Of a stretch of 64,000 nt of DNA, positions 1 through 64,000 are shown piece by piece (position 1 is the stretch's first letter; each line of letters opens with the position of its first letter). The notes below the pieces were generated by a model, which was given only the letters and a program-made list of their open reading frames with translations, searched no databases and was not told the DNA's origin. The position numbers were made by a program, and so were the translations under genes. The stretch is from Kaistella treverensis (GTDB taxonomy: Bacteria > Bacteroidota > Bacteroidia > Flavobacteriales > Weeksellaceae): NCBI RefSeq assembly GCF_900114045.1, contig NZ_FORQ01000003.1, positions 1 to 64,000 of the forward strand. Reading direction: 5' to 3'.

Positions 1-20
1 AATTTTATCTTTCCATCCAT
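1..20 (-). CDS. Possible start of a further cassette gene (partial)
   Basis: An ATG on the minus strand at 20-18 opens a frame reading M-D-G-K-I-K that runs off the window edge. It sits about 70 nt beyond the GTTA border of the leftmost hairpin site, where a cassette gene would be expected. Only six codons are visible, so this is a positional guess. Confidence 0.2.
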
Positions 21-87
21 ATTTTTGAACTTTTATTTTTGTAGATCAAGTTTTTAACTTTTAAAACCGATTTTTCGATAGCATTAC

Positions 88-220
88 AGATAACGTTCCG
101 CGGCTATGCGCCGGGCGGGGCTTTTACCCGGGATTGTTCTTTTGAAAACGCTCATTTCTCGCATCCGTAATCTGTCAACCGAAGACGGATTTCCCGCCTG
201 GCGCATAGCCGCTGTTAGCA
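88..220. repeat. attC-like recombination site A
   Basis: TAAC at 91-94 and GTTA at 214-217 border the site. The left arm 100-119 pairs with 193-212 over 20 bp with a single G.T wobble (G113 with T199). The unpaired spacer is GTTCC (95-99) on the left and one T (213) on the right. The loop is 73 nt (120-192). The short open frame that crosses the site on the plus strand is a by-product of the hairpin. Confidence 0.75.
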
Positions 221-240
221 AATGTTTTTTTATTCATTCG

Positions 241-705
241 CTATTTCAGAGTATTTATTCCATTTTTATATTCGTCCAAGCAGTATTCTTCTAGTTGGAT
301 TTTGTGATTATAAGTCGTAGTTCCTTGCTCGATTGAAATATTGATGTAAATCAGTTCTAATGTTTCTAAATTAACCAATATGTTATAACCGAAATTTTCG
401 TTTTGCTGTGAAATATCAAAATTCAAATAATATGGCATTATGTCTTTTGAATGATACCAAGACGCCAATAGCTTTATATTAGGTTTTTTGTGGATATTAA
501 AATAATAATTCATACATCTAGGAAAAACTATTTCTTTGTCATTTATTCTTAAATATTTTCTGTCTAAATCAAATTCTGCAATACCAAATTCTTTCGGCAA
601 TCCAATTATTTTTCCGTTTTCGTCAACTTTTAATAATGTGTCTTGATGTAATAAATTTGAATCAGTCAAAAAAAGAAATGATAATAAAATCAGAATTATT
701 TTCAT
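241..705 (-). CDS. Cassette gene: secreted or membrane-anchored hypothetical protein
   Basis: I do not recognise this 154-residue protein. Residues 1-16 are a hydrophobic leader after MK, consistent with a signal peptide or membrane anchor, with no Cys lipobox. The rest is a mixed polar domain rich in Asn, Tyr and Ile with no motif I can name. It is the only gene of the cassette 214-734: its ATG is 25 nt inside one border and its stop is 20 nt before the other site. No Bacteroidota promoter box is visible just upstream, so it may depend on read-through. The base composition is AT-rich. Function unknown. Confidence 0.7.
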   Translation of the reverse strand: MKIILILLSFLFLTDSNLLHQDTLLKVDENGKIIGLPKEFGIAEFDLDRKYLRINDKEIVFPRCMNYYFNIHKKPNIKLLASWYHSKDIMPYYLNFDISQQNENFGYNILVNLETLELIYINISIEQGTTTYNHKIQLEEYCLDEYKNGINTLK

Positions 706-728
706 ATGTGATTTCGTTTTAAATATTT

Positions 729-860
729 GCTAACGTTCTCGCGCTACAGGCAGTTTGGGATTAAGGAAGCGTAATCTTTCGGATTTGCCAAATCTTCCAA
801 ATACAAACCAAATTTTCCATTAAGCCAAATGCCCAAATTGCTTGTAGCGTGTGTTAGTGG
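729..860. repeat. attC-like recombination site B
   Basis: TAAC at 731-734 and GTTA at 853-856. The stem pairs 740-759 with 832-851 (20 bp including three G.T pairs when the plus strand folds). Spacer GTTCT (735-739) faces a single T (852). Loop 72 nt (760-831). The stop codon of the neighbouring cassette gene lies inside the right border core. Confidence 0.75.
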
Positions 861-1603
861 CTGTTATTTCTTTCCATTTCGGTGATTTCTATTTCAAATG
901 GCTTTTCATATTTGGCAGTTGCAATTTCTCCTAAACTCGTTTTTTTATGCGTGAAAATTATTTTTCCGTTCTTAACTTCAATTTTGTCAACTAAATAAAA
1001 TATGTCTTCATAAAAATATAAATCTTTAGTCGTTGTTTTTTGAGTTTCATTTTCTTTATCAAAATATTTTACAACAATTTTTGACAAAGTTTTTTTCGGA
1101 TTAATCATATAACCAATTTCAATTTTATATGAATTTGTTTCTTTGATTTTATAAGCGATTTCAATTTCCGTTTCAAATTTGTTTAGCAAATTTTCGACTT
1201 CAATTATTTTACCAATTTTTTCTTCATCTTTTTCGTAAAGCAAAATTAAAGTTTTGAATGTAACGTCTTTGACTAATTGATTTTTTTCAAATTCTGTAAG
1301 CGAATTAAATGATTTTGGCTCAATTCCATAATCAACATATTTTATACGTTTATCTAGAAACTTTTCGCTTTCAATTAACTCTCCAAGTTTTATGTTTTCG
1401 GTAAAGTTTATATAAATATGATCAAATTCTCCTGAAATAAAGTTCCACTCGTTAAGTTTTCTAGCAATTCGTTGACCGATTGAATTTGTGTCTTCAGTAA
1501 TATGGTAAACATTACCAATAATTCCGTCAAAATCCCCTGTGAAATCTTTTGGTTTTATTTCGTAAAAACGAATATCTTTTATTATTCTTTCGGTTGATTT
1601 CAT
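854..1603 (-). CDS. Cassette gene: hypothetical protein of 249 residues
   Basis: I do not recognise this family. The protein is soluble-looking, rich in Lys, Glu and Ile, with no signal peptide or membrane segment. The frame is open further upstream to 1693, but that extension lies inside hairpin site C, so the ATG at 1603 (M-K-S-T-E-R) just after the site is the better start. The stop codon TAA at 856-854 is part of the TAAC core of site B, so the gene fills its cassette (853-1630) completely. A lone gene in an integron-like cassette may act in stress or phage defence or as a toxin-immunity gene, but nothing in the sequence identifies which. Confidence 0.7.
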   Translation of the reverse strand: MKSTERIIKDIRFYEIKPKDFTGDFDGIIGNVYHITEDTNSIGQRIARKLNEWNFISGEFDHIYINFTENIKLGELIESEKFLDKRIKYVDYGIEPKSFNSLTEFEKNQLVKDVTFKTLILLYEKDEEKIGKIIEVENLLNKFETEIEIAYKIKETNSYKIEIGYMINPKKTLSKIVVKYFDKENETQKTTTKDLYFYEDIFYLVDKIEVKNGKIIFTHKKTSLGEIATAKYEKPFEIEITEMERNNSH

Positions 1604-1621
1604 TCGATTTCTTGTATAATA

Positions 1622-1756
1622 GCCACTAACGTTTTGCGGCTTGGCGAAGGTGGCGATTTTACCACAAATGTTCATACGAAGCACACACTTCAAATTTACG
1701 AAAAACTGTCATACGAAGTACTAAACCGCCACTTTTGCCAAACCGCTGTTAGTGGC
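1622..1756. repeat. attC-like recombination site C
   Basis: TAAC at 1627-1630 and GTTA at 1748-1751, with outer pairing extended to GCCACTAAC / GTTAGTGGC. The stem pairs 1636-1655 with 1727-1746 (20 bp, two G.T pairs, one C.A mismatch on the plus strand). Spacer GTTTT (1631-1635) faces one T (1747). Loop 71 nt. Confidence 0.75.
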
Positions 1757-1779
1757 TGGGCTTCTTTGTTTTCCGTCTG

Positions 1780-1986
1780 TCAGCAACATTTTTTGTCCTG
1801 CTGAATTGGTGGACAAGCAACACTTCCGTAACTGCAATAAACACAACAGTCGCCTTGCTTTGGTTTAAGCACTTGTTTGCATTTTTCACATTCGTAAAAA
1901 TATTGGCAAGCGTCTGTCGGCATTGTTTCTTCTTTCTTGTGTCCACAGTTGGGGCAAGTAATTGTTGATTGTAATTTGATTTCCAT
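1780..1986 (-). CDS. GDCCVxC domain-containing protein (metal-resistance associated)
   Basis: This 68-residue protein has eleven cysteines: a C11/C14 pair in a CPNCG knuckle, C33/C36 in CEKC, the signature GDCCVYC at 45-51, C58, and a terminal CC at 67-68. This matches the small GDCCVxC family, whose members sometimes have selenocysteine and often neighbour merT-type genes. It probably binds or passes a thiophilic metal, but its biochemical role is not established. It lies 6 nt after merTP and is the last gene of the mercury cassette; its stop is about 23 nt from site C. A frame on the same strand at 1749-1946 is a shadow. Confidence 0.8.
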   Translation of the reverse strand: MEIKLQSTITCPNCGHKKEETMPTDACQYFYECEKCKQVLKPKQGDCCVYCSYGSVACPPIQQDKKCC

Positions 1987-1992
1987 TTGATT

Positions 1993-2586
1993 TTATTTTT
2001 TGTCGGTTACAGAATATCCTGTTGAGTTTATTGCTTTTTCGATTTCAGAAATATTTGTTTTTGAGTTGTCAAATTCTACGATTGCGTTTCCTTTTTCGTA
2101 GGAAGCGTTTGAACTTATTATTCCTGTCAATTTATTTACTTCGTGATTTACGTGTTCGCCACAACTTGCACAAGTCATTCCGGTAATCGTAAATTCTACT
2201 TTTTGAATATTGGATTTGTCCACTACTATGATTTGCTTTTCTGTCTTTGGGTAGAAAATGCTTGAGTAGTATGGAAAGGCAAGCATTACGATTGCAAATG
2301 CTGTTACTATTCCTAAAAACATTTTTGACTGAATGAATTTTGGTTTTTCTTCTGTTTCACAATTGCAGTCAATTTGCTTTTTAGGTTTTAACTTTTGATA
2401 CCAAGCAAAACAAAGAACCAAAATTGTCAAACCGATAAAATATGGTCGGAAAGGTTCAAGCCAAGAAAAAGTTGAAGCAAGTCCGCTTGTTCCTGCAATG
2501 AGAGCCAAGACAGGTGTAATGCAACACAATGAAGCTGCAATTGCTGTTAAAAGTCCTGCTCCGATTAGTTTGTTGTCTGTTTTCAT
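1993..2586 (-). CDS. merTP: Mercuric transport protein MerTP (MerT-MerP fusion)
   Basis: This 197-residue protein has membrane segments at about 8-34, 46-62 and 88-108. The MerT-type Cys pair C21-C22 sits in the first helix and a second pair C74/C76 lies in the loop. The C-terminal heavy-metal-associated domain (about 128-195) carries GMTCASC with C139 and C142. MerT brings Hg(II) across the inner membrane and MerP-like domains hand it over. The start codon overlaps the regulator stop (ATGA at 2586-2583), so translation is probably coupled. No merA (reductase) or merB gene is in the cassette, so uptake without a local detoxifying enzyme is unusual; merA may be elsewhere. Confidence 0.9.
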   Translation of the reverse strand: MKTDNKLIGAGLLTAIAASLCCITPVLALIAGTSGLASTFSWLEPFRPYFIGLTILVLCFAWYQKLKPKKQIDCNCETEEKPKFIQSKMFLGIVTAFAIVMLAFPYYSSIFYPKTEKQIIVVDKSNIQKVEFTITGMTCASCGEHVNHEVNKLTGIISSNASYEKGNAIVEFDNSKTNISEIEKAINSTGYSVTDKK

Positions 2587-2957
2587 AATGTTTCTAATAT
2601 TTTGTTTTCGTCAAGTATTTTGAAAAACGGTTTCAGCATTTTTTCATACTCTTTTGTCAATGAGTAAAAAATGGTTTGTGCTTCACGTTCGGTTTCAATG
2701 AGCTTTCTGTCTTTGAGTTTTCGTAAGTGTTGCGAAACTGCTGAAATTGTCATACCAAGAATATCGCTTATATCACAAACACAAAGTCGTTTTTCTTCAT
2801 AAAGTAGAAATAGAATTTTCAGTCTTACGTTGTTTCCTGCCAATTCAAGTCCGTTCGATAAATACTCAAACGAGCCGTTAAGTTCTGAAACTCGGTCTTT
2901 ACAGCGGTTTATTTGTTTAATGTCCGCTTGTTGTCTTATGCAAGAATTATTGTCCAT
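2583..2957 (-). CDS. ArsR/SmtB-family metal-sensing repressor
   Basis: The protein has 124 residues. The winged helix contains RLCVCDI at 57-63, matching the ELCVCDL metal-binding box (C59, C61) of ArsR/CadC-type sensors, followed by the recognition helix SAVSQHLRKL at about 72-81. Extra Cys at 6 and 19 could add ligands. The start at 2957 is chosen because a promoter (TTG-N19-TATCTTTG) lies directly upstream, which excludes the longer frame from 3005. It presumably represses its own operon with merTP and the GDCCVxC gene and is released by Hg(II) or a related metal. Classical mer operons use MerR; ArsR-type control is the flavobacterial pattern. Confidence 0.88.
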   Translation of the reverse strand: MDNNSCIRQQADIKQINRCKDRVSELNGSFEYLSNGLELAGNNVRLKILFLLYEEKRLCVCDISDILGMTISAVSQHLRKLKDRKLIETEREAQTIFYSLTKEYEKMLKPFFKILDENKILETL

Positions 2958-2961
2958 AAGG

Positions 2962-2991
2962 CAAAGATAGTCAATTTGTTTATTTAAGCAA
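2962..2991 (-). promoter_or_regulatory. Promoter of the mercury cassette operon
   Basis: On the minus strand TTG (2991-2989), a 19-nt spacer, then TATCTTTG (2969-2962) match the Bacteroidota -33/-7 consensus. The ATG of the regulator follows the -7 box by only 5 nt, so the transcript would be leaderless or nearly so. A GC-rich hairpin with 6-bp stem at 3018-3037 lies further upstream. The cassette therefore carries its own promoter. Confidence 0.65.
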
Positions 2992-3055
2992 TTACTAAAA
3001 TACAAAATATCAAAAAGTACCCGATTTGTCTGTCGGGTTGTGTCGTCATAGCCTT

Positions 3056-3190
3056 GCCACTAACGGTTACGTATTGGCGATGGTGCGGCTTAAACGCGGA
3101 AACTTTCTTATTATAATTACTCTTCGAAACATCTAAAATGGTTCAACTTGCGATTCCTCCGCACTATTGCCAATACGATGTTATGCGTTC
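3056..3190. repeat. attC-like recombination site D
   Basis: TAAC at 3061-3064 and GTTA at 3180-3183. The stem pairs 3070-3088 with 3159-3177 (19 bp, two G.T pairs on the plus strand). Spacer GGTTA (3065-3069) faces AT (3178-3179). Loop 70 nt (3089-3158). Confidence 0.75.
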
Positions 3191-3207
3191 GGCTTTTTAA
3201 AATTTAT

Positions 3208-3729
3208 TCAATTTATGGGTTTCCAATTTCCTTTTTTAAAGTACATATTATTAAATTTATCGGAATGGAAAACTAAATAAAAACTCCAAGCGTTTCTATA
3301 AACTGTTGGATTAGTTTTTAATACATGAATTGTCGGTTGCTCCATATTTATTATAAGTCTTTCTGAACCATATGGTGCTGTTGTTGAAATTGTACCACTA
3401 AAAGTTCTTACTATTTTGTCATGATTTGTAACATAAAAATAAATTTTATCATTATTAATTTTAAATCGAAAAGTTTCATATTGCCAATCCGCCTGTTTAC
3501 CTGGGAAAAAGTCTCTGTCGATAATGTACTGTCCGTAATAGTCTTTCTTTTTTAATATTTTTTTCGCCGTTAATTTTTCCACTACTAAAGATAAAATAAT
3601 TAATCCAATCACGGAAAGCCAGAAGTATCCGATTACTTTTCCGAAAACCTTATTATTTGTTTTCCACCAGACGAAAATCATTATTCCCGTCAATGGAACT
3701 AGAAAGAAAAGAAAAAATAAAAATGCCAT
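3208..3729 (-). CDS. Cassette gene: small membrane protein, unknown function
   Basis: The 173-residue protein has two N-terminal hydrophobic segments (about 1-22 and 32-50) and a polar C-terminal domain of about 115 residues with many Tyr, Phe and Asn. I recognise no family. It is the only gene of cassette 3180-3775; the ATG is 46 nt from one border and the stop 28 nt from the other. Together with the next cassette gene (3906-4484) it has a two-helix plus soluble domain layout, but I see no clear sequence similarity between them. Confidence 0.7.
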   Translation of the reverse strand: MAFLFFLFFLVPLTGIMIFVWWKTNNKVFGKVIGYFWLSVIGLIILSLVVEKLTAKKILKKKDYYGQYIIDRDFFPGKQADWQYETFRFKINNDKIYFYVTNHDKIVRTFSGTISTTAPYGSERLIINMEQPTIHVLKTNPTVYRNAWSFYLVFHSDKFNNMYFKKGNWKPIN

Positions 3730-3766
3730 AAATTATTTATGATTATATTTCCGTCGTTTGATGCTG

Positions 3767-3899
3767 ACGCATAACGGTTGGATATTTCTGCAGGCGGGAT
3801 AAAAATACGAAAACTTTGTACTTGCTAAAAACTTAATTAACCGCTAAAATCTTCGATGAAAACTTCATACCCGCTTGTAGAAATATCTTGTTATAGGGC
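3767..3899. repeat. attC-like recombination site E
   Basis: TAAC at 3772-3775 and GTTA at 3890-3893. The stem pairs 3781-3798 with 3870-3887 (18 bp, two G.T pairs on the plus strand). Spacer GGTTG (3776-3780) faces TT (3888-3889). Loop 71 nt. This is the site closest to the recombinase. Confidence 0.75.
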
Positions 3900-3905
3900 G
3901 TTTTT

Positions 3906-4484
3906 TTATTCATCAATATCTTCAAATGTCAATTCGTTTTTATCTTTATTTATAGAGATCCTTCTAAATGTTGGTGCATAACCCTCTTGTCCACTAGGTT
4001 GGAAATACTCTCTAACAAAAGCATTTGAAGTCTCATAATTTTGCGTCACTTTAGGTCCAAAATATCTTTTGTCTGAAAGATAAAGCATTTGGTTGACGGA
4101 AGAATTGTTAGTTTTGAAATTGTCAGAATTCTTTATTTTAAAAATCGCATTTTGCTTATCGCGCGCTGAAATTTTCAACGTAAAAGTGTGATAATAGTCG
4201 CCAATTGCTAACATTGATTTGTTGTCTTGTAAATCAAATTTGTCTTTTAAAAATATTTGTTGTTCTTCAACAAGTTCTTTTGCGTTATTCGTTGTAAAAA
4301 GTTGGTCTTCAAACGCAGTCCACGGTACTATAGATAATATAAAAACTCCAAAAATTATTGTTAAATACTTTCCTGTCTTTGGGTGACCAAATTTTTTTGG
4401 AATAAAATATAATAAAAGTCCAAGCCCGATTGGAAGTCCAACAAAAACAAGAATAAAAAGCCCTATTAGTAAAATTTCGTCCAA
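3906..4484 (-). CDS. First cassette gene: membrane protein, unknown function, TTG start
   Basis: The 192-residue protein has two hydrophobic segments (about 4-28 and 40-57) and a soluble domain of about 130 residues. No family recognised. The frame begins with TTG at 4484 preceded on the minus strand by an AAAAG-like stretch; no in-frame ATG exists ahead of the first membrane helix, so TTG is the likely start. The stop lies 6 nt before the border of site E. As the first cassette after the recombinase it would be the best expressed if a common promoter exists. The leader contains a stray GTTATGCG (plus, 4505-4512), possibly a relic core. Confidence 0.65.
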   Translation of the reverse strand: MDEILLIGLFILVFVGLPIGLGLLLYFIPKKFGHPKTGKYLTIIFGVFILSIVPWTAFEDQLFTTNNAKELVEEQQIFLKDKFDLQDNKSMLAIGDYYHTFTLKISARDKQNAIFKIKNSDNFKTNNSSVNQMLYLSDKRYFGPKVTQNYETSNAFVREYFQPSGQEGYAPTFRRISINKDKNELTFEDIDE

Positions 4485-4528
4485 TCTTTTAGTTGTGTTT
4501 TTTGGTTATGCGTTCCGTCCTAAAATGA

Positions 4529-4605
4529 CCTACAACTTATTTATATGTCTTACTTCGTCAGACAAATACAACGTGTTTGGTAGGGATTTGTCTGATAGTC
4601 GTAGG
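4529..4605. repeat. Putative primary (attI-like) site next to recombinase
   Basis: A nested inverted repeat begins 36 nt beyond the recombinase stop. The outer arms CCTACAAC (4529-4536) and GTCGTAGG (4598-4605) pair with one mismatch; the inner arms are GTCAGACAAAT (4557-4567) and ATTTGTCTGAT (4586-4596). The outer arm at 4529-4536 resembles, as inverse complement, GTTATAGG at the far border of the first cassette (7 of 8). This is the expected position for the platform site, but its role is inferred. Confidence 0.45.
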
Positions 4606-4640
4606 ACTTATTTCGAATCACTAAGATATATTTTTTTCCA

Positions 4641-5684
4641 TTACAAATCATCAAACGGACTTTTTATGTGCTGTAAGCTTTTCGTGCTTACATGGGTGTA
4701 AATTTCTGTTGTTCTACTGCTGTTATGCCCAAGTAATTCCTGAATGTAACGCAAGTCAGTTCCGCTTTCCAATAAATGCGTGGCATAACTATGCCGTAAC
4801 CAATGTAAGGTAACTGGCTTTTTTATATTGCATTTTTCTAATGCTTGTTTTAATACACTTTGAAGGCTTTTTGCAGAATAAATAGTACCTGGTTCTTGAC
4901 CTTCAAATAAATACGTTTTTGGTTTGTAAAGTTGGTAATAGGTTCTTAATAATTCTAAAATCTTTGGAGACAATGGCGTAATTCTATCTCTTTTTCCTTT
5001 TGCTTGCTTAATCAGAACAATATTTCTTTTAGAATCAATGTCCAGTGGTCGTAATTGTAGTAACTCACTGCAGCGCAAACCACAACTATAAATTAAGGAA
5101 AGCATCATTTTGTGTTTCATATTGGCATGTGCTTCCAATATATTCTTTACTTCTTCTTTACTCAAAACATTTGGTAATGTTTTAGGCTTTTTGGGTCGGT
5201 CAATTTTATCTACTTCTATTTTTGTTTTACGTATTGTTCTAAAGTATAATTTGATAGCACTAATAACTTGGTTTTGGTAAGATGCGGATAATTTTTTTTT
5301 CAAAATGTAATCGTTATTAAAATCAAGTACATGTGCGTTGGTTAGTTCGCAAATAGCATTAGATTGGTAATAAACGAGAAATGATCTTAATGCCTCAGAA
5401 TAAGTTTTGATTGTATTTGGGCTATATCTTTTCGACGAGAGCCACCGGATGAATTGATTTAGATGTTGTTGTCCATCTTCCGAAAGTGTGGTGTCTTGTT
5501 TCTGTGTGATTTGGAATTTTTCTCTATTTTCTCGCGTGTCTGGGATATGCCATAGTTTTTTCTGCTGACTCCATCGCGCTCCATTAATTAGTTTTATCCG
5601 TCGGATCAACTCTTCATCTTTATCGAAAATTACCGCAATTCTATCTTGGTTTCGATGTGTAATTAATTTTGCGCTCCACTTCAT
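4641..5684 (-). CDS. Tyrosine site-specific recombinase, XerC/D-like, cassette-associated
   Basis: The protein has 347 residues from the ATG at 5684 (M-K-W-S-A-K); a longer frame to 5765 is open, but a TAnnTTT-like box (5712-5705) lies between. An N-terminal extension of about 65 residues precedes a SAM-like core-binding domain (about 70-165) and a catalytic domain. Catalytic residues: R204 (in SCGLRCSE), K229, H294 and R297 (in HWLRH), H320 (in LGH), Y329 (in IYTHV). The stretch between the Lys hairpin and box II is short as in XerD and lacks the extra insertion of IntI. Similar flavobacterial proteins are, from memory, often labelled 'site-specific tyrosine recombinase/integron integrase'. 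It probably acts on the flanking sites. Confidence 0.88.
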   Translation of the reverse strand: MKWSAKLITHRNQDRIAVIFDKDEELIRRIKLINGARWSQQKKLWHIPDTRENREKFQITQKQDTTLSEDGQQHLNQFIRWLSSKRYSPNTIKTYSEALRSFLVYYQSNAICELTNAHVLDFNNDYILKKKLSASYQNQVISAIKLYFRTIRKTKIEVDKIDRPKKPKTLPNVLSKEEVKNILEAHANMKHKMMLSLIYSCGLRCSELLQLRPLDIDSKRNIVLIKQAKGKRDRITPLSPKILELLRTYYQLYKPKTYLFEGQEPGTIYSAKSLQSVLKQALEKCNIKKPVTLHWLRHSYATHLLESGTDLRYIQELLGHNSSRTTEIYTHVSTKSLQHIKSPFDDL

Positions 5685-5972
5685 ACAGTGCTGATAATTA
5701 AATATAAAGGTATCACATTTAAAATTATAAGGTATTTCGTGGCTGCACAAAAGTATTGATAACAAGACTAGTGCCTTTTATGATGTTGAACTAAATCGCA
5801 AAAAGAGTGGTGATTCGCTAAATCTGCCCTTATTCAAAGCAATTTTTTGTTGACTGAAAACTATGTTATTTAATAAAATAGAAGCACCATATTTTAAAGT
5901 AGCGTTAAGTTAACGAACCTTTAAAATGCGTAGGAATATTACCGGAAATTAAAAGTATTTTATTTGGAAACT
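5685..5972. other. Intergenic stretch between recombinase and tRNA-Gln
   Basis: AT-rich DNA between the recombinase start and the tRNA terminator. I find no convincing gene. It should hold the recombinase promoter; the best box is TACCTTTA on the minus strand at 5712-5705, one base off TAnnTTTG. Confidence 0.5.
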
Positions 5973-6012
5973 AAAAAAATCAGGAACATTAGTCCCTGAT
6001 TTAGTCCCTGAT
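5973..6012 (-). terminator. Terminator of tRNA-Gln, with 12-bp tandem repeat
   Basis: On the minus strand the stem ATCAGG/CCTGAT (6000-5979) is followed by a run of seven T. The unit TTAGTCCCTGAT occurs twice in tandem (5989-6000 and 6001-6012), so an alternative second stem arm is available. Confidence 0.65.
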
Positions 6013-6045
6013 AATAGTAAAGTGCTGATTAACAGTACTTGTTTG

Positions 6046-6116
6046 TAGACCCACAGGGATTCGAACCCCAACTGGCGGTACCAAAAACCGAAGTGCTACC
6101 GTTACACCATGGGTCT
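6046..6116 (-). tRNA. tRNA-Gln (anticodon TTG)
   Basis: The 71-nt cloverleaf on the minus strand has a perfect 7-bp acceptor stem (AGACCCA/TGGGTCT), a D arm with AACGGTA loop, an anticodon loop TTTTGGT giving TTG (reads CAA), and a T loop TTCGAAT. CCA is not encoded. It separates the cassette array from recA and is a plausible landmark for the island edge, but I see no duplicated tRNA 3' end in the window. Confidence 0.93.
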
Positions 6117-6237
6117 GTCATTATTTTGGTGGTGCAAATCTAAAACAAATATTTTTAATTAAAAAATTATTTTCAAAATTATTTTTTAAAACCCGAAATT
6201 ATGCCTTTTTTTAGTTTTATTTCACGTGAAAATTCCG

Positions 6238-6245
6238 TATTTTTG
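6238..6245 (+). promoter_or_regulatory. -7 box of recA
   Basis: TATTTTTG fits TAnnTTTG and lies 17 nt before the recA ATG; a palindrome TTTCACGTGAAA is centred just upstream (6220-6231) and could be an operator. No clear TTG at the -33 distance. Confidence 0.5.
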
Positions 6246-6262
6246 ACAAAATAAATTTACAA

Positions 6263-7273
6263 ATGAGCAGTATTGACGATAAGAAAAAAGCACTGGCTTT
6301 AGTGCTTGATAAATTAGATAAAACTTACGGTAAAGGTACCGTAATGACTTTGGGTGACGCATCTGTTGACACCAATATCGAGGTGATTCCTTCGGGGTCG
6401 CTTGGGGTAGATTTGGCTTTGGGCGTGGGCGGTTATCCGCGCGGACGCGTCATCGAAATTTATGGACCGGAATCATCCGGAAAAACGACTTTGACTTTAC
6501 ACGCTATTGCTGAAGCGCAAAAATTGGGCGGAATTGCTGCTTTTATCGATGCAGAGCACGCTTTCGACAGAAGTTATGCGAGAAAACTAGGCATTAACCT
6601 AGATGATCTTATTATTTCTCAACCAGACAACGGTGAACAGGCTTTGGAAATCGCTGATAATTTAATCCGTTCCGGTGCTGTGGATATCGTGGTGATTGAC
6701 TCTGTGGCGGCTTTAACGCCAAAAGCAGAAATTGAAGGTGAAATGGGAGATTCCAAAATGGGACTTCACGCGAGATTGATGTCACAGGCATTGAGAAAAT
6801 TAACCGGAACCATTTCTAAAACCAAATGTACCGTGATTTTCATCAACCAGCTGAGAGAAAAAATCGGGGTGATGTTCGGAAACCCGGAAACGACAACGGG
6901 CGGAAATGCGCTGAAGTTTTACGCTTCGGTAAGGATTGATATCCGAAAAGCCAGCGCGCCGATTAAAACAGGTGATGAGGCCGTAGGAAGCCGCGTGAAA
7001 GTGAAGATTGTGAAAAATAAAGTAGCTCCACCTTTCAAAATGGCAGAATTCGACATCATGTACGGTGAAGGCATTTCGAAAACTGGTGAAATCCTGGACG
7101 CTGCCGTAGATATGGGAATTGTGAAAAAAAGCGGTTCCTGGTTCAGCTATGCGGACACGAAACTGGGTCAAGGTCGCGATGCGGTTCGTGATATGTTGAA
7201 AGACAATCCGGATTTGTCTGATGAGCTTGAAGGAAAAATCCGCGAAGAGATTAAAAACAAAAAAGAAGCTTAA
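6263..7273 (+). CDS. recA: Recombinase A (RecA)
   Basis: RecA coats single-stranded DNA and drives strand exchange and LexA-type self-cleavage. The 336-residue protein has Walker [10 protein letters not shown] at 68-76 and the conserved INQLREKIG and [10 protein letters not shown] stretches of the core. The C-terminal tail is short and charged, and the length is within the family range (about 335-350). The gene stands alone with its own -7 box and a strong terminator at 7290-7322. Identification is secure. Confidence 0.99.
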
Positions 7274-7289
7274 TCCCAACTATTTTAAT

Positions 7290-7322
7290 GATAAAAAAAA
7301 CGGCATTTTTTGCCGTTTTTTT
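7290..7322 (+). terminator. recA terminator
   Basis: AAAACGGCA / TGCCGTTTT stem with T-rich loop followed by a long T run, 17 nt after the recA stop. Confidence 0.85.
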
Positions 7323-7595
7323 TGTTTTTCACCCGGATATTTTAATTTTTGAATGAAAAAATTCCGCGTTAAATTGGTGTTTTTTTTTGTTTTTTGCTTA
7401 AACACGATTTTGGTTTCAATAGCAGCTAAAATCTGCCGGTTATTTTACCGTTTTTTTTTCGGTTTTGCTTAAACAGAGCTTGGTTAAAAAGCAGCTAAAA
7501 TTTGCCGGTTATTTAGGTGTTTTTTTAGATTTTTGCCGAATTTTGGAAATTCGGAAAATTTGGGTGGAATAACGGCTAAAAATTCTAGACGAAAA
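7323..7595. repeat. Intergenic direct repeat, two copies of about 52 bp
   Basis: No gene is seen. A unit starting TTGCTTAAACA and ending TGCCGGTTATTT occurs at 7394-7446 and again at 7465-7515 with a few substitutions and a small length difference. The T-rich spacer between units is also similar. A weaker third half (GGCTAAAAATT) is at 7573-7583. Confidence 0.6.
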
Positions 7596-7730
7596 GGAAA
7601 ATTAGCACGCAAGCCGCAATAGGGATAGCAACGGAAACCCCGGACCCGCCGCGCGGGGAGGAGTTGCAGTGAATATCCCGGTCCCCTTGGCCGGCGCCGC
7701 AGGCGCCGGCCAAGGGAATTGCCCAAAATC
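7596..7730 (+). repeat. GC-rich dispersed intergenic repeat, copy 1
   Basis: A GC-rich island in an AT-rich gap. It holds the core ATAGCAACGGAAAC, a CCGCGCGG palindrome, and a perfect 15-bp hairpin (7684-7698 with 7702-7716, loop GCA), ending in TTGCCCAAAAT. Similar core and tail occur at 11257-11365, 13030-13148, 23900-23985 and 51285-51375. Confidence 0.6.
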
Positions 7731-7804
7731 TTGACAAAATGTCACTTTCTGCAGATTGGTGTTCTATTTGAGATTTCCCTCGCATAACATAAAAATCACT
7801 TAAA

Positions 7805-9694
7805 ATGACACAAGGAAATATTAATGTCTCGGTGGAAAATATTTTCCCCTTAATCAAAAAGTTTCTCTACAGCGACCACGAAATATTTTTGCGTGAGCTG
7901 ATTTCTAACGCGACAGACGCGACTTTGAAGCTGAAACACCTGACCAGCATCGGTGAAATAAAAACCGACTACGGTACACCGAAAATTGAAGTTGCGATCG
8001 ATAAAGACGCGAAAACGCTTACGATTTCTGACCAGGGAATCGGGATGACGGGTGCTGAAGTTGAAAAATACATCAACCAAATTGCATTTTCAGGCGCTGA
8101 AGAATTCTTGGAAAAATATAAAGATACTTCGAAAGATTCCGGAATTATCGGTCATTTTGGACTTGGATTTTACTCTGCGTTTATGGTGGCGGAAAAAGTG
8201 GAAATCGTAACCAAATCTTACAAAGACGAACCTGCTGTGCGTTGGATTTGCGACGGAAGTCCGGTTTATACTTTGGAAGAAGCCGACAAAACCGAGCGCG
8301 GAACGGATATTATTTTGCACATCGCTGAAGATTCTACGGAGTTTTTGGAAGAATCCAGAATTCGCGAGCTGCTTTTGAAATACAATAAATTTATGCCGGT
8401 TCCGATTAAATTCGGGACGAAAACGGAAACTTTACCTTTACCGGAAGATGCTGCTGAAGATGCAAAAGCCGAAAATGTGGAAGTGGACAATATCATCAAC
8501 AATCCGACTCCAGCGTGGACAAAAGCGCCAAGCGAGCTGACTGACGCGGATTACAAGCAGTTCTACCACGAGCTGTACCCAATGCAGTTTGAGGAGCCTT
8601 TATTTAATATTCATTTGAACGTGGATTATCCGTTCCATTTGACCGGAATTTTGTATTTCCCGAAACTGACCAACGGCTTAAACATTGAGAAAGATAAAAT
8701 TCAGCTCTACCAAAATCAGGTGTACGTGACCGATGAGGTGAAAGGAATTGTGCCGGATTTCCTCATGTTACTGCGCGGTGTCATCGATTCTCCGGATATA
8801 CCGCTGAACGTTTCCCGTTCATATCTTCAGGCGGACGGCGCGGTGAAAAAAATATCGTCTTATATCACCAAAAAAGTGGCGGACAAAATGGTTTCATTAT
8901 TCAATGAAAACCGTGAAGATTACGAGAAAAAATGGAATGACATAAAAATCGTCATCGAATACGGAATGATTTCCGAAGATAAGTTCTTTGATAAATCAGA
9001 CAAATTTGCACTGTATCCAACCACCGACGGAAAATATTATTTATGGTCTGAACTGGAAGAAAAACTGAAACCAAAGCAGACTGACAAAGACGGAAATTTC
9101 GTGCTTTTATACGCGACAAATGAACACGAACAACATAGCTACGTTCAGGCCGCGAACGACAAAGGTTATGAAGTTTTGTTACTTGATTCACCAATAGTTC
9201 CGCATTTGATTCAGAAATTAGAAACTTCGAAAGAGAAAATTTCTTTTGCACGCGTTGATGCGGATCACCTAAACAATTTGATTAAAAAAGAAGATGCAGC
9301 GATTTCTAAACTCAATGAAGAGGAAAAAGAATCTTTGAAGAAAAATATTGAAGAAGCGGTGAACGATACTAAATTTTCAGTACAAATCGAGGATTTAGAA
9401 AGCACCGAAGCACCGTTTATGATTACGCAGCCGGAATTTATGCGCCGTATGAAAGATATGCAGGCGACCGGCGGCGGTGGAATGTTCGGCATGGGCGGTT
9501 TCCCGGAAATGTATAATTTGGTGGTAAATTCGAACAGCGAACTTGCTTCCGAAATCCTGAAAAATCAAAATGCAGAAGAGAAAAACACCAAAATTAAATA
9601 TGCTTTAGATTTGGCGAAACTTTCTCAAAATTTGTTGAAAGGAAAAGACCTGACGGATTTTATACAAAGAAGTTATCAGCAGTTGAGTAAGTAA
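7805..9694 (+). CDS. htpG: Molecular chaperone HtpG (Hsp90)
   Basis: The 629-residue protein shows the GHKL ATPase motifs in order: ELISNATDA at 31-39, DQGIGM at 76-81 and GHFGLGF at 116-122. The middle and dimerisation domains follow, with a Gly/Met-rich stretch about 555-570. HtpG is the cytosolic ATP-dependent Hsp90 of bacteria, helping client proteins fold under stress. The gene is monocistronic, with a GC-rich repeat upstream and a terminator at 9738-9776. Length is normal. Confidence 0.98.
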   Translation: MTQGNINVSVENIFPLIKKFLYSDHEIFLRELISNATDATLKLKHLTSIGEIKTDYGTPKIEVAIDKDAKTLTISDQGIGMTGAEVEKYINQIAFSGAEEFLEKYKDTSKDSGIIGHFGLGFYSAFMVAEKVEIVTKSYKDEPAVRWICDGSPVYTLEEADKTERGTDIILHIAEDSTEFLEESRIRELLLKYNKFMPVPIKFGTKTETLPLPEDAAEDAKAENVEVDNIINNPTPAWTKAPSELTDADYKQFYHELYPMQFEEPLFNIHLNVDYPFHLTGILYFPKLTNGLNIEKDKIQLYQNQVYVTDEVKGIVPDFLMLLRGVIDSPDIPLNVSRSYLQADGAVKKISSYITKKVADKMVSLFNENREDYEKKWNDIKIVIEYGMISEDKFFDKSDKFALYPTTDGKYYLWSELEEKLKPKQTDKDGNFVLLYATNEHEQHSYVQAANDKGYEVLLLDSPIVPHLIQKLETSKEKISFARVDADHLNNLIKKEDAAISKLNEEEKESLKKNIEEAVNDTKFSVQIEDLESTEAPFMITQPEFMRRMKDMQATGGGGMFGMGGFPEMYNLVVNSNSELASEILKNQNAEEKNTKIKYALDLAKLSQNLLKGKDLTDFIQRSYQQLSK

Positions 9695-9737
9695 TTGAAA
9701 AGAGCAAAGTAAAAAGAGAAAAGAAATTTGCTGATAT

Positions 9738-9776
9738 AACCTCGTAGCAGTTGTCAAACTTTTACGAGGTTTTTTA
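9738..9776 (+). terminator. htpG terminator
   Basis: Nine-bp stem AACCTCGTA / TACGAGGTT with a 16-nt loop, followed by a T run. On the opposite side it also closes the convergent gene ending at 9792. Confidence 0.8.
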
Positions 9777-9791
9777 TTTCTGCATTCGTAG

Positions 9792-10097
9792 TTATAATTC
9801 CTCCAGCGGATTCCAAAACACATTTTTAAAATTCTGGATTTTTCCTTCTTTTACCTCGATATTTTCTGCTTTTAACTTTCCTATAAAATCGCGTTTACAG
9901 CTCGCGGTAATTCGTCCGGAAGCATTGCACACGCGGTGTGCGGGAAAATCATCATCGTAATCTCGCAATGCATTTCCCACATGCCGCGCGTGATTCGGAT
10001 AACCCACCGCTTTTGCAATCGCGCCGTAACTTGTCACACGACCTTTCGGAATAAGGTTAATGATTTCAAAAACCTGCTTGTTGAATAAATCATTCAT
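9792..10097 (-). CDS. Alkyltransferase-like (ATL/MGMT-fold) DNA-binding protein
   Basis: The 101-residue protein has the C-terminal MGMT fold: helix-turn-helix region GRVTSYGAIAKAVG (19-32), arginine finger R38 in ARHVGNALR, and the active-site-loop motif at 52-56. There the usual PCHRV of O6-alkylguanine transferases reads PAHRV. The acceptor Cys is Ala53, so it cannot act as a suicide methyltransferase. This fits ATL proteins, which bind O6-alkylguanine and pass it to nucleotide excision repair, although ATLs more often have Trp there. Probably monocistronic. Confidence 0.85.
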   Translation of the reverse strand: MNDLFNKQVFEIINLIPKGRVTSYGAIAKAVGYPNHARHVGNALRDYDDDFPAHRVCNASGRITASCKRDFIGKLKAENIEVKEGKIQNFKNVFWNPLEEL

Positions 10098-10141
10098 AGT
10101 TTAAAGTTAGAACTTTTAGTAAAATTCGGTGTTAAAACGGC

Positions 10142-10170
10142 AAAAAAAATCGCCCCATTTCTGAGACGAT
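10142..10170 (-). terminator. Terminator of the deoxyhypusine-synthase-like gene
   Basis: ATCG / CGAT arms extended by CCCC/GAGA, which pair fully only as RNA from the minus strand (G.U pairs), followed there by an eight-T run. This supports minus-strand direction. The 10178-10232 stretch after it is a pyrimidine-rich imperfect repeat of CTTC/AACT units. Confidence 0.7.
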
Positions 10171-10232
10171 TTTTTTATTTCATACTTCAAACTCCATATT
10201 TCAGACTTCCAACTTCACCCTTCATCCTTCGT

Positions 10233-11207
10233 TTACGAGTTTTCCAAAATATAAGAGAACATCAGCGGCGCACAAATCGTGGCGTCACTTTCAACGATAA
10301 ATTTCGGTGTCGTGATATCCAGTTTTCCCCAAGTAATTTTTTCGTTCGGCACAGCACCGGAGTACGAACCGTAAGACGTTGTAGAATCAGAGATCTGGCA
10401 GAAATACGACCAGAAAGGTATGTCGGTCATTTCCATATCCTGGTACAGCATCGGAACTACGCAAATTGGGAAATCACCCGCGATTCCACCGCCAACCTGG
10501 AAGAATCCAACGCCTTTTCCACCAGAATTTTTCGGATACCAATCCGCTAAATACATCATATATTCAATTCCTGATTTCATGGTCGAAGGCTTTAGTTCAC
10601 CTTTGATACAATAGCTGGAGAAAATATTTCCCATGGTAGAATCTTCCCAGCCTGGCACTACAATCGGCAGGTTTTTCTCCGCCGCGGCCAACATCCAGGA
10701 ATTCTCTTTCGGGATTTCATAATATTGCTCCAAAACGCCTGATAAAAGCATTTTATACATATATTCATGCGGGAAATAACGCTCGCCTTTTGCTTCTGCA
10801 TCTTTCCAAATTTCCACAATATGTTTCTGCAAACGTCGGAATGCTTCCTCTTCCGGAATACACGTATCGGTCACACGGTTCAAACCTTTTTCAAGCAAAT
10901 TCCACTCATCCTGCGCCGTAAGGTCGCGGTAATGCGGCACTCTTTCATAATGTGAATGCGCCACCAAGTTCATCAAATCTTCCTCCAAATTCGCGCCTGT
11001 ACACGAAATAATATCCACTTTATCCTGACGGATCATTTCCGCCAGAATTTTCCCGATTTCCGCCGTAGACATCGCGCCGGCAAGGGTAATCATCATTTTC
11101 CCGCCATCTTTCAGGTGCGCCACATAACCTTTGGAAGCGTCTACCAAAGCGGCAGAATTAAAATGCAGATAATATTTTTCTATAAATTCCGTAATCGGCT
11201 TACTCAT
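10233..11207 (-). CDS. Deoxyhypusine synthase family protein
   Basis: The 324-residue protein has DHS-family features: ITLAGAMSTAEIGK near residues 40-53 (NAD-binding), a GGG-containing FFQVGGGIAGDF stretch at about 235-246, and the catalytic-Lys box ITWGKL with K295, equivalent to the lysine that forms the enzyme-substrate imine in DHS. Bacteria lack eIF5A, so bacterial homologues are thought to make homospermidine or related polyamines from spermidine or putrescine. A TATCTTTG box (minus, 11231-11224) lies 16 nt before the ATG. Another polyamine gene, speA, is at the far right of this window. Exact substrate not determinable. Confidence 0.85.
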   Translation of the reverse strand: MSKPITEFIEKYYLHFNSAALVDASKGYVAHLKDGGKMMITLAGAMSTAEIGKILAEMIRQDKVDIISCTGANLEEDLMNLVAHSHYERVPHYRDLTAQDEWNLLEKGLNRVTDTCIPEEEAFRRLQKHIVEIWKDAEAKGERYFPHEYMYKMLLSGVLEQYYEIPKENSWMLAAAEKNLPIVVPGWEDSTMGNIFSSYCIKGELKPSTMKSGIEYMMYLADWYPKNSGGKGVGFFQVGGGIAGDFPICVVPMLYQDMEMTDIPFWSYFCQISDSTTSYGSYSGAVPNEKITWGKLDITTPKFIVESDATICAPLMFSYILENS

Positions 11208-11256
11208 AATTTTTTCGTTTTAGCAAAGATAATAATTAAAAAGAATTCTTTTAGGA

Positions 11257-11365
11257 CAAGACGCTTTTCGCTCCGTTCGAAGATTACAACCCGCTTTCCG
11301 TTTTATCCCCGGCTTCGGTTGCAACCTCGCCGGGGGATGCCACTGCAATCGGGGCTAGGGGAGCT
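11257..11365 (-). repeat. GC-rich dispersed intergenic repeat, copy 2
   Basis: Occupies the gap 11208-11504, which has no gene. Read on plus it has CCGCTTTCCG near its start, a CCCCGG...CCGGGG hairpin in the middle, and GATGCCACTGCAATC then GGGCTAG at the end. These blocks recur in copy 23900-23985. Confidence 0.6.
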
Positions 11366-11504
11366 TTGGTTTCTTCTTTTCAAGGCAAAAAGCAAAAAAA
11401 ATCCGCTTTAAGCAGCTAATTTTTTACATCTGCGAAATTATCAAAATCTGCGGGAGCTAAAAACCAAAAAATTTACCCTTAAAACAGCAAATTTTTTCAA
11501 AAAT

Positions 11505-11900
11505 CTATTCACCGCGAAACCGTCTGTTTTCCTTTTTCGCGGAAAGTTCCTTCTTCGCTTTCAGCCGCTTTTCGATTTTCGCTTTTGAAGGTTTTGTCGC
11601 CTTTCGCGCTTTCGGAATGAAAAGCGATTTTTTCACCAATTCTAAAATCCTTTCCGTCGCGATTTTTTTGTTCTGCAACTGCGTGCGGCTTTCCGAAACG
11701 GTGAGTTGCAAAATTCCGTCTGAATTGATACGATTTTTCAGTTTTTCAGAAATCATTTCTTTCGCTTCAATTGAAAAAAAATCGCTGGCGGCAACATTCC
11801 ACATGACGGTGACCGAGGTTTCCACTTTGTTCACGTTTTGTCCGCCCGCGCCGCTGCTGCGCGAGGTTTTGTACGTAAGTTCTTTGGTGAAATCTCTCAT
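11505..11900 (-). CDS. arfB: Alternative ribosome-rescue factor ArfB (peptidyl-tRNA hydrolase)
   Basis: The 131-residue protein belongs to the YaeJ/ICT1 class. It has SSGAGGQNVNKV with the GGQ motif at 19-21, which hydrolyses peptidyl-tRNA, and a Lys/Arg-rich tail from about residue 98 that in the family enters the empty mRNA channel of stalled ribosomes. There is no codon-recognition domain, as expected. A TATCTTTG box (minus, 11913-11906) ends 5 nt before the ATG, so the mRNA is probably leaderless. It is downstream of menE on the same strand, 45 nt away. Confidence 0.93.
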   Translation of the reverse strand: MRDFTKELTYKTSRSSGAGGQNVNKVETSVTVMWNVAASDFFSIEAKEMISEKLKNRINSDGILQLTVSESRTQLQNKKIATERILELVKKSLFIPKARKATKPSKAKIEKRLKAKKELSAKKENRRFRGE

Positions 11901-11930
11901 GGAAACAAAGATAAAGAATATTGTAAAACG

Positions 11931-11962
11931 AAAAAAAATGCCGTTTTAACGGCGGATTTTTT
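11931..11962 (-). terminator. AT-flanked hairpin at the 3' end of menE
   Basis: A-run, GCCGTT/AACGGC stem with TT loop (11940-11953), then T-run; symmetric, so it can terminate both ways. The menE stop lies inside the stem. This is the most perfect member of a dispersed hairpin family described under findings. Confidence 0.6.
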
Positions 11963-13022
11963 CAGTTGCGATTTGAAGCAATTTCTGGCGATCGATTTTG
12001 CCGTTCGGAATACGTGGAAATTCCTTGAGGAAAATAATTTCTTTGGGCTGATGATTTTTCGTAGGAAAATTAACGGTTCTAAGCAGCGATTTTTGGGTTT
12101 CATCTTCCGCGCCTTCAATGACCAAAACCAATTTCTGCCCGAGCACTTCGTCCGGGATTCCGAGAAAAATAAGCTCCTGAGGCAGGATTTTTTTCACCAA
12201 TGCTTCCAATTCTTCCGGATAAATTTTCAATCCACCGGAATTGATGACGTGATCAATTCTACCCAAAAAACGAAAACCAGTTTCGTTTTTTATCTCAACT
12301 AAATCGTTCGTTGTAAGCAGTTCCGAATTTAAATTGGGCGCGAAAATCTGGAGACAGTTTCTGTCATCGGTAGATATTTCCACGCCAGGCAAAACAGAAA
12401 AAAATGCCTCTGGAACAGGAGAAATTTCTTTAAGAGCGATGTGAGACAACGTTTCCGACATACCGTAGGTTTCAAATATTTTTGGAGCATTTTCAATTTC
12501 GGTTGAACTTAAAGCGTTGTGGATTTTATTTTTCAGCGTTTCAGATACCGAGGCGCCTCCGATAATGATATTTTGAAAAAAATGCAGTTTTTGCAGGGAA
12601 TTTTCTACCTGCAGCGGCGAGAGCGCACAGAAATCAATTTGTTCGATCACATCTTCCAGCGGCGCGGCGGATGGTGATTTTACGGTTAAAATCAGATCTC
12701 TTTCAATGGCACGTACAACCATCATTTTCCCGGAAATATATTCTACGGGAAGACAGAGTAGTGCGGAATCGCCTTTTTGAAGTCCTAAAATGTCGCAAGT
12801 CATTTTCGCGGAATTGCGCATTTTTACTTTTTCGATATCGAAAATTTTCGGCGCGCCTGTGGAACCGGAAGTCTGCACTTTTACTGTTTCGGATGCTGAA
12901 AACCACTCGCTGATAAAAGCGAGCACTTTTTTTTCAAAATCCGTTTCCGGCGTGAGGTTTTGCCAGGAGTTTTGAGAAAAATCGATTTTCATTTTTTGAA
13001 ATGGTTTCATATCAGCGATCAC
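11946..13022 (-). CDS. menE: AMP-binding protein, probable O-succinylbenzoate-CoA ligase (MenE)
   Basis: The 358-residue adenylate-forming enzyme has the P-loop TSGSTGAPK at 51-59, the A5-type motif YGMSE near 194, GRIDHVINSGGLKIYPEE near 255-272, and a C-terminal PNGKIDRQKL with the catalytic Lys. It is much shorter than typical MenE (about 450-490), a compact form common in Bacteroidota menaquinone clusters. It would activate o-succinylbenzoate for naphthoquinone ring closure. No other men gene is in the window, so the substrate rests on family recognition; a different acyl substrate is possible. The start could also be the Met at residue 5. Confidence 0.75.
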   Translation of the reverse strand: MIADMKPFQKMKIDFSQNSWQNLTPETDFEKKVLAFISEWFSASETVKVQTSGSTGAPKIFDIEKVKMRNSAKMTCDILGLQKGDSALLCLPVEYISGKMMVVRAIERDLILTVKSPSAAPLEDVIEQIDFCALSPLQVENSLQKLHFFQNIIIGGASVSETLKNKIHNALSSTEIENAPKIFETYGMSETLSHIALKEISPVPEAFFSVLPGVEISTDDRNCLQIFAPNLNSELLTTNDLVEIKNETGFRFLGRIDHVINSGGLKIYPEELEALVKKILPQELIFLGIPDEVLGQKLVLVIEGAEDETQKSLLRTVNFPTKNHQPKEIIFLKEFPRIPNGKIDRQKLLQIATEKIRR

Positions 13023-13029
13023 CCGCGTG

Positions 13030-13148
13030 AGGTGGGAGGCGGAAATCCTTTTTTTGCGGCGCGAAGCGCCACAAAAAAAGATTGCAGCCAGAGACCGACC
13101 CGATGCGCGCGGGAAATGCCGAGGGAAATCGGGGCACGCCCAAAATAT
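13030..13148 (+). repeat. GC-rich dispersed intergenic repeat, copy 3
   Basis: Fills the gap between menE and argS. Contains GCGGAAATCC, a hairpin of T7-G-C-GGCGC / GCGCC-A-C-A7 (13052-13080), AAAGATTGCAGCC, and a tail ending CACGCCCAAAATA similar to copy 1. Confidence 0.6.
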
Positions 13149-14927
13149 TTACATGCGGTTTACGGTGCCGATTCCTAATAATTCAAGCCCTTTTTTAATG
13201 GTTTTTCCGGTTAAATCTGACAATTCAAGACGGAAATTTTTGGTGTTTTCATCTTCCTGGCTCAGGATCGGATTGTTCTGGTAGAAGGAGTTGTAGGATT
13301 TTACGACGTCATAAATGTAATTTGCCACGAGTGCCGGTGAAAGTGTTTCTGCAGCGCGCGTAACGGTTTCCTTGAAATTGGAAAGATGCATCACGAGGTC
13401 TTTTTCCGAGGCGGTAAGTTCATAGTCGGAGAGCGCAGTTGGCTGGTAGTTGGCTTTCGCCAGCAACGACTGGATTCGCGCGTACGTGTATTGGATGAAC
13501 GGGCCTGTATTTCCAGCAAAATCGATACTTTCTGCCGGATTGAAAAGCATTTTCTTTTTCGGATCTACTTTCAGCATGAAATATTTTAGTGCGCCAATTC
13601 CGACGGTTTCGTAAGATTTTTCTTTTTCTTCGTCGGATAGATTTTCGAGTTTACCTAGTTCCTGTGCTTTTTCTTTTGCCGTGATGTACATTTCCTGCAT
13701 CAAATCGTCGGCATCAACTACGGTTCCTTCGCGCGATTTCATTTTGCCTTCGGGAAGTTCGACCATTCCGTAGGATAGATGGTAAAGATTTTTTGCCCAG
13801 TCATAGCCTAATTTTTTCAGAATTTTGAAGAGCACATCGAAGTGGTAATCCTGCTCGTTCCCGACGGTATAGATGAGTTTCTGAATGTCGTTTTCCTGAA
13901 ACCGCTGAACAGCAGTTCCCAGATCCTGAGTCATGTAAACTGAAGTTCCGTCACCGCGAAGCAAAAGTTTGTGGTCCAAGCCTTCATCTGCAAGGTCGCA
14001 CCACACGGAGCCGTCTTCTTTTTGGTAGAGAACGCCGGTAATGAGGCCGTGCTGAATAAGATCTTTACCTAAAAGATAAGTGTTGCTTTCGTATTGAATT
14101 TGGTCAAAATCTACGCCTAGACGCTTGTAAGTTTCGGCGAAGCCGGCGTACACCCAAGAGTTCATTGCAGACCAAAGGGTCCGCACCGTTTCATTGCCTT
14201 TTTCCCAGTCGAGAAGCATTTTCTGTGCTTCGAGCATGACAGGTGCCTGTTTTTTAGCGGTGTTTTCGTCGGTTCCTTCAGCAACGAGTTCGGCGATTTG
14301 CTTTTTGTAGTTTTGGTCAAAAGCGACATAATAGTTTCCCACCAATTTATCGCCTTTTAAGCCGGTATTTTCCGGAGTTTCACCTGCCCCGGATTTTTGC
14401 CAGGCGAGCATTGATTTGCAGATATGGATTCCGCGGTCGTTGATGATCTGAGTTTTGATAACGTCGTAGCCGTCCTGCTTTAAAATCTGCGATACCGAAT
14501 ATCCCAAAAGGTTGTTTCGGATGTGGCCTAGGTGCAATGGTTTGTTGGTATTTGGTGATGAAAACTCTACCATTACGGTTTCATTTCGGCTTTTTATTTC
14601 ATCAAAGTTTTCTTTGGTATGTTGGAAATTATTGAGGAAGAATTTGTTTTTAATTTTTAAGTTGAGGAAGCCTTTTACGACGTGATAGCTTTCGACAAAA
14701 TCGGTTTGGGTCATGAACGCGTCGCCGAGTTCCATTGCGATATAGTCCGGGCTTTGTTTCAAAACTTTTACAAGCGGAAAAGTAACGATAGTGAAATCTC
14801 CTTCGAAGTCGGTTTTATTTTGCTGTACCTCCAGGGTGACTGTATCGGTTATGTTTAGACCATCTATTTGAAAAACCGTGGCGATAATTTCTTTTAATTT
14901 GTCCTGAATAATATCTTTAATGTTCAT
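13149..14927 (-). CDS. argS: Arginyl-tRNA synthetase
   Basis: The 592-residue class I synthetase has an N-terminal Add-1 domain (about 1-100), SPNTNKPLHLGH with the HIGH-type HLGH at 132-135, the KMSKS equivalent GKMKSREG near 392, and an anticodon-binding DALR domain ending RM as is usual for ArgRS. It charges tRNA-Arg with arginine. A -7 box TATATTTG (minus, 14952-14945) lies 17 nt upstream of the ATG. Confidence 0.98.
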   Translation of the reverse strand: MNIKDIIQDKLKEIIATVFQIDGLNITDTVTLEVQQNKTDFEGDFTIVTFPLVKVLKQSPDYIAMELGDAFMTQTDFVESYHVVKGFLNLKIKNKFFLNNFQHTKENFDEIKSRNETVMVEFSSPNTNKPLHLGHIRNNLLGYSVSQILKQDGYDVIKTQIINDRGIHICKSMLAWQKSGAGETPENTGLKGDKLVGNYYVAFDQNYKKQIAELVAEGTDENTAKKQAPVMLEAQKMLLDWEKGNETVRTLWSAMNSWVYAGFAETYKRLGVDFDQIQYESNTYLLGKDLIQHGLITGVLYQKEDGSVWCDLADEGLDHKLLLRGDGTSVYMTQDLGTAVQRFQENDIQKLIYTVGNEQDYHFDVLFKILKKLGYDWAKNLYHLSYGMVELPEGKMKSREGTVVDADDLMQEMYITAKEKAQELGKLENLSDEEKEKSYETVGIGALKYFMLKVDPKKKMLFNPAESIDFAGNTGPFIQYTYARIQSLLAKANYQPTALSDYELTASEKDLVMHLSNFKETVTRAAETLSPALVANYIYDVVKSYNSFYQNNPILSQEDENTKNFRLELSDLTGKTIKKGLELLGIGTVNRM

Positions 14928-14957
14928 GGTAGATTTTTGATATACAAATATACAGAA

Positions 14958-14984
14958 ATAAAAAAGCCACTCCGAGGAGTGGCT
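14958..14984 (-). terminator. Terminator of the SusCD operon
   Basis: Perfect nine-bp stem AGCCACTCC / GGAGTGGCT (loop 2 nt on DNA) followed on the minus strand by six T, 25 nt after the SusD stop. Confidence 0.85.
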
Positions 14985-15008
14985 GAATTAAATACTGAGG
15001 ATTAAACC

Positions 15009-16439
15009 TTAGAATTTGTCCCAGAACAGTTTTGTAGTTGCTTTGTCACCACCAATTGCGGTAGCAGCAGCAGTTACATTTGTTTTGTTCAACACATATT
15101 CCTGATCAGAGTAAGGCATTCTTACCGGTACTCCTTCAAGTTTATTGTTTTTAGGGTTTTCAAACTTAGGATAATCTAATCTTCTTGAGAATAACCAAGC
15201 ACCGAAAGGCTGGTTGAATAAAGCAATGTAAGCTTCTTCCCCAATTGATTTTTTCCAGTTTGCAGCATCGTAAGGATGAGCAGCTAAATAAGCTGCAGCA
15301 TCAGCAGTGCTTACCTCGTTCAAGGCCATTGAAGTTAGTACTGCTTTATTGTACATTTCAACAGCAGTTCCGCCTACGTTGTATCCTCTTGCAGCTGCTT
15401 CAGCTTTCATGAACAATACTTCTTCGTAGCTTAAGTATGGTGCTGGTGCATCAGGCGCTAACCAGAAATCACTCATGTGAGATTTACCATTAAATGGATT
15501 TAATTCTCCAAATAAACCTCCAACATATTTACCGTCAACAGTAGTAAACCAAACTTCTCTTCTTGGATCATTTTTAGCGTTCATCATGTTAATAACCAGT
15601 TCTGTTGGAACAAAGTCATTTCTACCTGAAGCAACTAAATCGTCATAAACTGGGTTATTATAAGTTCCACCAGCGAAGTCCAGAGTATAAGACTCATCTG
15701 CTGAAGCAATTACACCTGAAGCTACCGCTGCTTCTGCAGCAGATTTTGAAGTCGCAGGATCTACGTCAGCTAAGTTAAGAGCCATTCTGAGTTTTACAGA
15801 GTTTGCAACATGTTTCCATTTTGTCATATCTCCACCATAAACTAAGTCACCACTTCCGTATCCATTTGCACCTTCATCAATTTGTGCAACAACAGCATCA
15901 ATTCTTTTCAAAAGGTCAGCATAAATTGCTTTTGCATCATCATATTTTGGCGCAAAATTACCTTCTGCTGCTGCTAGCGCATCAAAATATGGTACGTTAC
16001 CGTAAGTGTCTACCAAGTTTTCCCAAACTATAATTTGTGAGATTTCTAAAGTAGCCATCTTATTTGTTCTTTCTGCTTCAGAAAGAGCAGCTTCGGCTGG
16101 AAGGTTCTTTTTAGCTTGCTCATAGTTGTTCAATGAGTTCACATACATTCTGTTCCAGTGGTTACGAGGTTGGTTACGGGTAACCAAGTCGTAGTTTGTT
16201 TCGTCTGTATAGGTGGTTTCGGTCCACTGTTGAACGAAGAAACGATAGTTATTAAAGTTTACGCTACCCGTAAATGTAGAGTAGAAAAACCTTTCTTGCC
16301 CCATTGCCAATAATGTCTCAGAAGGCAATACAGAGGGAGCTTTCACGTTTTCATTTAATGAAAGCAAATCTCTCTGGCACGACGTAAGGCTGATTGCAGC
16401 CAACGCACCTATGATAAGTTTATTAAGTATTTTTTTCAT
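15009..16439 (-). CDS. SusD/RagB family outer-membrane lipoprotein
   Basis: The 476-residue protein has a lipoprotein signal (about 1-20) with lipobox SLTSC, lipid-modified Cys21. The body fits the SusD-like_2 type: helical repeats early (YEQAKK, NKMATLEISQ, IVWENLVDTYGNVPYF) and a C-terminal EAYIALFNQ region. SusD proteins sit on the cell surface as the lid of the SusC transporter and bind oligomeric nutrients. It lies 10 nt after susC in one operon. No glycosidase, peptidase or sensor gene adjoins, so the substrate is unknown; the SusD_2 subgroup often serves peptides or proteinaceous material. Confidence 0.92.
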   Translation of the reverse strand: MKKILNKLIIGALAAISLTSCQRDLLSLNENVKAPSVLPSETLLAMGQERFFYSTFTGSVNFNNYRFFVQQWTETTYTDETNYDLVTRNQPRNHWNRMYVNSLNNYEQAKKNLPAEAALSEAERTNKMATLEISQIIVWENLVDTYGNVPYFDALAAAEGNFAPKYDDAKAIYADLLKRIDAVVAQIDEGANGYGSGDLVYGGDMTKWKHVANSVKLRMALNLADVDPATSKSAAEAAVASGVIASADESYTLDFAGGTYNNPVYDDLVASGRNDFVPTELVINMMNAKNDPRREVWFTTVDGKYVGGLFGELNPFNGKSHMSDFWLAPDAPAPYLSYEEVLFMKAEAAARGYNVGGTAVEMYNKAVLTSMALNEVSTADAAAYLAAHPYDAANWKKSIGEEAYIALFNQPFGAWLFSRRLDYPKFENPKNNKLEGVPVRMPYSDQEYVLNKTNVTAAATAIGGDKATTKLFWDKF

Positions 16440-16449
16440 TGTTGTAATC

Positions 16450-19400
16450 TTAGAATTTTAAAGTAACATTTAATCCGATATCTCTTGTTGTTGGTAGAGA
16501 ACCGATTGACCATCCGTATGAACTTAGGCCACCGCCGACCATGTTTTCAGGGTCTGCATAAGGCAAGTTTTTGTGGATAATCCATAAGTTTCTACCTACT
16601 AAAGATACTTTAGCATCTCTCACCCAAGTCCCAGCCAAGATGGTTTTTGGAAGGGTATACCCAATAGCAGCTTCTCTTAGTTTAACATATGAACCATCAT
16701 ATACGAAACGGCTTGCAGGCATTCTAGCATACCCGTCTAATGATCCAAATGCTGAAGGGTTACGTGTATTGGTTGTATTCGGGCTACCATCCGGATTTAC
16801 ACCTGGCCAAACAATTCCTTTTTCTCTGATATCACCTACGGCAGATTCAGGATACAAACCTGTTGCCAAACCGTAATACATATCGGTAGAAAATACATCA
16901 CCACCTTGTCTAACATCGATCAAGAAACTTACAGAAAGTCCTTTGTAATCAAAGCTGTTTCTTACACCACCAATCCAGTCTGGTGTTGCATTACCAATAA
17001 TCTTGTTGTTTTCTTTTAAGTAATAACCAGTTGTAGCATTAACTACTGGCTGACCATTTAAGAAAACATAATCACTACCTACTAAAGTACCCCAAGCTTC
17101 ACCTTCTCTTGCGTTAAGTGAAACACCACCTTGGTATCCTTGAAGTAATACGTTGGATACATCAGAAACTTCATTATGAAGAAGTTCAACAACTTTGTTT
17201 CTGTTTTGTGACCAGTTGATGTCCATATTCCAGGTAAAGTTTGAAGTTTTAATCGGAACAAGTCCTAAAGCAACTTCATAACCCCAGTTGTCAATCTGTC
17301 CAGCATTTACAGAAGCTGAGCTTAACCCAGACGCTGATGAAATTGGAAGAGTAGGAAGGATCTGGTTAATGGTTTTTGTTTTGTAGTATGCCAAATCAAA
17401 AGTGAATCTGTTTTTGAAGAAGCTACCTTCAGTACCCACCTCGAATTCTTTTGCTCTTTGTGGTTTCAAGTCAGCATTTGGCTGTCTTGTTTGAGTTCCG
17501 GAAAGACCTACATCACCAAAGAATCCTGCTGGAGCATAGTAGTATGCTAACTGATATGGATCTGCTGTTCCACCAACTTCAGCATAGTTTGCTCTTAATT
17601 TCCAGAAGTTCATCCAGCTTGGTTTTATCAATTCTGATAAGATCAAAGCACCGGTGACAGAACCGTAACCATAAACGTTGTTTCCTCCCGGAAGCGTTGA
17701 ACTCTGGTCAACACGGTAAGTTCCATCTAAATAGAAGATTTTGTAGAAATCGAAAGATGCTGAAGCATATCCCGAATTCGTTTGCCAAGTTACTTCACTT
17801 TCAGAAGGTGCTAACGTAGGTGCAGCACTGTTACCAAGGCTATAGATATTTCTGATTACCAAACCTCCTTCTGTAGAAGCGTAAAGGCTGCTATTGTAGT
17901 TTCTTCTTATAGTTCCACCGACGATACCGCTAACATTTACATTATCTGTAATATCAAATTTATAGTTACCGATCAAATCGTAGTTGGTTTCGCTTCGACG
18001 AACATCTCTTCTTGCGTATCCTGATGCAACATCGTTACCAGAAGCACCAAAACCAGTTGCAAGCGTACCAACTGCCATTTTTTGCTCAACGCGCAGATCA
18101 CTTCTGTCATAAGAAACTCTACCCATTACACTGATATCCTTTGTAAAGTCATAGGTTATGCTCGCAACATTAAAGTTTCTGTTTCTTTGGTCTCTAGGTG
18201 CATTCTCATACGCCTGGAAGTAAGGGTTGTTCCAGAAAATTGGTCGCGTATTGCTGGAATCGTAAGGGTTCCAGGTTACGTTACCGTAATTGTTAGCTTC
18301 TACCGGATTCGCAATGTTTCTGAAATAAGCATCTCTTAGCGATAATACATCTACGTTGGTTTGCCACCATTGTCTGAAACCAGACATAATATTGTCACTG
18401 TACGCTCCGATTGCTCTACCTTTTGTATCTTGTAAAGTTAATGTTGTGTAGAATGATGCGTGAAGCTTTTCTGTAAAATCGTAATTTGCTTTTAAAGAGA
18501 AGGTGTTTTTGGAAAGTTTAGAGTTCGGCATTATTCCACTTTGCGTCATGTTATCATAAGAAAACAAGATGTTTGAGTTTTGATTGCCTTTTTGCAATGA
18601 AACAGTATTCGAGAAAGTGAAAGGTGTTTCGAAAAATTCAATTGGAGTGTTTTTACCAGCTACCCAAGGAGTCGCTTTACCATATGTTGGTGAAGTCGGA
18701 TCCAAAGATTCCCATTGGTAAACCAACTGATTCGGGTTGAATCTTGGTCCCCAAGAAGCATCTTCTGCAAAGTTTGCATAGAAATTTCCGTCTGGTGCAG
18801 GATTTTCGGTATAGAAGGTAGTATCGTATCCAGCGCCGTATTTGTCTTGGTATTCAGCAAAGGTGCTTTTATCAACAAATCCTGCTTGAACACCTGTTGA
18901 CCAGGTTACACCCCAAGATCCGTCATCATTTCCTCTACCGTTTTTGGTAGTAATCAAAATTACACCATTCAAACCTCTTTCACCGTAAAGAGCAGATGCT
19001 GCCGCACCTTTCAAGACGTTGATTGAAGCGATATCTTCCTGGTTGATGTCAGAAAGCGCGTTACCGTAATCTGTATTACCGTAGAGTGAAGAGGTGTTGT
19101 TAACAGGCGACCCGTCAATTACCACCAACGGAGCAGCACCGTCTACAGACTTAACCCCTCTAATTACCAAGTTGGCAGAACCCCCAAAGTTACTGGTTGT
19201 AGTAACATTAAGACCTGCAACTTTCCCGGAAAGTTGAGAAGCAATGTTTCCTGTGTTGGTTGTTCCTTCTGTTAAAGCGTCTGCTTTAACCTCCTGAGAA
19301 GAGTAACCCAGTGATTTTTTCTCTCTTTTAATACCTAAAGCCGTAACTACGACGCCTTCGATATCCTGTGTTTTAATTGTATCTCTTGTCTGTGCATTTA

Positions 19401-19458
19401 CCAAAGCAAATGAAGCAGTCAAAACTACAGCTAAAACGCTTGTTGTTAGTTTCTTCAT
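16450..19458 (-). CDS. SusC/RagA family TonB-dependent outer-membrane transporter
   Basis: The 1002-residue protein has a signal peptide (about 1-22, cleavage after NAQ), the TonB-box region DIEGVVVTALGIKRE (33-47), a plug domain with LVIRGVKS and PLVVIDG near 104-122 and NVLKGAAASALYGERGLNGVI near 147-167, then a large beta barrel ending in LNVTLKF with C-terminal Phe, as expected for Bam-inserted barrels. The carboxypeptidase-D-like repeat that usually precedes the plug in SusC is absent; the mature protein begins almost at the TonB box. It is the first gene of a two-gene operon with the SusD protein. Confidence 0.95.
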   Translation of the reverse strand: MKKLTTSVLAVVLTASFALVNAQTRDTIKTQDIEGVVVTALGIKREKKSLGYSSQEVKADALTEGTTNTGNIASQLSGKVAGLNVTTTSNFGGSANLVIRGVKSVDGAAPLVVIDGSPVNNTSSLYGNTDYGNALSDINQEDIASINVLKGAAASALYGERGLNGVILITTKNGRGNDDGSWGVTWSTGVQAGFVDKSTFAEYQDKYGAGYDTTFYTENPAPDGNFYANFAEDASWGPRFNPNQLVYQWESLDPTSPTYGKATPWVAGKNTPIEFFETPFTFSNTVSLQKGNQNSNILFSYDNMTQSGIMPNSKLSKNTFSLKANYDFTEKLHASFYTTLTLQDTKGRAIGAYSDNIMSGFRQWWQTNVDVLSLRDAYFRNIANPVEANNYGNVTWNPYDSSNTRPIFWNNPYFQAYENAPRDQRNRNFNVASITYDFTKDISVMGRVSYDRSDLRVEQKMAVGTLATGFGASGNDVASGYARRDVRRSETNYDLIGNYKFDITDNVNVSGIVGGTIRRNYNSSLYASTEGGLVIRNIYSLGNSAAPTLAPSESEVTWQTNSGYASASFDFYKIFYLDGTYRVDQSSTLPGGNNVYGYGSVTGALILSELIKPSWMNFWKLRANYAEVGGTADPYQLAYYYAPAGFFGDVGLSGTQTRQPNADLKPQRAKEFEVGTEGSFFKNRFTFDLAYYKTKTINQILPTLPISSASGLSSASVNAGQIDNWGYEVALGLVPIKTSNFTWNMDINWSQNRNKVVELLHNEVSDVSNVLLQGYQGGVSLNAREGEAWGTLVGSDYVFLNGQPVVNATTGYYLKENNKIIGNATPDWIGGVRNSFDYKGLSVSFLIDVRQGGDVFSTDMYYGLATGLYPESAVGDIREKGIVWPGVNPDGSPNTTNTRNPSAFGSLDGYARMPASRFVYDGSYVKLREAAIGYTLPKTILAGTWVRDAKVSLVGRNLWIIHKNLPYADPENMVGGGLSSYGWSIGSLPTTRDIGLNVTLKF

Positions 19459-19545
19459 ATCAAATTAAATTTTTTCATTACAACAAAAGTGCACACTTTA
19501 ATTTATATATCCAAATTATTTGTTAACAAATTCTTAATTAATTTG

Positions 19546-19553
19546 TATTTTTG
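19546..19553 (+). promoter_or_regulatory. -7 box of rnhB
   Basis: TATTTTTG, with TTG at 19520-19522 (23-nt spacing, slightly long) and the rnhB ATG 40 nt downstream. Confidence 0.45.
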
Positions 19554-19593
19554 TCACCTTAATTACCATTTAATTATTAAAAAGATACTATAA

Positions 19594-20217
19594 ATGAAAT
19601 TGCGTAAAAGCTGGTCATCGCTCTACCTGGAGGCAGGTTGCGATGAAGTAGGAAGAGGATGTCTTTGCGGTCCGGTCGTAGCTGCAGCTGTTATTTTACC
19701 CAAAAAATTTAAGCAAAATTTGGTTAATGATTCCAAAAAATTAACGTTTCAGACCCGAATGGATTTGGACTCCTATATTAAAGAAAATGTAATGGAGTTT
19801 GCAATTGCGGAACTTCCGCCGTCTTTTATAGATGAACACAATATTCTAAACGCCAGCATTCACGCGATGCACCGTGCCGTAGATCAATTAACGACGCGCC
19901 CGGAACTTATATTAGTTGATGGCAACCGGTTCCACGCTTATCCTTTTATTCCACATCAGTGTATTATAAAAGGTGATGAAATATTTCTTTCAATTGCGTG
20001 TGCTTCAATTTTAGCAAAAAATTACCGTGATCAACTGATGATAAAACTTCATGACGAATTTCCGCAATATGGCTGGAACACCAATATGGGCTATGCGACA
20101 AAAGCACATCAGAATGCATTAATGGAATTTGGGCCAACTGTTCATCACCGAAGGTCATTCCGCTTAGATTATAGCCAAGCGGCGCCGGAAGAGGAAGCAG
20201 CATATTTAGAAGCATAA
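19594..20217 (+). CDS. rnhB: Ribonuclease HII
   Basis: The 207-residue enzyme cuts the RNA strand of RNA/DNA hybrids and single ribonucleotides in DNA. The metal site is visible as DE at 17-18 in CDEVGRG, D110 in LVDGNRF, and a later Asp in KNYRD; the CASILAKNYRD motif is typical of type 2. Standalone gene in a divergent position to susC, ending in a bidirectional terminator shared with yidC. Confidence 0.97.
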   Translation: MKLRKSWSSLYLEAGCDEVGRGCLCGPVVAAAVILPKKFKQNLVNDSKKLTFQTRMDLDSYIKENVMEFAIAELPPSFIDEHNILNASIHAMHRAVDQLTTRPELILVDGNRFHAYPFIPHQCIIKGDEIFLSIACASILAKNYRDQLMIKLHDEFPQYGWNTNMGYATKAHQNALMEFGPTVHHRRSFRLDYSQAAPEEEAAYLEA

Positions 20218-20247
20218 AAAAGCCGGAAGATTTTCTTCCGGCTTTTT
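20216..20247. terminator. Bidirectional terminator rnhB / yidC
   Basis: Stem AAAAAGCCGGAAGA / TCTTCCGGCTTTTT between convergent genes, with an A run on one side and T run on the other. Confidence 0.88.
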
Positions 20248-20259
20248 TGGTGTTTTTTT

Positions 20260-22068
20260 CTATTTCTTCTTAGACTGCTGTTGCTGAAGTTTTTGCTGCT
20301 CCTGTGCTTTTTCCATCATCACGCGCATTCTTTTCTGAAGTTTTCCTTCTTTCTTCGGCTCTTTCAATTTATTCGCCTGTATTTGGGCATGAATTTTCTT
20401 TTCATCCAAAATCCAATATTTAATGACTAAAATGATTAAAATATTAATCGCATTCGATACGAAGTAATACCACGAAAGTCCGGATGCGGAGGTATTAAGG
20501 AAGAAAAGGAAAGTAATCGGGAAAATGTACATAATCACTTTCATATTCGGCATACCTTCCTGAGTTGGCTGCTGAATATTCCCCGCCGTCATTACGGTGT
20601 AAATTAAAATCACCACGGTACACGCAATCGCAAATATGCTTAAATGATCTCCTAATAATGGAATTGAAAACGGAAGTTTAATTACGTCATCATACGCAGT
20701 TAAATCCTTAGCAAACCAAAAACTTTTACCCCTTAAATCGATCATATTTGGGAAAAAGCGGAATAGGGCGTAGAAAATCGGCACCTGTAAAAGTCCCGGC
20801 AAACAGCCCGCCATTTGGTTTACTCCGGCTTTCCGGTAAACCGCCATGGTTTCCTGCTGCTTTTTCATCGGGTCGGCGTCTTTGTATTTCGCATTCACCT
20901 CATCTATTTCAGGACGAATTACGCGCATCATCGCGCTCAGCTTATGCTGCTTAAACATTACCGGCGACAAAATAATTTTCACGATGATTGTCATCAGGAA
21001 AATTACCCAACCTGCAGCTAATCCCCAACTTGAAATCAAATTGTACATCGGGATGAAAAACCATCGGTTTAAAGTTCCGATGAACGACCAACCCAGTGGA
21101 AGCAATTCATCGAAGTTTTTGTCGTAAGATTTTAATAAAGGCAAATCCAAAGGCATGAAATACCATTTGTAATTCTGGCTCATTTCACCGCCGGCCAAAT
21201 CAACCTGACCGTTAAAATTAAATTTTTTCAGAAAATCGCCTTCGTCAATCATGTCCTGACTGCCCTGCGAGTTTTTAAAACCGTTTTGCGGCTCTATCAC
21301 CATCGCGAAAAACTGCTGTTTTATAGCCAACCAGTTTAGGGTTTCGTCCGGTTCCTCCATTGTGGTTCTTCCGTCGTAATCAAAACTACTGTAATTATCG
21401 AAAACGTAATTAAATTCCGTATGCGTTTGTTCCTGCGAACGTCCTTTTTCATGCTGTCTTGCGGTGAAATCCCAAACAAAATCAGCTTTCGTGTCAGAAA
21501 CCAATTGTGATAAACCTTGGGTTTTCACATTAAAATCTATCGTGTATTTTCCAAGCAACGTATAAATGAATTGGATCACAGCGCCGTTTGCATTAGCCTG
21601 CATCGTTACGGTATTTCCGTTTTGTGTCGGCGTGAAAACTAAATCTTTAGTGCTAAATATTTTACCCGTTTTATCTTTAAACTGAAATCCGTATGAAGAA
21701 TTATTCTGGTCAAAAAGCAGTAATTTTTTGTCGTTTACATCCGTATTTTTGTTGTACGCTTTGTACTCGTTCAGCTCCACGGTAGAAAGCTGCCCACCCA
21801 AAGTTGAAATAGAAACCGTCAACTCTTTATTTTTTAACTGAACTTGCTGAATTGAAGTTGCCTGTACACTGTCGTTTAGGTTTGCAACAACAGCAGGTTT
21901 TGTAGCATTAGGAGCCGCCGGTGCTGCCTGCGTTGTATTTTGCGCCTCTTTTAATTGCTGTTCCTGCGCATTTTTATTTTGGAAATAAAACATGGCGCCG
22001 ATGATAAGCATCGAAAACAAAACGAAACTGATCAGTTGGTTTTTATCTAAACCGTTATTTTGCTGCAT
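20260..22068 (-). CDS. yidC: Membrane protein insertase YidC
   Basis: The 602-residue protein has an N-terminal membrane anchor (about 9-29), a large periplasmic beta domain (about 60-330), and the conserved insertase core with membrane segments near 350-375, 425-445, 475-495 and 520-550, then a Lys/Gln-rich tail that may touch ribosomes. YidC inserts and folds inner-membrane proteins alone or with SecYEG. A CAAAAATA (plus, 22139-22146) gives a TATTTTTG box about 70 nt upstream. Confidence 0.98.
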   Translation of the reverse strand: MQQNNGLDKNQLISFVLFSMLIIGAMFYFQNKNAQEQQLKEAQNTTQAAPAAPNATKPAVVANLNDSVQATSIQQVQLKNKELTVSISTLGGQLSTVELNEYKAYNKNTDVNDKKLLLFDQNNSSYGFQFKDKTGKIFSTKDLVFTPTQNGNTVTMQANANGAVIQFIYTLLGKYTIDFNVKTQGLSQLVSDTKADFVWDFTARQHEKGRSQEQTHTEFNYVFDNYSSFDYDGRTTMEEPDETLNWLAIKQQFFAMVIEPQNGFKNSQGSQDMIDEGDFLKKFNFNGQVDLAGGEMSQNYKWYFMPLDLPLLKSYDKNFDELLPLGWSFIGTLNRWFFIPMYNLISSWGLAAGWVIFLMTIIVKIILSPVMFKQHKLSAMMRVIRPEIDEVNAKYKDADPMKKQQETMAVYRKAGVNQMAGCLPGLLQVPIFYALFRFFPNMIDLRGKSFWFAKDLTAYDDVIKLPFSIPLLGDHLSIFAIACTVVILIYTVMTAGNIQQPTQEGMPNMKVIMYIFPITFLFFLNTSASGLSWYYFVSNAINILIILVIKYWILDEKKIHAQIQANKLKEPKKEGKLQKRMRVMMEKAQEQQKLQQQQSKKK

Positions 22069-22231
22069 TTTAATTTATTTGGAATTGAATTATAAAGCTC
22101 AAAAAAAAGTCTTTTTAACGCCCAATAATTTTAGGTGGCAAAAATACTGAAATTTTTGGCAATCAAGAAGATTTTACCTATTCATTTAAAAAACAAGAGA
22201 TAAAAAACATTTGTCCTTTATCTCCTGCTGA

Positions 22232-23839
22232 TTATTTTTTCGTGGAAGCTTTGATGAGCGCCTTGAACAAAGGGTGCGGCGAGGCAACCGTACTTTTGTA
22301 TTCCGGGTGATATTGTACCCCGATGTAAAACGGATGATCTTTCAACTCAATGGTTTCTACCAGTTCTGTTTCCGGATTAAAACCGGTAGGAATTAAACCG
22401 TTCTTCTCGAATTCCTCTTTATATTCAGAATTGAATTCATAACGGTGTCGATGTCTTTCCGAAATATTTTTTGTACCATAAATTTCATTCAGTTTAGAGC
22501 CGCTTTTCAGCGCGCATTTCCAGGCACCAAGGCGCATTGTTCCGCCTTTTTCCACCACATTTTTCTGGTCTTCCATCAGGGAAATTACAGGTTCCGGTGT
22601 AGAAGTATCAAATTCCATCGAATTGGCTTTCTGGTAACCCAAGACATTTCTCGCAAATTCAATCGTCATAATCTGCATGCCCAAACAAATTCCCAAAAGC
22701 GGAATATTATTTTCTCTCGCGAATTTCGCGGCTGCAATTTTTCCCTCAATTCCGCGGTCACCAAATCCGGGCGCAATCAGCATTCCGTCAATTCCCTGCA
22801 AAGTTTCGGCGATATTTTCTTCCGTCAGCTCACCGCTGTACACCCAACGGATTTTCACCTCGGTTTCCATATCGGCACCAGCGTGGATAAAGGCTTCCGC
22901 GATGGATTTATAAGAATCCTGCAAGGAAACATATTTTCCAATCAGCGCGATTTCCACCGATCTTTTCGGGTTTTTATATTTTTTCAAAAAGCTTTTCCAG
23001 TCTTTCAGATCGGCTTCTTTTTCAGATTTCAGGTTCAATTCCTTTAATACTACATCGTCGAAATCCTGTTTCTGCAAATAAAGCGGAACTTCGTAAATGG
23101 TTTCCAAATCTTTACATTCAATCACGTTTTCCAGCGGCACGTTGCAAAACTGCGCCAGTTTCATGCGCTGCTCTTTCGGGATAATGTGCTCCGTACGGCA
23201 AACCAAAACGTCGGCTTGTATTCCCGATTCCATCAGCTGGCGTACCGAGTGTTGCGAGGGTTTCGTCTTCAGTTCTCCGCTTGAGGCCAAATACGGCAGC
23301 AAAGTCAGGTGAATCACCATAGAATTTTGCTCGCCCAGTTCCCATTTCAGCTGTCGTACACTTTCGATGTACGGCAGTGATTCAATATCGCCCACCGTAC
23401 CGCCAATTTCAGTGATGATGATGTCGTAGTTCTGTTTCGCCAGAATTTTTATGCGGCGCTTGATTTCGTTTGTAATATGCGGGATTACCTGCACGGTTTT
23501 CCCCAGAAAATCACCTTTGCGCTCTTTTTCAATTACGGTTTGGTAAATTTTACCGGTTGTTACATTATTATTTTGCGAAGTTTTAGAATCCAGAAATCTT
23601 TCGTAGTGGCCCAGGTCGAGGTCGGTTTCCGCGCCATCTTCCGTCACGTAGCATTCGCCGTGTTCGTACGGATTCAGCGTTCCGGGATCGATATTTATAT
23701 AAGGGTCAAGTTTTTGGATGGTGACATTAAAACCTCTCGATTTCAGCAGTAAGCCGAGCGATGCCGAGACGATTCCCTTGCCTAAAGAAGAAGTTACACC
23801 GCCCGTTACGAAGATGTATTTCGTGTTCTTTTTACTCAT
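22232..23839 (-). CDS. pyrG: CTP synthase
   Basis: PyrG makes CTP from UTP, ATP and glutamine. The 535-residue protein starts MSKKNTKYIFVTGGVTSSLGKG, the canonical N terminus with the P-loop-like GGVTSSLGKG. The amidoligase domain is followed by a class I glutamine amidotransferase domain with the nucleophile elbow GICLGMQ and the terminal HPEY of the catalytic triad. An in-frame upstream Met at 23875 is rejected: a full promoter (TTG-N20-TAACTTTG) lies between, leaving a leader of only about 10 nt. Confidence 0.98.
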   Translation of the reverse strand: MSKKNTKYIFVTGGVTSSLGKGIVSASLGLLLKSRGFNVTIQKLDPYINIDPGTLNPYEHGECYVTEDGAETDLDLGHYERFLDSKTSQNNNVTTGKIYQTVIEKERKGDFLGKTVQVIPHITNEIKRRIKILAKQNYDIIITEIGGTVGDIESLPYIESVRQLKWELGEQNSMVIHLTLLPYLASSGELKTKPSQHSVRQLMESGIQADVLVCRTEHIIPKEQRMKLAQFCNVPLENVIECKDLETIYEVPLYLQKQDFDDVVLKELNLKSEKEADLKDWKSFLKKYKNPKRSVEIALIGKYVSLQDSYKSIAEAFIHAGADMETEVKIRWVYSGELTEENIAETLQGIDGMLIAPGFGDRGIEGKIAAAKFARENNIPLLGICLGMQIMTIEFARNVLGYQKANSMEFDTSTPEPVISLMEDQKNVVEKGGTMRLGAWKCALKSGSKLNEIYGTKNISERHRHRYEFNSEYKEEFEKNGLIPTGFNPETELVETIELKDHPFYIGVQYHPEYKSTVASPHPLFKALIKASTKK

Positions 23840-23854
23840 TAGATTAGGTTTGGG

Positions 23855-23885
23855 CAAAGTTAAGGGAATTTGCAACGTGGCGCAA
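23855..23885 (-). promoter_or_regulatory. pyrG promoter
   Basis: Minus strand TTG (23885-23883), 20-nt spacer, TAACTTTG (23862-23855): a textbook Bacteroidota promoter. It fixes the pyrG start at 23839 and implies a very short 5' leader. Confidence 0.7.
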
Positions 23886-23899
23886 CTAAAGCGCTGCTA

Positions 23900-23985
23900 A
23901 ATATTTTTAAGGAGCCGGGAACCTGCTTTCCGCTGTATCTTTTTCTCCTCGTTCCTCGTCAAAAAAGGATGCCGCTGCAATCAGG
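23900..23985 (-). repeat. GC-rich dispersed intergenic repeat, copy 4
   Basis: Contains CCTGCTTTCCGC, a CTCCTCGTTCCTCGTC middle, then GATGCCGCTGCAATC and GGGCTAG. The blocks and their order match copy 2 (11257-11365). It lies in the 603-nt gap 23840-24442, which has no gene that I can support. Confidence 0.6.
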
Positions 23986-24004
23986 GCTAGAAATACTTCG
24001 CTGG

Positions 24005-24274
24005 AAAAAAAATATGCTGCTTTCGGCATTTTTTTTTAAAATTACTTCGCATGCAAAATCAAGAAAAAATGCTCATTTAACGCCGAATTTTTTAGTTGCG
24101 GAAAGTCTTCGTTAACAGATTTTCACAGATCAATGTGCCACGCAAAAAACTGTTTGTGCGCTAAAAAATTTCTTTTTCCTTTTTCCTTTTCACTTTTTCC
24201 TTTTCAAAAATCCCTGCATTCGCACCAAAAAAATTTGCTGCTATTTTGGCATTTTTTTTCAAAATTACTGCGCG
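24005..24274 (+). repeat. Direct repeats of about 46 bp flanking a polypyrimidine tract
   Basis: An A-run, (A/T)TGCTGCT, TTT(C/T)GGCATT, T-run, AAAATTACT unit occurs at 24005-24050 and 24227-24274. Between them are a member of the AT-flanked hairpin family (24063-24093) and a C/T tract of repeated CTTTTTC (24168-24214). Confidence 0.6.
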
Positions 24275-24341
24275 CAAAAAATTTCCATAATCTGCCCTAA
24301 AAAAAGGAATTGGTCAATATGATACGCTAAAAACGTAAACC

Positions 24342-24353
24342 TGACAGTTGTCA
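24342..24353. promoter_or_regulatory. Palindrome upstream of the YceI-family gene
   Basis: TGACAGTTGTCA is a 12-bp palindrome about 90 nt ahead of the ATG at 24443. It looks like an operator for a dimeric repressor or activator, but no regulator is adjacent. Confidence 0.3.
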
Positions 24354-24442
24354 TACGAATGTGGCCGAAAGTGATTTAACTTCACCAAAGGAATTTTGTC
24401 CTACACACAGTTACAATGAAGTGACTGTAAAAAATTAAAAAA

Positions 24443-24970
24443 ATGAAAAACACATTGAAATCCATTTTGGTTTTATTTGCTGTTACCCTTACTGGATTGG
24501 TAAATGCTCAAAACATCACAGGAAAATCTACAACTGTAAATATCGAAGGAACTTCACCAGTGCATGACTGGGTGATGAATGGGTCATCTGCAACCTTTAC
24601 AGGAACTGTAGACGGAAACACCATCACCAATGTAAAATTCACAATGCCGACAAAAAGCCTCAAAAGCACCAAAGGAAAAATGATGGATAACAAAGCATAT
24701 GGAGCGCTGAAATCAGATAAGTATCCTAACATTACTTTTACCGCACCTACATTATCAGTTGGAAAAGGAAATTTGGCAGGTAAAATGACGATAGCAGGTG
24801 TTACCAAAGAGGTGAATTTCCCTGTAACAGTAACTAAAAACGGTAAATCTTATCATATAACCGGGACTGAAAATATGAAACTTTCAACTTACGGTATGGA
24901 AAGACCTGGTTTCATGGGAGTAAAAACCGGTGATGCAATTAAAGTGACTGTAAATATTGTTGCGAACTAA
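24443..24970 (+). CDS. YceI-family periplasmic lipid-binding-like protein
   Basis: The 175-residue protein has a signal peptide (about 1-22, ending VNAQ) and the lipocalin-like beta barrel of YceI: VNIEGTSPVHDWVM, the TGTVDGN and NITFTAPTL strands, and KLSTYGMERPGF. Family members bind polyisoprenoid or fatty-acid-like ligands in the periplasm. Standalone gene after a long repeat-filled gap; physiological role in this organism unknown. Confidence 0.9.
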   Translation: MKNTLKSILVLFAVTLTGLVNAQNITGKSTTVNIEGTSPVHDWVMNGSSATFTGTVDGNTITNVKFTMPTKSLKSTKGKMMDNKAYGALKSDKYPNITFTAPTLSVGKGNLAGKMTIAGVTKEVNFPVTVTKNGKSYHITGTENMKLSTYGMERPGFMGVKTGDAIKVTVNIVAN

Positions 24971-25069
24971 TCAAACAAGAAATATTCTTCAATAAAAAGT
25001 AGCCGCTTTCCAGCGGTTCTTTTTTTTGTAAAAATTTAATTATCCAAAAAAAAGAAGGAAATTCGCAAC

Positions 25070-26416
25070 ATGGCAAAAGTGAAAACGGCATATTTCTGTC
25101 AAAACTGTGGCTCACAATATCCGCAGTGGCTCGGGCAGTGTAAAAATTGTGGCGAGTGGAATACTCTGGTTGAAGAAATTGTAGAGAAATCTCCCGCGAA
25201 AACTTTTACGGAGAAATCGAAGCAGCATATTATCAATATTATAGAGGTTCAAACGGAGGAAGAACCGCGTATTACAACGCCTTCTGAGGAATTGAACCGG
25301 GTTTTGGGCGGCGGCATTGTCCTGGGTTCCGTAACCCTGATTGGCGGCGAGCCCGGCATCGGAAAATCGACATTACTGCTGCAGCTGGCGCTGAAAATGA
25401 ATAAGAAAATTCTCTACGTTTCCGGCGAAGAAAGTGCCTCACAAATCAAAATGCGTGCGGACCGACTGACGGAACTTCAAAACCCGAATTGTTATCTTTT
25501 TACCGAAACTTCGGTGGAAAAAATTCTTCATGAGGCGAAGAAATTACAGCCGGATTTTATGATTATCGATTCCATACAAACATTGCAAAGCCAGCTCATC
25601 GAAAGTTCACCCGGTACTGTTTCTCAGATCCGCGAATGTTCAAATGAAATAATTAAATTTTCTAAAGAAACCAATACACCGACTTTTTTAGTTGGGCATA
25701 TTACCAAAGACGGCCAGATCGCGGGTCCGAAAGTTTTGGAACATATGGTAGATGTGGTTTTGAATTTTGACGGCGACCGCAATCATTTGTTCCGACTCTT
25801 GCGCGCGAGTAAAAACCGTTTTGGCTCTACAGCAGAAATCGGGATTTACGAAATGGTGTCGCAGGGTTTGAAAGAAATTAAAAATCCTTCGGAAATTTTA
25901 ATAACTAAAAAGTTCGAGGAACTTTCCGGAAATTCTGTCGCAGTGACTTTGGAAGGAAACCGCCCGATGCTGATTGAAATCCAGGCGCTGGTAAGTTCCG
26001 CGGTTTATGGTACGCCACAGCGCAGTTGTACAGGTTTCGATTCCAAAAGACTGAATATGCTTTTGGCGGTTCTGGAAAAAAGAGCGGGTTTTCAGCTCGG
26101 TGCGAAAGATGTGTTTCTTAATATAACTGGTGGAATAAAAACAGGAGATCCGGCGCTGGATTTAGCCGTGGTAGCTTCTATTTTATCATCGAATGAAGAT
26201 GTGGCGATTTCTGAACATTTCTGTTTTGCGGGAGAAATTGGTTTGAGTGGAGAAATCCGTCCCATTCCGCAGATTGAGCAAAGGATTTCCGAAGCTGAAA
26301 AACTCGGCTACGAAAAAATATTCGTTTCAAACCTTAATAAAATTCCAAAGAAAAAATACGGCATTACCATCGTGGAAGTGAGCAAGATTGAGGATTTTCA
26401 TGAAAGCTTGTTTTAA
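25070..26416 (+). CDS. radA: DNA repair protein RadA
   Basis: The 448-residue protein has a four-Cys zinc finger (C10, C13, C24, C27), a RecA-like ATPase with Walker A GEPGIGKST at 93-101, the RadA-specific KNRFG motif near 247, and a C-terminal Lon-like domain (about 320-448). RadA promotes branch migration in recombinational repair. Standalone on plus. Confidence 0.98.
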   Translation: MAKVKTAYFCQNCGSQYPQWLGQCKNCGEWNTLVEEIVEKSPAKTFTEKSKQHIINIIEVQTEEEPRITTPSEELNRVLGGGIVLGSVTLIGGEPGIGKSTLLLQLALKMNKKILYVSGEESASQIKMRADRLTELQNPNCYLFTETSVEKILHEAKKLQPDFMIIDSIQTLQSQLIESSPGTVSQIRECSNEIIKFSKETNTPTFLVGHITKDGQIAGPKVLEHMVDVVLNFDGDRNHLFRLLRASKNRFGSTAEIGIYEMVSQGLKEIKNPSEILITKKFEELSGNSVAVTLEGNRPMLIEIQALVSSAVYGTPQRSCTGFDSKRLNMLLAVLEKRAGFQLGAKDVFLNITGGIKTGDPALDLAVVASILSSNEDVAISEHFCFAGEIGLSGEIRPIPQIEQRISEAEKLGYEKIFVSNLNKIPKKKYGITIVEVSKIEDFHESLF

Positions 26417-26481
26417 AACTCATCATTAACCATTAATAATTACCAATTCATCCTCCAACCTCCATCTTCCATCCTTAAAAC

Positions 26482-27054
26482 ATGAATTACCTCGCGCATT
26501 CTTTCCTCACTTTTTCCGACGAGCAGATCGTGGGGCAGTTTCTGGAGGATTATATTCCGAATCGGGACCGCTATTCTTATCCCGAAAAAATGCAGCAGGG
26601 AATTACTTTGCACCGTGAAATCGATACTTTTACCGACGCACATCCGGAACTTCATTACGCGCGGAAAATTTTCAGTCCCATGGTGCGTTTATATTCCGGT
26701 GCCTTCGTTGATGTGGCGCTGGATTATTTTTTAGCAAACGCACTGTCGGAAAAAGAGTTGAAAAAACACGCTGAAAAAGTTTATCAGGCGCTGCGGAAAA
26801 ATGAAGATTTTTTGCCAGAAAAGCTCCTAAAAATGGTGGACGCGATGGAAAAAGACAATTGGCTTTTCAATTACCGCCAAGATTGGGGAATTAAATATTC
26901 CATGCAGAATGTGCTGAATAAAGCGAAATATCTGGACAAAAGTTTAGGCGCTTTCGAAGTTTTTCTCAGCAATAAACCACAACTTCAACGGCATTTCGAC
27001 GCTTTTTTTCCGGACCTTGTAGCGCACGTGCATGAAGTGAATTCCGGCTTTTAA
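26482..27054 (+). CDS. ACP phosphodiesterase-like protein (AcpH/DUF479)
   Basis: The 190-residue, mainly helical protein begins MNYLAHSFL and has the family pattern: LVGQFLEDY-type early motif, GITLHREIDTFTDAHP at about 41-56 with probable metal-binding His and Asp, and a late LPDLVAHV-like stretch. AcpH removes the phosphopantetheine arm from acyl-carrier protein in E. coli. The stop overlaps the convergent DUF6702 gene by 4 nt. Confidence 0.8.
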   Translation: MNYLAHSFLTFSDEQIVGQFLEDYIPNRDRYSYPEKMQQGITLHREIDTFTDAHPELHYARKIFSPMVRLYSGAFVDVALDYFLANALSEKELKKHAEKVYQALRKNEDFLPEKLLKMVDAMEKDNWLFNYRQDWGIKYSMQNVLNKAKYLDKSLGAFEVFLSNKPQLQRHFDAFFPDLVAHVHEVNSGF

Positions 27055-27554
27055 AAGGTTTTGTACAAATACCTTTTGGGATAATTCAGTTTATCGCTTT
27101 GGCGGTTTCCGGCTACGATAATATGGATAATATTCATCTGATCATCGAAAAAATTATAAAGTAAACTCACTGCTGTTTCAACCTTTTTCGGTGCATTTAC
27201 AGGTTCGGATTCCAGATAAATATTTACGGCTTCACTGTCTTCTTCAAAACCGATATAATTGACTTTTAGAAATTTGTTGTCTGCTTTCAGCTTCAAATAT
27301 TCATGGCAGTATTTTTTCAAATAATCGTTGATCTGATTTTTATATTTCGCGTCATTAAAATGAACCGCGCTGCCGTATTTTTCTTTCAAGGCATTTTCCA
27401 AATCATCCAGAAAAAATTTGCCGGTAATTTCGAAAGTTTTTGATTTTTGGTTATAATTAAATTCTACCGAGCCAACGTGATACGGATGAATTTCTTTGGC
27501 CGGCGCGGTAAAAAAGAAAAAAAGCAGTAAAAAGGGCAGTATTTTTTTCAGCAT
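27051..27554 (-). CDS. DUF6702 family secreted protein
   Basis: About 167 residues from MLKKILP (an upstream in-frame Met at 27566 is possible). The hydrophobic leader 1-19 is a signal peptide, then HPYHVGSVEFNYN, the signature start of the domain. This family in Flavobacteriia commonly sits beside a HupE/UreJ-type membrane protein and an M1 peptidase, and both are here (27613 and 28344). Function unknown; the pairing with HupE suggests a cell-envelope metal role. Confidence 0.75.
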   Translation of the reverse strand: MLKKILPFLLLFFFFTAPAKEIHPYHVGSVEFNYNQKSKTFEITGKFFLDDLENALKEKYGSAVHFNDAKYKNQINDYLKKYCHEYLKLKADNKFLKVNYIGFEEDSEAVNIYLESEPVNAPKKVETAVSLLYNFFDDQMNIIHIIVAGNRQSDKLNYPKRYLYKTF

Positions 27555-27612
27555 TATGTTTTGCATTTCAGGTGACGAAATTAATCATTATTTTCGTAAA
27601 AATTTTTTTACA

Positions 27613-28185
27613 ATGTCTGATTTTTTATTTTACTTAAACCTCGGCTGGGAACACATTATTTCTTTAGATGCGCTTGACCATCAACTTTTTATTTTGGTTT
27701 TGGTGGCGGCGTATTTCTACAAAGACTGGCGCAAAATCCTGCTTTTGGTTACCGCTTTTACCATTGGTCATTCCATAACTTTAGCTTTCAGTGTTTTAGA
27801 TGTGTTCAGATTACCGTCAGCTTTAGTTGAAATTTTAATTCCGATTACCATTGTTTTAACGGCGCTGGACAATATTTTACTTCGGGAAAACCGGCAGAAA
27901 TTGATGCAAATCAATTATGTTTTAGCACTTTTTTTTGGTTTGATTCACGGTTTAGGTTTCGCAAATACCGCGCGAATGGCAATGGCAGCGGAACAAACCA
28001 TCGCGGTACCGCTTTTAGGTTTTAATATCGGTTTGGAACTCGGTCAAATTACTGTTGTTGTACTGATTATGACGCTGTTTTTCTTACTTTCAAAATTCTT
28101 GAAACTTCAGCAAAAATATTGGATCACCGGAATTTCCGTGGTTGCAATCTTACTTTCTGGACAAATGATTTTGGAACGGATGTAA
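27613..28185 (+). CDS. HupE/UreJ_2 family membrane protein
   Basis: The 190-residue protein has about six hydrophobic segments and the family motifs: GWEHIISLDALDHQLFIL (His-rich start), FTIGHSITLAFS in the second block, and FGLIHGLGFA in the fourth, with His residues typical of nickel or cobalt permease relatives. The start at 27613 is preferred over upstream frames that run antisense through the DUF6702 leader. HupE proteins are linked to nickel uptake; substrate here unproven. Divergent from DUF6702, upstream of the peptidase. Confidence 0.82.
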   Translation: MSDFLFYLNLGWEHIISLDALDHQLFILVLVAAYFYKDWRKILLLVTAFTIGHSITLAFSVLDVFRLPSALVEILIPITIVLTALDNILLRENRQKLMQINYVLALFFGLIHGLGFANTARMAMAAEQTIAVPLLGFNIGLELGQITVVVLIMTLFFLLSKFLKLQQKYWITGISVVAILLSGQMILERM

Positions 28186-28343
28186 AAATTCTGGGCTATT
28201 TTGCCCTTTTTTTCGATTTTGACTTCACCGAAAAATTTGAATTTGCGAAAACCGCAGAAAAAATTCGGTTCCAGCGTGGTTTTTTGGAAAAAAATACCAA
28301 TATTTACACAAAATAATTAAATTTGAAATCTCACTAAGCATCT

Positions 28344-30713
28344 ATGAAAATCAAATTCCTCGCTCTGGTCTTTTGTTCTACTGTGTTTTTCGGGCAGAAC
28401 ATTCAAAACAATCCTACAAGCAATCACGGCAATAAGTTTGAACAGCTCGGCACAATTCTGCCAACGCCGAACGTTTACAGAACAGGTTCTGGCGCGCCAG
28501 GACAAGGTTATTGGCAAAATCGTGCAGATTATGATATTACCGCGTATCTGGATGAGGACAAAAGAATTTTAAGAGGTTCGGAAACCATAACTTATTACAA
28601 CAACTCACCCGATGATTTGGAATATTTGTGGCTTCAGCTAGATGAAAATGAGCAGTCGTCTGTAAAAAATGCAGGTTATGATTCAGAATCATTTTTGCCT
28701 AAAAGAGCAACGTCTGATGATTTAAAAGTGAGCGATTTACCGGCAAAAAATAATGGTTTCGGTGTGAACCTGGAAAAGGTAACAGACGCTTCGGGAAAAG
28801 CTTTGCCATACATCGTGAATAAAACGATGATGCGCATCGATTTACCTAAAGTGTTGAAAAAAGGTGAAAAAATTACCTTTAAAATAGATTGGAATTACAA
28901 CATCCCGAACCGCATCGAAATGGGTGGCCGTGGCGGATACGAATTTTTCCCGGAAGACGGAAATGATTTATATACGATTACGCAATGGTACCCGAGAATG
29001 TGTGTTTACAGCGATTTCCGCGGTTGGCAGCATAACCAGTTTACCGGTCGTGGTGAATTTGCTTTAGCCTTTGGCGATTTTAAAGTTTCAATGAATGTTC
29101 CTGCGGATCACATCGTGGCTGCAACAGGTTCCGGGAAAAACTTCGAGGAAGTTTTGACTTCAGCACAACTTGCGCGTTGGAAACAGGCACAAAATGCTAA
29201 CGAACCGATAGAAATTGTGACTTTAGAGGAAGCGAAGAAAGCGGAAAAAAGCAAGTCTAAGCAGCGAAAAACCTGGAAATTTGAAGCTGAAAATGTTCGT
29301 GATTTCGCCTGGACGTCATCCAGAAAATTTGTTTGGGATGGAATGAAAGTTACCATTCCTGAAAATAGAAATGAGGTAATGGCGATGAGTTTGTATCCGA
29401 AAGAAGCTTATAATCTATACCGAAAATTTTCTACGAAAGCCGTTGCACATACGATTAAAACTTATTCTGAATTCACAATTCCTTATCCGTATCCTGTAGC
29501 ACAATCAATTGAAGCCGCAAACGGAATGGAATATCCGATGATTTGCTTCAATTTTGGGAGAACTGAAAAAGACGGTACATATTCCGAAGGAATTAAAAAT
29601 GGAATGATCGGCGTAATCATCCATGAAGTAGGGCACAATTTCTTCCCGATGATTATTAATTCTGATGAAAGACAATGGTCCTGGATGGATGAAGGTTTGA
29701 ATACTTTTGTGGAATATTTAACCGAAGAAAGATGGGATAATAATTTCCCGTCACGTCGCGGTCCGGCGCATACGATTGTAGATTACATGAAATTGCCGAA
29801 AGACCAGCTGGAACCGATTATGACGAACTCGGAAAATATCGTTCAATTTGGTCCAAACGCCTATTCAAAACCGGCAACAGGACTTAATATTCTTCGTGAA
29901 ACGATTGTTGGTCGCGAACTTTTTGACAAAGCTTTTAAAACCTATTCTAAAAGATGGGCATTTAAGCATCCGGAGCCGGCAGATTTTTTCCGGAGCATGA
30001 ACGATGCAAGTGCTGAAAACCTGGACTGGTTCTGGAGAGGTTGGTTTTACGGAATTGATCCGGTAGATATCGCTATTGAAAAAGTGACAGTTGCAAAGCC
30101 AGATTTTACAACCTTGCCACCAAACCGCGAGTTCATTTATACCATTGATCCGCCGTTGCAAAATGATTTTGTGGATATTTCGAAAATCAGAAATAAAGAA
30201 GATAAAAACATCACTTTTTATACGGACACGGATAAAGAAACTCAGGATTTTTACTGGCGTTACAACCGCGGCCAGGAAAAAGTAGACAGCAAAAAAGAAT
30301 ACCGAATTAAGGCCGATAATTTACAAACCGTGCCGGAAAAAGAAAGAGCTGCAGTTGAAGATATTTACGCTTATCAAATTGATTTCGCAAATAAAGGCGG
30401 TTTGGTAATGCCGCTGATTTTAGAATTCACTTTCGAAGATGGTTCAAAATTAAATGACAAATCTTCGGCGCAAATCTGGAGAAAAAATGAAAATAAGGTG
30501 TCGAAAACGTATTATTTCAAGAAAAAACTGAAATCAGTTCAGCTTGATCCGATGCGTGAAACTGCTGACATCGATACTTCGAATAATTTCTGGGGAGAGA
30601 TTCCGGAACCGACTTCGAAATTTCAGGTTTTCAAACAAAAGCAGGAAGGTTCAGCGCGTGGCGCTGCAAACGGAAAAGTAAATCCGATGCAGGCAGCCGG
30701 AAAGAAAAAGTAG
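28344..30713 (+). CDS. M1 family zinc metallopeptidase
   Basis: The 789-residue protein has a short signal peptide (1-18, ending FFGQ) and an N-terminal beta domain. The catalytic domain carries HEVGH at about 426-430 and the third zinc ligand Glu in WMDEGLNTFVEY about 20 residues on. The C-terminal beta and Lys/Ala-rich tail ends GKKK. M1 enzymes are aminopeptidases; this secreted form is common in Flavobacteriia and probably trims peptides in the periplasm or outside. A small hairpin GGGC/GCCC with T-run at 28192-28212 separates it from the HupE gene. Confidence 0.93.
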   Translation: MKIKFLALVFCSTVFFGQNIQNNPTSNHGNKFEQLGTILPTPNVYRTGSGAPGQGYWQNRADYDITAYLDEDKRILRGSETITYYNNSPDDLEYLWLQLDENEQSSVKNAGYDSESFLPKRATSDDLKVSDLPAKNNGFGVNLEKVTDASGKALPYIVNKTMMRIDLPKVLKKGEKITFKIDWNYNIPNRIEMGGRGGYEFFPEDGNDLYTITQWYPRMCVYSDFRGWQHNQFTGRGEFALAFGDFKVSMNVPADHIVAATGSGKNFEEVLTSAQLARWKQAQNANEPIEIVTLEEAKKAEKSKSKQRKTWKFEAENVRDFAWTSSRKFVWDGMKVTIPENRNEVMAMSLYPKEAYNLYRKFSTKAVAHTIKTYSEFTIPYPYPVAQSIEAANGMEYPMICFNFGRTEKDGTYSEGIKNGMIGVIIHEVGHNFFPMIINSDERQWSWMDEGLNTFVEYLTEERWDNNFPSRRGPAHTIVDYMKLPKDQLEPIMTNSENIVQFGPNAYSKPATGLNILRETIVGRELFDKAFKTYSKRWAFKHPEPADFFRSMNDASAENLDWFWRGWFYGIDPVDIAIEKVTVAKPDFTTLPPNREFIYTIDPPLQNDFVDISKIRNKEDKNITFYTDTDKETQDFYWRYNRGQEKVDSKKEYRIKADNLQTVPEKERAAVEDIYAYQIDFANKGGLVMPLILEFTFEDGSKLNDKSSAQIWRKNENKVSKTYYFKKKLKSVQLDPMRETADIDTSNNFWGEIPEPTSKFQVFKQKQEGSARGAANGKVNPMQAAGKKK

Positions 30714-30728
30714 AAAATAAAATTTAAT

Positions 30729-30758
30729 AAAAGTCATCTCATTGAGGTGACTTTTTTT
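30729..30758 (+). terminator. Terminator after the M1 peptidase
   Basis: AAGTCATCTC / GAGGTGACTT stem, ATT loop, seven T. Confidence 0.85.
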
Positions 30759-30870
30759 CTGCCAAATTTTCTTGCAAATGGCTCTGCCGTGACAGATTAG
30801 CACAAAAGCTCCGTTGGCATTGTTTTCGTCAAAACCACCGCAGTATAATTAATAATTTAAACTAAAAAAT

Positions 30871-31149
30871 ATGTCAGTAAACTTTAAACCATTAGCAGAC
30901 CGAGTTTTGGTAGAGCCAACCGCTGCTGAAACAAAAACCGCCTCAGGAATTATTATCCCCGATACGGCAAAAGAAAAACCACAGGAAGGTATTGTAGTTG
31001 CTGCCGGTCCCGGTAAAAAAGACGAACCTACAACCGTAAAAGTTGGTGATAAAGTGCTTTACGGAAAATATTCAGGATCCGAATTGAAGTTAGATGGTAA
31101 AGATTATCTGATCGTAAAAGAAGGCGATATCTTGGGAATTATTGGGTAA
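30871..31149 (+). CDS. groES: Co-chaperonin GroES
   Basis: The 92-residue lid protein of the GroEL cage starts [16 protein letters not shown] and has the mobile-loop region [17 protein letters not shown] at 22-38. Co-transcribed with groEL 80 nt downstream. No CIRCE element is visible ahead of it. Confidence 0.98.
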
Positions 31150-31223
31150 CACTCTGTTTTCTAGTATATCAATTAACAATTAACAAATCAAGCGCAGGTA
31201 AATTACTCCCTCGCAAAAAATAA

Positions 31224-32852
<1,629 letters not shown>

Positions 32853-32906
32853 TATGCTTACTGCTTTAAGCCATAAGCAATAGGCTTTAAGCTTACTTAT
32901 AGCAGA

Positions 32907-32942
32907 GAAAAAAATTCCGTGCTTTTAGCGCGGAATTTTTTG
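32907..32942 (+). terminator. groEL terminator
   Basis: AATTCCGTGC / GCGCGGAATT stem, TTTTA loop, T-run. The region 32859-33140 between groEL and pyk holds no gene. It has copies of GCTTTAAGCTTAC, a tandem AGCCGTA x3 (33003-33027) and another hairpin (33067-33102). Confidence 0.85.
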
Positions 32943-33066
32943 TTTTAGCAAACCCAAAAAATATGCCGTTATATCGGCTAATTTTTTAGATTTAAAGAAT
33001 TTTGAGCCGTAAGCCGTAAGCCGTAAGCTTTAAGCTTACAGCAAAATGCGTAGAGCATTTAGCAAA

Positions 33067-33102
33067 TAAAAAAAATCCGTGCTTTAAGCACGGAATTTTT
33101 TG
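33067..33102. terminator. Terminator of the acpP-pyk operon (bidirectional)
   Basis: Perfect CCGTGCTTTAAGCACGG hairpin with A-run before and T-run after, 42 nt beyond the pyk stop on the minus strand. Confidence 0.8.
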
Positions 33103-33143
33103 TTTATCGCTTACAGCATAATGCCTAAAGCATACAGCAAAAA

Positions 33144-34589
33144 TTATATCGTAGTTAGTCTCAGCGTGTTTGTTTTCCCGTCTACATAAGCCGGCGTCGC
33201 GTTCAGGTTGATCACAAAATCGCCTTTCTGAACAAAACCGTTGGTATGCGCCAGCATATTCACCTGAGTAATCGTCTCGTCGGTAGATTTGTGCATATCG
33301 TAATGAAAAGCGCGTACGCCCCAAAGCAAGTTCAACATCGTAATTACGCGTTTGTTAGAACTGAAAACGACAATATTTGAATTCGGTCTGTGTGCTGAAA
33401 TTTGAAACGCGGTATAACCGGAATGTGTCAAAGTTACAATTGCTTCAACGTTTGTGGTTTTAGCAATTCTTACGGCTGCAAGACAGATTCTATTTGTAAT
33501 AAAACGTTCATCGATGCAGTCAAAATCGTGCTCAATTGGCGAATTTTTTGTTCGGTAAAAATTAGTTTGCTCAATATTTTTTACAATTTTTGCCATATTC
33601 CGCACCACATCAACCGGATATTTTCCTACTGAAGTTTCACCGGAAAGCATTACCGCGTCGGCACCATCAAGAACCGAGTTCGCAACGTCGTTTACCTCAG
33701 CTCTGGTCGGTGTTAAACTATTGATCATGGTTTCCATCATCTGAGTTGCAATGATGACAGGTTTCGCATAATTTCGGGCTATAGCCACCAAATTTTTCTG
33801 AATCGCCGGAACTTCTTCCATCGGAACTTCTACACCCAAATCACCACGCGCCACCATTAATCCGTCGCATTCCATCAAAATCTGTTCGATGTTCCGAACA
33901 CCTTCCGGCTTTTCGATCTTAGCGATAATTGGCGTTTTTTGCTTGTTTGTAGGGTGATTTTTTATAATTTCCTTTAAATCAATAATGTCCTGCGCGTGCC
34001 GCACAAAAGACAATGCAATCCAGTCAACTTCCAAATCGAGCATAAAGTTTGCGTCCTCGATATCTTTTTCCGTCAAAGCTGGTAAAGAAACATTCGTGTT
34101 CGGAAGATTTACGCCTTTTTTTGAGCTCAGCGGTCCCCCTTGAATGGTTTTCGCGCGAACAGTGTCAATGTCGTTTGTTTCTATAACCTGCAAAACCAGC
34201 TTTCCGTCATCGATCAAAATTCTTTCACCAACTTTTACATCTTTCGGAAACTGCTGATAAGTCATATAAACTTTGGTAGAATCGCCTTCAATTTTCTCAT
34301 TGGTAAAGGTTAAAACATCACCGGGATTTAAATAAGAACCTTCTTTAACCACGCCAACGCGAAGCTTCGGTCCCTGTAAATCCCCTAAAATTCCAACGGA
34401 GTGACCAAACTCTTTGTTGATTTCGCGAATGGTTTCTATATTTTTCTTTACAATAGCGTAATCAGCGTGCGAAAAATTGATACGGAACACATCTACACCT
34501 GCTTTTACCAGCTCGATCATCGTTTCCTTGTCGGAAGATGCAGGGCCGAGTGTTGCGATGATTTTGGTCTTTTTTAGATATTTAATCAT
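33144..34589 (-). CDS. pyk: Pyruvate kinase
   Basis: The 481-residue enzyme converts phosphoenolpyruvate and ADP to pyruvate and ATP. Visible motifs are KIIATLGPAS at the N terminus, MVARGDLGVEVP near 243-254, ATQMMETMI near 280 and the SGETSVGKYP loop near 314. Last gene of the minus-strand run acpP-fabF-rnc-IPExxxVDY-pyk, overlapping the preceding stop by 8 nt, so translation is likely coupled. Confidence 0.98.
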   Translation of the reverse strand: MIKYLKKTKIIATLGPASSDKETMIELVKAGVDVFRINFSHADYAIVKKNIETIREINKEFGHSVGILGDLQGPKLRVGVVKEGSYLNPGDVLTFTNEKIEGDSTKVYMTYQQFPKDVKVGERILIDDGKLVLQVIETNDIDTVRAKTIQGGPLSSKKGVNLPNTNVSLPALTEKDIEDANFMLDLEVDWIALSFVRHAQDIIDLKEIIKNHPTNKQKTPIIAKIEKPEGVRNIEQILMECDGLMVARGDLGVEVPMEEVPAIQKNLVAIARNYAKPVIIATQMMETMINSLTPTRAEVNDVANSVLDGADAVMLSGETSVGKYPVDVVRNMAKIVKNIEQTNFYRTKNSPIEHDFDCIDERFITNRICLAAVRIAKTTNVEAIVTLTHSGYTAFQISAHRPNSNIVVFSSNKRVITMLNLLWGVRAFHYDMHKSTDETITQVNMLAHTNGFVQKGDFVINLNATPAYVDGKTNTLRLTTI

Positions 34590-35052
34590 AATATTGAATT
34601 AATTGATAAAGCTCTTCGTCAGGGCTTAAATGAAAATTCTGAATTTGAAACATCAGATTTTCAGGGAGCAAAATTACTGAAAAATCATCAAATGGCTCCG
34701 ATGTCTTTATGATATAATCTACATCCTGAAAATTTTTCAGCAAAAACGCGGAATCTTCGTCGCCGGAAAATAATTCGTGCGAAGTTTTGGTCTGTATTAC
34801 CTGCGAAGCACGGTTGGAAATAAAGTGAACGCATACTTGCGTGGAATTGTGAAAAGCCCGGAAGCGAGGGAAATAATGATCTGAAATGTTGCCGCGTAGA
34901 ATAAGGTCGGAAATCCGCTTAAAGCTAAAAGGATTTAAGGTGTTGAGGTGGTAAAAAAGTTCATAATCCGGGACCTCCTTTGCGAGACGGACCAGGCCGA
35001 TCGTAATTTCGTCGTCATAGTCAATATCAAGGATGATCTTTTGGGTTTTCAA
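34582..35052 (-). CDS. IPExxxVDY family protein
   Basis: The 156-residue protein has no signal or membrane segment. LVRLAKEVPDYELFYHLN near 20-37 fits the lineage-specific IPExxxVDY family, which I recognise by this motif and its place between rnc and pyk in Flavobacteriia. No function is known. It overlaps rnc by 26 nt and pyk by 8 nt, so the three are tightly linked. Confidence 0.75.
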   Translation of the reverse strand: MKTQKIILDIDYDDEITIGLVRLAKEVPDYELFYHLNTLNPFSFKRISDLILRGNISDHYFPRFRAFHNSTQVCVHFISNRASQVIQTKTSHELFSGDEDSAFLLKNFQDVDYIIKTSEPFDDFSVILLPENLMFQIQNFHLSPDEELYQLIQYYD

Positions 35053-35791
35053 TGATGCACTGTTTTTTATTTAAAATATAGAAGGCACGCTGTGCTGCTT
35101 TTTCTTCAGCTTTTTTCTTAGAGGTTTCCGTCGCGTTAGAAATGCTTTCGTTCTCGAGCCAAACGTACGTCCTGAAAACCAGGTTTCTATTTGCCTGAAT
35201 TTCTTCGACAGTTTCGTAACGGATACTCAGCTTTTTTTTCTGGCTCCATTCCAGCAGCAAACCTTTGTAACTTACGATCTTATTTTCAAGCTTGTTGATT
35301 TCCGACGGCGTAAGCAAACGTTCGAGCACAATTCTTCTGCACGTGTCGTATTCTAAATCCAGGTAAAGTGCACCAATAAGCGATTCGAAAAGATTTCCCG
35401 CGAGATTTTCGCTTAAAGTCGTATGCGAATCATTCTGCAGAAAATTCGGTAAACCGAGTTCAGTACCAAGCTTATTGAGGTTTTTCCGGTTTACGATTTT
35501 AGATTTCATCTGCGTCAAGTATCCTTCGTTCGCGTGCGGATATGTTGCAAATAAATGACAGGAAATAATGGTTCCCAAGACAGAATCGCCTAAAAATTCC
35601 AGGCGTTCATAGTTGTTGTTTTGCTTAAATTTCGAAGATGATTTTAAAGAAAAAGCTTCGCGGTAAAGATTGATGTTTTGAATGGAACAACCGATGATTT
35701 TGGTAATTTCATTGCTTAAATGGTAATCTTTTTCCGAAAGTGTTTTTTTTCTTCTGACCAGGAATTTAGAAAGGTATTTCTGTAACTCCAT
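35027..35791 (-). CDS. rnc: Ribonuclease III
   Basis: The 254-residue double-strand-specific RNase has the signature ERLEFLGDS at 62-70, the second acidic motif ENLAGNLFESLIGALYLD near 127-144, and a C-terminal dsRNA-binding domain (about 180-248) ending in KKKAEEKAAQRAF. It processes rRNA precursors and structured mRNAs. It starts 11 nt after the fabF stop. Confidence 0.97.
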   Translation of the reverse strand: MELQKYLSKFLVRRKKTLSEKDYHLSNEITKIIGCSIQNINLYREAFSLKSSSKFKQNNNYERLEFLGDSVLGTIISCHLFATYPHANEGYLTQMKSKIVNRKNLNKLGTELGLPNFLQNDSHTTLSENLAGNLFESLIGALYLDLEYDTCRRIVLERLLTPSEINKLENKIVSYKGLLLEWSQKKKLSIRYETVEEIQANRNLVFRTYVWLENESISNATETSKKKAEEKAAQRAFYILNKKQCIIENPKDHP

Positions 35792-35802
35792 TGTTGAAGT
35801 TC

Positions 35803-37047
35803 TTAGATTTTAGTGAAAAGTACGCACGCATTATGCCCGCCAAAACCGAAAGTATTGCTCATCGCTACATTTACTTCTTTTTCCACTGCGTGGTGGAAAG
35901 TAAAGTTCAGTCGACTGTCAATTTTTTCATCATCCGTGAAATGATTGATCGTTGGAGGAACAATATTGTGGATGATGGTATGGATTGCGGCAATAGCTTC
36001 CACAACGCCCGCAGCACCTAATAAGTGACCGGTCATTGATTTTGTGGAATTGATCTGAATGTCAAACGCATGTTCACCTAAAAGTTTCGAGATTGCGTTG
36101 GATTCCGCAATATCGCCTAATGGAGTAGAAGTTCCGTGCATATTGATGTGATCCACTTCGTCTGCACTTATTCCGGCATCTTCCAGGCAATTTTTCATTA
36201 CCAGATAAGCACCTAAACCTTCAGGATGCGGAGCAGTCATATGGTAAGCATCAGCACTCATTCCGCCACCTTTAAGTTCAGCATAAATGGTTGCGCCACG
36301 TTTTACCGCATGCTCATATTCTTCTAGAATAATGGTTCCGGCCCCTTCGCCCAAAACAAAACCATCGCGGTCTTTGTCAAAAGGTCGGGAAGCAGTTTTA
36401 GGATCGTCGTTTCGGGTTGAAAGCGCCATCATGGCATTAAAACCACCCACGCCGCTCGCTGTAACAGCAGCTTCAGAACCACCGCAGACAATAACGTCTG
36501 CTTTGCCGAGCTGAATAAGCATTTTAGAATCGATAATCGCGTTCGCAGAAGAAGCACACGCAGAAACTGTCGTGTAGTTCGGTCCGTGAAAACCGTATTC
36601 AATAGAAATTTGACCGCCAGTGATATCGGCAATCATTTTTGGAATAAAAAACGGGTTGAAACGCGGGATTTCCGTGTTTGCCCAGCCCAATACCTCCTGT
36701 TCGAAAGTTTCCAGACCGCCAATTCCGGAGCCCCAGATTACGCCAACTCGGTTTTTATCAAGTTCGCCTTCCATAATTCGGGAATGTGCCACGGCTTCGC
36801 GCGCGGCAACAACGCCCAGTTGCGTGTTTCTATCCATTTTCTTCGCTTCTTTCTTATCGAAATGCTCCAATGAATCGAAGTTTTTAACCTCGCACGCAAA
36901 TTTGGTTTTAAAGTTTCTGGCATCAAAAAGAGTAATAGGAGCAGCACCGCTCTCACCTTTCACAAGGCTTTCCCAGAAATCTTTGGCATTTTTTCCTACA
37001 GGTGTAATAGCGCCGAAGCCGGTAACAACTACTCTTTTTAATTCCAT
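35803..37047 (-). CDS. fabF: 3-oxoacyl-[ACP] synthase II (FabF)
   Basis: The 414-residue condensing enzyme has nucleophile Cys164 in VSACASSANA, and catalytic His in NMHGTSTPLGD (about 304) and SMTGHLLGAAG (about 341). It elongates acyl-ACP in fatty-acid synthesis. It follows acpP by 24 nt, the usual pairing. Confidence 0.98.
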   Translation of the reverse strand: MELKRVVVTGFGAITPVGKNAKDFWESLVKGESGAAPITLFDARNFKTKFACEVKNFDSLEHFDKKEAKKMDRNTQLGVVAAREAVAHSRIMEGELDKNRVGVIWGSGIGGLETFEQEVLGWANTEIPRFNPFFIPKMIADITGGQISIEYGFHGPNYTTVSACASSANAIIDSKMLIQLGKADVIVCGGSEAAVTASGVGGFNAMMALSTRNDDPKTASRPFDKDRDGFVLGEGAGTIILEEYEHAVKRGATIYAELKGGGMSADAYHMTAPHPEGLGAYLVMKNCLEDAGISADEVDHINMHGTSTPLGDIAESNAISKLLGEHAFDIQINSTKSMTGHLLGAAGVVEAIAAIHTIIHNIVPPTINHFTDDEKIDSRLNFTFHHAVEKEVNVAMSNTFGFGGHNACVLFTKI

Positions 37048-37071
37048 AAATCTTTTCTTTGTGATAGAATA

Positions 37072-37311
37072 TTATTTGTTCACTACTTCTTCAATGTAAG
37101 CAATAGCGTGTCCTACCGTTGTAATTTTTTCTGCTTGGTCATCAGGAATCTGAATGTTAAATTCTTTTTCGAATTCCATAATTAGTTCTACAGTGTCCAA
37201 AGAATCAGCTCCTAAATCATTAGTAAAGCTAGCTTCTGGAGTTACTTCTGTTTCTTCAACGTCGAGTTTATCAGCGATAATCGCTTTTACTCTTGATGCA
37301 ATGTCTGACAT
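37072..37311 (-). CDS. acpP: Acyl carrier protein
   Basis: The 79-residue acidic four-helix protein has the phosphopantetheine site Ser37 in [12 protein letters not shown]. It carries growing acyl chains for FabF and partners. First gene of the operon; a -7 box TATATTTG (minus, 37351-37344) is 32 nt upstream. Confidence 0.98.
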
Positions 37312-37567
37312 AGTATTAAATTTTAATTAATTGTTAGTTGCTGCAAATATATAAAATTCTTTATTAGTAGCACTTTTTTTAGTATTTTTTACCTGCTCTT
37401 CGGTGCTTTTTTTCGGAATTTCCTACCTGCATTATTTTATAAAAAGTGGGCAAATATAGCCTAATTTTCTTGAGTAAGGTTCGATAAAAATAGAAAAACT
37501 TCAGATTAAATTTTATTAAAACTGAAAATAGAAATTTAGAAAAAATGTCTTTTTAACCCGATTTTTT

Positions 37568-38491
37568 TTAAAATGAAGTTGCCATAAACCACTCATTCAC
37601 CAGCGCCGCGGCTAACCTTGCGGTTCTTTCATTTTCGTCGAAATTTGGGTTCACTTCAGCAACATCCAGCGCGATTACTTTATTTGAATCGAAAATATGC
37701 TTATAAATATGCATAAAAGCCGCATCCGCAAAAATCCCGTTATAAGCAGGCGCAGAAACGCCCGGTGCTATTGCCGCATTGAAAACATCCATACAAATGG
37801 TGATGTAAAGCAAATCCACATCCGCAATGAACTCCTCAATTTTTGGGTACAAAACAGGCAAATTTTCGAAAAATATTTCTTCCGCCAAAATGTATTTCAT
37901 TCCCATCTGATGGGCGGAATCAAATAATTTTAAGGTATTTGAATTCCGCTGAATTCCGATGTGTAATGAATGAAGTTTTTCCTGCTGCGCGATTTGCCAA
38001 AATCCCGTTCCGGAAGTTGCGCCGATATTTTTGTCGATTTCCCGGTTATCAAAATGCGCATCAAAATTGATGATTCCGATTTTCTTTTCCGGAAAAGCGG
38101 CTTTAATGCCGGAAAAATGCGCGAACATCACTTCATGTCCGCCACCGAAAACCAAAGATTTTCCTTTTTGTTCTAAAGTTTTTTTAACGGCTTCAGCGAG
38201 GTTTTTTTGAGATTTGTCCAAGTCACCGTCTTCACAGAAAATATTTCCAAAATCCTTTAGCACAAAATGCGGATTGACAACCGGAAAGTTCGCGGTGCTT
38301 TTTCGCACAATGTCTGGTGCGTTTTTCGCGCCTTGGCGGCCTTTATTTCTCTTAACACCTTCATCCACCGCAAAACCGTGCAGTACAAAATCATTTTCCT
38401 TTATGATTTCATAACTGCTTTCTTCGGTAACACGTTGGAAAACCCGGTGATAGAGTGGTTCCTCACCATCGAAGCGTCCTTGCCAGATCAT
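37568..38491 (-). CDS. hutG: Formimidoylglutamase (arginase/ureohydrolase family)
   Basis: The 307-residue protein has the binuclear manganese motifs GGGHE (H119), NFDAHFD (D144, H146, D148) and CMDVFN near 235, with DVAEVNP near the end. The overall sequence is the HutG-like branch common in Bacteroidota; HutG releases formamide from N-formimidoylglutamate in histidine breakdown. Agmatinase or arginase activity is the main alternative. Its 3' end abuts a T-rich hairpin-family copy (37540-37570). Confidence 0.8.
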   Translation of the reverse strand: MIWQGRFDGEEPLYHRVFQRVTEESSYEIIKENDFVLHGFAVDEGVKRNKGRQGAKNAPDIVRKSTANFPVVNPHFVLKDFGNIFCEDGDLDKSQKNLAEAVKKTLEQKGKSLVFGGGHEVMFAHFSGIKAAFPEKKIGIINFDAHFDNREIDKNIGATSGTGFWQIAQQEKLHSLHIGIQRNSNTLKLFDSAHQMGMKYILAEEIFFENLPVLYPKIEEFIADVDLLYITICMDVFNAAIAPGVSAPAYNGIFADAAFMHIYKHIFDSNKVIALDVAEVNPNFDENERTARLAAALVNEWFMATSF

Positions 38492-38519
38492 GGGCTAAAT
38501 TTGAGATTTGAGATTTGAC

Positions 38520-38546
38520 AATTTGAAAATGTGATGATTTGAAAAT
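38520..38546 (+). repeat. Left copy of inverted repeat flanking paaA
   Basis: A 27-bp AT-rich sequence built from two ATTTGAAAAT units; the inverse complement at 39617-39643 matches at 26 of 27 positions. Confidence 0.7.
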
Positions 38547-38602
38547 TAATTCCTTCGCGTATATTGTTATGGAATAATTTTCAGCAATTATTTAAGTTTT
38601 AT

Positions 38603-39535
38603 TTACACCGAAACATGCTTTTCAGCATACGCCATCGCGGCTTCTTTCACCCAGGAATGTTCGCGCTGCGCTTTCCGCTTGGTTTCCAAACGTTTTTTGT
38701 TGCACGGGCCATTTCCTTTCAAAACTTCCATAAATTCATCCCAAGGCAATTCTCCAAAATCGTAATGCTGCGTTTTTTCGTTCCATTTCAAGTCTTTGTC
38801 CGGAATTTTTAGACCTAAAAATTCTGCCTGGGAAACGGTAACATCCACAAATCTTTGACGAAGTGCATCGTTGCTTTCTCTTTTTACCCGGTAATTCATG
38901 GATTTTTGCGAATTTGGCGAATCGGCATCGTTCGGTCCGAACATCATCAACGCCGGCCACCAGAAACGGTTCAAAGCTTCCTGAGCCAGATCTTTCTGCT
39001 CTTTTGTACCGCGACAAAGTGTCATCAAGATTTCATAACCCTGTCTTTGGTGAAAAGATTCCTCTTTACAGATTCTCACCATGGCGCGGGAATAGGGTCC
39101 GTAAGAATTTCCCATCAACATCACCTGATTCATAATCGCAGCGCCGTCTACGAGCCAACCAATCGCGCCAATATCCGCCCAACTCAGCGCCGGATAATTA
39201 AAGATGCTGGAATATTTTGCTTTTCCGGAAAGCATATCATTGTAGGTGGAATCCCGGTCTGCCGCAATTTCACCGTTGTTCAGAGTTTCTGTTGCGGCGT
39301 ATAGATACAAACCGTGGCCGGCTTCATCCTGAATTTTTGCTAAAAGTGCCATTTTTCGTCGGAGCGAGGGCGCGCGGGAAATCCAGTTGGCTTCGGGCAA
39401 CATTCCCACTATTTCGGAGTGCGCGTGCTGAGAAATCTGGCGTACGAGCAGTTTTCGGTAATCATCGGGCATTACATCTTTAGGTTCGACTTTATTTTCT
39501 GCCTGTACGTATTCTAAAAATTTATCGTTATTCAT
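38603..39535 (-). CDS. paaA: 1,2-phenylacetyl-CoA epoxidase subunit PaaA
   Basis: The 310-residue protein is the catalytic ferritin-like di-iron subunit: [16 protein letters not shown] start region, [10 protein letters not shown] near 86-95 with Glu/His ligands, and [13 protein letters not shown] near 158-170. PaaA epoxidises phenylacetyl-CoA within the PaaABCE complex. Here it is preceded by paaE and a small unrelated gene, and the structural partner paaC as well as paaB and paaD are absent from the window. Activity in their absence is doubtful unless they lie elsewhere. Confidence 0.93.
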
Positions 39536-39616
39536 TGCTTTTTTTTTGAAAATTAAAAATTAAAAATTTGAGAATTTGAAAGTTAGGAGGTGTAGTTTAA
39601 AGTACTTTTTCAAATC

Positions 39617-39643
39617 ATTTTCAAATCAGCACATTTTCAAATT
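39617..39643 (-). repeat. Right copy of inverted repeat flanking paaA
   Basis: Inverse complement of 38520-38546 with one difference. Related ATTTGA-rich sequence also occurs in 38501-38519 and 39546-39580. Confidence 0.7.
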
Positions 39644-39893
39644 AATTAATTGATTCTTCCTCTTTTAAATAAAGTCCGATTTTGCCGTCGGAAAATTCGC
39701 CGGCTACAAAAGTTACGGTTTTTTCCGGACTTCGGATTTCGTACTCATTAAAGAGATAAGGATTTCCGGTTTTTGGACCAATCACTTCAATCTTGCGGTC
39801 AGAGCAATGCCAATAATAGTTCCAGATGTTCAATCCTTCTACTTTAAATTCTTTGTCTTCTTCGATAATCGAAGCAAATTTCCAGCTTGCCAT
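39642..39893 (-). CDS. Small hypothetical protein in the phenylacetate cluster
   Basis: The protein has 83 residues from MASWKF; an in-frame Met at 39917 exists but overlaps paaE. It is soluble, with WNYYWHCSDRKIEVIGPKTG and TVTFVAGEF stretches. It does not resemble PaaB, which is of similar length and usually found here. I do not recognise the family. Its position between paaE and paaA, same strand, suggests co-expression. Confidence 0.6.
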   Translation of the reverse strand: MASWKFASIIEEDKEFKVEGLNIWNYYWHCSDRKIEVIGPKTGNPYLFNEYEIRSPEKTVTFVAGEFSDGKIGLYLKEEESIN

Positions 39894-39917
39894 TTTTTCT
39901 GTTTTTTTTAATTTCAC

Positions 39918-41006
39918 TTAAACGTCATAGTTCAACATCACCACATTGGTCGTCGGGTGACATTGGCACGTTAGTACAAAACCGCGCTCCACTTCGTCTT
40001 CAGTAAGCGCAAAGTTTTTCTCCATAAATACTTCACCTTCCATCACCTGTGCTTTGCAGGTACAGCAAACGCCGCCTTTGCACGCAAACGGTACCGGAAG
40101 TTTCTCATCTAACGCCTGATCCAGAATACTTTTTTTCTTGGAATTCAGGTGAAAGGAATATTCATCGTCATCGATAATCAATGTCACCATACTTTCCAGA
40201 TTGGGAATAGCTTTAAATTCTTCACTCATATCTGCATTGCCTTCCTGGTCGGGCGCAACGTAATATTCATACATAATCTGTAAAGACGGAACTTTCTTTT
40301 CTTTTTTCAAATAATCTGAAATTCCTTTAATCATTTCCGAAGGTCCGCAAATAAAATAGGTGGAATCCTGCACCGGAATCTGGTCAAACCTTTGAAACAA
40401 AAGATCCAGTTTTTCCGCAGAAATTCGTCCTTCAAAAAGTTCATCCTCAAAATGCTTTTCGCGCGAAAGCAGAAAAATAACCTTCAAACGTCCCTGAAAT
40501 TTTTCTACCAGCTCATCGATCTCTTTTTTAAATATAATTTCATTAAAACTTTTATTGCTGAAAAAAAGATAAGCTGAACTTAAAGGTTCCTGAAGTAGTG
40601 CTTCTTTAATATTGGATAAAACCGGCGAAATTCCACTTCCTGCCGCTAAACCGACATAGGTTTTTTGGTTTGATGGATGATAATGCGTGTAAAAGTGCCC
40701 CGACGGCGCGAGAACTTCCAGCATATCACCGGCTTTTAATTCCTGGTTTAAATACGTGGAAACTTTACCGTTTTCCAGATGTTTTACCAAAATTTCCAGC
40801 TCGTTGTTTTTTTCGCTCGGCGCGTTGACGATGGAATAGCTGCGGCGCAAATCTTCACCTTCAAAAACAAATCTTACATTCAGATATTGCCCTTGTTTAA
40901 AGGAAAATTCGTGGCGGAGATGGTCTGGTATTTCAAAAGCGATATGTACGCAATCGTTGGTTTCGCGCGTAACTCTCGTTGTTTTTAGCTGGTGGAAATG
41001 GTGCAT
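39918..41006 (-). CDS. paaE: Phenylacetyl-CoA epoxidase reductase PaaE
   Basis: The 362-residue protein has an FAD-binding barrel (RRSYSIVNAP), an NAD-binding domain (GLAAGSGISPVLSNIKE, then YFICGPSEMI), and a C-terminal plant-type 2Fe-2S ferredoxin domain with Cys in CKGGVCCTCK and a last Cys in LTCQ. It passes electrons from NADPH to PaaA. A TATATTTG box (minus, 41047-41040) places transcription inside the longer open frame, so the start at 41006 (MHHFHQ) is chosen over 41042. Confidence 0.92.
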   Translation of the reverse strand: MHHFHQLKTTRVTRETNDCVHIAFEIPDHLRHEFSFKQGQYLNVRFVFEGEDLRRSYSIVNAPSEKNNELEILVKHLENGKVSTYLNQELKAGDMLEVLAPSGHFYTHYHPSNQKTYVGLAAGSGISPVLSNIKEALLQEPLSSAYLFFSNKSFNEIIFKKEIDELVEKFQGRLKVIFLLSREKHFEDELFEGRISAEKLDLLFQRFDQIPVQDSTYFICGPSEMIKGISDYLKKEKKVPSLQIMYEYYVAPDQEGNADMSEEFKAIPNLESMVTLIIDDDEYSFHLNSKKKSILDQALDEKLPVPFACKGGVCCTCKAQVMEGEVFMEKNFALTEDEVERGFVLTCQCHPTTNVVMLNYDV

Positions 41007-41047
41007 AATAAGTAAAAATCTCAAATAAAGTGAGTTCAACAAATATA

Positions 41048-41340
41048 CTTATTTTTTAAAAGCTGAAAAATTGGAAGCCTGCTTTTCAAATCAGAAAAAT
41101 TTCCTCCTTTAACGGCATATTTTTTAAAAATGGAATTTTGCTATTTTGCTAAATCCGGAAAAATTGACTGAAAGCCAGTGCTTTAGAAAATGCAAATCGG
41201 AAAAATTGGCTTAAATAACGGCAAATAAATGCGTTAGAATAATTTTTGATGACAGAAAGTTGAATTAAATAAATGATTGAATTGGAGGCATCGGGAATTC
41301 AGAAGTAGTGAATTCCCCGTGTTCCCAACAAATTAAAAAA
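41048..41340. other. Gene-free gap between paaE and clpB
   Basis: AT-rich; contains a hairpin-family copy (41095-41126) and a partial one (41197-41228). No gene seen. A clpB promoter must lie here but no clean TAnnTTTG is visible. Confidence 0.5.
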
Positions 41341-41347
41341 TATTCCT

Positions 41348-43939
41348 ATGAATCTGAATCAATATACCGTAAAATCTCAGGAAGCCATCCAGAAAGCGCA
41401 GCAAATTGCGATGGAATTCGGGAATCAAAGCATTGAGCCACAACATTTATTAGAAGGAATTTTTCAAATTGATGAAAATATTTCTGAATTTTTGCTGAAA
41501 AAATCTGAAGCGGAACTGACTTTAGTTCGCGAAAGAAACCGTGAAAATCTCGAAAAATTACCAAAAGTTGAAGGTGGAAATATTTACCTCTCGCAGTCCA
41601 CAAATAAAATTTTGCTCGATGCGCCGAATATCGCCAAAAAAATGGGCGACGAATTCGTAACCATCGAACATTTGTGGCTTTCACTTTTTGAAGTAAGTTC
41701 GCCGGTTTCGCAAATGCTGAAAGACATGGGCGTTACAAAAAATACGCTTGAAACCGCAATAAAGGAATTAAGAAAAGGCTCGAAAGCAACTTCCGCAAGC
41801 TCGGAAGAAACCTACCAAAGTTTAAATAAATACGCGAAAAACTTCAACGAACTCGCCGCCGAAGGAAAACTTGATCCCGTTATCGGGCGGGATGAAGAAA
41901 TTCGCCGCGTTTTACAGATTCTTTCCCGTCGAACCAAAAATAACCCAATCTTAATTGGTGAACCCGGAGTCGGAAAAACGGCAATTGCGGAAGGTATTGC
42001 GCACCGAATTATTTCCGGAGATATCCCAGAAAATTTGCAAGACAAAACCTTGTTTTCGCTGGATATGGGCGCGTTGATTGCCGGTGCAAAATACAAAGGT
42101 GAATTTGAAGAAAGGCTGAAATCTGTGGTGAACGAAGTCATAAAATCCGACGGGCAAATCATTCTTTTCATCGATGAAATTCACACGCTGGTTGGTGCCG
42201 GCGGTGGCGAAGGTGCGATGGACGCCGCAAATATTTTAAAACCGGCTTTGGCTAGAGGTGAACTTCGCGCGATTGGTGCCACGACTTTAAATGAATATCA
42301 AAAATATTTCGAAAAAGATAAAGCTTTAGAAAGACGTTTCCAAAAGGTTATGGTTGAAGAACCTGACACGGAATCTGCGATTTCTATTTTGCGTGGAATA
42401 AAAGATAAATACGAAGCGCATCACAAAGTCCGCATCAAAGATGAAGCGATTATCGCTGCGGTGGAGCAGTCTCAACGATATATTTCCGACCGTTTTTTAC
42501 CGGATAAAGCCATTGATTTAATTGATGAAGCTTCCGCTAAATTGAGAATGGAAATCAATTCAAAACCGGAAGAATTGGATGTTTTAGACCGAAAATTAAT
42601 GCAGATGGAAATTGAATTAGCAGCAATTTCTAGAGAAGGAAATGATATTAAAGTTCAGCATTTAAAAGAAGATATTTCAAAAGTCTCCGAAGAGCGGAAT
42701 GAAATCAATGCAAAATGGCTGAAAGAAAAGCAAAAATCTGAAGATCTGACCACCATTAAAAAAGATATTGAAGCGCTGAAATTAGAAGCCGAACGCGCTT
42801 CCAGAGCCGGTGATTATGCCAAAGTTGCCGAAATTCAGTATGGTAAAATAAAAGAAAAAGAAAATGCTTTGCATACTTTGGAGCTTGAAATGCAAAACCA
42901 TCAGAATGAACTGATCAAAGAAGAAGTCACCGCCGAAAATATTTCCGAAGTCATTTCAAAATGGACGGGAATTCCGGTGACCAAACTTCTGCAATCTGAA
43001 CGTGAAAAACTTCTTCACCTTGAAGACGAGCTGCATAAGCGCGTTGTTGGTCAGGAAGAAGCAATAGAATCTGTTGCCGATGCAATCCGCAGAAACCGCG
43101 CGGGCTTGAATGATGAAAAAAAACCGATCGGAAGCTTCCTATTTTTAGGAACAACTGGCGTTGGTAAAACTGAACTTGCAAAAGCGCTCGCCGAATATCT
43201 TTTCGATGACGAAAATAATATGACGCGAATTGATATGAGCGAATATCAGGAAAGACATTCGGTGTCGCGATTGGTCGGCGCGCCTCCGGGCTATGTGGGT
43301 TATGACGAAGGCGGCCAGTTAACAGAAGCCGTTCGTCGCAGACCATATTCCGTGGTGCTTTTAGATGAAATTGAAAAAGCGCACCCCGATGTTTTCAACA
43401 CTTTGCTACAGGTGTTGGATGACGGCCGTCTCACTGATAATAAAGGCCGCGTGGTGAACTTCAAAAATTCAATTATCATCATGACATCGAATTTAGGTTC
43501 GCATTTAATTCAGGAAAATTTCGAGAAAATCACCGAAGAAAATGTGGACGAAATTGTTGCAAAAACAAAAGAAGAAGTTTTTGCTTTGCTAAAACAGACT
43601 TTGAGACCGGAATTTTTAAACAGAATTGATGAAACCGTACTTTTCCAACCTTTGAACATCAAGGAAATCGGCAAAATCGTGCATTACCAGCTGCGTGGTT
43701 TCAACGAAATGCTTGCAAAACGCGGTATCATTATGACCGCTACAGACGATGCTATAAGATATCTTACCAACCGTGGTTACGACCCGAGTTTCGGTGCGCG
43801 ACCTTTGAAAAGAGTTTTGCAGCAGGAAGTGTTGAATAAACTTTCGAAAGAAATCCTGGCCGGAAATGTAAACGACGGCGATCGGATTATTTTAGATTAT
43901 TTCGAGGAAAGCGGTTTGGTTTTCCGCCCGTCGGAATAA
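41348..43939 (+). CDS. clpB: ATP-dependent disaggregase ClpB
   Basis: The 863-residue AAA+ protein has an N-terminal Clp_N double repeat (1-145), first Walker A GEPGVGKTA near 204, a long coiled-coil middle domain (about 405-525) that marks ClpB rather than ClpA/C, and second Walker A GTTGVGKTE near 601. It extracts and refolds aggregated proteins with DnaK. No ClpP-binding loop expected. Ends before a terminator at 43957-43993. Confidence 0.98.
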   Translation: MNLNQYTVKSQEAIQKAQQIAMEFGNQSIEPQHLLEGIFQIDENISEFLLKKSEAELTLVRERNRENLEKLPKVEGGNIYLSQSTNKILLDAPNIAKKMGDEFVTIEHLWLSLFEVSSPVSQMLKDMGVTKNTLETAIKELRKGSKATSASSEETYQSLNKYAKNFNELAAEGKLDPVIGRDEEIRRVLQILSRRTKNNPILIGEPGVGKTAIAEGIAHRIISGDIPENLQDKTLFSLDMGALIAGAKYKGEFEERLKSVVNEVIKSDGQIILFIDEIHTLVGAGGGEGAMDAANILKPALARGELRAIGATTLNEYQKYFEKDKALERRFQKVMVEEPDTESAISILRGIKDKYEAHHKVRIKDEAIIAAVEQSQRYISDRFLPDKAIDLIDEASAKLRMEINSKPEELDVLDRKLMQMEIELAAISREGNDIKVQHLKEDISKVSEERNEINAKWLKEKQKSEDLTTIKKDIEALKLEAERASRAGDYAKVAEIQYGKIKEKENALHTLELEMQNHQNELIKEEVTAENISEVISKWTGIPVTKLLQSEREKLLHLEDELHKRVVGQEEAIESVADAIRRNRAGLNDEKKPIGSFLFLGTTGVGKTELAKALAEYLFDDENNMTRIDMSEYQERHSVSRLVGAPPGYVGYDEGGQLTEAVRRRPYSVVLLDEIEKAHPDVFNTLLQVLDDGRLTDNKGRVVNFKNSIIIMTSNLGSHLIQENFEKITEENVDEIVAKTKEEVFALLKQTLRPEFLNRIDETVLFQPLNIKEIGKIVHYQLRGFNEMLAKRGIIMTATDDAIRYLTNRGYDPSFGARPLKRVLQQEVLNKLSKEILAGNVNDGDRIILDYFEESGLVFRPSE

Positions 43940-43956
43940 CAAATTTCTTTAAAATT

Positions 43957-43993
43957 AAAAAAAACCATCGCGCAGTTTCGCCGGTGGTTTTTG
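43957..43993 (+). terminator. clpB terminator
   Basis: AAACCATCG / CGGTGGTTT stem with one G.U, followed by T residues. Confidence 0.7.
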
Positions 43994-44335
43994 CTTTCTA
44001 CTTTTTGTAAAAATAAATGGTGAAAGCTCTGTTTTTTCAAACATACTTTTTTTATTTTTACATTTAAACCTGAAACGGGCTGTTAATTTTAAAAAACGAA
44101 AAACGCAAAACGAAAAATAACCTGCTAAATTGGTGTTTTTTCGGAAATTTTTAAATTTAAAACAGGTTTAAACAAAATAAATTTAAGCAAAGTTTGAGCT
44201 CATTTCCGACATATTAAATTTAATACTGATAGAAAGGGTTTTAGCAACATTTTATACCGCTATAAATTGCTCTTGCTATATTAAAAACCAATTAAAAACA
44301 TTAAACAGTTGTTTTTTTAATAGAAATATTTTGCT
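43994..44335. other. AT-rich gap with no gene
   Basis: Nothing coding is supported. An inverted repeat ATTAAAAACA / TTGTTTTTTTAAT (44291-44321) precedes the candidate RNA below. Confidence 0.5.
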
Positions 44336-44453
44336 ATGATGAAAAAATTGCCAATATTTGCAGTGTTCAAATGCTTGCGAAAGCAAAGAATAAATTTTTT
44401 TTCATCATTTGTGTTTTTTAGAATCCACTTTCATCGGTGGATTCTTTTATTTT
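44336..44453 (+). ncRNA. Candidate small structured RNA
   Basis: Outer arms ATGATGAAAAAATT (44336-44349) and AATTTTTTTTCATCAT (44393-44408) enclose a hairpin TGCTT-GCGA-AAGCA with a GNRA loop (44372-44385). A perfect eight-bp terminator GAATCCAC / GTGGATTC (44421-44444) with T-rich tail follows. No open frame crosses it and both neighbours are far off, so the terminator needs a transcript of its own. No known RNA family recognised. Confidence 0.4.
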
Positions 44454-44710
44454 TAGCATCTCAGTAACCGCGCAATATCCAATTTCTATTCCTGAAAAAT
44501 AAGTCGTTAAAAGGGCAAATTTTATCAATTTTTCTTCACCGCGTTTTTTAGTTTAAGTTTTCAAAATATTGCCATTTGCTAAAAGGAAATTTCTAGCCGA
44601 AATAGCGGCAAATTTTTCAAATTATCTTTTTCTTTCTCGGCAAAACTTTTCTTGCTAAAAAACTGATTTCCACCTGATTCCAGGATAGTCTGTAATTCAA
44701 TTAGTTTCAC
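44454..44710. other. Gene-free gap before the ABC-F gene
   Basis: Contains a hairpin-family copy at 44587-44618 and a partial one at 44503-44523; nothing coding. Confidence 0.5.
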
Positions 44711-44718
44711 TATTTTTG
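44711..44718 (+). promoter_or_regulatory. -7 box of the ABC-F gene
   Basis: TATTTTTG 38 nt before the ATG; no matching TTG at the -33 distance. Confidence 0.45.
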
Positions 44719-44756
44719 CACCTCGAAAATTCACTCATCAATTAGTATTAAATCTT

Positions 44757-46676
44757 ATGATTTCGGTTCAAAGTTTAGGTCTTCATCACTCGGGAAATTA
44801 TCTTTTCCAAAACGTCAATTTTACAATCAAGAAAGATGATAAAATCGGTTTGGTTGGGAAAAACGGTGCGGGAAAATCCACCTTGTTGAAGATGATTACC
44901 GGCGAAATTAATTTCTACGAAGGCTCCATCGTTCCGGAAGGTAATGTAACCATGGGTTTTCTGAAACAGGACCTCGACTTCGTGAAAGGCAGAACCGTTT
45001 GGGATGAAACCATGCAGGCGTTTGAGCAGATTAATGCCATGAAAAACGAGCTAGATGACGTGAATGAGCAACTGGCGACACGCACCGATTATGAAAGCGA
45101 TTACTACGAAAATCTCATCCATAAAATGACCGAGCTTAACGATCTTTTGATGCATTACGACGCGTATAATTTGGAAGGTGATGTGGAGAAAATTCTGTTA
45201 GGTTTAGGTTTTAAAGCCGATGATTTTCATAAAATAACCGATGAATTTTCCGGTGGCTGGAGAATGCGAATTGAACTTGCGAAACTTCTTTTGCAGAAAA
45301 ATGATTTGATGCTGCTTGATGAGCCCACGAATCACCTGGATATGGAATCGATTATCTGGCTTGAAAGTTTTCTGAAAGATTATCCGGGTTCCATCGTTTT
45401 GGTGAGTCACGACAAGCAATTTATGACTTCGGTTTGTAACCGGACTTTCGATATCAACAATAAAAAAGTTGATGATTACAAAGCCAATTACACCAAATAT
45501 CTGGAACTGAGTAAAGAGCGAAAAGAAAAGTTGATTCAGGCGAAGAAAAATCAGGATGTAGAAATTAAGCAGATGGAAGATAACATCAACCGTTTCCGTG
45601 CGTCTGCGACAAAATCTTCATTCGCGCAGTCTTTAATTAAAAAACTCGATAAAATTGACCGCATTGAAATTGATAACGATGACGTTTCGAAATTCAACAT
45701 CCGTTTCGTGCAGTCTGTCGTTCCCGGGAAAGTGGTTTTTGAAGCGAAAAATTTGGGCAAAGCCTACGGAAAAAAACAGATTTTCGATCACGTAGATTTC
45801 TTTGTAGAACGGGGCGACCGCATCGCGCTTTTGGGCCAGAACGGTCAGGGGAAAACAACTTTGGCAAAAATTCTGTCCGGCGAAATCACCGATTACACCG
45901 GCGAATGGAACTTGGGTCACAACGTAAACATCGGTTATTTTGCCCAAAATCAAGAAGAGGTTTTAACGCCGAATAAAACCGTTTTAGAAGAAGCTGAAGA
46001 TTCTGCGACCGAAGAAACGCGTCCTCGTGTGCGGGATTTGCTCGGAAGTTTCCTGTTCCAGGGTGAAGATGTGCAGAAAAAAACCAAAGTGCTTTCCGGT
46101 GGTGAAAGAAACCGCCTGGCATTGTGTAAGCTTTTACTGCGCCCGTTCAACACCTTGATTATGGATGAGCCGACGAATCACCTTGATATTCAGTCTAAAG
46201 AAATTATCAAGCTTGCCTTGCAGAAATTTGAAGGAACTTTAATCGTCATTTCCCACGACCGCGAATTTTTACAGGGTTTAAGTGACAAAATTTTCGAATT
46301 TCGCGATGGCAGAATGAAAGAATTTTTAGGTGATATTAATGAATATCTCGAATTCCGGCAGAAAGAAAGCATCCGTGAAGTTTCTGCAGAAAAATCAAAA
46401 CTTCAGGAACTGCGAAATGAGCCAGCACCGAAAGTGGTTGAAAAACCAATTGAAAAAAAGGTGGAGATCGTTTCTAAAGACCAAAAAAACCTTCAAAATA
46501 AAATCAAAAAAGTAGAAGAAAAAATTTCGGATTTAGAGCTGAAAATCGAGGAAATGGAAGCCACTTTTACTTCTGAAAATCCGTCGGAAGAAACTTTAGA
46601 AATTTATAATTCGAAAAAAGCGGAACTCGATTTGGCTTTGGAAGAATGGGAATATCTGGGAACTCAACTGGGTTAA
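44757..46676 (+). CDS. ABC-F family ATP-binding protein
   Basis: The 639-residue cytosolic protein has two ABC domains and no membrane segment: Walker A GKNGAGKST near 37 and GQNGQGKTT near 361, signatures FSGGWRMR near 163 and LSGGERNR near 448, each followed by LDEPTNHLD or MDEPTNHLD. A C-terminal coiled coil (about 560-639) gives the Uup/YheS-like layout. ABC-F proteins act at the ribosomal E site to relieve stalls or protect from antibiotics; the subgroup here cannot be fixed by eye. Terminator at 46707-46737. Confidence 0.92.
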   Translation: MISVQSLGLHHSGNYLFQNVNFTIKKDDKIGLVGKNGAGKSTLLKMITGEINFYEGSIVPEGNVTMGFLKQDLDFVKGRTVWDETMQAFEQINAMKNELDDVNEQLATRTDYESDYYENLIHKMTELNDLLMHYDAYNLEGDVEKILLGLGFKADDFHKITDEFSGGWRMRIELAKLLLQKNDLMLLDEPTNHLDMESIIWLESFLKDYPGSIVLVSHDKQFMTSVCNRTFDINNKKVDDYKANYTKYLELSKERKEKLIQAKKNQDVEIKQMEDNINRFRASATKSSFAQSLIKKLDKIDRIEIDNDDVSKFNIRFVQSVVPGKVVFEAKNLGKAYGKKQIFDHVDFFVERGDRIALLGQNGQGKTTLAKILSGEITDYTGEWNLGHNVNIGYFAQNQEEVLTPNKTVLEEAEDSATEETRPRVRDLLGSFLFQGEDVQKKTKVLSGGERNRLALCKLLLRPFNTLIMDEPTNHLDIQSKEIIKLALQKFEGTLIVISHDREFLQGLSDKIFEFRDGRMKEFLGDINEYLEFRQKESIREVSAEKSKLQELRNEPAPKVVEKPIEKKVEIVSKDQKNLQNKIKKVEEKISDLELKIEEMEATFTSENPSEETLEIYNSKKAELDLALEEWEYLGTQLG

Positions 46677-46706
46677 CACTGTAGCTAAAATCAAAAAAAA
46701 CATCGG

Positions 46707-46737
46707 AATCGCCGGAAATTTTTGGCGATTTTTTTTG
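46707..46737 (+). terminator. Terminator of the ABC-F gene
   Basis: AATCGCC / GGCGATT stem, ten-nt loop, eight T. Confidence 0.85.
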
Positions 46738-46782
46738 TGCACAATTCCGCGCTGCGCGGACACTTACCTCAACCTTATTTCC

Positions 46783-46790
46783 TATCTTTG
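46783..46790 (+). promoter_or_regulatory. -7 box of mvaA
   Basis: TATCTTTG, 19 nt before the ATG of the HMG-CoA reductase gene. Confidence 0.5.
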
Positions 46791-46809
46791 AATTTCAAAA
46801 ATATTTTCA

Positions 46810-48138
46810 ATGAACCACCAACCCGTTGAAGGCTTTTCTAAACTTTCAAAACAAAGAAAAATAGATTGGCTCATCAAAGAATATCTTAATGAAGACCGCA
46901 GTTACGAGCAAATTCTTCAGCAATATTGGAACGGCGATCACACTTTACAAAAGCTTCACGAAGAATTTTCCGAAAACACCATTTCCAACTTTTACATGCC
47001 TTACGGAATCGCGCCGAATTTTCTCATTGACGGGAAATTACTCGCTTTGCCGATGGCGGTAGAAGAGAGTTCCGTAGTTGCTGCCGCATCTAAAGCTGCA
47101 AAATTCTGGATTGATAAAGGCGGTTTCAAAACGACCATCATCAATACCAAAAAGCTCGGCCACACGCATTTTATGATGAATGTGGAACCGCATAAAATGC
47201 TGCATTTTTTCAATTTTAAACTGAAGAAAAGATTATTTGAAGCGACCGAAGACATCACCAAAAATATGCGCAACCGTGGCGGCGGAATTTTAAATATTCG
47301 CCTCATCGATAAAACTGCAGACATGGAAGATTATTTCCAGCTGCGCGCGAGTTTTGATACGGTGGATTCCATGGGTGCGAATTTCATTAATTCCTGCCTT
47401 GAACAATTTGGAAAAACGCTGAAAGAAGAGGTTGAAAAAGACGAAGATTTTACGCCGGAAGAAAAAAGTTCGCTGCAGATTGTGATGAATATTCTGTCCA
47501 ATTACACGCCGGACTGTATCGTACGTGCTGAGGTTTCCTGTAGAATTGAAGATTTAAAAGACGACAGCGGAATTTCCAATGAAGAGTTTGCAACGAAATT
47601 TAAACGTGCGGTGAAGATAGCTGAAATTGAACCATACCGAGCTACAACGCACAATAAAGGAATTATGAACGGCGTGGATGCGGTGGTAATTGCAACCGGA
47701 AATGATTTCCGCGCGACAGAAGCCTGTGCGCACGCGTACGCTTCCAAAGACGGAAAATATTCCAGCTTGACGCATTGCACCATTGATAACGGAATTTTCC
47801 GTTTCTGGATCGATTTACCAATTTCTGTCGGCGTTGTCGGCGGCTTGACAAATCTTCATCCACTGGTGAAATTTTCTCTCGCACTTTTAGGAAAACCTTC
47901 CGCGCAGGAGCTGATGAGCATTTTGGCAGTTTCCGGTTTAGCGCAAAATTTTGGTGCGCTGCGTTCGTTGGTGACGACGGGAATCCAGAAAGGGCACATG
48001 AAAATGCATCTTTTCAATATTTTAAATCAACTCGGCGCGACAGAAGCTGAAAAAGAGCATTTCGTGAATTACTTCAAAAACAGAACGGTAACGCACCATG
48101 AAGTAATTACGGAATTTAATAATCTCAGAAATAAATAA
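46810..48138 (+). CDS. mvaA: Hydroxymethylglutaryl-CoA reductase, class II type
   Basis: The 442-residue length and PMAVEESSVVAAASKAAK near 79-96 (catalytic Glu) fit class II HMG-CoA reductases. GNDFRATEACAHAYA near 297-311 and GGLTNLHP near 344 are also typical, and the C-terminal helix contains GHMKMHL with the catalytic His. In Flavobacteriia the mevalonate pathway supplies isoprenoids, so despite the 'degradative' label of the family it probably works in synthesis. It is followed at once by small membrane genes. Confidence 0.93.
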   Translation: MNHQPVEGFSKLSKQRKIDWLIKEYLNEDRSYEQILQQYWNGDHTLQKLHEEFSENTISNFYMPYGIAPNFLIDGKLLALPMAVEESSVVAAASKAAKFWIDKGGFKTTIINTKKLGHTHFMMNVEPHKMLHFFNFKLKKRLFEATEDITKNMRNRGGGILNIRLIDKTADMEDYFQLRASFDTVDSMGANFINSCLEQFGKTLKEEVEKDEDFTPEEKSSLQIVMNILSNYTPDCIVRAEVSCRIEDLKDDSGISNEEFATKFKRAVKIAEIEPYRATTHNKGIMNGVDAVVIATGNDFRATEACAHAYASKDGKYSSLTHCTIDNGIFRFWIDLPISVGVVGGLTNLHPLVKFSLALLGKPSAQELMSILAVSGLAQNFGALRSLVTTGIQKGHMKMHLFNILNQLGATEAEKEHFVNYFKNRTVTHHEVITEFNNLRNK

Positions 48139-48139
48139 A

Positions 48140-48310
48140 ATGTTTCAGCTTTTTTTAGGCGCTTTATTAATAGTTTTTGGGATTTTTCTGAAAGTCACTA
48201 AGGATCCCGGATTTGCAAAAACAAAACGGTTTTACTGGATGTTTATCGCCATCGGCGCTTTTTCGGTTATTGCTAAATTAATCCTGATGTATCAACTAAA
48301 AGAAATTTAA
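48140..48310 (+). CDS. Small membrane protein, 56 residues
   Basis: An ATG immediately after the mvaA stop opens a 56-codon frame (MFQLFLGALL...). It encodes two membrane helices (about 2-18 and 32-51) separated by a basic loop KDPGFAKTKR. The stop is directly before the DUF423 ATG at 48312, so it sits in a tight run mvaA, this gene, DUF423, 48698, exporter. No family recognised. Confidence 0.65.
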   Translation: MFQLFLGALLIVFGIFLKVTKDPGFAKTKRFYWMFIAIGAFSVIAKLILMYQLKEI

Positions 48311-48311
48311 A

Positions 48312-48698
48312 ATGAAAAATACAACGCTGATTATTGGAGCGGTTTACGGTTTGGTTTCCGTTATTTTAGGCGCTTTTGGTGCGCATGCTTTAAAGAAAAT
48401 CATTTCGGTGGAGAAACTGGTGAGTTTTGAAACCGGCGTGCGATATCAAATGTACGCTGCGCTCTTTTTGCTTGTCGTGGGTTATATTTTAAAGTTTGAA
48501 ACACCGGCAGAAAAATGGATTTCCATTTTGATGATTCTCGGAACATTTATTTTTTCGGTAAGTATTTATCTTTTGGCGTTCAGTGAAGTGGCGGCAATTC
48601 CGTCGAAGTTTATTGGGCCGGTGACGCCGCTTGGTGGTTTGCTGATGATTATTTCCTGGGCGATGCTTATTTTCTATTTTGCTAAAAATAAAATGTAA
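48312..48698 (+). CDS. DUF423 family membrane protein
   Basis: The 128-residue protein has four membrane segments and the family signature ILGAFGAHALKK at 19-30, GVRYQMYAALFLL at 42-54 and the late GPVTPLGGLLMI. Function unknown. Its stop overlaps the next ATG by one base. Confidence 0.9.
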   Translation: MKNTTLIIGAVYGLVSVILGAFGAHALKKIISVEKLVSFETGVRYQMYAALFLLVVGYILKFETPAEKWISILMILGTFIFSVSIYLLAFSEVAAIPSKFIGPVTPLGGLLMIISWAMLIFYFAKNKM

Positions 48699-48958
48699 TG
48701 TTCTTTTTCATCGCAGGAAATACCAAGAAATTAGTCGGTCAGGAAACCAGAAAAATCAACAAAAATGGTTTTATGGTGAATGCTGAGATTAAGATTTATA
48801 AAAATTACATTACGTTATTTTTCATCCCGCTTATCCCGCTTGGCAAAAAATACAGCCTTTATATTCCGCATTCGGATGAATATTACGAGCAAAATTATTT
48901 CTCGAAAATGCCGGAAGAATATCTGGAAATCTGCAAAGAGGTGGGCAGAAAATATTAG
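48698..48958 (+). CDS. Hypothetical protein of 86 residues
   Basis: The protein begins MFFFIAGN and contains IYKNYITLFFIPLIPLGKKYSLYIPHSDEYYE. It resembles the C-terminal part of small zinc-ribbon-type proteins (a GLFFIPLIPLGK-like stretch) but has no zinc-binding Cys pairs at either end. Overlaps DUF423 by one base and ends one base before the exporter. Function unknown. Confidence 0.65.
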   Translation: MFFFIAGNTKKLVGQETRKINKNGFMVNAEIKIYKNYITLFFIPLIPLGKKYSLYIPHSDEYYEQNYFSKMPEEYLEICKEVGRKY

Positions 48959-49834
48959 GTGATGATGAAGCCCAGAATTGCTTTATTTATAGGCATTTTA
49001 TGTATTTCCATTTTTCCTGTAATTGTACGGATGAATCTTACGTCGGGTTTGATTTCGGCTTTTTACCGGATGGCAATTGCAACTGCTGTTATTTTACCGA
49101 TTGCAATTTGCAAAGGCAAACTAAAGCTTGAAAGTTTAAAAACGCTTTTTCCAATCGCGGTTTGCGGTGTTTTATTCGCTTCAGATATAGCCGTTTGGAA
49201 TATTTCAATTCAGAATTCTTCGGCAACGCAGGCCACTTTATTAACAAATTTATCACCCATTTGGGTCGGAATTTTCTCACTTCTTTTCCTGAATTTCCGT
49301 CCGCGGAAAAGTTTTTGGCTGGGGACGATATTTGCGCTGCTAGGAATGGCAATTTTTGTAGGAATTGAAACGATTTTGAATCTCCAGCTTGACGCTGCTT
49401 TTTTTCTCGGGATTCTCTCTGGTGTTTTGTATGCGCTGTATATCTTGGTAAGCAAAACCGTTTTGGAAAAAATGGAAGTCATTACATTTATCACCTACAG
49501 CATGATTTTCAGTACGATTTTCCTTTTTTTCGTTAATGTAATTTTGCGCGAACAGTTTTTGGGATTTTCTTCAAATGCGTGGATTTCTCTTTTCGTTCAG
49601 GGAATTGTCTGCCAGTTAATCGCGTGGTTACTGATCAGTTATGCGACGCAGAAAATGCGGCCTACACGCGTTTCATTAAGTTTATTGAGTCAGGCTATTT
49701 TTGCCACAATTTTAGCGGCTATTTTCGTTGATGAAAAAATTACGGTTCATCAGATGTTCGGCACTTTAATAATTCTTGGTGGAATTGCAGTTACTTTTTA
49801 CGAAAAGAAAGCCATCGCATTAGACGGAAAGTAA
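48959..49834 (+). CDS. DMT-family permease (EamA domains)
   Basis: The 291-residue protein has about ten hydrophobic segments in two EamA repeats, with Pro-Ile-rich start MFGTLIILGG-like end and a short Lys-rich tail. Drug/metabolite transporters export amino acids, nucleosides or other metabolites; the substrate cannot be told. The frame opens with two adjacent Met codons at 48959 and 48965 region. Last gene of the mvaA run, convergent with psd. Confidence 0.85.
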   Translation: MMMKPRIALFIGILCISIFPVIVRMNLTSGLISAFYRMAIATAVILPIAICKGKLKLESLKTLFPIAVCGVLFASDIAVWNISIQNSSATQATLLTNLSPIWVGIFSLLFLNFRPRKSFWLGTIFALLGMAIFVGIETILNLQLDAAFFLGILSGVLYALYILVSKTVLEKMEVITFITYSMIFSTIFLFFVNVILREQFLGFSSNAWISLFVQGIVCQLIAWLLISYATQKMRPTRVSLSLLSQAIFATILAAIFVDEKITVHQMFGTLIILGGIAVTFYEKKAIALDGK

Positions 49835-49846
49835 AGCACAGCAACT

Positions 49847-50821
49847 TTATTTTTTCTCAGCAATTCTTTTACCCATTTTTATGGTGGTTTCCAAGCCTTT
49901 TTCTGTGTTTTTCAGCAAATCTTCATCGATATTTATTTTGTCTTTTTCAAAGAAAAGAACCACCGTGGAGCCGCCAAATTTAAAATAGCCTTTTTCTTCG
50001 CCTTTTTTTACCGCCGTATTTTTATAGGTTTGAATCATGCTGCCCACCATGGTGGCGCCCACTTCCGACATAATAACATCGCCGAAAATTGGGCTTTGAA
50101 TGACGCCGAATTCACGTTTGTTAAGCCAGAAAATTTCCGCTTTTTTTCGCAGGGCTAAAGGATTTACTGAATAGTAATCACCATCAATTTTTGTATTGGT
50201 TTGCGGTGCAGTACCGCTGATCGGAAAATGATAGCGGTGATAATCCGGCGGTGCAAGGCGGAAAACGATCATGGCGCCGTCTTCATATCTTTTTGCTAAA
50301 GTGGCGTTGTTTAAAAAGGATGCAACATTAAATTTTACACCTTTGATGTAGAAATCTGAATTTTTTAGGTTTTGATAGGCTAAAATCTTTCCGTCCGCAG
50401 GAGAAGTCACGACCAAAGAATCCTGGTTGATGGGACGCGCTTCGGGTTTCAACTTTCGGACAAAAAAATCGTTGAAACTGCTGAACTTTTTTTCCTGCGC
50501 AATGCTGAGATCTACTTTGTATTCTTTTACAAAAGGCATAATTTCTTCGGCGGAGGAAGGATCGTCCATCATGTCACCATAAATGGAAGAAACGAATTTC
50601 CGTTTTGCGACTGTCCACAAAGTTGCGCGGCCCACGGGATTGTGATAAAGCCAGTTCAGCCAATTTTCGCCGTAAACATTTTCGATTTTTGGGGCGCCGG
50701 TGTCGCGTTCCACATATTTAATGGGATTTTGCGCCGGAACGGGAAAGAGTGCGAGCAGGAAAATAAGCGTGCTGACGAAGGTAATGAGGAGCCAGTTGCG
50801 GGTACTTTTTCTCATGTTCAT
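49847..50821 (-). CDS. psd: Phosphatidylserine decarboxylase proenzyme
   Basis: The 324-residue protein has an N-terminal membrane anchor (about 12-28), VVTSPADGKI near 138, YHRYHFPISG near 193-202 with conserved His, and the self-cleavage motif GGST (Ser285) in place of the common LGST; Ser285 would become the pyruvoyl group. It converts phosphatidylserine to phosphatidylethanolamine. The partner pssA is not adjacent. Confidence 0.93.
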   Translation of the reverse strand: MNMRKSTRNWLLITFVSTLIFLLALFPVPAQNPIKYVERDTGAPKIENVYGENWLNWLYHNPVGRATLWTVAKRKFVSSIYGDMMDDPSSAEEIMPFVKEYKVDLSIAQEKKFSSFNDFFVRKLKPEARPINQDSLVVTSPADGKILAYQNLKNSDFYIKGVKFNVASFLNNATLAKRYEDGAMIVFRLAPPDYHRYHFPISGTAPQTNTKIDGDYYSVNPLALRKKAEIFWLNKREFGVIQSPIFGDVIMSEVGATMVGSMIQTYKNTAVKKGEEKGYFKFGGSTVVLFFEKDKINIDEDLLKNTEKGLETTIKMGKRIAEKK

Positions 50822-51284
50822 ATTTTAAAATGCTGAAGATTGCGTTTTTGGAAAGTCTAAATTTCTTGACGAAAAGCGGCAAAATAAGCTATTTTTCCGG
50901 AATTGGCAATTTTAAAAAATTGGGCGTTTTAGCGGCGAATTTTTTCCTCTCCCTAGCCCTTCCAAAAGCGAGGGAACTCTGAAAAATAATTTGTGTTTTT
51001 AGTGGTGTTTATTTTGGTAGGAAATCTCGCGCAGATTTCGCGGATTTCGCGGATTTTATTTTATAAGCGCGAACTTTTTATAAGTTTGAAATTAGTGCAT
51101 TCGTGGCATTATCTGTACAAAATTTTTATTTTTAAAAAAGATGTGGATTTAGCACGGAATTTTTTCCTCACCGTGGCCCTCTCCAAATGAGAGAGAACGT
51201 GGAGTTGAAATTTGGAAAAATTGGCTGTTTTAGAGGCAAATTTTTTCGTTTTGATTTGGTGCGGAAAATTTCAACTAACGACAA
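50822..51284. repeat. Gap with direct repeats of about 55 bp
   Basis: No gene. A unit made of a hairpin-family member, TTTTTTCCTC, then a CCCT..GAGGGAAC-like hairpin occurs at 50925-50985 and 51148-51208. Further hairpin-family members are at 50914-50946, 51133-51167 and 51217-51248. Confidence 0.55.
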
Positions 51285-51375
51285 ACCGCGCCCCGGATTG
51301 AACGGCCTGTTTGAGCTCTCCCGATGCATTTGATCGGGAAGCGAGTAGTGAAAGCCGGAAAAGGCGCCCAAAAAA
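51285..51375 (+). repeat. GC-rich dispersed intergenic repeat, copy 5
   Basis: CCGCGCCCCGGATTGAACGG, a hairpin CTCCCGATGCATTTGATCGGGA, then AGTAGTGAAAGCCGG and a tail GGCGCCCAAAA shared with copies 1 and 3. Confidence 0.55.
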
Positions 51376-51550
51376 ATAGAGTTGTTGCCTTTCGAGAAAG
51401 TGAAATGTTTGCGTTAAATAAAACATCAAAGATATCATCTAAAGCCGGATCAAGCTGGAATCAAAAATTTGGTGGTTTTCAGCCGCTTTCTTAGCAAATT
51501 TTCTTAAATTTGTGCATCTTTTAAATAAACAAATATCTAATAAGAATAAT

Positions 51551-52744
51551 ATGAATCTTCACGAGTACCAATCGAAAGAAATTTTGGCAAAATACGGCGT
51601 AAATATCCAACGCGGTTTTATCGCAAACAATGTGGACGAAGCTGTAGAAGCAGCAAACAAGTTGACAGAACTGAACGGTAACGAAGGCTGGGTGGTAAAA
51701 GCACAGGTTCACGCAGGTGGCCGTGGTAAAGGCGGCGGTGTAAAGTTTTCCCCAAATATCGAAAAATTGAAGGAAAATGCCGGAAATATTATCGGAATGC
51801 AGTTGGTGACTCCACAAACTTCTGCAGAAGGTAAAAAAGTAAATTTCGTTTTGGTGGCGGAAGATGTGTATTATCCTGGTGAAAGCGAAACTAAAGAGTT
51901 TTATGTTTCTATCCTTTTGGACAGAGCACAAGGAAAAAATATGATCGTATATTCTACCGAAGGTGGAATGGATATCGAACACGTTGCAGAAGTAACACCG
52001 CACTTGATTCACAACGAAGTGGTTGATCCGGGTGTTGGTTTGCAAGGTTTCCAGGCGAGAAAAATCGCTTTTAACCTCGGTTTGAGCGGTGCTGCACATA
52101 AAGATTTTGTGAAATTCATCACTTCGCTTTACAACGCGTATGTTGGTATTGATGCGAGTCTGTTCGAAATCAACCCGGTTTTAAAAACTTCTGATAACCG
52201 AATTATCGCTGTTGATGCAAAAGTTTCTTTAGATGACAACGCGCTTTTCCGTCACAAAGATTTGGCGGAACTTAGAGATACAAGAGAAGAAGATGCAACG
52301 GATGTTGAAGCTGGTGAAGCTGGTCTTAATTTCGTGAAACTTGACGGTGATGTTGCCTGTATGGTGAACGGTGCCGGTCTTGCGATGGCGACCATGGATA
52401 TTATTAAATTATCTGGCGGAAATCCAGCGAATTTCTTAGATGTTGGTGGAACTGCTGACGCGGAAAGAGTACAGAAAGCTTTCGGAATTATCCTGAAAGA
52501 CCCGAATGTAAAAGCAATCCTTATCAATATTTTTGGTGGAATTGTACGTTGCGACCGTGTTGCGCAGGGAATCGTAGACGCTTACAAAGCAATGGGAAGT
52601 TTACCAGTTCCTTTGATCGTGCGTTTGCAAGGAACAAATGCGATTGAAGCGAAACAACTCATCGATGATTCTGGTTTGCCGGTGCATTCGGTAATCACTT
52701 TGGAAGAAGCTGCTAATAAAGTAAAAGAAGTTTTAGGAAACTAA
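51551..52744 (+). CDS. sucC: Succinate-CoA ligase (ADP-forming) beta subunit
   Basis: The 397-residue protein has an ATP-grasp domain starting MNLHEYQSKEILAKYG and KAQVHAGGRGKGGGVK near 44-60. The C-terminal domain contains NIFGGIVRCDRVAQG, the helix that meets the alpha-subunit phosphohistidine. It makes ATP in the citric-acid cycle. The start at 51551 is canonical; a longer frame to 51512 runs through the -7 box TAAATTTG (51505-51512). sucD is not adjacent, as is common in this group. Confidence 0.97.
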   Translation: MNLHEYQSKEILAKYGVNIQRGFIANNVDEAVEAANKLTELNGNEGWVVKAQVHAGGRGKGGGVKFSPNIEKLKENAGNIIGMQLVTPQTSAEGKKVNFVLVAEDVYYPGESETKEFYVSILLDRAQGKNMIVYSTEGGMDIEHVAEVTPHLIHNEVVDPGVGLQGFQARKIAFNLGLSGAAHKDFVKFITSLYNAYVGIDASLFEINPVLKTSDNRIIAVDAKVSLDDNALFRHKDLAELRDTREEDATDVEAGEAGLNFVKLDGDVACMVNGAGLAMATMDIIKLSGGNPANFLDVGGTADAERVQKAFGIILKDPNVKAILINIFGGIVRCDRVAQGIVDAYKAMGSLPVPLIVRLQGTNAIEAKQLIDDSGLPVHSVITLEEAANKVKEVLGN

Positions 52745-52762
52745 AATTTAGAAATAAATAAT

Positions 52763-52796
52763 AAAAAATTCCGCTCTATTTGGGCGGAATTTTTTG
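52763..52796 (+). terminator. sucC terminator
   Basis: AATTCCGCTC / GGGCGGAATT stem, TATTT loop, T-run. Confidence 0.87.
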
Positions 52797-52918
52797 TTTA
52801 TATTTTGGAAATATTTGATGTTTAAGCAGCAAGTATTTGCTGATTGAAAGCCGGAATTTCACGCGCAGATTACGCGGATTTTTTATTTTGAAAAAAAAAG
52901 CTGTTAGCACGGAATTTT

Positions 52919-53758
52919 TTAGAAATCATCGTCGCTGAAAGTTGGAAGTTGCGTTGCAAGTTCGATGCCTTCTTCCTGCAATTTGTTTCTAAGTCGAAGC
53001 AAAGCGTCGCTTTTTACTTTCATAATATCCGAGCCGGTTTGCATAAAAAATCTTGCCTGAAGGTAGAAAATACCAAACGACTGTTTCAGAATCATCACCT
53101 GCGCCTGATCGGTATGGTCGGTAAATTCAAAGCTTTTTATTTCTTCTAAAATAATTTCGGTGGCTTTTTCCAAATCCTGGTTGGCCGCAACCTGAAGATT
53201 TAAGAATACTTTTCTTTGCCCTGATGATGAATAGTTGGTGAATGGCGCGGTGAAAATCAGCTGGTTCGGCACGAAAACTTTTTTGCCATCGTCGGTAATA
53301 ATTTTGGTTGTTAAAAAGCCTATTTTTTCCACAACTCCGGTGACTTCTTTTATGGAAACATAATCGCCTTCGGAAAAAGACTTATCGATGCCGACAAGCG
53401 CACCGGAAAACATCGAAGACACCAAATCTTTCAGCGCAACACCCGCAACAACACCGGCAACACCTAAACTTCCGATAAATTTAAAGACAAAACCGCCGAG
53501 TCCCATGATTTCCATGGCGATAAAGGCGCCGGCGAGAACAATGAGGAATTTAAAAACTTTAATTAAAGCTACAATGGAGCGGTTTTTACTTTTCGGGAAA
53601 AATTTGTGGAAAATCTTCACCGAAATTTTACTGAGGTAGGTGCTCATCATATAAAAAATCAGGAAAACCAGTATTCCTACGACGAGTTTCGGCGTTGCCT
53701 GAACAAATGTGCGGTACCAGCGTTCCAGCACGTTCATTATAATTTCATAATAATTCAT
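52919..53758 (-). CDS. Small-conductance mechanosensitive channel (MscS family)
   Basis: The 279-residue protein has three membrane segments (about 22-40, 65-85, 95-115), the pore-lining Gly/Ala-rich helix GVAGVVAGVALKDLVSSMFSG near 98-118, and the beta domain (SEGDYVSIKEVTGVVEKIGF). It opens on membrane tension to release solutes. Its 3' end touches a hairpin-family copy. Divergent from the RNase P RNA. Confidence 0.93.
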   Translation of the reverse strand: MNYYEIIMNVLERWYRTFVQATPKLVVGILVFLIFYMMSTYLSKISVKIFHKFFPKSKNRSIVALIKVFKFLIVLAGAFIAMEIMGLGGFVFKFIGSLGVAGVVAGVALKDLVSSMFSGALVGIDKSFSEGDYVSIKEVTGVVEKIGFLTTKIITDDGKKVFVPNQLIFTAPFTNYSSSGQRKVFLNLQVAANQDLEKATEIILEEIKSFEFTDHTDQAQVMILKQSFGIFYLQARFFMQTGSDIMKVKSDALLRLRNKLQEEGIELATQLPTFSDDDF

Positions 53759-53839
53759 AAGTCAAATATCGATATTTTAGGTTTTGGGGGAAGCAAAATT
53801 CTTTCCAAATAATAGTTTAATAAAAATTGCGGGAATATG

Positions 53840-53847
53840 TATCTTTG
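53840..53847 (+). promoter_or_regulatory. -7 box of rnpB
   Basis: TATCTTTG ending 5 nt before the predicted 5' end of RNase P RNA. Confidence 0.6.
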
Positions 53848-53851
53848 CGGT

Positions 53852-54188
53852 CCACAAGAAAAACGGCCTGTTGATTCCAGATTCGTCTGGGGTAGGAAAG
53901 TCCGGACACCACAGAGCAGCAAAGCGGGTAACGCCCGCCGGTCGCAAGATCAGGACAAGTGCAACAGAAAGTATGTATATTAATTTATAGTGAAACCAGG
54001 TAAACTCTTTGCGGTGCAATGTTAAGTATATCGGATTTCCCGGTTCGCCGGGATAGGAGTTGCTCGCTCCAAAAACCGAGGGGTAAACAGCTAAAGTTCT
54101 GCAGCAATGCAGAACGTAGATAAATAACAGGCGCTTTCGCTTCGGCGAGAGAACAGAATCCGGCTTATAGTTTTTCTTGTGGGTTTTT
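53852..54188 (+). ncRNA. rnpB: RNase P RNA, bacterial class A
   Basis: The conserved core blocks are in order: AGGAAAGTCCGGAC near 53898, ACAGAAAG with GTGAAACCAGGTAAAC in the middle, and ACAGAATCCGGCTTA near the 3' end. The ends pair as CCACAAGAAAAAC with GTTTTTCTTGTGG (P1), followed by a T-run terminator. It is the catalytic RNA that matures tRNA 5' ends. A promoter box precedes it. Confidence 0.96.
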
Positions 54189-54232
54189 TTCAGTGGTCAG
54201 TGGCCAGTAATCAGGGGTCAGAAGTCAGTTTT

Positions 54233-55102
54233 TTATTCGTTTTCCAGCTGTTTTTTCGCTTCTGCTAAAGCGGCAGTTTCGTTATCCGAAAGTTTCGGAA
54301 ATTTTAAATCCATGTGTTCTAAAGCATCAATAATAATCTGAACGGCGGCTACCCGTGCAAACCACTTTTGGTCCGCCGGAATTACAAACCACGGCGCGTG
54401 ATCCTCTGAAGTTTCATCTATTGCGCGTTCGTAAGCTTCCATATACTTTTCCCACAAAGCGCGTTCGGGTAAATCACCTGCTGCAAATTTCCAGTTTTTT
54501 TCCGGCTCATTTATTCTGTCCAGAAATCTTTGTTTCTGTTCTTCCTGCGAAACGTTCAGAAATATTTTTACGATTGTAGTGCCGTTTTCTGCCAGATGTT
54601 TTTCAAAATTACGGATACTTTCGTAACGGTTTTCCCAGAATTTCCCATCAAAATCGTTTAGAGAATCCCAAACCCTTTCGCTTAAATTATATTCAGGGTG
54701 AACTTTACAAACTAATACACTTTCATAATGGCTTCGGTTAAAAATCCCGATTTTACCTTTTTCCGGCAAAGCGATGTAATGACGCCATAAAAAATCGTGC
54801 GCATATTCTTTAGCACTTGGAGATTTAAAACTGTGGACTTCGCAGCCCTGCGGATTTACACCACCGAAAACGTGCTCGATCAGCGAATCTTTTCCTGCAG
54901 CATCCATGGCCTGAAGCACGATTAATAAAGATTTGCTGCCATCAGCATAAAGTTTTTCCTGCAGGTCGCGGAGTTTTTCTTTCTCCTTTTCGAGCATTTT
55001 TTTGCCTTCTGCCTTTTGAAGTTTACCGTCGTATTTGGTAAGCGTATCTCCAATTTTAAAGCTATCTTTAACAATAAAATTATCTCTAAAATCTAAATCC
55101 AT
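54233..55102 (-). CDS. Polyphosphate kinase 2 family protein
   Basis: The 289-residue P-loop kinase has Walker A-type AMDAAGKDS near 66-74, GIFNRSHYE near 118-126 (Walker B/lid), and late WKFAAGDLPER. PPK2 enzymes use polyphosphate to phosphorylate nucleotides; length and motifs look like the single-domain type that can act on AMP/ADP, but the subclass is not certain. Confidence 0.9.
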   Translation of the reverse strand: MDLDFRDNFIVKDSFKIGDTLTKYDGKLQKAEGKKMLEKEKEKLRDLQEKLYADGSKSLLIVLQAMDAAGKDSLIEHVFGGVNPQGCEVHSFKSPSAKEYAHDFLWRHYIALPEKGKIGIFNRSHYESVLVCKVHPEYNLSERVWDSLNDFDGKFWENRYESIRNFEKHLAENGTTIVKIFLNVSQEEQKQRFLDRINEPEKNWKFAAGDLPERALWEKYMEAYERAIDETSEDHAPWFVIPADQKWFARVAAVQIIIDALEHMDLKFPKLSDNETAALAEAKKQLENE

Positions 55103-55195
55103 ATTTTTATATTTCTACTAAAATAAAAAAATCATTTCAATAAAGAAATGATTTTCAGGATTATCGCAGAAATACGATATATGTGGAAATTCTAT

Positions 55196-55615
55196 TTAGT
55201 CCTTTTGAACCGCTGTAGCAGGAAGAGCTTTTGTAGCTGCTGCCGGCGCACTTGGATCAACTTTACCTTTGATATTGATTACAGATCTTCCGTTTTCAGC
55301 ATCATTAGAATAAACTTCGATGATTTTTACAAAAGTTCCCGGGATATTGGTATCGTAAGCTACGTTTAATTTAGCTGTTTTTCCCGGCATAATCGGATCT
55401 TTCGGCACTTCCGGAGTTGTACAGCCGCACTGCGCCTGAACTCTGGAAATAATTAACGGCTTATCACCTGTATTTTTCACAGTAAAGTAACGGTGACCAT
55501 CTTCACCTAATTTTACAGTTCCGTAATCGATGGTTGTTTTATCAAAGGAAATAGTTTGCGCGGTAGCAAAAGCGAAAGAAGCGGTAAGGAAAAGTCCGGC
55601 AAATATTTTTTTCAT
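55196..55615 (-). CDS. DUF1573 family secreted protein
   Basis: The 139-residue protein has a signal peptide (1-19, ending TAQ) and one Ig-like DUF1573 domain: FDKTTIDYGTVKLGE, FTVKNTGDKPLIIS, then CGCTTPEVP near 63-71 with the conserved CGCT, and an Ala/Pro-rich tail. Function unknown. A TAACTTTG box (minus, 55667-55660) lies 45 nt upstream. Confidence 0.9.
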   Translation of the reverse strand: MKKIFAGLFLTASFAFATAQTISFDKTTIDYGTVKLGEDGHRYFTVKNTGDKPLIISRVQAQCGCTTPEVPKDPIMPGKTAKLNVAYDTNIPGTFVKIIEVYSNDAENGRSVINIKGKVDPSAPAAATKALPATAVQKD

Positions 55616-55707
55616 TTTTTTGATGTTTTAAAATTGTTGTTTTGACAAATTGTAACAGGCAAAGTTAAAAATTATTTTATTAGTAAAGGAAATTTTTTTT
55701 ATTTGTC

Positions 55708-55715
55708 TATTTTTG
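55708..55715 (+). promoter_or_regulatory. -7 box of valS
   Basis: TATTTTTG, 25 nt ahead of the valS ATG. Confidence 0.5.
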
Positions 55716-55740
55716 TAGATTAAAGCAAAAGTTAGATTCT

Positions 55741-58362
55741 ATGCAGATTTCAGATAAATATTCGCCGCGGGAAACCGAGCAAAAATGGTATAATTACTGG
55801 CTCGAAAATAATTATTTTCATTCAGAACCAAACGAAAAGCCGCCGTATACCATCGTAATTCCACCGCCCAATGTTACCGGAATTCTGCACATGGGACATA
55901 TGCTGAATAATACCATCCAGGATATTTTGGTGCGCCGCGCACGTATGCAGGGCTTCAACGCCTGTTGGGTTCCCGGCACAGATCATGCGTCAATTGCGAC
56001 TGAAGCAAAAGTGGTGGCGAAACTGAAAGAAGAAGGCATCAATAAAGCCGATATTTCAAGGGAAGAATTTTTGAAACACGCCTGGGAATGGACCGATAAG
56101 TACGGCGGAACCATTTTGGCGCAGCTGAAAAAACTTGGCTGTTCGTGTGATTGGGAGCGCACGCGATTTACCATGGAACCAAAACTTTCCGAGCAGGTGG
56201 TGAAATCTTTCGTGGATCTGTACCGAAAAGGTCTGATTTACCGCGGTTACCGAATTGTAAACTGGGATCCGGAAGCGAAAACCAATATTTCTGACGAAGA
56301 GGTAATTTTTAAAGAGCAAAACGGCAAATTATTCTATTTAAAATATAAAATCGAAGGAACTGAAGATTTTCTTACCGTTGCGACTACGCGCCCGGAAACC
56401 ATTTTCGGCGACACTGCAGTTTGCATTAATCCAAAAGATGAAAAATATGCCCATTTAAGGGGGAAAAAAGTTATCGTTCCGATTGTAAACCGCGTTATTC
56501 CAATTATTGAGGATGATTATGTGGATATGGAATTTGGTACAGGCGCGCTGAAAATTACGCCGGCTCACGACACCAACGATTACGAAATCGGAAAACGTCA
56601 TGGTCTTCCCATGATTGATTCACTGGATGACGATGCGAATTTGAATGAGCACGGGCAGCATTATGCCGGTAAAAACCGTTTTGTTGTCCGCAAGGAAATC
56701 GTAAAGGAGCTGGAGGAAAAACATCTTTTGCTGAAAGCTGAAGATTACGTCAATAAAGTCGGAACATCCGAAAGAACCGGCGCCATCATAGAACCGAAAG
56801 TTTCGGTCCAGTGGTTTTTGAAAATGTCGGAGCTTGCTCAGCCTGCATTGGATGTGGTGATGAATGACGAGATAAAATTTCACCCCGAAAAATTCAAAAA
56901 TACCTACAAACACTGGATGGAAAACATCCGCGACTGGAATATTTCTCGCCAGCTTTGGTGGGGACAGCAAATTCCGGCGTATTTCTACGGAACCGCCGAA
57001 GAACATTTCGTGGTAGCTGAAAATATCGATGAAGCACTGCTTCTTGCGCGCGAAAAATCTCAAAATTCAAATCTCGAAATCTCCGATCTCCGTCAGGATG
57101 AAGATGCTTTGGATACCTGGTTTTCTTCGTGGCTGTGGCCAATGTCGGTTTTTGATGGATTATTAGATCCAGAAAATAAAGACATTAGTTATTATTATCC
57201 GACTTCCGATTTGGTTACCGGCCCGGATATCATCTTTTTCTGGGTTGCGCGTATGATTATGGCCGGAATTGAATACCGCCAGGAAGTTCCGTTTAAAAAC
57301 GTGTATTTCACTGGAATTGTCCGCGATAAACAAAGACGGAAAATGTCGAAATCACTCGGAAACTCGCCGGACCCGATTGAATTAATGGAAAAATATGGCG
57401 CGGACGGCGTTCGTGTTGGTATTTTATTGAGTTCAGCTGCAGGAAACGATTTGTTATTTGACGAAGACTTGATGTTACAAGGCCGAAATTTTGCAACCAA
57501 AATCTGGAACTCAAATAAGCTGATTCAAGGATGGAAAAAAAATGATGATTTAGCGGCAAATAAATCTGACGAGCAAGCAATCGCGTGGTTTGGAAACCAA
57601 ATGGATAAAACCATTGTGGAAATTGCCGATCAGTTTGAAAAATTCCGGATTTCAGATGCTTTGCACCTTTTATATAAATTAATTTGGGACGATTTCTGTT
57701 CGTGGTATTTAGAAGCGGTGAAGCCAAATTTTGGTGAACCGATTTCGAGCGCCGTTTACGACCAAACCATTCAGTATTTCGAGGAATTACTGAAGTTATT
57801 GCATCCATTCATGCCGTTTTTGTCGGAAGAATTGTGGCAAAATATTGCTGAAAGAAGTCCAGCGGAAGCTTTAGTTATTGCTCAGCAAAAGAAAGCTGAA
57901 AATTTTGACGCTGAATTGACCAAAAATTTCGAAATCTCCAAGGAAATCATTTCAGGTGTTCGGAATTACCGCCAGACGAAAGGTATTCCGCCGCGCGAAA
58001 GTGTTGATGTTTTCACCAATGCAACGTCGTTCGAAAATGAAGAGCTTATCCAGAAATTAGCGAACATTGAAGCCATTAAATTTAATGAAAAAACCGAGAA
58101 ACCTACTTTTTCATTTTTAGTCGGCGCGACGGAAGTTTCAATTCCACTCAGTGAAAAACTTGATTTAGCGGAAGAAAAAATTAAAACTGAAGAAGAAATT
58201 AAATATCTGAACGGGTTTTTAATTTCGGTGGAAAAAAAGCTAGGAAATGAGAAGTTTATGGCGGGAGCACCACAGCAGGTTGTGGACATTGAGCTGAAAA
58301 AAAAGAAAGATGCTCAGGATAAACTATTATTGTTGGAAGAAAAACTAAAATCTTTATCATGA
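55741..58362 (+). CDS. valS: Valyl-tRNA synthetase
   Basis: The 873-residue class I synthetase has the HIGH motif PPPNVTGILHMGHML near 40-54, the editing domain with TTRPETIFGDTAVC near 216-229, KMSKSLGNSPDP near 535, and a C-terminal coiled coil (about 800-873). It charges tRNA-Val and edits Thr. Its stop overlaps the start of the DUF4241 gene (ATGA). Confidence 0.98.
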   Translation: MQISDKYSPRETEQKWYNYWLENNYFHSEPNEKPPYTIVIPPPNVTGILHMGHMLNNTIQDILVRRARMQGFNACWVPGTDHASIATEAKVVAKLKEEGINKADISREEFLKHAWEWTDKYGGTILAQLKKLGCSCDWERTRFTMEPKLSEQVVKSFVDLYRKGLIYRGYRIVNWDPEAKTNISDEEVIFKEQNGKLFYLKYKIEGTEDFLTVATTRPETIFGDTAVCINPKDEKYAHLRGKKVIVPIVNRVIPIIEDDYVDMEFGTGALKITPAHDTNDYEIGKRHGLPMIDSLDDDANLNEHGQHYAGKNRFVVRKEIVKELEEKHLLLKAEDYVNKVGTSERTGAIIEPKVSVQWFLKMSELAQPALDVVMNDEIKFHPEKFKNTYKHWMENIRDWNISRQLWWGQQIPAYFYGTAEEHFVVAENIDEALLLAREKSQNSNLEISDLRQDEDALDTWFSSWLWPMSVFDGLLDPENKDISYYYPTSDLVTGPDIIFFWVARMIMAGIEYRQEVPFKNVYFTGIVRDKQRRKMSKSLGNSPDPIELMEKYGADGVRVGILLSSAAGNDLLFDEDLMLQGRNFATKIWNSNKLIQGWKKNDDLAANKSDEQAIAWFGNQMDKTIVEIADQFEKFRISDALHLLYKLIWDDFCSWYLEAVKPNFGEPISSAVYDQTIQYFEELLKLLHPFMPFLSEELWQNIAERSPAEALVIAQQKKAENFDAELTKNFEISKEIISGVRNYRQTKGIPPRESVDVFTNATSFENEELIQKLANIEAIKFNEKTEKPTFSFLVGATEVSIPLSEKLDLAEEKIKTEEEIKYLNGFLISVEKKLGNEKFMAGAPQQVVDIELKKKKDAQDKLLLLEEKLKSLS

Positions 58363-58994
58363 AGCACATCGAAAGTATCCAGAAACTATTCACAAAAAAC
58401 TTCATTGAAAATCCTTTAATTGAAACTTTTGAAGCTGGAAATCTTCTGATCACCAGCGGACATTTAACTGCTTCTGATCCCATGATTACCGCGGAAATGC
58501 CGGCTTTTTCAACTATGTTTCCACACGGAAGTTTCCCTGTTTTGGTGCACAAAGAAGCGGAAAGCAACTGCATCGCGTACGTGGAAGTGGTTTTCGGTAA
58601 TACACCGATTACCAGCTGGAAACTCGCCACAGCGGAAGGACAGAACCTGGATGAGCTGCAGGACGGCGAAATTTTTGGATTTCAGGTGGAAAGCGGCATG
58701 GGTTGTTTGATGGATATTGAATCTCAAAAGGACCTAAACAGTTTGGAGCAACATTTGTTTCACCGAAAAGGTGAAGATTTTATGGGTATTTACGAGGAAT
58801 TTTTTCACGAACACTTTTTTCAGCAGGACGGCGCCGTTAATCAGTATGCATTTCTAAAACCTCACCAGGAAAAAGAAGGAAATCTTTTTGCATTCGAAAC
58901 CGGCTATGGTGAAGGTTTTTACGCAAGCTATATCGGTTTTGACCAAAATAACAATCCCGTAAAACTGGTGTGTGAATTTATAGAGATTATTTAA
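58359..58994 (+). CDS. DUF4241 family protein
   Basis: The 211-residue cytosolic protein shows the family pattern: GNLLITSGHLTASDPM near 28-43, FPHGSFPVLVH, and FGFQVESGMGCLMD near 106-119. Function unknown; such domains occur in polymorphic-toxin immunity contexts, but here it is coupled to valS by a 4-nt overlap. Confidence 0.85.
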   Translation: MKHIESIQKLFTKNFIENPLIETFEAGNLLITSGHLTASDPMITAEMPAFSTMFPHGSFPVLVHKEAESNCIAYVEVVFGNTPITSWKLATAEGQNLDELQDGEIFGFQVESGMGCLMDIESQKDLNSLEQHLFHRKGEDFMGIYEEFFHEHFFQQDGAVNQYAFLKPHQEKEGNLFAFETGYGEGFYASYIGFDQNNNPVKLVCEFIEII

Positions 58995-59044
58995 TAGCTT
59001 TAGGCAACGATATTTTTCTAATTAAAAGTATACTTTTTACCATA

Positions 59045-59938
59045 ATGAACATCACTTCCGAACAACCAAAAATTATTGTAATTGGCAGTTCTTCAATAGA
59101 TTTAGTTTTAAATACCGAACATCCGCCGCAACCGAATGAAACGGTGATGGCAGAGAAATCTGAAAGCTTCTTTGGTGGTAAAGGCGCCAATCAGGCGGTT
59201 GCCACGGCGCGTCTGGGCGCGAGCGTTTATTTTATCGGAGCGGTTGGTATGGATCCGTTCGGGCAGCAGATAATGCGGAATTTGGTTGATGAAGGTGTAA
59301 ATGTGGGATATGTTGTAGAAACCGAAGAAGCTTCGACCGGTACCGCTTATGTAATTGCAGCAAAAGGTGTAAATTCAATCGTTGTGGTGCCTGGCGCTAA
59401 TTATTGTTTACAACCGCAAAATGTCGCTGAAGCTGAAAAACTGTTCAGCACTGCAGATTTGGTTTTGCTTCAGCTTGAAATTCCAATGGAAACCGTAGAA
59501 TATGCTGCAAAATTAACCGCTTCTAACGGCAAAAAAATCGGACTTTATGCGTCACCGGCAAAAAAACTGTCTGAAGAAGTTATCGACTCCGCAACTTTTA
59601 TCGTCGCCAAAAGTAACGAACTTTCCATTATTTTCGGCGATCAGCCGCGCGAAGAAATTTTACGGAAATACCCTAATAAATTATTCGTTCGCGACGATAC
59701 CAATTCCACCACTTATTTCAACGGAACGGAAATGAAATATTACCGCAACGACCACGATTCTGTGCTTCATAAAATGGGAATGGGCGACGCATTTGCGGGT
59801 GGATTTGCGGTTGCACTTTGCCACCAAAATTCTATTGATGATTGTGTGCGCTTTGGGAATGATGTCTCCCTAAAAGTTACCAAAAACCGTGGTTCACAGC
59901 GTGGTTTACCTTATATGAAAGACATTGTTTCAGAATAA
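59045..59938 (+). CDS. rbsK: Ribokinase (PfkB family)
   Basis: The 297-residue sugar kinase has IVIGSSSIDLVL at the start, GGKGANQAVATARLGA near 41-56 (substrate side), and GMGDAFAGGFAVAL near 240-253 with the catalytic Asp. Phosphorylates ribose or a similar sugar. No ribose transporter adjoins. Confidence 0.87.
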   Translation: MNITSEQPKIIVIGSSSIDLVLNTEHPPQPNETVMAEKSESFFGGKGANQAVATARLGASVYFIGAVGMDPFGQQIMRNLVDEGVNVGYVVETEEASTGTAYVIAAKGVNSIVVVPGANYCLQPQNVAEAEKLFSTADLVLLQLEIPMETVEYAAKLTASNGKKIGLYASPAKKLSEEVIDSATFIVAKSNELSIIFGDQPREEILRKYPNKLFVRDDTNSTTYFNGTEMKYYRNDHDSVLHKMGMGDAFAGGFAVALCHQNSIDDCVRFGNDVSLKVTKNRGSQRGLPYMKDIVSE

Positions 59939-60031
59939 TTTGCTATTTCAAACATATCGCTTTATTAAATTTAAAGCTTGAAATTTTATATTTTTAAATA
60001 TTAATTCCACTTTTTTTAGTGGAATTTTTTT

Positions 60032-60874
60032 ATGATGAAAGAGCTAACTTTAAAAACCTCCGATAATTTTCCGCTTTTTGTTAAAGTTTTTGAACCAAAA
60101 ATTTCAAACGGAAAAGTTTTGCTCATCAATTCCGCAACCGGTGTGAAACAGCAAGTGTATTTTTCTTTCGCTCGATATTTTGCTGAAAATGGTTTCACTG
60201 TCGTCACTTACGATTACCGCGGCATTGGTGAATCTAAACCGAAAAAATTAGTCGGTTTTGCGGCAAATATGCGCACCTGGGGAACCGTAGATTTTAAAAC
60301 GCTCACCTATTATATCCGGCAGGAATATCCGGAGGAATTGAAATATTGTCTGGGACATTCCGTAGGCGCGTTAATTGTCGGAATGAACCAAGATTCTGCG
60401 ATTTTCAGCAAATTTATTTTTGTGGCGACTCAGGATGCACAACTTTCAAATTTGAGTTTAAAAGTTGCTGTTGCCGGCTTTTTGGGTTTCGGAATTGCAC
60501 TGCCGATTCTGTCTGAAATATTTGGTTATTTCCCAGCGCACCGTTTTGGTTTAGGCGAATCTTTACCGAAAGGCGTGGCGTACGACTGGAAAACTTTAAT
60601 TATAAATAAGAAATCCACCAAAAGGCTTTATGAAAAAATTGGCGCAAATAACGCCGAAAATTTAGATCAGGAAACTTTGATTATTTATGCGGAAGACGAC
60701 CCGTGGGTGACGATGAAAGGCATGGAAAATCTGATGAAAAATGTGTATCCAAACCTCCGAAAAACCTACCGAAAAGTTTGGGTGAAGGAATCTCCAAAAC
60801 TTGAAATCGGACACGTGAACTTTTTTCGAACTTATAACCGACCGCTCTGGAAGATTATTTTAGAAAAAATATAG
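60032..60874 (+). CDS. Alpha/beta hydrolase
   Basis: The 280-residue protein has an oxyanion stretch INSATGVKQQ, TYDYRGIGES near 63-72, and the nucleophile elbow GHSVGA near 107 (Ser in G-H-S-V-G), then a late GHVNFFR with the probable catalytic His. It fits the COG4757-type predicted hydrolases; substrate unknown. The ATG follows a small AT-rich hairpin. Confidence 0.82.
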   Translation: MMKELTLKTSDNFPLFVKVFEPKISNGKVLLINSATGVKQQVYFSFARYFAENGFTVVTYDYRGIGESKPKKLVGFAANMRTWGTVDFKTLTYYIRQEYPEELKYCLGHSVGALIVGMNQDSAIFSKFIFVATQDAQLSNLSLKVAVAGFLGFGIALPILSEIFGYFPAHRFGLGESLPKGVAYDWKTLIINKKSTKRLYEKIGANNAENLDQETLIIYAEDDPWVTMKGMENLMKNVYPNLRKTYRKVWVKESPKLEIGHVNFFRTYNRPLWKIILEKI

Positions 60875-60875
60875 C

Positions 60876-60905
60876 AAAAAAGCCGGAAAAAATTTCCGGC
60901 TTTAA
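60876..60905. terminator. Bidirectional terminator
   Basis: AGCCGGAAA / TTTCCGGCT stem between convergent genes, A-run before and T residues after. Confidence 0.82.
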
Positions 60906-60908
60906 ATT

Positions 60909-61502
60909 TTAGTTGAACTGGTTTTCGAGATTTTTAAGCTCCGAAATAATTCTGTCCATTTTTGCGTCCTGTTTTTTTACCTCTTTTTTTCCGAGATAAA
61001 AATAAGCAAAAAGCAGCCACGAATACGTTATGGCAAAAGCCAGAAGCATTTTCCACAGATCCACCGTTTTCAGCAATTCAAACATATAAACGCCGAGCGC
61101 GAGGCTGAGCAAAATATAGTAAACCGGCATGTTCCAGTGGCGAAGTTTTTTCTGGAATTCGCGAAATTCCAGCCATTGCTGAAGGTGAGAAGCCGGTGTT
61201 TGCGTTTCATCAATGCCGCTGATTTTTTTCGCGGTAAAAAACATTAAACCAGCTTGTAGAAAGCAAACCAGCGAAATAATAACCATCGCCGAAACAATTG
61301 GTAATGTTAAGATTTTGGCATCGAAAGTTGTCATTAAAATCAGGATGAAAATTCCTGTTGCGACGAGCAGAATTGCGCCTTTGGTGTAAGTGTTTTTCAG
61401 TTTCATACGGTTGTTTTTAATTTTAGAAATTTGGTCGTTTTTAGCCGGAATTTTTGTCTCCGAGGTTTTCCAGAGGTTTTCCAGATTTTTAAATTCTTCC
61501 AT
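60909..61502 (-). CDS. Membrane protein paired with the ECF sigma factor (possible anti-sigma factor)
   Basis: The 197-residue protein has an N-terminal cytosolic part of about 35 residues, then membrane helices near 37-55, 63-82, 120-137 and 145-163, and a charged tail. It overlaps the sigma gene by 14 nt, as anti-sigma factors do. It has no zinc-binding HxxxCxxC motif, so the role is inferred from position only. Confidence 0.6.
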   Translation of the reverse strand: MEEFKNLENLWKTSETKIPAKNDQISKIKNNRMKLKNTYTKGAILLVATGIFILILMTTFDAKILTLPIVSAMVIISLVCFLQAGLMFFTAKKISGIDETQTPASHLQQWLEFREFQKKLRHWNMPVYYILLSLALGVYMFELLKTVDLWKMLLAFAITYSWLLFAYFYLGKKEVKKQDAKMDRIISELKNLENQFN

Positions 61503-61974
61503 GGCTGCTATAGATTTGCTGAAGTTCTTTTTTAATTCTGTGGATTTTTACACGCAGATTGTTCTCGGTAATTCCGGTGATTTCTGCGATTTCTTCGTAG
61601 GCCTTTTCTTCTAAAACCAACGTAATAATAATTCTTTCATTTTCCTTCAGTTTGCTGATGGATTCGTATAAACGGTTGATTTCTTTCGAATTGTCCTGCG
61701 TTTCCTCGTAAACCAGTTTCGATAATATTTTTTCCGAGTCATCTGCCTTGTTTTTTTCTTTTTTCAGTCCGACCAGACACGTATTTATTGCGATTCGGTA
61801 AATCCAGGTTCCGATTTTACTTTCGTTCCGAAACTTCGGCAAACTGTGCCAGACCGCGATCCAGGTTTCCTGGTGAAGATCATCCGCAAAAAGCCGGTCA
61901 CCCGAATAACTCAAACAAAGTTTATAAATACGCGGCGAAAATTCCCGGTAAAGCTCGTCAAATTCGTAGGTCAT
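61489..61974 (-). CDS. ECF-type RNA polymerase sigma factor
   Basis: The 161-residue protein has region 2 (DLHQETWIAVWHSLPKFRNESKIGTWIYRIAINTCL, about 32-67) and region 4 (KLKENERIIITLVLEEKAYEEIAEITGITENNLRVKIHRIKKEL, about 108-151). No regions 1 or 3. The target promoter group is unknown. Confidence 0.93.
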   Translation of the reverse strand: MTYEFDELYREFSPRIYKLCLSYSGDRLFADDLHQETWIAVWHSLPKFRNESKIGTWIYRIAINTCLVGLKKEKNKADDSEKILSKLVYEETQDNSKEINRLYESISKLKENERIIITLVLEEKAYEEIAEITGITENNLRVKIHRIKKELQQIYSSHGRI

Positions 61975-62015
61975 TAGTGCGGATTTTCAGGTGGTAAATT
62001 TTTATTTTCATTTTT

Positions 62016-62047
62016 AAAATTTTGGCTGTTTCAACGGCAAATTTTTG
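62016..62047. repeat. AT-flanked hairpin, dispersed family
   Basis: A-run, GGCTGTT/CAACGGC-type stem, then AAATTTTTG. One of about ten similar elements (others at 11931-11962, 24063-24093, 32955-32988, 37540-37570, 41095-41126, 44587-44618, 50914-50946, 51133-51167, 51217-51248, 52892-52919). Confidence 0.55.
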
Positions 62048-62185
62048 TGTTTTCTATCTATTGGATAAAAAAGTTTTGAAATTATTACAAAAAACTTTAA
62101 AAAACATTTAAGTTTTAAAATTACGCGAACGCGGAAGTTCTGGCAACAGTTTTAAAATCCTTAAATTTACATCAAAGTAAAACCC

Positions 62186-62755
62186 ATGAAAATCTATACA
62201 AAAACCGGCGACAAAGGCCAAACTGCGCTCTACGGCGGCACGCGGGTTTCCAAAGCGTCCGCTCGGGTGGAAGCTTACGGAACCATCGATGAGCTTAACT
62301 CTTTTATCGGTGTGGCGAAAAGCGAAATTACTGATGAACAGGTGCTTTCTCAGCTTAAAAAAATTCAGTTTGATCTTTTTACCGTCGGTTCAGAATCTGC
62401 AACTCCAACGGATAAATTAAAGATGGCAAACGGAAAATCGCGTTTAGCACTCGAAATTTCGGAAAAAGAAATTGAAGAATTGGAACATTGGATGGACGAA
62501 ATGGAGCAAGATCTAAAACCACTGCAATATTTTATTTTGCCTGGTGGCGGAAAATCTGCAACATCACTTCACGTTTGTCGTACTGTTTGCCGCCGCGCAG
62601 AACGCAGTTTGGTTTTTCTAAATGAGACCGAAGAAATACGTCCGGAATTGCTGAAATATCTCAACAGATTGTCGGATTATCTTTTTGTTTTGGCGCGCCA
62701 CGCTTCGAAACTTGCCAACGAACCTGAAGAATACTGGAACCCCAATGACCGGTAA
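62186..62755 (+). CDS. Cob(I)alamin adenosyltransferase, PduO type
   Basis: The 189-residue protein starts MKIYTKTGDKGQTALYGGTRV, the ATP-binding N-terminal motif, then VEAYGTIDELNSFIG and CRTVCRRAERSL near 133-144. It makes adenosylcobalamin from cob(I)alamin. It overlaps the next gene by 11 nt. Confidence 0.92.
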   Translation: MKIYTKTGDKGQTALYGGTRVSKASARVEAYGTIDELNSFIGVAKSEITDEQVLSQLKKIQFDLFTVGSESATPTDKLKMANGKSRLALEISEKEIEELEHWMDEMEQDLKPLQYFILPGGGKSATSLHVCRTVCRRAERSLVFLNETEEIRPELLKYLNRLSDYLFVLARHASKLANEPEEYWNPNDR

Positions 62756-63383
62756 AGCGCTACTTTTTATCAATGGTATGCCGCCGCAAATTTTACCTGC
62801 TTTAGAGGCATATTTTTTAATTGCGTGTACCGACGGTGCTTTTCATTATTTAAAAAATAAAAATTTTCCGCTTGAAAAGCTTGATTTTATTTCAGGCGAT
62901 TTCGATTCGCACTCCGGAAATGATGAAAATATTTACCAAGAAAAATTTATTTATACACCGGATCAGGATAAAACCGATTTTGAAAAAGCGCTTGAAATCT
63001 TGATGCAGCGCGGCGCACCAGAGGTTGACGTTTATGGCGGTTCCGGCGGAGAAATGGATCATTTTCTCGGGAATTTAACCGTGGCTTTTAAAGCAAAAGA
63101 TGCGCTTAAAATTACTTTTTTTGATGAATTCGGCACCTATTTTTTCTCACCGAAAAATTTAGTTTTAGAAAATGTGCAGCATTGCAAAATTTCGCTATAT
63201 CCATTTCCGTTTACCGAAAATGTGACTTCTGTTGGCCTAAACTGGCCTTTAAAAAAAGAAAACTTAAACCTCACCAGTAGAATCGGCACAAGAAATTTTG
63301 CCGTTGAAGATCACGTGAAAATCACTTTTGAAAATGGTGATTTGTTGGTTTTTCACTCGCACCGGCCGGCAGCTGAACTTTAA
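62745..63383 (+). CDS. Thiamine pyrophosphokinase
   Basis: About 212 residues from MTGKALLF; the frame is open upstream inside the adenosyltransferase gene, but the short overlap start is the likely one. ACTDGAFHYL near 27-36, SGDFDSHSG near 50-58 and TPDQDKTDFEKAL near 69-81 are the TPK catalytic motifs. Transfers pyrophosphate from ATP to thiamine. Confidence 0.85.
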   Translation: MTGKALLFINGMPPQILPALEAYFLIACTDGAFHYLKNKNFPLEKLDFISGDFDSHSGNDENIYQEKFIYTPDQDKTDFEKALEILMQRGAPEVDVYGGSGGEMDHFLGNLTVAFKAKDALKITFFDEFGTYFFSPKNLVLENVQHCKISLYPFPFTENVTSVGLNWPLKKENLNLTSRIGTRNFAVEDHVKITFENGDLLVFHSHRPAAEL

Positions 63384-63459
63384 CGGAATTTTAAAATAAA
63401 AACCCAACTTTTTTTCTCAACTTTGCAGTCTTTAATAATAGTACAACTTCAGATTTAGC

Positions 63460-64000
63460 ATGAAAATTAAATATTCAGAACTTATAGACCAGACCCTCTA
63501 TTTTCCCACCGAAGAATTCAGTGTTACCGAAAATAGTCTCAGTTTTCACGATATTCCGCTTATGGAGGTCGTTGAGAAGTTTGGCACGCCTTTGAAATTT
63601 AATTATCTGCCGAAAATTTCTACCAATATTCAGCGTGCAAAAGCCTGGTTTAAGGAAGCTTTTGAAATCAACGATTATAAAAAAGATTATCGTTACTGCT
63701 ATTGCACCAAATCGAGTCACTTCGCCTTTGTCTTGGAAGAAGCGTTGAAAAACGATATTTCAATTGAAACTTCCTCCGCGTACGACATGGATATTGTGAA
63801 ATCATTGTACGAAAAAGGAAAGTTTGACAAAAATGTCGAAGTGATTTGCAACGGTTTTAAAACCGACGATTATCTCGCGAAAATTTCGGGGCTTATCAAT
63901 AGCGGCTTTCACAACATCACGCCGATTTTAGATAATTACCGCGAGCTCGACAAACTCACCGAAAGCATAGATACCACTTTCAACATCGGAATCCGAATCG
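63460..64000 (+). CDS. speA: Arginine decarboxylase SpeA, 5' part
   Basis: An ATG at 63460 opens a frame of 180 codons that runs off the right edge. The N terminus (SELIDQTLYFPTEEF..., IPLMEVVEKFGTPLKFNYLPK) and the YCTKSSHF stretch, with the probable PLP-binding Lys near residue 84, match the Bacteroidota biosynthetic arginine decarboxylase. It makes agmatine for polyamines. It would cooperate with ureohydrolase- and DHS-like genes, which are not adjacent here. Confidence 0.88.
   Translation, partial: MKIKYSELIDQTLYFPTEEFSVTENSLSFHDIPLMEVVEKFGTPLKFNYLPKISTNIQRAKAWFKEAFEINDYKKDYRYCYCTKSSHFAFVLEEALKNDISIETSSAYDMDIVKSLYEKGKFDKNVEVICNGFKTDDYLAKISGLINSGFHNITPILDNYRELDKLTESIDTTFNIGIRI

Follow-up and report, generated by a model that had tools for sequence, protein, structure and literature searches.

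The start of a contig of Kaistella treverensis raises the question of whether the genes lying behind a tyrosine recombinase form a cassette array and, if so, which enzyme would move the cassettes. We analysed the first 64 kb of this contig (C7:1-64000, hereafter the window), and from the sequence its array is very probably a cassette-capture system of the integron type in which a Xer-like tyrosine recombinase takes the place of IntI. The elements on which this reading is based are the recombinase, an attI, attC-like sites, a G^TT unit, shared cassettes and a fixed locus with differing cassettes.

The array occupies positions 1-4536 and adjoins the recombinase gene on the chromosome. The order on the minus strand is recombinase (4641..5684, 347 aa, co-directional with the cassettes), attI (about 4534..4615) and five cassettes, each with a hairpin site of ~125 nt at its end. 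Beyond the recombinase lie the chromosomal neighbours of the integron, a tRNA-Gln (6045-6116, minus strand) and an ORF on the plus strand (6263-7273), which we take from its sequence to be recA-like. All cassettes and their ORFs are on the minus strand. Cassette 1 (3775..4535) encodes a protein of 192 aa without a family (3906-4484), and its ends, GTTGTAGG and CCTATAAC, differ by one mismatch. Cassette 2 (3064..3774; ends GTTATGCG and CGCATAAC) encodes a protein of 173 aa (3208-3729) whose sole family match, CBO0543, is below threshold. Cassette 3 (1630..3063) is a mercury cassette with three ORFs, encoding an ArsR-type regulator (2583-2957), a MerTP mercuric transport protein (1993-2586) and a GDCCVxC protein (1780-1986). 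Cassettes 4 (734..1629; ends GTTAGTGG and CCACTAAC) and 5 (94..733; ends GTTAGCAA and TTGCTAAC) encode proteins without a family, of 249 aa (854-1603) and 154 aa (241-705), respectively. The start of a sixth cassette (1..93) is interrupted by the contig end, and since the window is the beginning of the contig, the array continues beyond it. Across arrays, 77 of the 80 ORFs are on the strand of the sites; PADLOC and Pfam were applied to 73 of the 80, excluding the three opposite-strand ORFs and four short ones.

An earlier note on this DNA had described five hairpin sites of one design between the minus-strand cassettes. A scanner for TAAC...GTTA paired arms, run on both strands of the window, returned exactly these five, and three matches in total in 20 Markov-resampled windows. 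A site model (R1), built from 44 chosen sites that include these five, also found exactly the five at E<=0.01. They are sites E (cassette 1, 3768..3897, 107.4 bits), D (cassette 2, 3057..3187, 94.6 bits), C (cassette 3, 1623..1755, 91.4 bits), B (cassette 4, 727..860, 88.1 bits) and A (cassette 5, 87..221, 69.5 bits), all on the minus strand. These five are the ends of the five cassettes; the attI beside the recombinase is a further element. A search of Rfam assigned the sites to no family at E<=1, and R1 gave one weak match (E 0.11) in 30 loci of canonical IntI totalling 110 kb. The sites are imperfect hairpins with an unpaired, lopsided spacer (typically 1 nt versus 5 nt) and in-register A.C mismatches in the arms, i.e., T.G wobbles on the opposite strand. 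The arm base-pair counts lean towards structure because their 44 sites came from scanners that require paired arms. The ungapped arm analysis covered 107 distinct sites of 214, leaving out 42 duplicates and 65 sites not clean by the ungapped rule. Extrahelical bases in the attC stem are a feature of IntI integrons in the text available from PMC2727003, whereas 172 of 201 distinct sites here align without a bulged base even with gaps allowed (the other 29 have one gap). The attC of the blaVEB resistance cassette belongs to the same site type.

The sites follow the recombinase in strand and in distribution. In 80 named loci of recombinase homologues, R1 matched 162 site copies, every one of them on the recombinase strand, and a second set of matches agreed in 82 of 82 cases, although the sources of this second count and loci L057-L059 contain or repeat the building sites of the model. 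With at most 28 candidates scored per genome, sites were present in 60 of the 61 genomes that contain a recombinase match at E<=1e-60 (the exception being G084) and in 20 of the 58 without (Fisher p 3.6e-15). No site at E<=1e-5 was found in 5 of the 48 named loci that have 2 kb behind the recombinase. R1 thus finds sites behind this recombinase in many Bacteroidota, the search of relatives that the earlier note had proposed. Its idea of capture stands, but "flavobacterial" is too narrow, for homologues with sites occur in records named Pedobacter, Belliella, Algoriphagus, Cyclobacterium and others. A spread of the sites independent of the recombinase was considered and is ruled out by this strand agreement and by the difference between genomes with and without a match.

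In IntI integrons the two ends of a cassette are complementary, and neighbouring sites here show a rule of this kind: the five bases after the GTT of one site are the reverse complement of the five before the AAC of the next. All five agree in 98 of 155 neighbouring pairs (2.1% by chance) and in 111 of 135 pairs of six divergent arrays (4.6% by chance). The test used 214 of 230 site matches, 16 lacking AAC or GTT in place and two more lacking full flanks. In 45 of the 155 pairs three bases or fewer match, namely 22 of the 115 pairs less than 1.5 kb apart and 23 of the 40 further apart; a site may have been missed between pairs at least 1.5 kb apart that fail the rule.

The same rule locates attI. 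A comparison of 21 sequences (20 orthologues and the window) gives a conserved block with a repeated motif (TCAGACAAAT/ATTTGTCTGA/AAGACATATAA) that ends in TATAAATAAG^TT, and the cut would fall between G4536 and T4535. This position agrees with flank matching at four of five bases, cassette 1 and its site differing at one. Among the 48 loci with a first site at most 3.5 kb away, 29 show an exact fit between the first site and the five bases that follow a GTT downstream of the recombinase stop, against 1.3 expected. The distance from the stop to this GTT is 80-143 nt in all 29 except L066 (228 nt); TATA nearly always precedes it, and the last bases of attI read TATAWRYRAG^TT. Several orthologues carry TATATTTG behind the recombinase stop, presumably akin to a Bacteroidetes -7 box.

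The gene content at this point changes between genomes. In another Kaistella species (G026), the locus with the recA-like gene, tRNA-Gln, recombinase and attI is 92% identical over 2748 nt; BLAST homology stops at 4521, 13 nt past the GTT, and the 20 kb compared hold no other match above 150 nt to positions 1-8000 of the window, so the cassettes differ. Behind attI, gene content differs in most of the 20 orthologues and the window, with the exceptions of L038, L039 and L052, which have one element in common, and of L044 and L045 (same genome), which have another. Single cassettes recur elsewhere and begin at the same G^TT: cassette 2 is also carried by Chryseobacterium sp. SNU WT5 (G009), and arrays of G010, G034 and G044 include the mercury cassette. 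From the GTT onward, the copy of cassette 2 in G009 and that of the mercury cassette in G010 agree with those of the window, with different bases just before it. Only one end of each is sharp, because in G009 cassette 2 has an interrupted 3' end and in G010 the preceding site has the same right arm. The same gene can be associated with a different attC in another genome, so the pairing of site and gene is not always kept. Neither a gene order fixed in all relatives nor sites unlinked to the recombinase, both named beforehand as evidence against capture, was seen.

Hairpins between genes on the same strand are common, and one recurrent element of the arrays bears a terminator-like hairpin, as might be expected if the hairpins were terminators or scattered palindromes, the genes had been acquired otherwise and the recombinase were a bystander. 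We give this almost no credence: it is contradicted by the flank rule, the attI cut point, the cassette starts in other genomes, the polarity of the sites and their association with the recombinase. MITE-like repeats, terminators and scattered palindromes were likewise ruled out as candidates by the flank rule and the cassette starts.

If this is cassette capture, is the enzyme simply a poorly recognised IntI? The window recombinase consists of an N-terminal part of ~60 aa (with W38 and W45), a SAM-like domain and a catalytic domain; R204, K229, H294, R297, H320 and Y329, presumably the catalytic residues, are invariant in 40 aligned homologues (33 of group 1, to which it belongs, and 7 of the more distant group 2). 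It scores above the cut-off of NF040815 (222.6 versus 220 bits), which NCBI titles "site-specific tyrosine recombinase/integron integrase", the name given automatically to a close homologue. Together with site ends (YAAC...GTTR) and a G^TT rule as in integrons, the presence of IntI4 (2a3v) among the best Foldseek matches, after two XerA entries, and the frequency of canonical IntI in other classes of the phylum (84 of 296 genomes above the cut-off, only G151 among the genomes with IntI being of the window's class), this would fit a canonical integron. Yet the IntI insertion of ~40 residues is missing, as the earlier note had seen: the spacing from Box I Arg to Box II His is 89-90 in 94 of 99 group 1 ORFs (three have another spacing and two none) and in the 11 of 11 entered as group 2, versus 131 in 28 of 29 canonical IntI. 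This count covers 99 of 101 group 1 loci entered, some occurring twice (as genome handle and named record), and 29 of 30 IntI loci. The score against the integron-integrase model TIGR02249 is below the cut-off (208.9 versus 265 bits). In a tree with 20 group 1 and 10 IntI rows, the latter form one clade (100/100) that excludes the window recombinase. These results, the missing insertion above all, and the mostly bulge-free sites make a canonical IntI integron very improbable.

The earlier note had left open whether the system evolved separately or is a distant relative of IntI integrons. The recombinase does lie outside the IntI clade; as to the choice, one-clade tests gave p values of 0.365 (groups 1 and 2), 0.029 (group 1 and IntI), 0.182 (group 2 and IntI) and 0.081 (all three). 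The core-genome presence of the housekeeping XerC/XerD of dimer resolution was not found for this type, which is patchily distributed (present in 61 of the 119 genomes at E<=1e-60, groups 1 and 2 together), and the genome of the window has two further Xer-like genes (L003, L004).

The best PDB sequence matches and top Foldseek matches are the XerA entries 4a8e and 5hxy, and their alignment begins at residue 70-75, behind the N-terminal domain. This extra domain is perhaps HARP-like. Pfam HARP matched one of 8 N-termini searched (L119, 19.2 bits versus a gathering score of 25) and neither of two further ones, including that of the window, which matched DUF5710 below threshold (21.6 versus 26.5 bits). 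In Foldseek, 4o66 (HARP) took ranks 1 and 2 with weak values (E 0.70 and 0.79, probability 0.38 and 0.35), and it is absent among the 50 VIA-align matches listed. The link to HARP is weak.

Group 2 recombinases have the classical divergent orientation and adjoin arrays of up to 48 sites, found in ordinary Weeksellaceae; plasmid-borne copies also occur. Of the divergent-array genomes the tree includes only G015; G034 is also in it, but its stretch L202 yielded no site. The remaining genomes were assigned to group 2 by identity (39-44%) and orientation. In the divergent arrays, too, attI adjoins the integrase gene, with an insertion point at G^TT. One model matches the sites beside both groups, a second recombinase is encoded in the genome of the window (C5:763-1791) and some group 1 genes contain a stop (G017, G039), all of which would suit a specialised or idle window recombinase with this paralogue moving the cassettes in trans. 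We consider this unlikely, since the window gene is open and keeps the invariant residues, its protein is 100% (rounded) identical to that of G026, and its attI is unlike that beside divergent recombinases.

We thus favour the window recombinase itself as the integrase. It would bind both attI, immediately downstream of its own gene, and the attC of a cassette folded as a single strand. With strand exchange between G and TT, a circular cassette would open as TT-gene-attC-G and be placed beside attI. The cassette genes are probably transcribed from a promoter in the gap between recombinase and attI. In IntI integrons, strand choice is set mainly by extrahelical bases; here it would probably depend on the in-register A.C mismatches and the lopsided spacer, and the N-terminal domain may replace the IntI insertion in hairpin recognition.

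A broader reading, to which we give slightly less than even weight, is a second integron superclass in Bacteroidota, with Xer-derived integrases (in two groups), an N-terminal HARP-like hairpin reader replacing the IntI insertion, its own attC code of T.G/A.C mismatches and an origin apart from IntI. It would share the G^TT currency with IntI integrons, allowing cassettes to cross over, and be the source of resistance cassettes such as blaVEB (and probably tet(X)) that entered class 1 integrons and further mobile elements. In practice, an IntI with an extra domain is the mark by which integrons are identified, and the recombinase described here does without it. How a tyrosine recombinase acquires the use of folded single-stranded sites, and whether it did so on two occasions, thereby becomes testable. 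The system also suggests a concrete origin for resistance genes beside an unexplained "XerD" in Bacteroidota, and likewise for the blaVEB cassette.

No such Xer-like integron system is described in the papers that our literature searches listed. For Bacteroidetes proper, the IntegronFinder 2.0 text available (PMC9024848) mentions earlier In0 elements only and then one complete integron, in Salinibacter. In the "xerD-tet(X3)" arrangement of Acinetobacter, the recombinase is described as xerD in the accessible part of PMC7494873. It is related to ours (48.7% over residues 81-347) and is located immediately upstream of tet(X3), in the same orientation, on pHH1107; the difference is that no array surrounds this copy in the stretch examined. 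The text available from Ghaly 2022 (PMC9668308) describes the IntI-specific additional domain as present in archaeal IntIs. Archaeal integrons thus resemble the present system in occurring outside the classical hosts and differ by this domain, absent here. XerA-type recombinases (NF040815; 4a8e, 5hxy) also lack the IntI insertion, but here an N-terminal domain precedes the aligned part, and we know of no cassette arrays associated with them. Chromosomal (sedentary) and mobile IntI integrons have an integrase gene with an adjacent attI, cassettes in tandem that share a strand and mostly contain a single ORF, hairpin attC sites with YAAC...GTTR ends, a cut at G^TT and complementary cassette ends, and all of this has its counterpart in the sequence here. 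What differs is a recombinase with an extra N-terminal domain and without the insertion, attC arms that are mostly bulge-free with A.C mismatches and a spacer of typically 1 versus 5 nt, and, in group 1, a recombinase co-directional with its array and an attI behind its 3' end.

The array in the window (1-4536) is read on the minus strand: the recombinase gene (5684-4641, 347 aa) comes first, then an attI site and a row of five cassettes, every one of which has a hairpin site at its end. The cassette-like layout described in the earlier note thus holds. Counting away from attI, the third cassette encodes, according to family searches, an ArsR-type regulator, a MerTP mercuric transporter and a GDCCVxC protein, all on the minus strand; the same searches gave no family for the ORFs of the other four, with only a sub-threshold CBO0543 match in cassette 2. 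The usual site starts with YAAC, followed by 1 to 4 nt, 7 to 10 pairs, an A.C mismatch, 2 to 3 pairs, another A.C mismatch and more pairs, then by a middle part of ~60 nt, the mirror arm, 5 to 7 nt and GTTR. The arm of site A, as scanned, has 13 pairs and a single A.C mismatch. RNAalifold predicted 12 pairs in the 44 sites used to build our site model R1 (the window's sites A-E included), with both-sided changes in 11, the sites having been chosen by their paired arms. In 201 distinct sites, the arms align without gaps in 172, and the mismatches are strongly asymmetric (A.C 341 vs C.A 14). The strand opposite to the cassettes has the more stable fold in 82 of the 107 clean distinct sites.

We found that the sites are linked to the recombinase. 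In 80 named loci, R1 gave 162 matches (E<=0.01); every one lies on the recombinase strand, and only one (L118:5539) is not downstream of the gene. Where the locus extends 2 kb or more past the gene, a site at E<=1e-5 is present in 43 of 48 cases. R1 was also run on 14 additional sources (most had themselves supplied sites to it), and all 82 matches there lie on the recombinase strand. Among 119 genomes, including that of the window, sites are present in 60 of the 61 with a recombinase match (E<=1e-60; the sole exception is G084) vs 20 of the 58 without. The expectation that a site model would find these hairpins behind the recombinase in related genomes is therefore borne out. In 30 canonical IntI loci of the same phylum (110 kb), R1 gave a single match (E 0.11). 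The window's genome (2.38 Mb in 10 contigs) has 28 sites at E<=0.01, on contigs C3, C6, C7 (which the window opens) and C10. Sites or recombinases lie at or near one end of all five contigs C3, C5, C6, C7 and C10, and the arrays probably caused these assembly breaks. The other 32 of the 80 named loci also stop less than 2 kb behind the recombinase (3 of them have a site).

In IntI integrons, GTTRRRY is cut after its G, and the two ends of a cassette are complementary. Here, 230 model matches were refined to 214 sites, giving 155 neighbouring pairs: all five flank bases agree in 98 and at least four in 110 (2.1% and 10.6% in random pairs). Agreement of at least four bases is found in 93 of 115 pairs less than 1.5 kb apart and in 17 of 40 pairs further apart. 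As for attI, a block of ~130 nt behind the recombinase stop codon is common to the window and 20 orthologues and ends, with few exceptions, in TATA....AGTT, beyond which the 21 sequences diverge. A short element past attI is common to L038, L039 and L052, and another to L044 and L045, which belong to one genome. Flank matching is independent of this block comparison: in 29 of 48 loci with the first site within 3.5 kb, the 260 nt that follow the stop codon contain a GTT after which come five bases that are an exact fit to the first site (1.3 expected). The distance from the stop to this GTT is 80 to 143 nt in 28 of the 29 loci and 228 nt in L066. In the window the distance is 104 nt, and four of the five bases fit.

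The recombinases fall into two groups. Those of the window's type (group 1) are co-directional with their array; two of their genes, in L047 (G017) and L023 (G039), have one in-frame stop each and are possibly decaying. Group 2 proteins (about 38-46% identical; the window's own genome has one at C5:763-1791) are divergent from their sites in L002, L025, L027, L028, L029 and L033. Divergent recombinases have a different attI, which precedes the gene start; in the seven genomes shown it is typically GCGTATATTTGAGAGTT, with a deviating sequence in G032. Their arrays can be large: G032 has 48 sites (46 of them on the same strand) within 35 kb, G013 has 44 within 32 kb and G026 has 24 within 26 kb; G029 has 17, and G015 and G027 have 5 each. 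The G034 stretch (L202) has no R1 site. Among genomes with such stretches, the tree includes the recombinase of G015 and G034 only. In six divergent arrays, all five flank bases agree in 111 of 135 pairs vs 4.6%. Of 80 ORFs from the G032 and G013 arrays, 77 are on the site strand; searches of 73 of them gave, among the matches, PD-Lambda-1, SAVED-HNH, SduA and endonuclease effectors (PADLOC, E<=1e-5, one protein each) and immunity proteins (Pfam).

The content of the arrays changes between relatives. In another Kaistella species (G026), a 2748-nt stretch with the recA-like gene, tRNA-Gln, recombinase and attI is 92% identical to the window at the DNA level. This similarity stops 13 nt past the GTT, and the 20 kb compared have no further match >150 nt to window 1-8000. 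Together with the divergence of orthologues past attI, this bears out the varying gene content for which the earlier note had proposed to look. In the window, the recA-like gene is followed by two to three degenerate direct repeats of ~48 nt (AAAATTTGCCGGTTATTT..., 7357-7543) and then by a weak Flavo-1 RNA match (7608-7687, 25.5 bits vs a cut-off of 42).

Individual cassettes recur elsewhere. Cassette 2 is found in Chryseobacterium sp. SNU WT5 at 99.8% identity over 596 nt, starting at the same GTT, with its site interrupted right after CGCATAA by DNA (L038:8080-8260) that resembles the end of a group II intron. This strain's plasmid array includes a group II intron maturase gene (L170:23765-25081). 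Of 119 genomes, the window's own counted, 24 have a match to the mercury region. In G010 the mercury cassette is the same, and so is its site C as far as GTTA; the alignment spans 1559 nt at 99.0% identity, a related site preceding the cassette included, and the bases just 5' of the first GTT are unlike the window's. G034 and G044 have the mercury region within an array, where its attC differs in part or altogether; the two cassette ends of G044 are altered together (TAGTGG/CCACTA to TAGCGG/CCGCTA). The copies in G011 and G008 have no site behind them and lie beside an apparently eroded right half. Two cassettes, one of Kaistella (L036) and one of Belliella (L119), share 90% identity over 937 of 1050 nt but differ in their sites. 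The same gene with another attC is seen in this pair and between cassette 3 and L180. It thus seems that sites are replaced, or that they change more quickly than the genes do; this bears on how cassettes acquire their attC. An element of ~175 bp without an ORF consists of a terminator-like hairpin (GTTGGGAAAAATCG...CGATTTTTCCCAAC) followed by a site without spacer; it occurs once in L038, twice in L042 and four times in L039 (a plasmid stretch), and L052 begins alike.

Group 1 recombinases are also encoded on plasmids of Chryseobacterium sp. SNU WT5 (7 R1 sites in the stretch taken) and C. oryzae (1). A relative lies directly upstream of tet(X3) on pHH1107 (L188:610-2730), and behind tet(X3) is what looks like the left half of such a site (17 bits, not significant alone). 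Another lies directly upstream of blaVEB-3 on an Aeromonas plasmid (L189), where the stretch 5' of the gene ends in the attI-like TATTAGGGAGTT and then AGCGG. The blaVEB-1, -18 and -16 cassettes, on three plasmids, all have CCGCTAAC as their end, and two of them also keep the start GTTAGCGG. R1 recognises the attC of these cassettes (35.2 bits, E 1.8e-6; L190:1608-1742, L191:2408-2542 and L192:1608-1742) and has no other match at E<=10 in L191, which includes aadB and arr-2 with the following DNA. From the neighbouring aadB, arr-2 and qacEdelta1-sul1, we take these carriers to be class 1 integrons. Since R1 recognises their attC, and since blaVEB-3 follows a recombinase relative and an attI-like end, the Bacteroidota system is a possible donor of the clinical blaVEB cassette.

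Two residues of the recombinase's N-terminal domain, W38 and W45, are invariant across an alignment of 40 proteins from groups 1 and 2. A rough motif of this domain is present in 77/99 group 1, 2/11 group 2, 0/29 IntI and 0/2 Xer proteins, and is too narrow for group 2, given the invariance of both residues there. The N-terminal part is absent from some group 1 proteins (L129; L118, L120 and L131 match only from residue 48-78). In the structure model (pLDDT 83.3, pTM 0.57) the N-terminus folds as bb-a-bb-a; Foldseek places HARP at ranks 1-2 (E 0.70-0.79), and the Belliella N-terminus has a Pfam HARP match (E 8.8e-4, under the cut-off). As a lead, these matches suggest that the domain may be HARP-like.

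Judged by titles and abstract openings, none of the open-access papers listed by our searches describes such a Bacteroidota system. Bacteroidota are named among integron-bearing phyla (PMC8618304, PMC9668308), and the passages cited from PMC9024848 name one complete integron in Bacteroidetes proper, in Salinibacter ruber. In Chryseobacterium, catB, tetX and aadS were reported near XerD in a paper whose cited parts use "integron" only as a keyword and in a reference (PMC11194056). Among 296 genomes of the phylum, 84 have a canonical IntI above the cut-off. The 86 genomes listed with a canonical IntI match include one (G151) of the window's class, whose share among the 296 is only partly listed, and the others are of other classes.

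The spacing between the Box I Arg and the Box II His is 131 residues in 28 of 29 canonical IntI. It is 89-90 in 94 of the 99 group 1 ORFs, 89 throughout the 11 entered as group 2 (including L035, which is group 1 by the tree), and 92 and 96 in the two further Xer-like proteins of the window's genome: the recombinase indeed lacks the IntI-specific insertion. An "integron-like" subgroup in which the insertion is not fully conserved, though called essential for integron function, appears in the part cited of PMC8138268. In a tree of 43 rows, IntI forms a single clade (100/100), as do eight group 2 proteins (100/100), and the separate group 1 clade (97/92) takes in L035 and a MAG titled Fibrobacter. 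The tree, a kind of check that the earlier note had proposed, leaves the mutual order of the three clades open (AU p: 1+2 0.365, 1+IntI 0.029, 2+IntI 0.182, all three 0.081). In IntI attC sites, the choice of strand is directed mainly by the first extrahelical base, according to the part cited of PMC2727003; in the sites described here, most arms align without gaps and the strands differ by their A.C mismatches.
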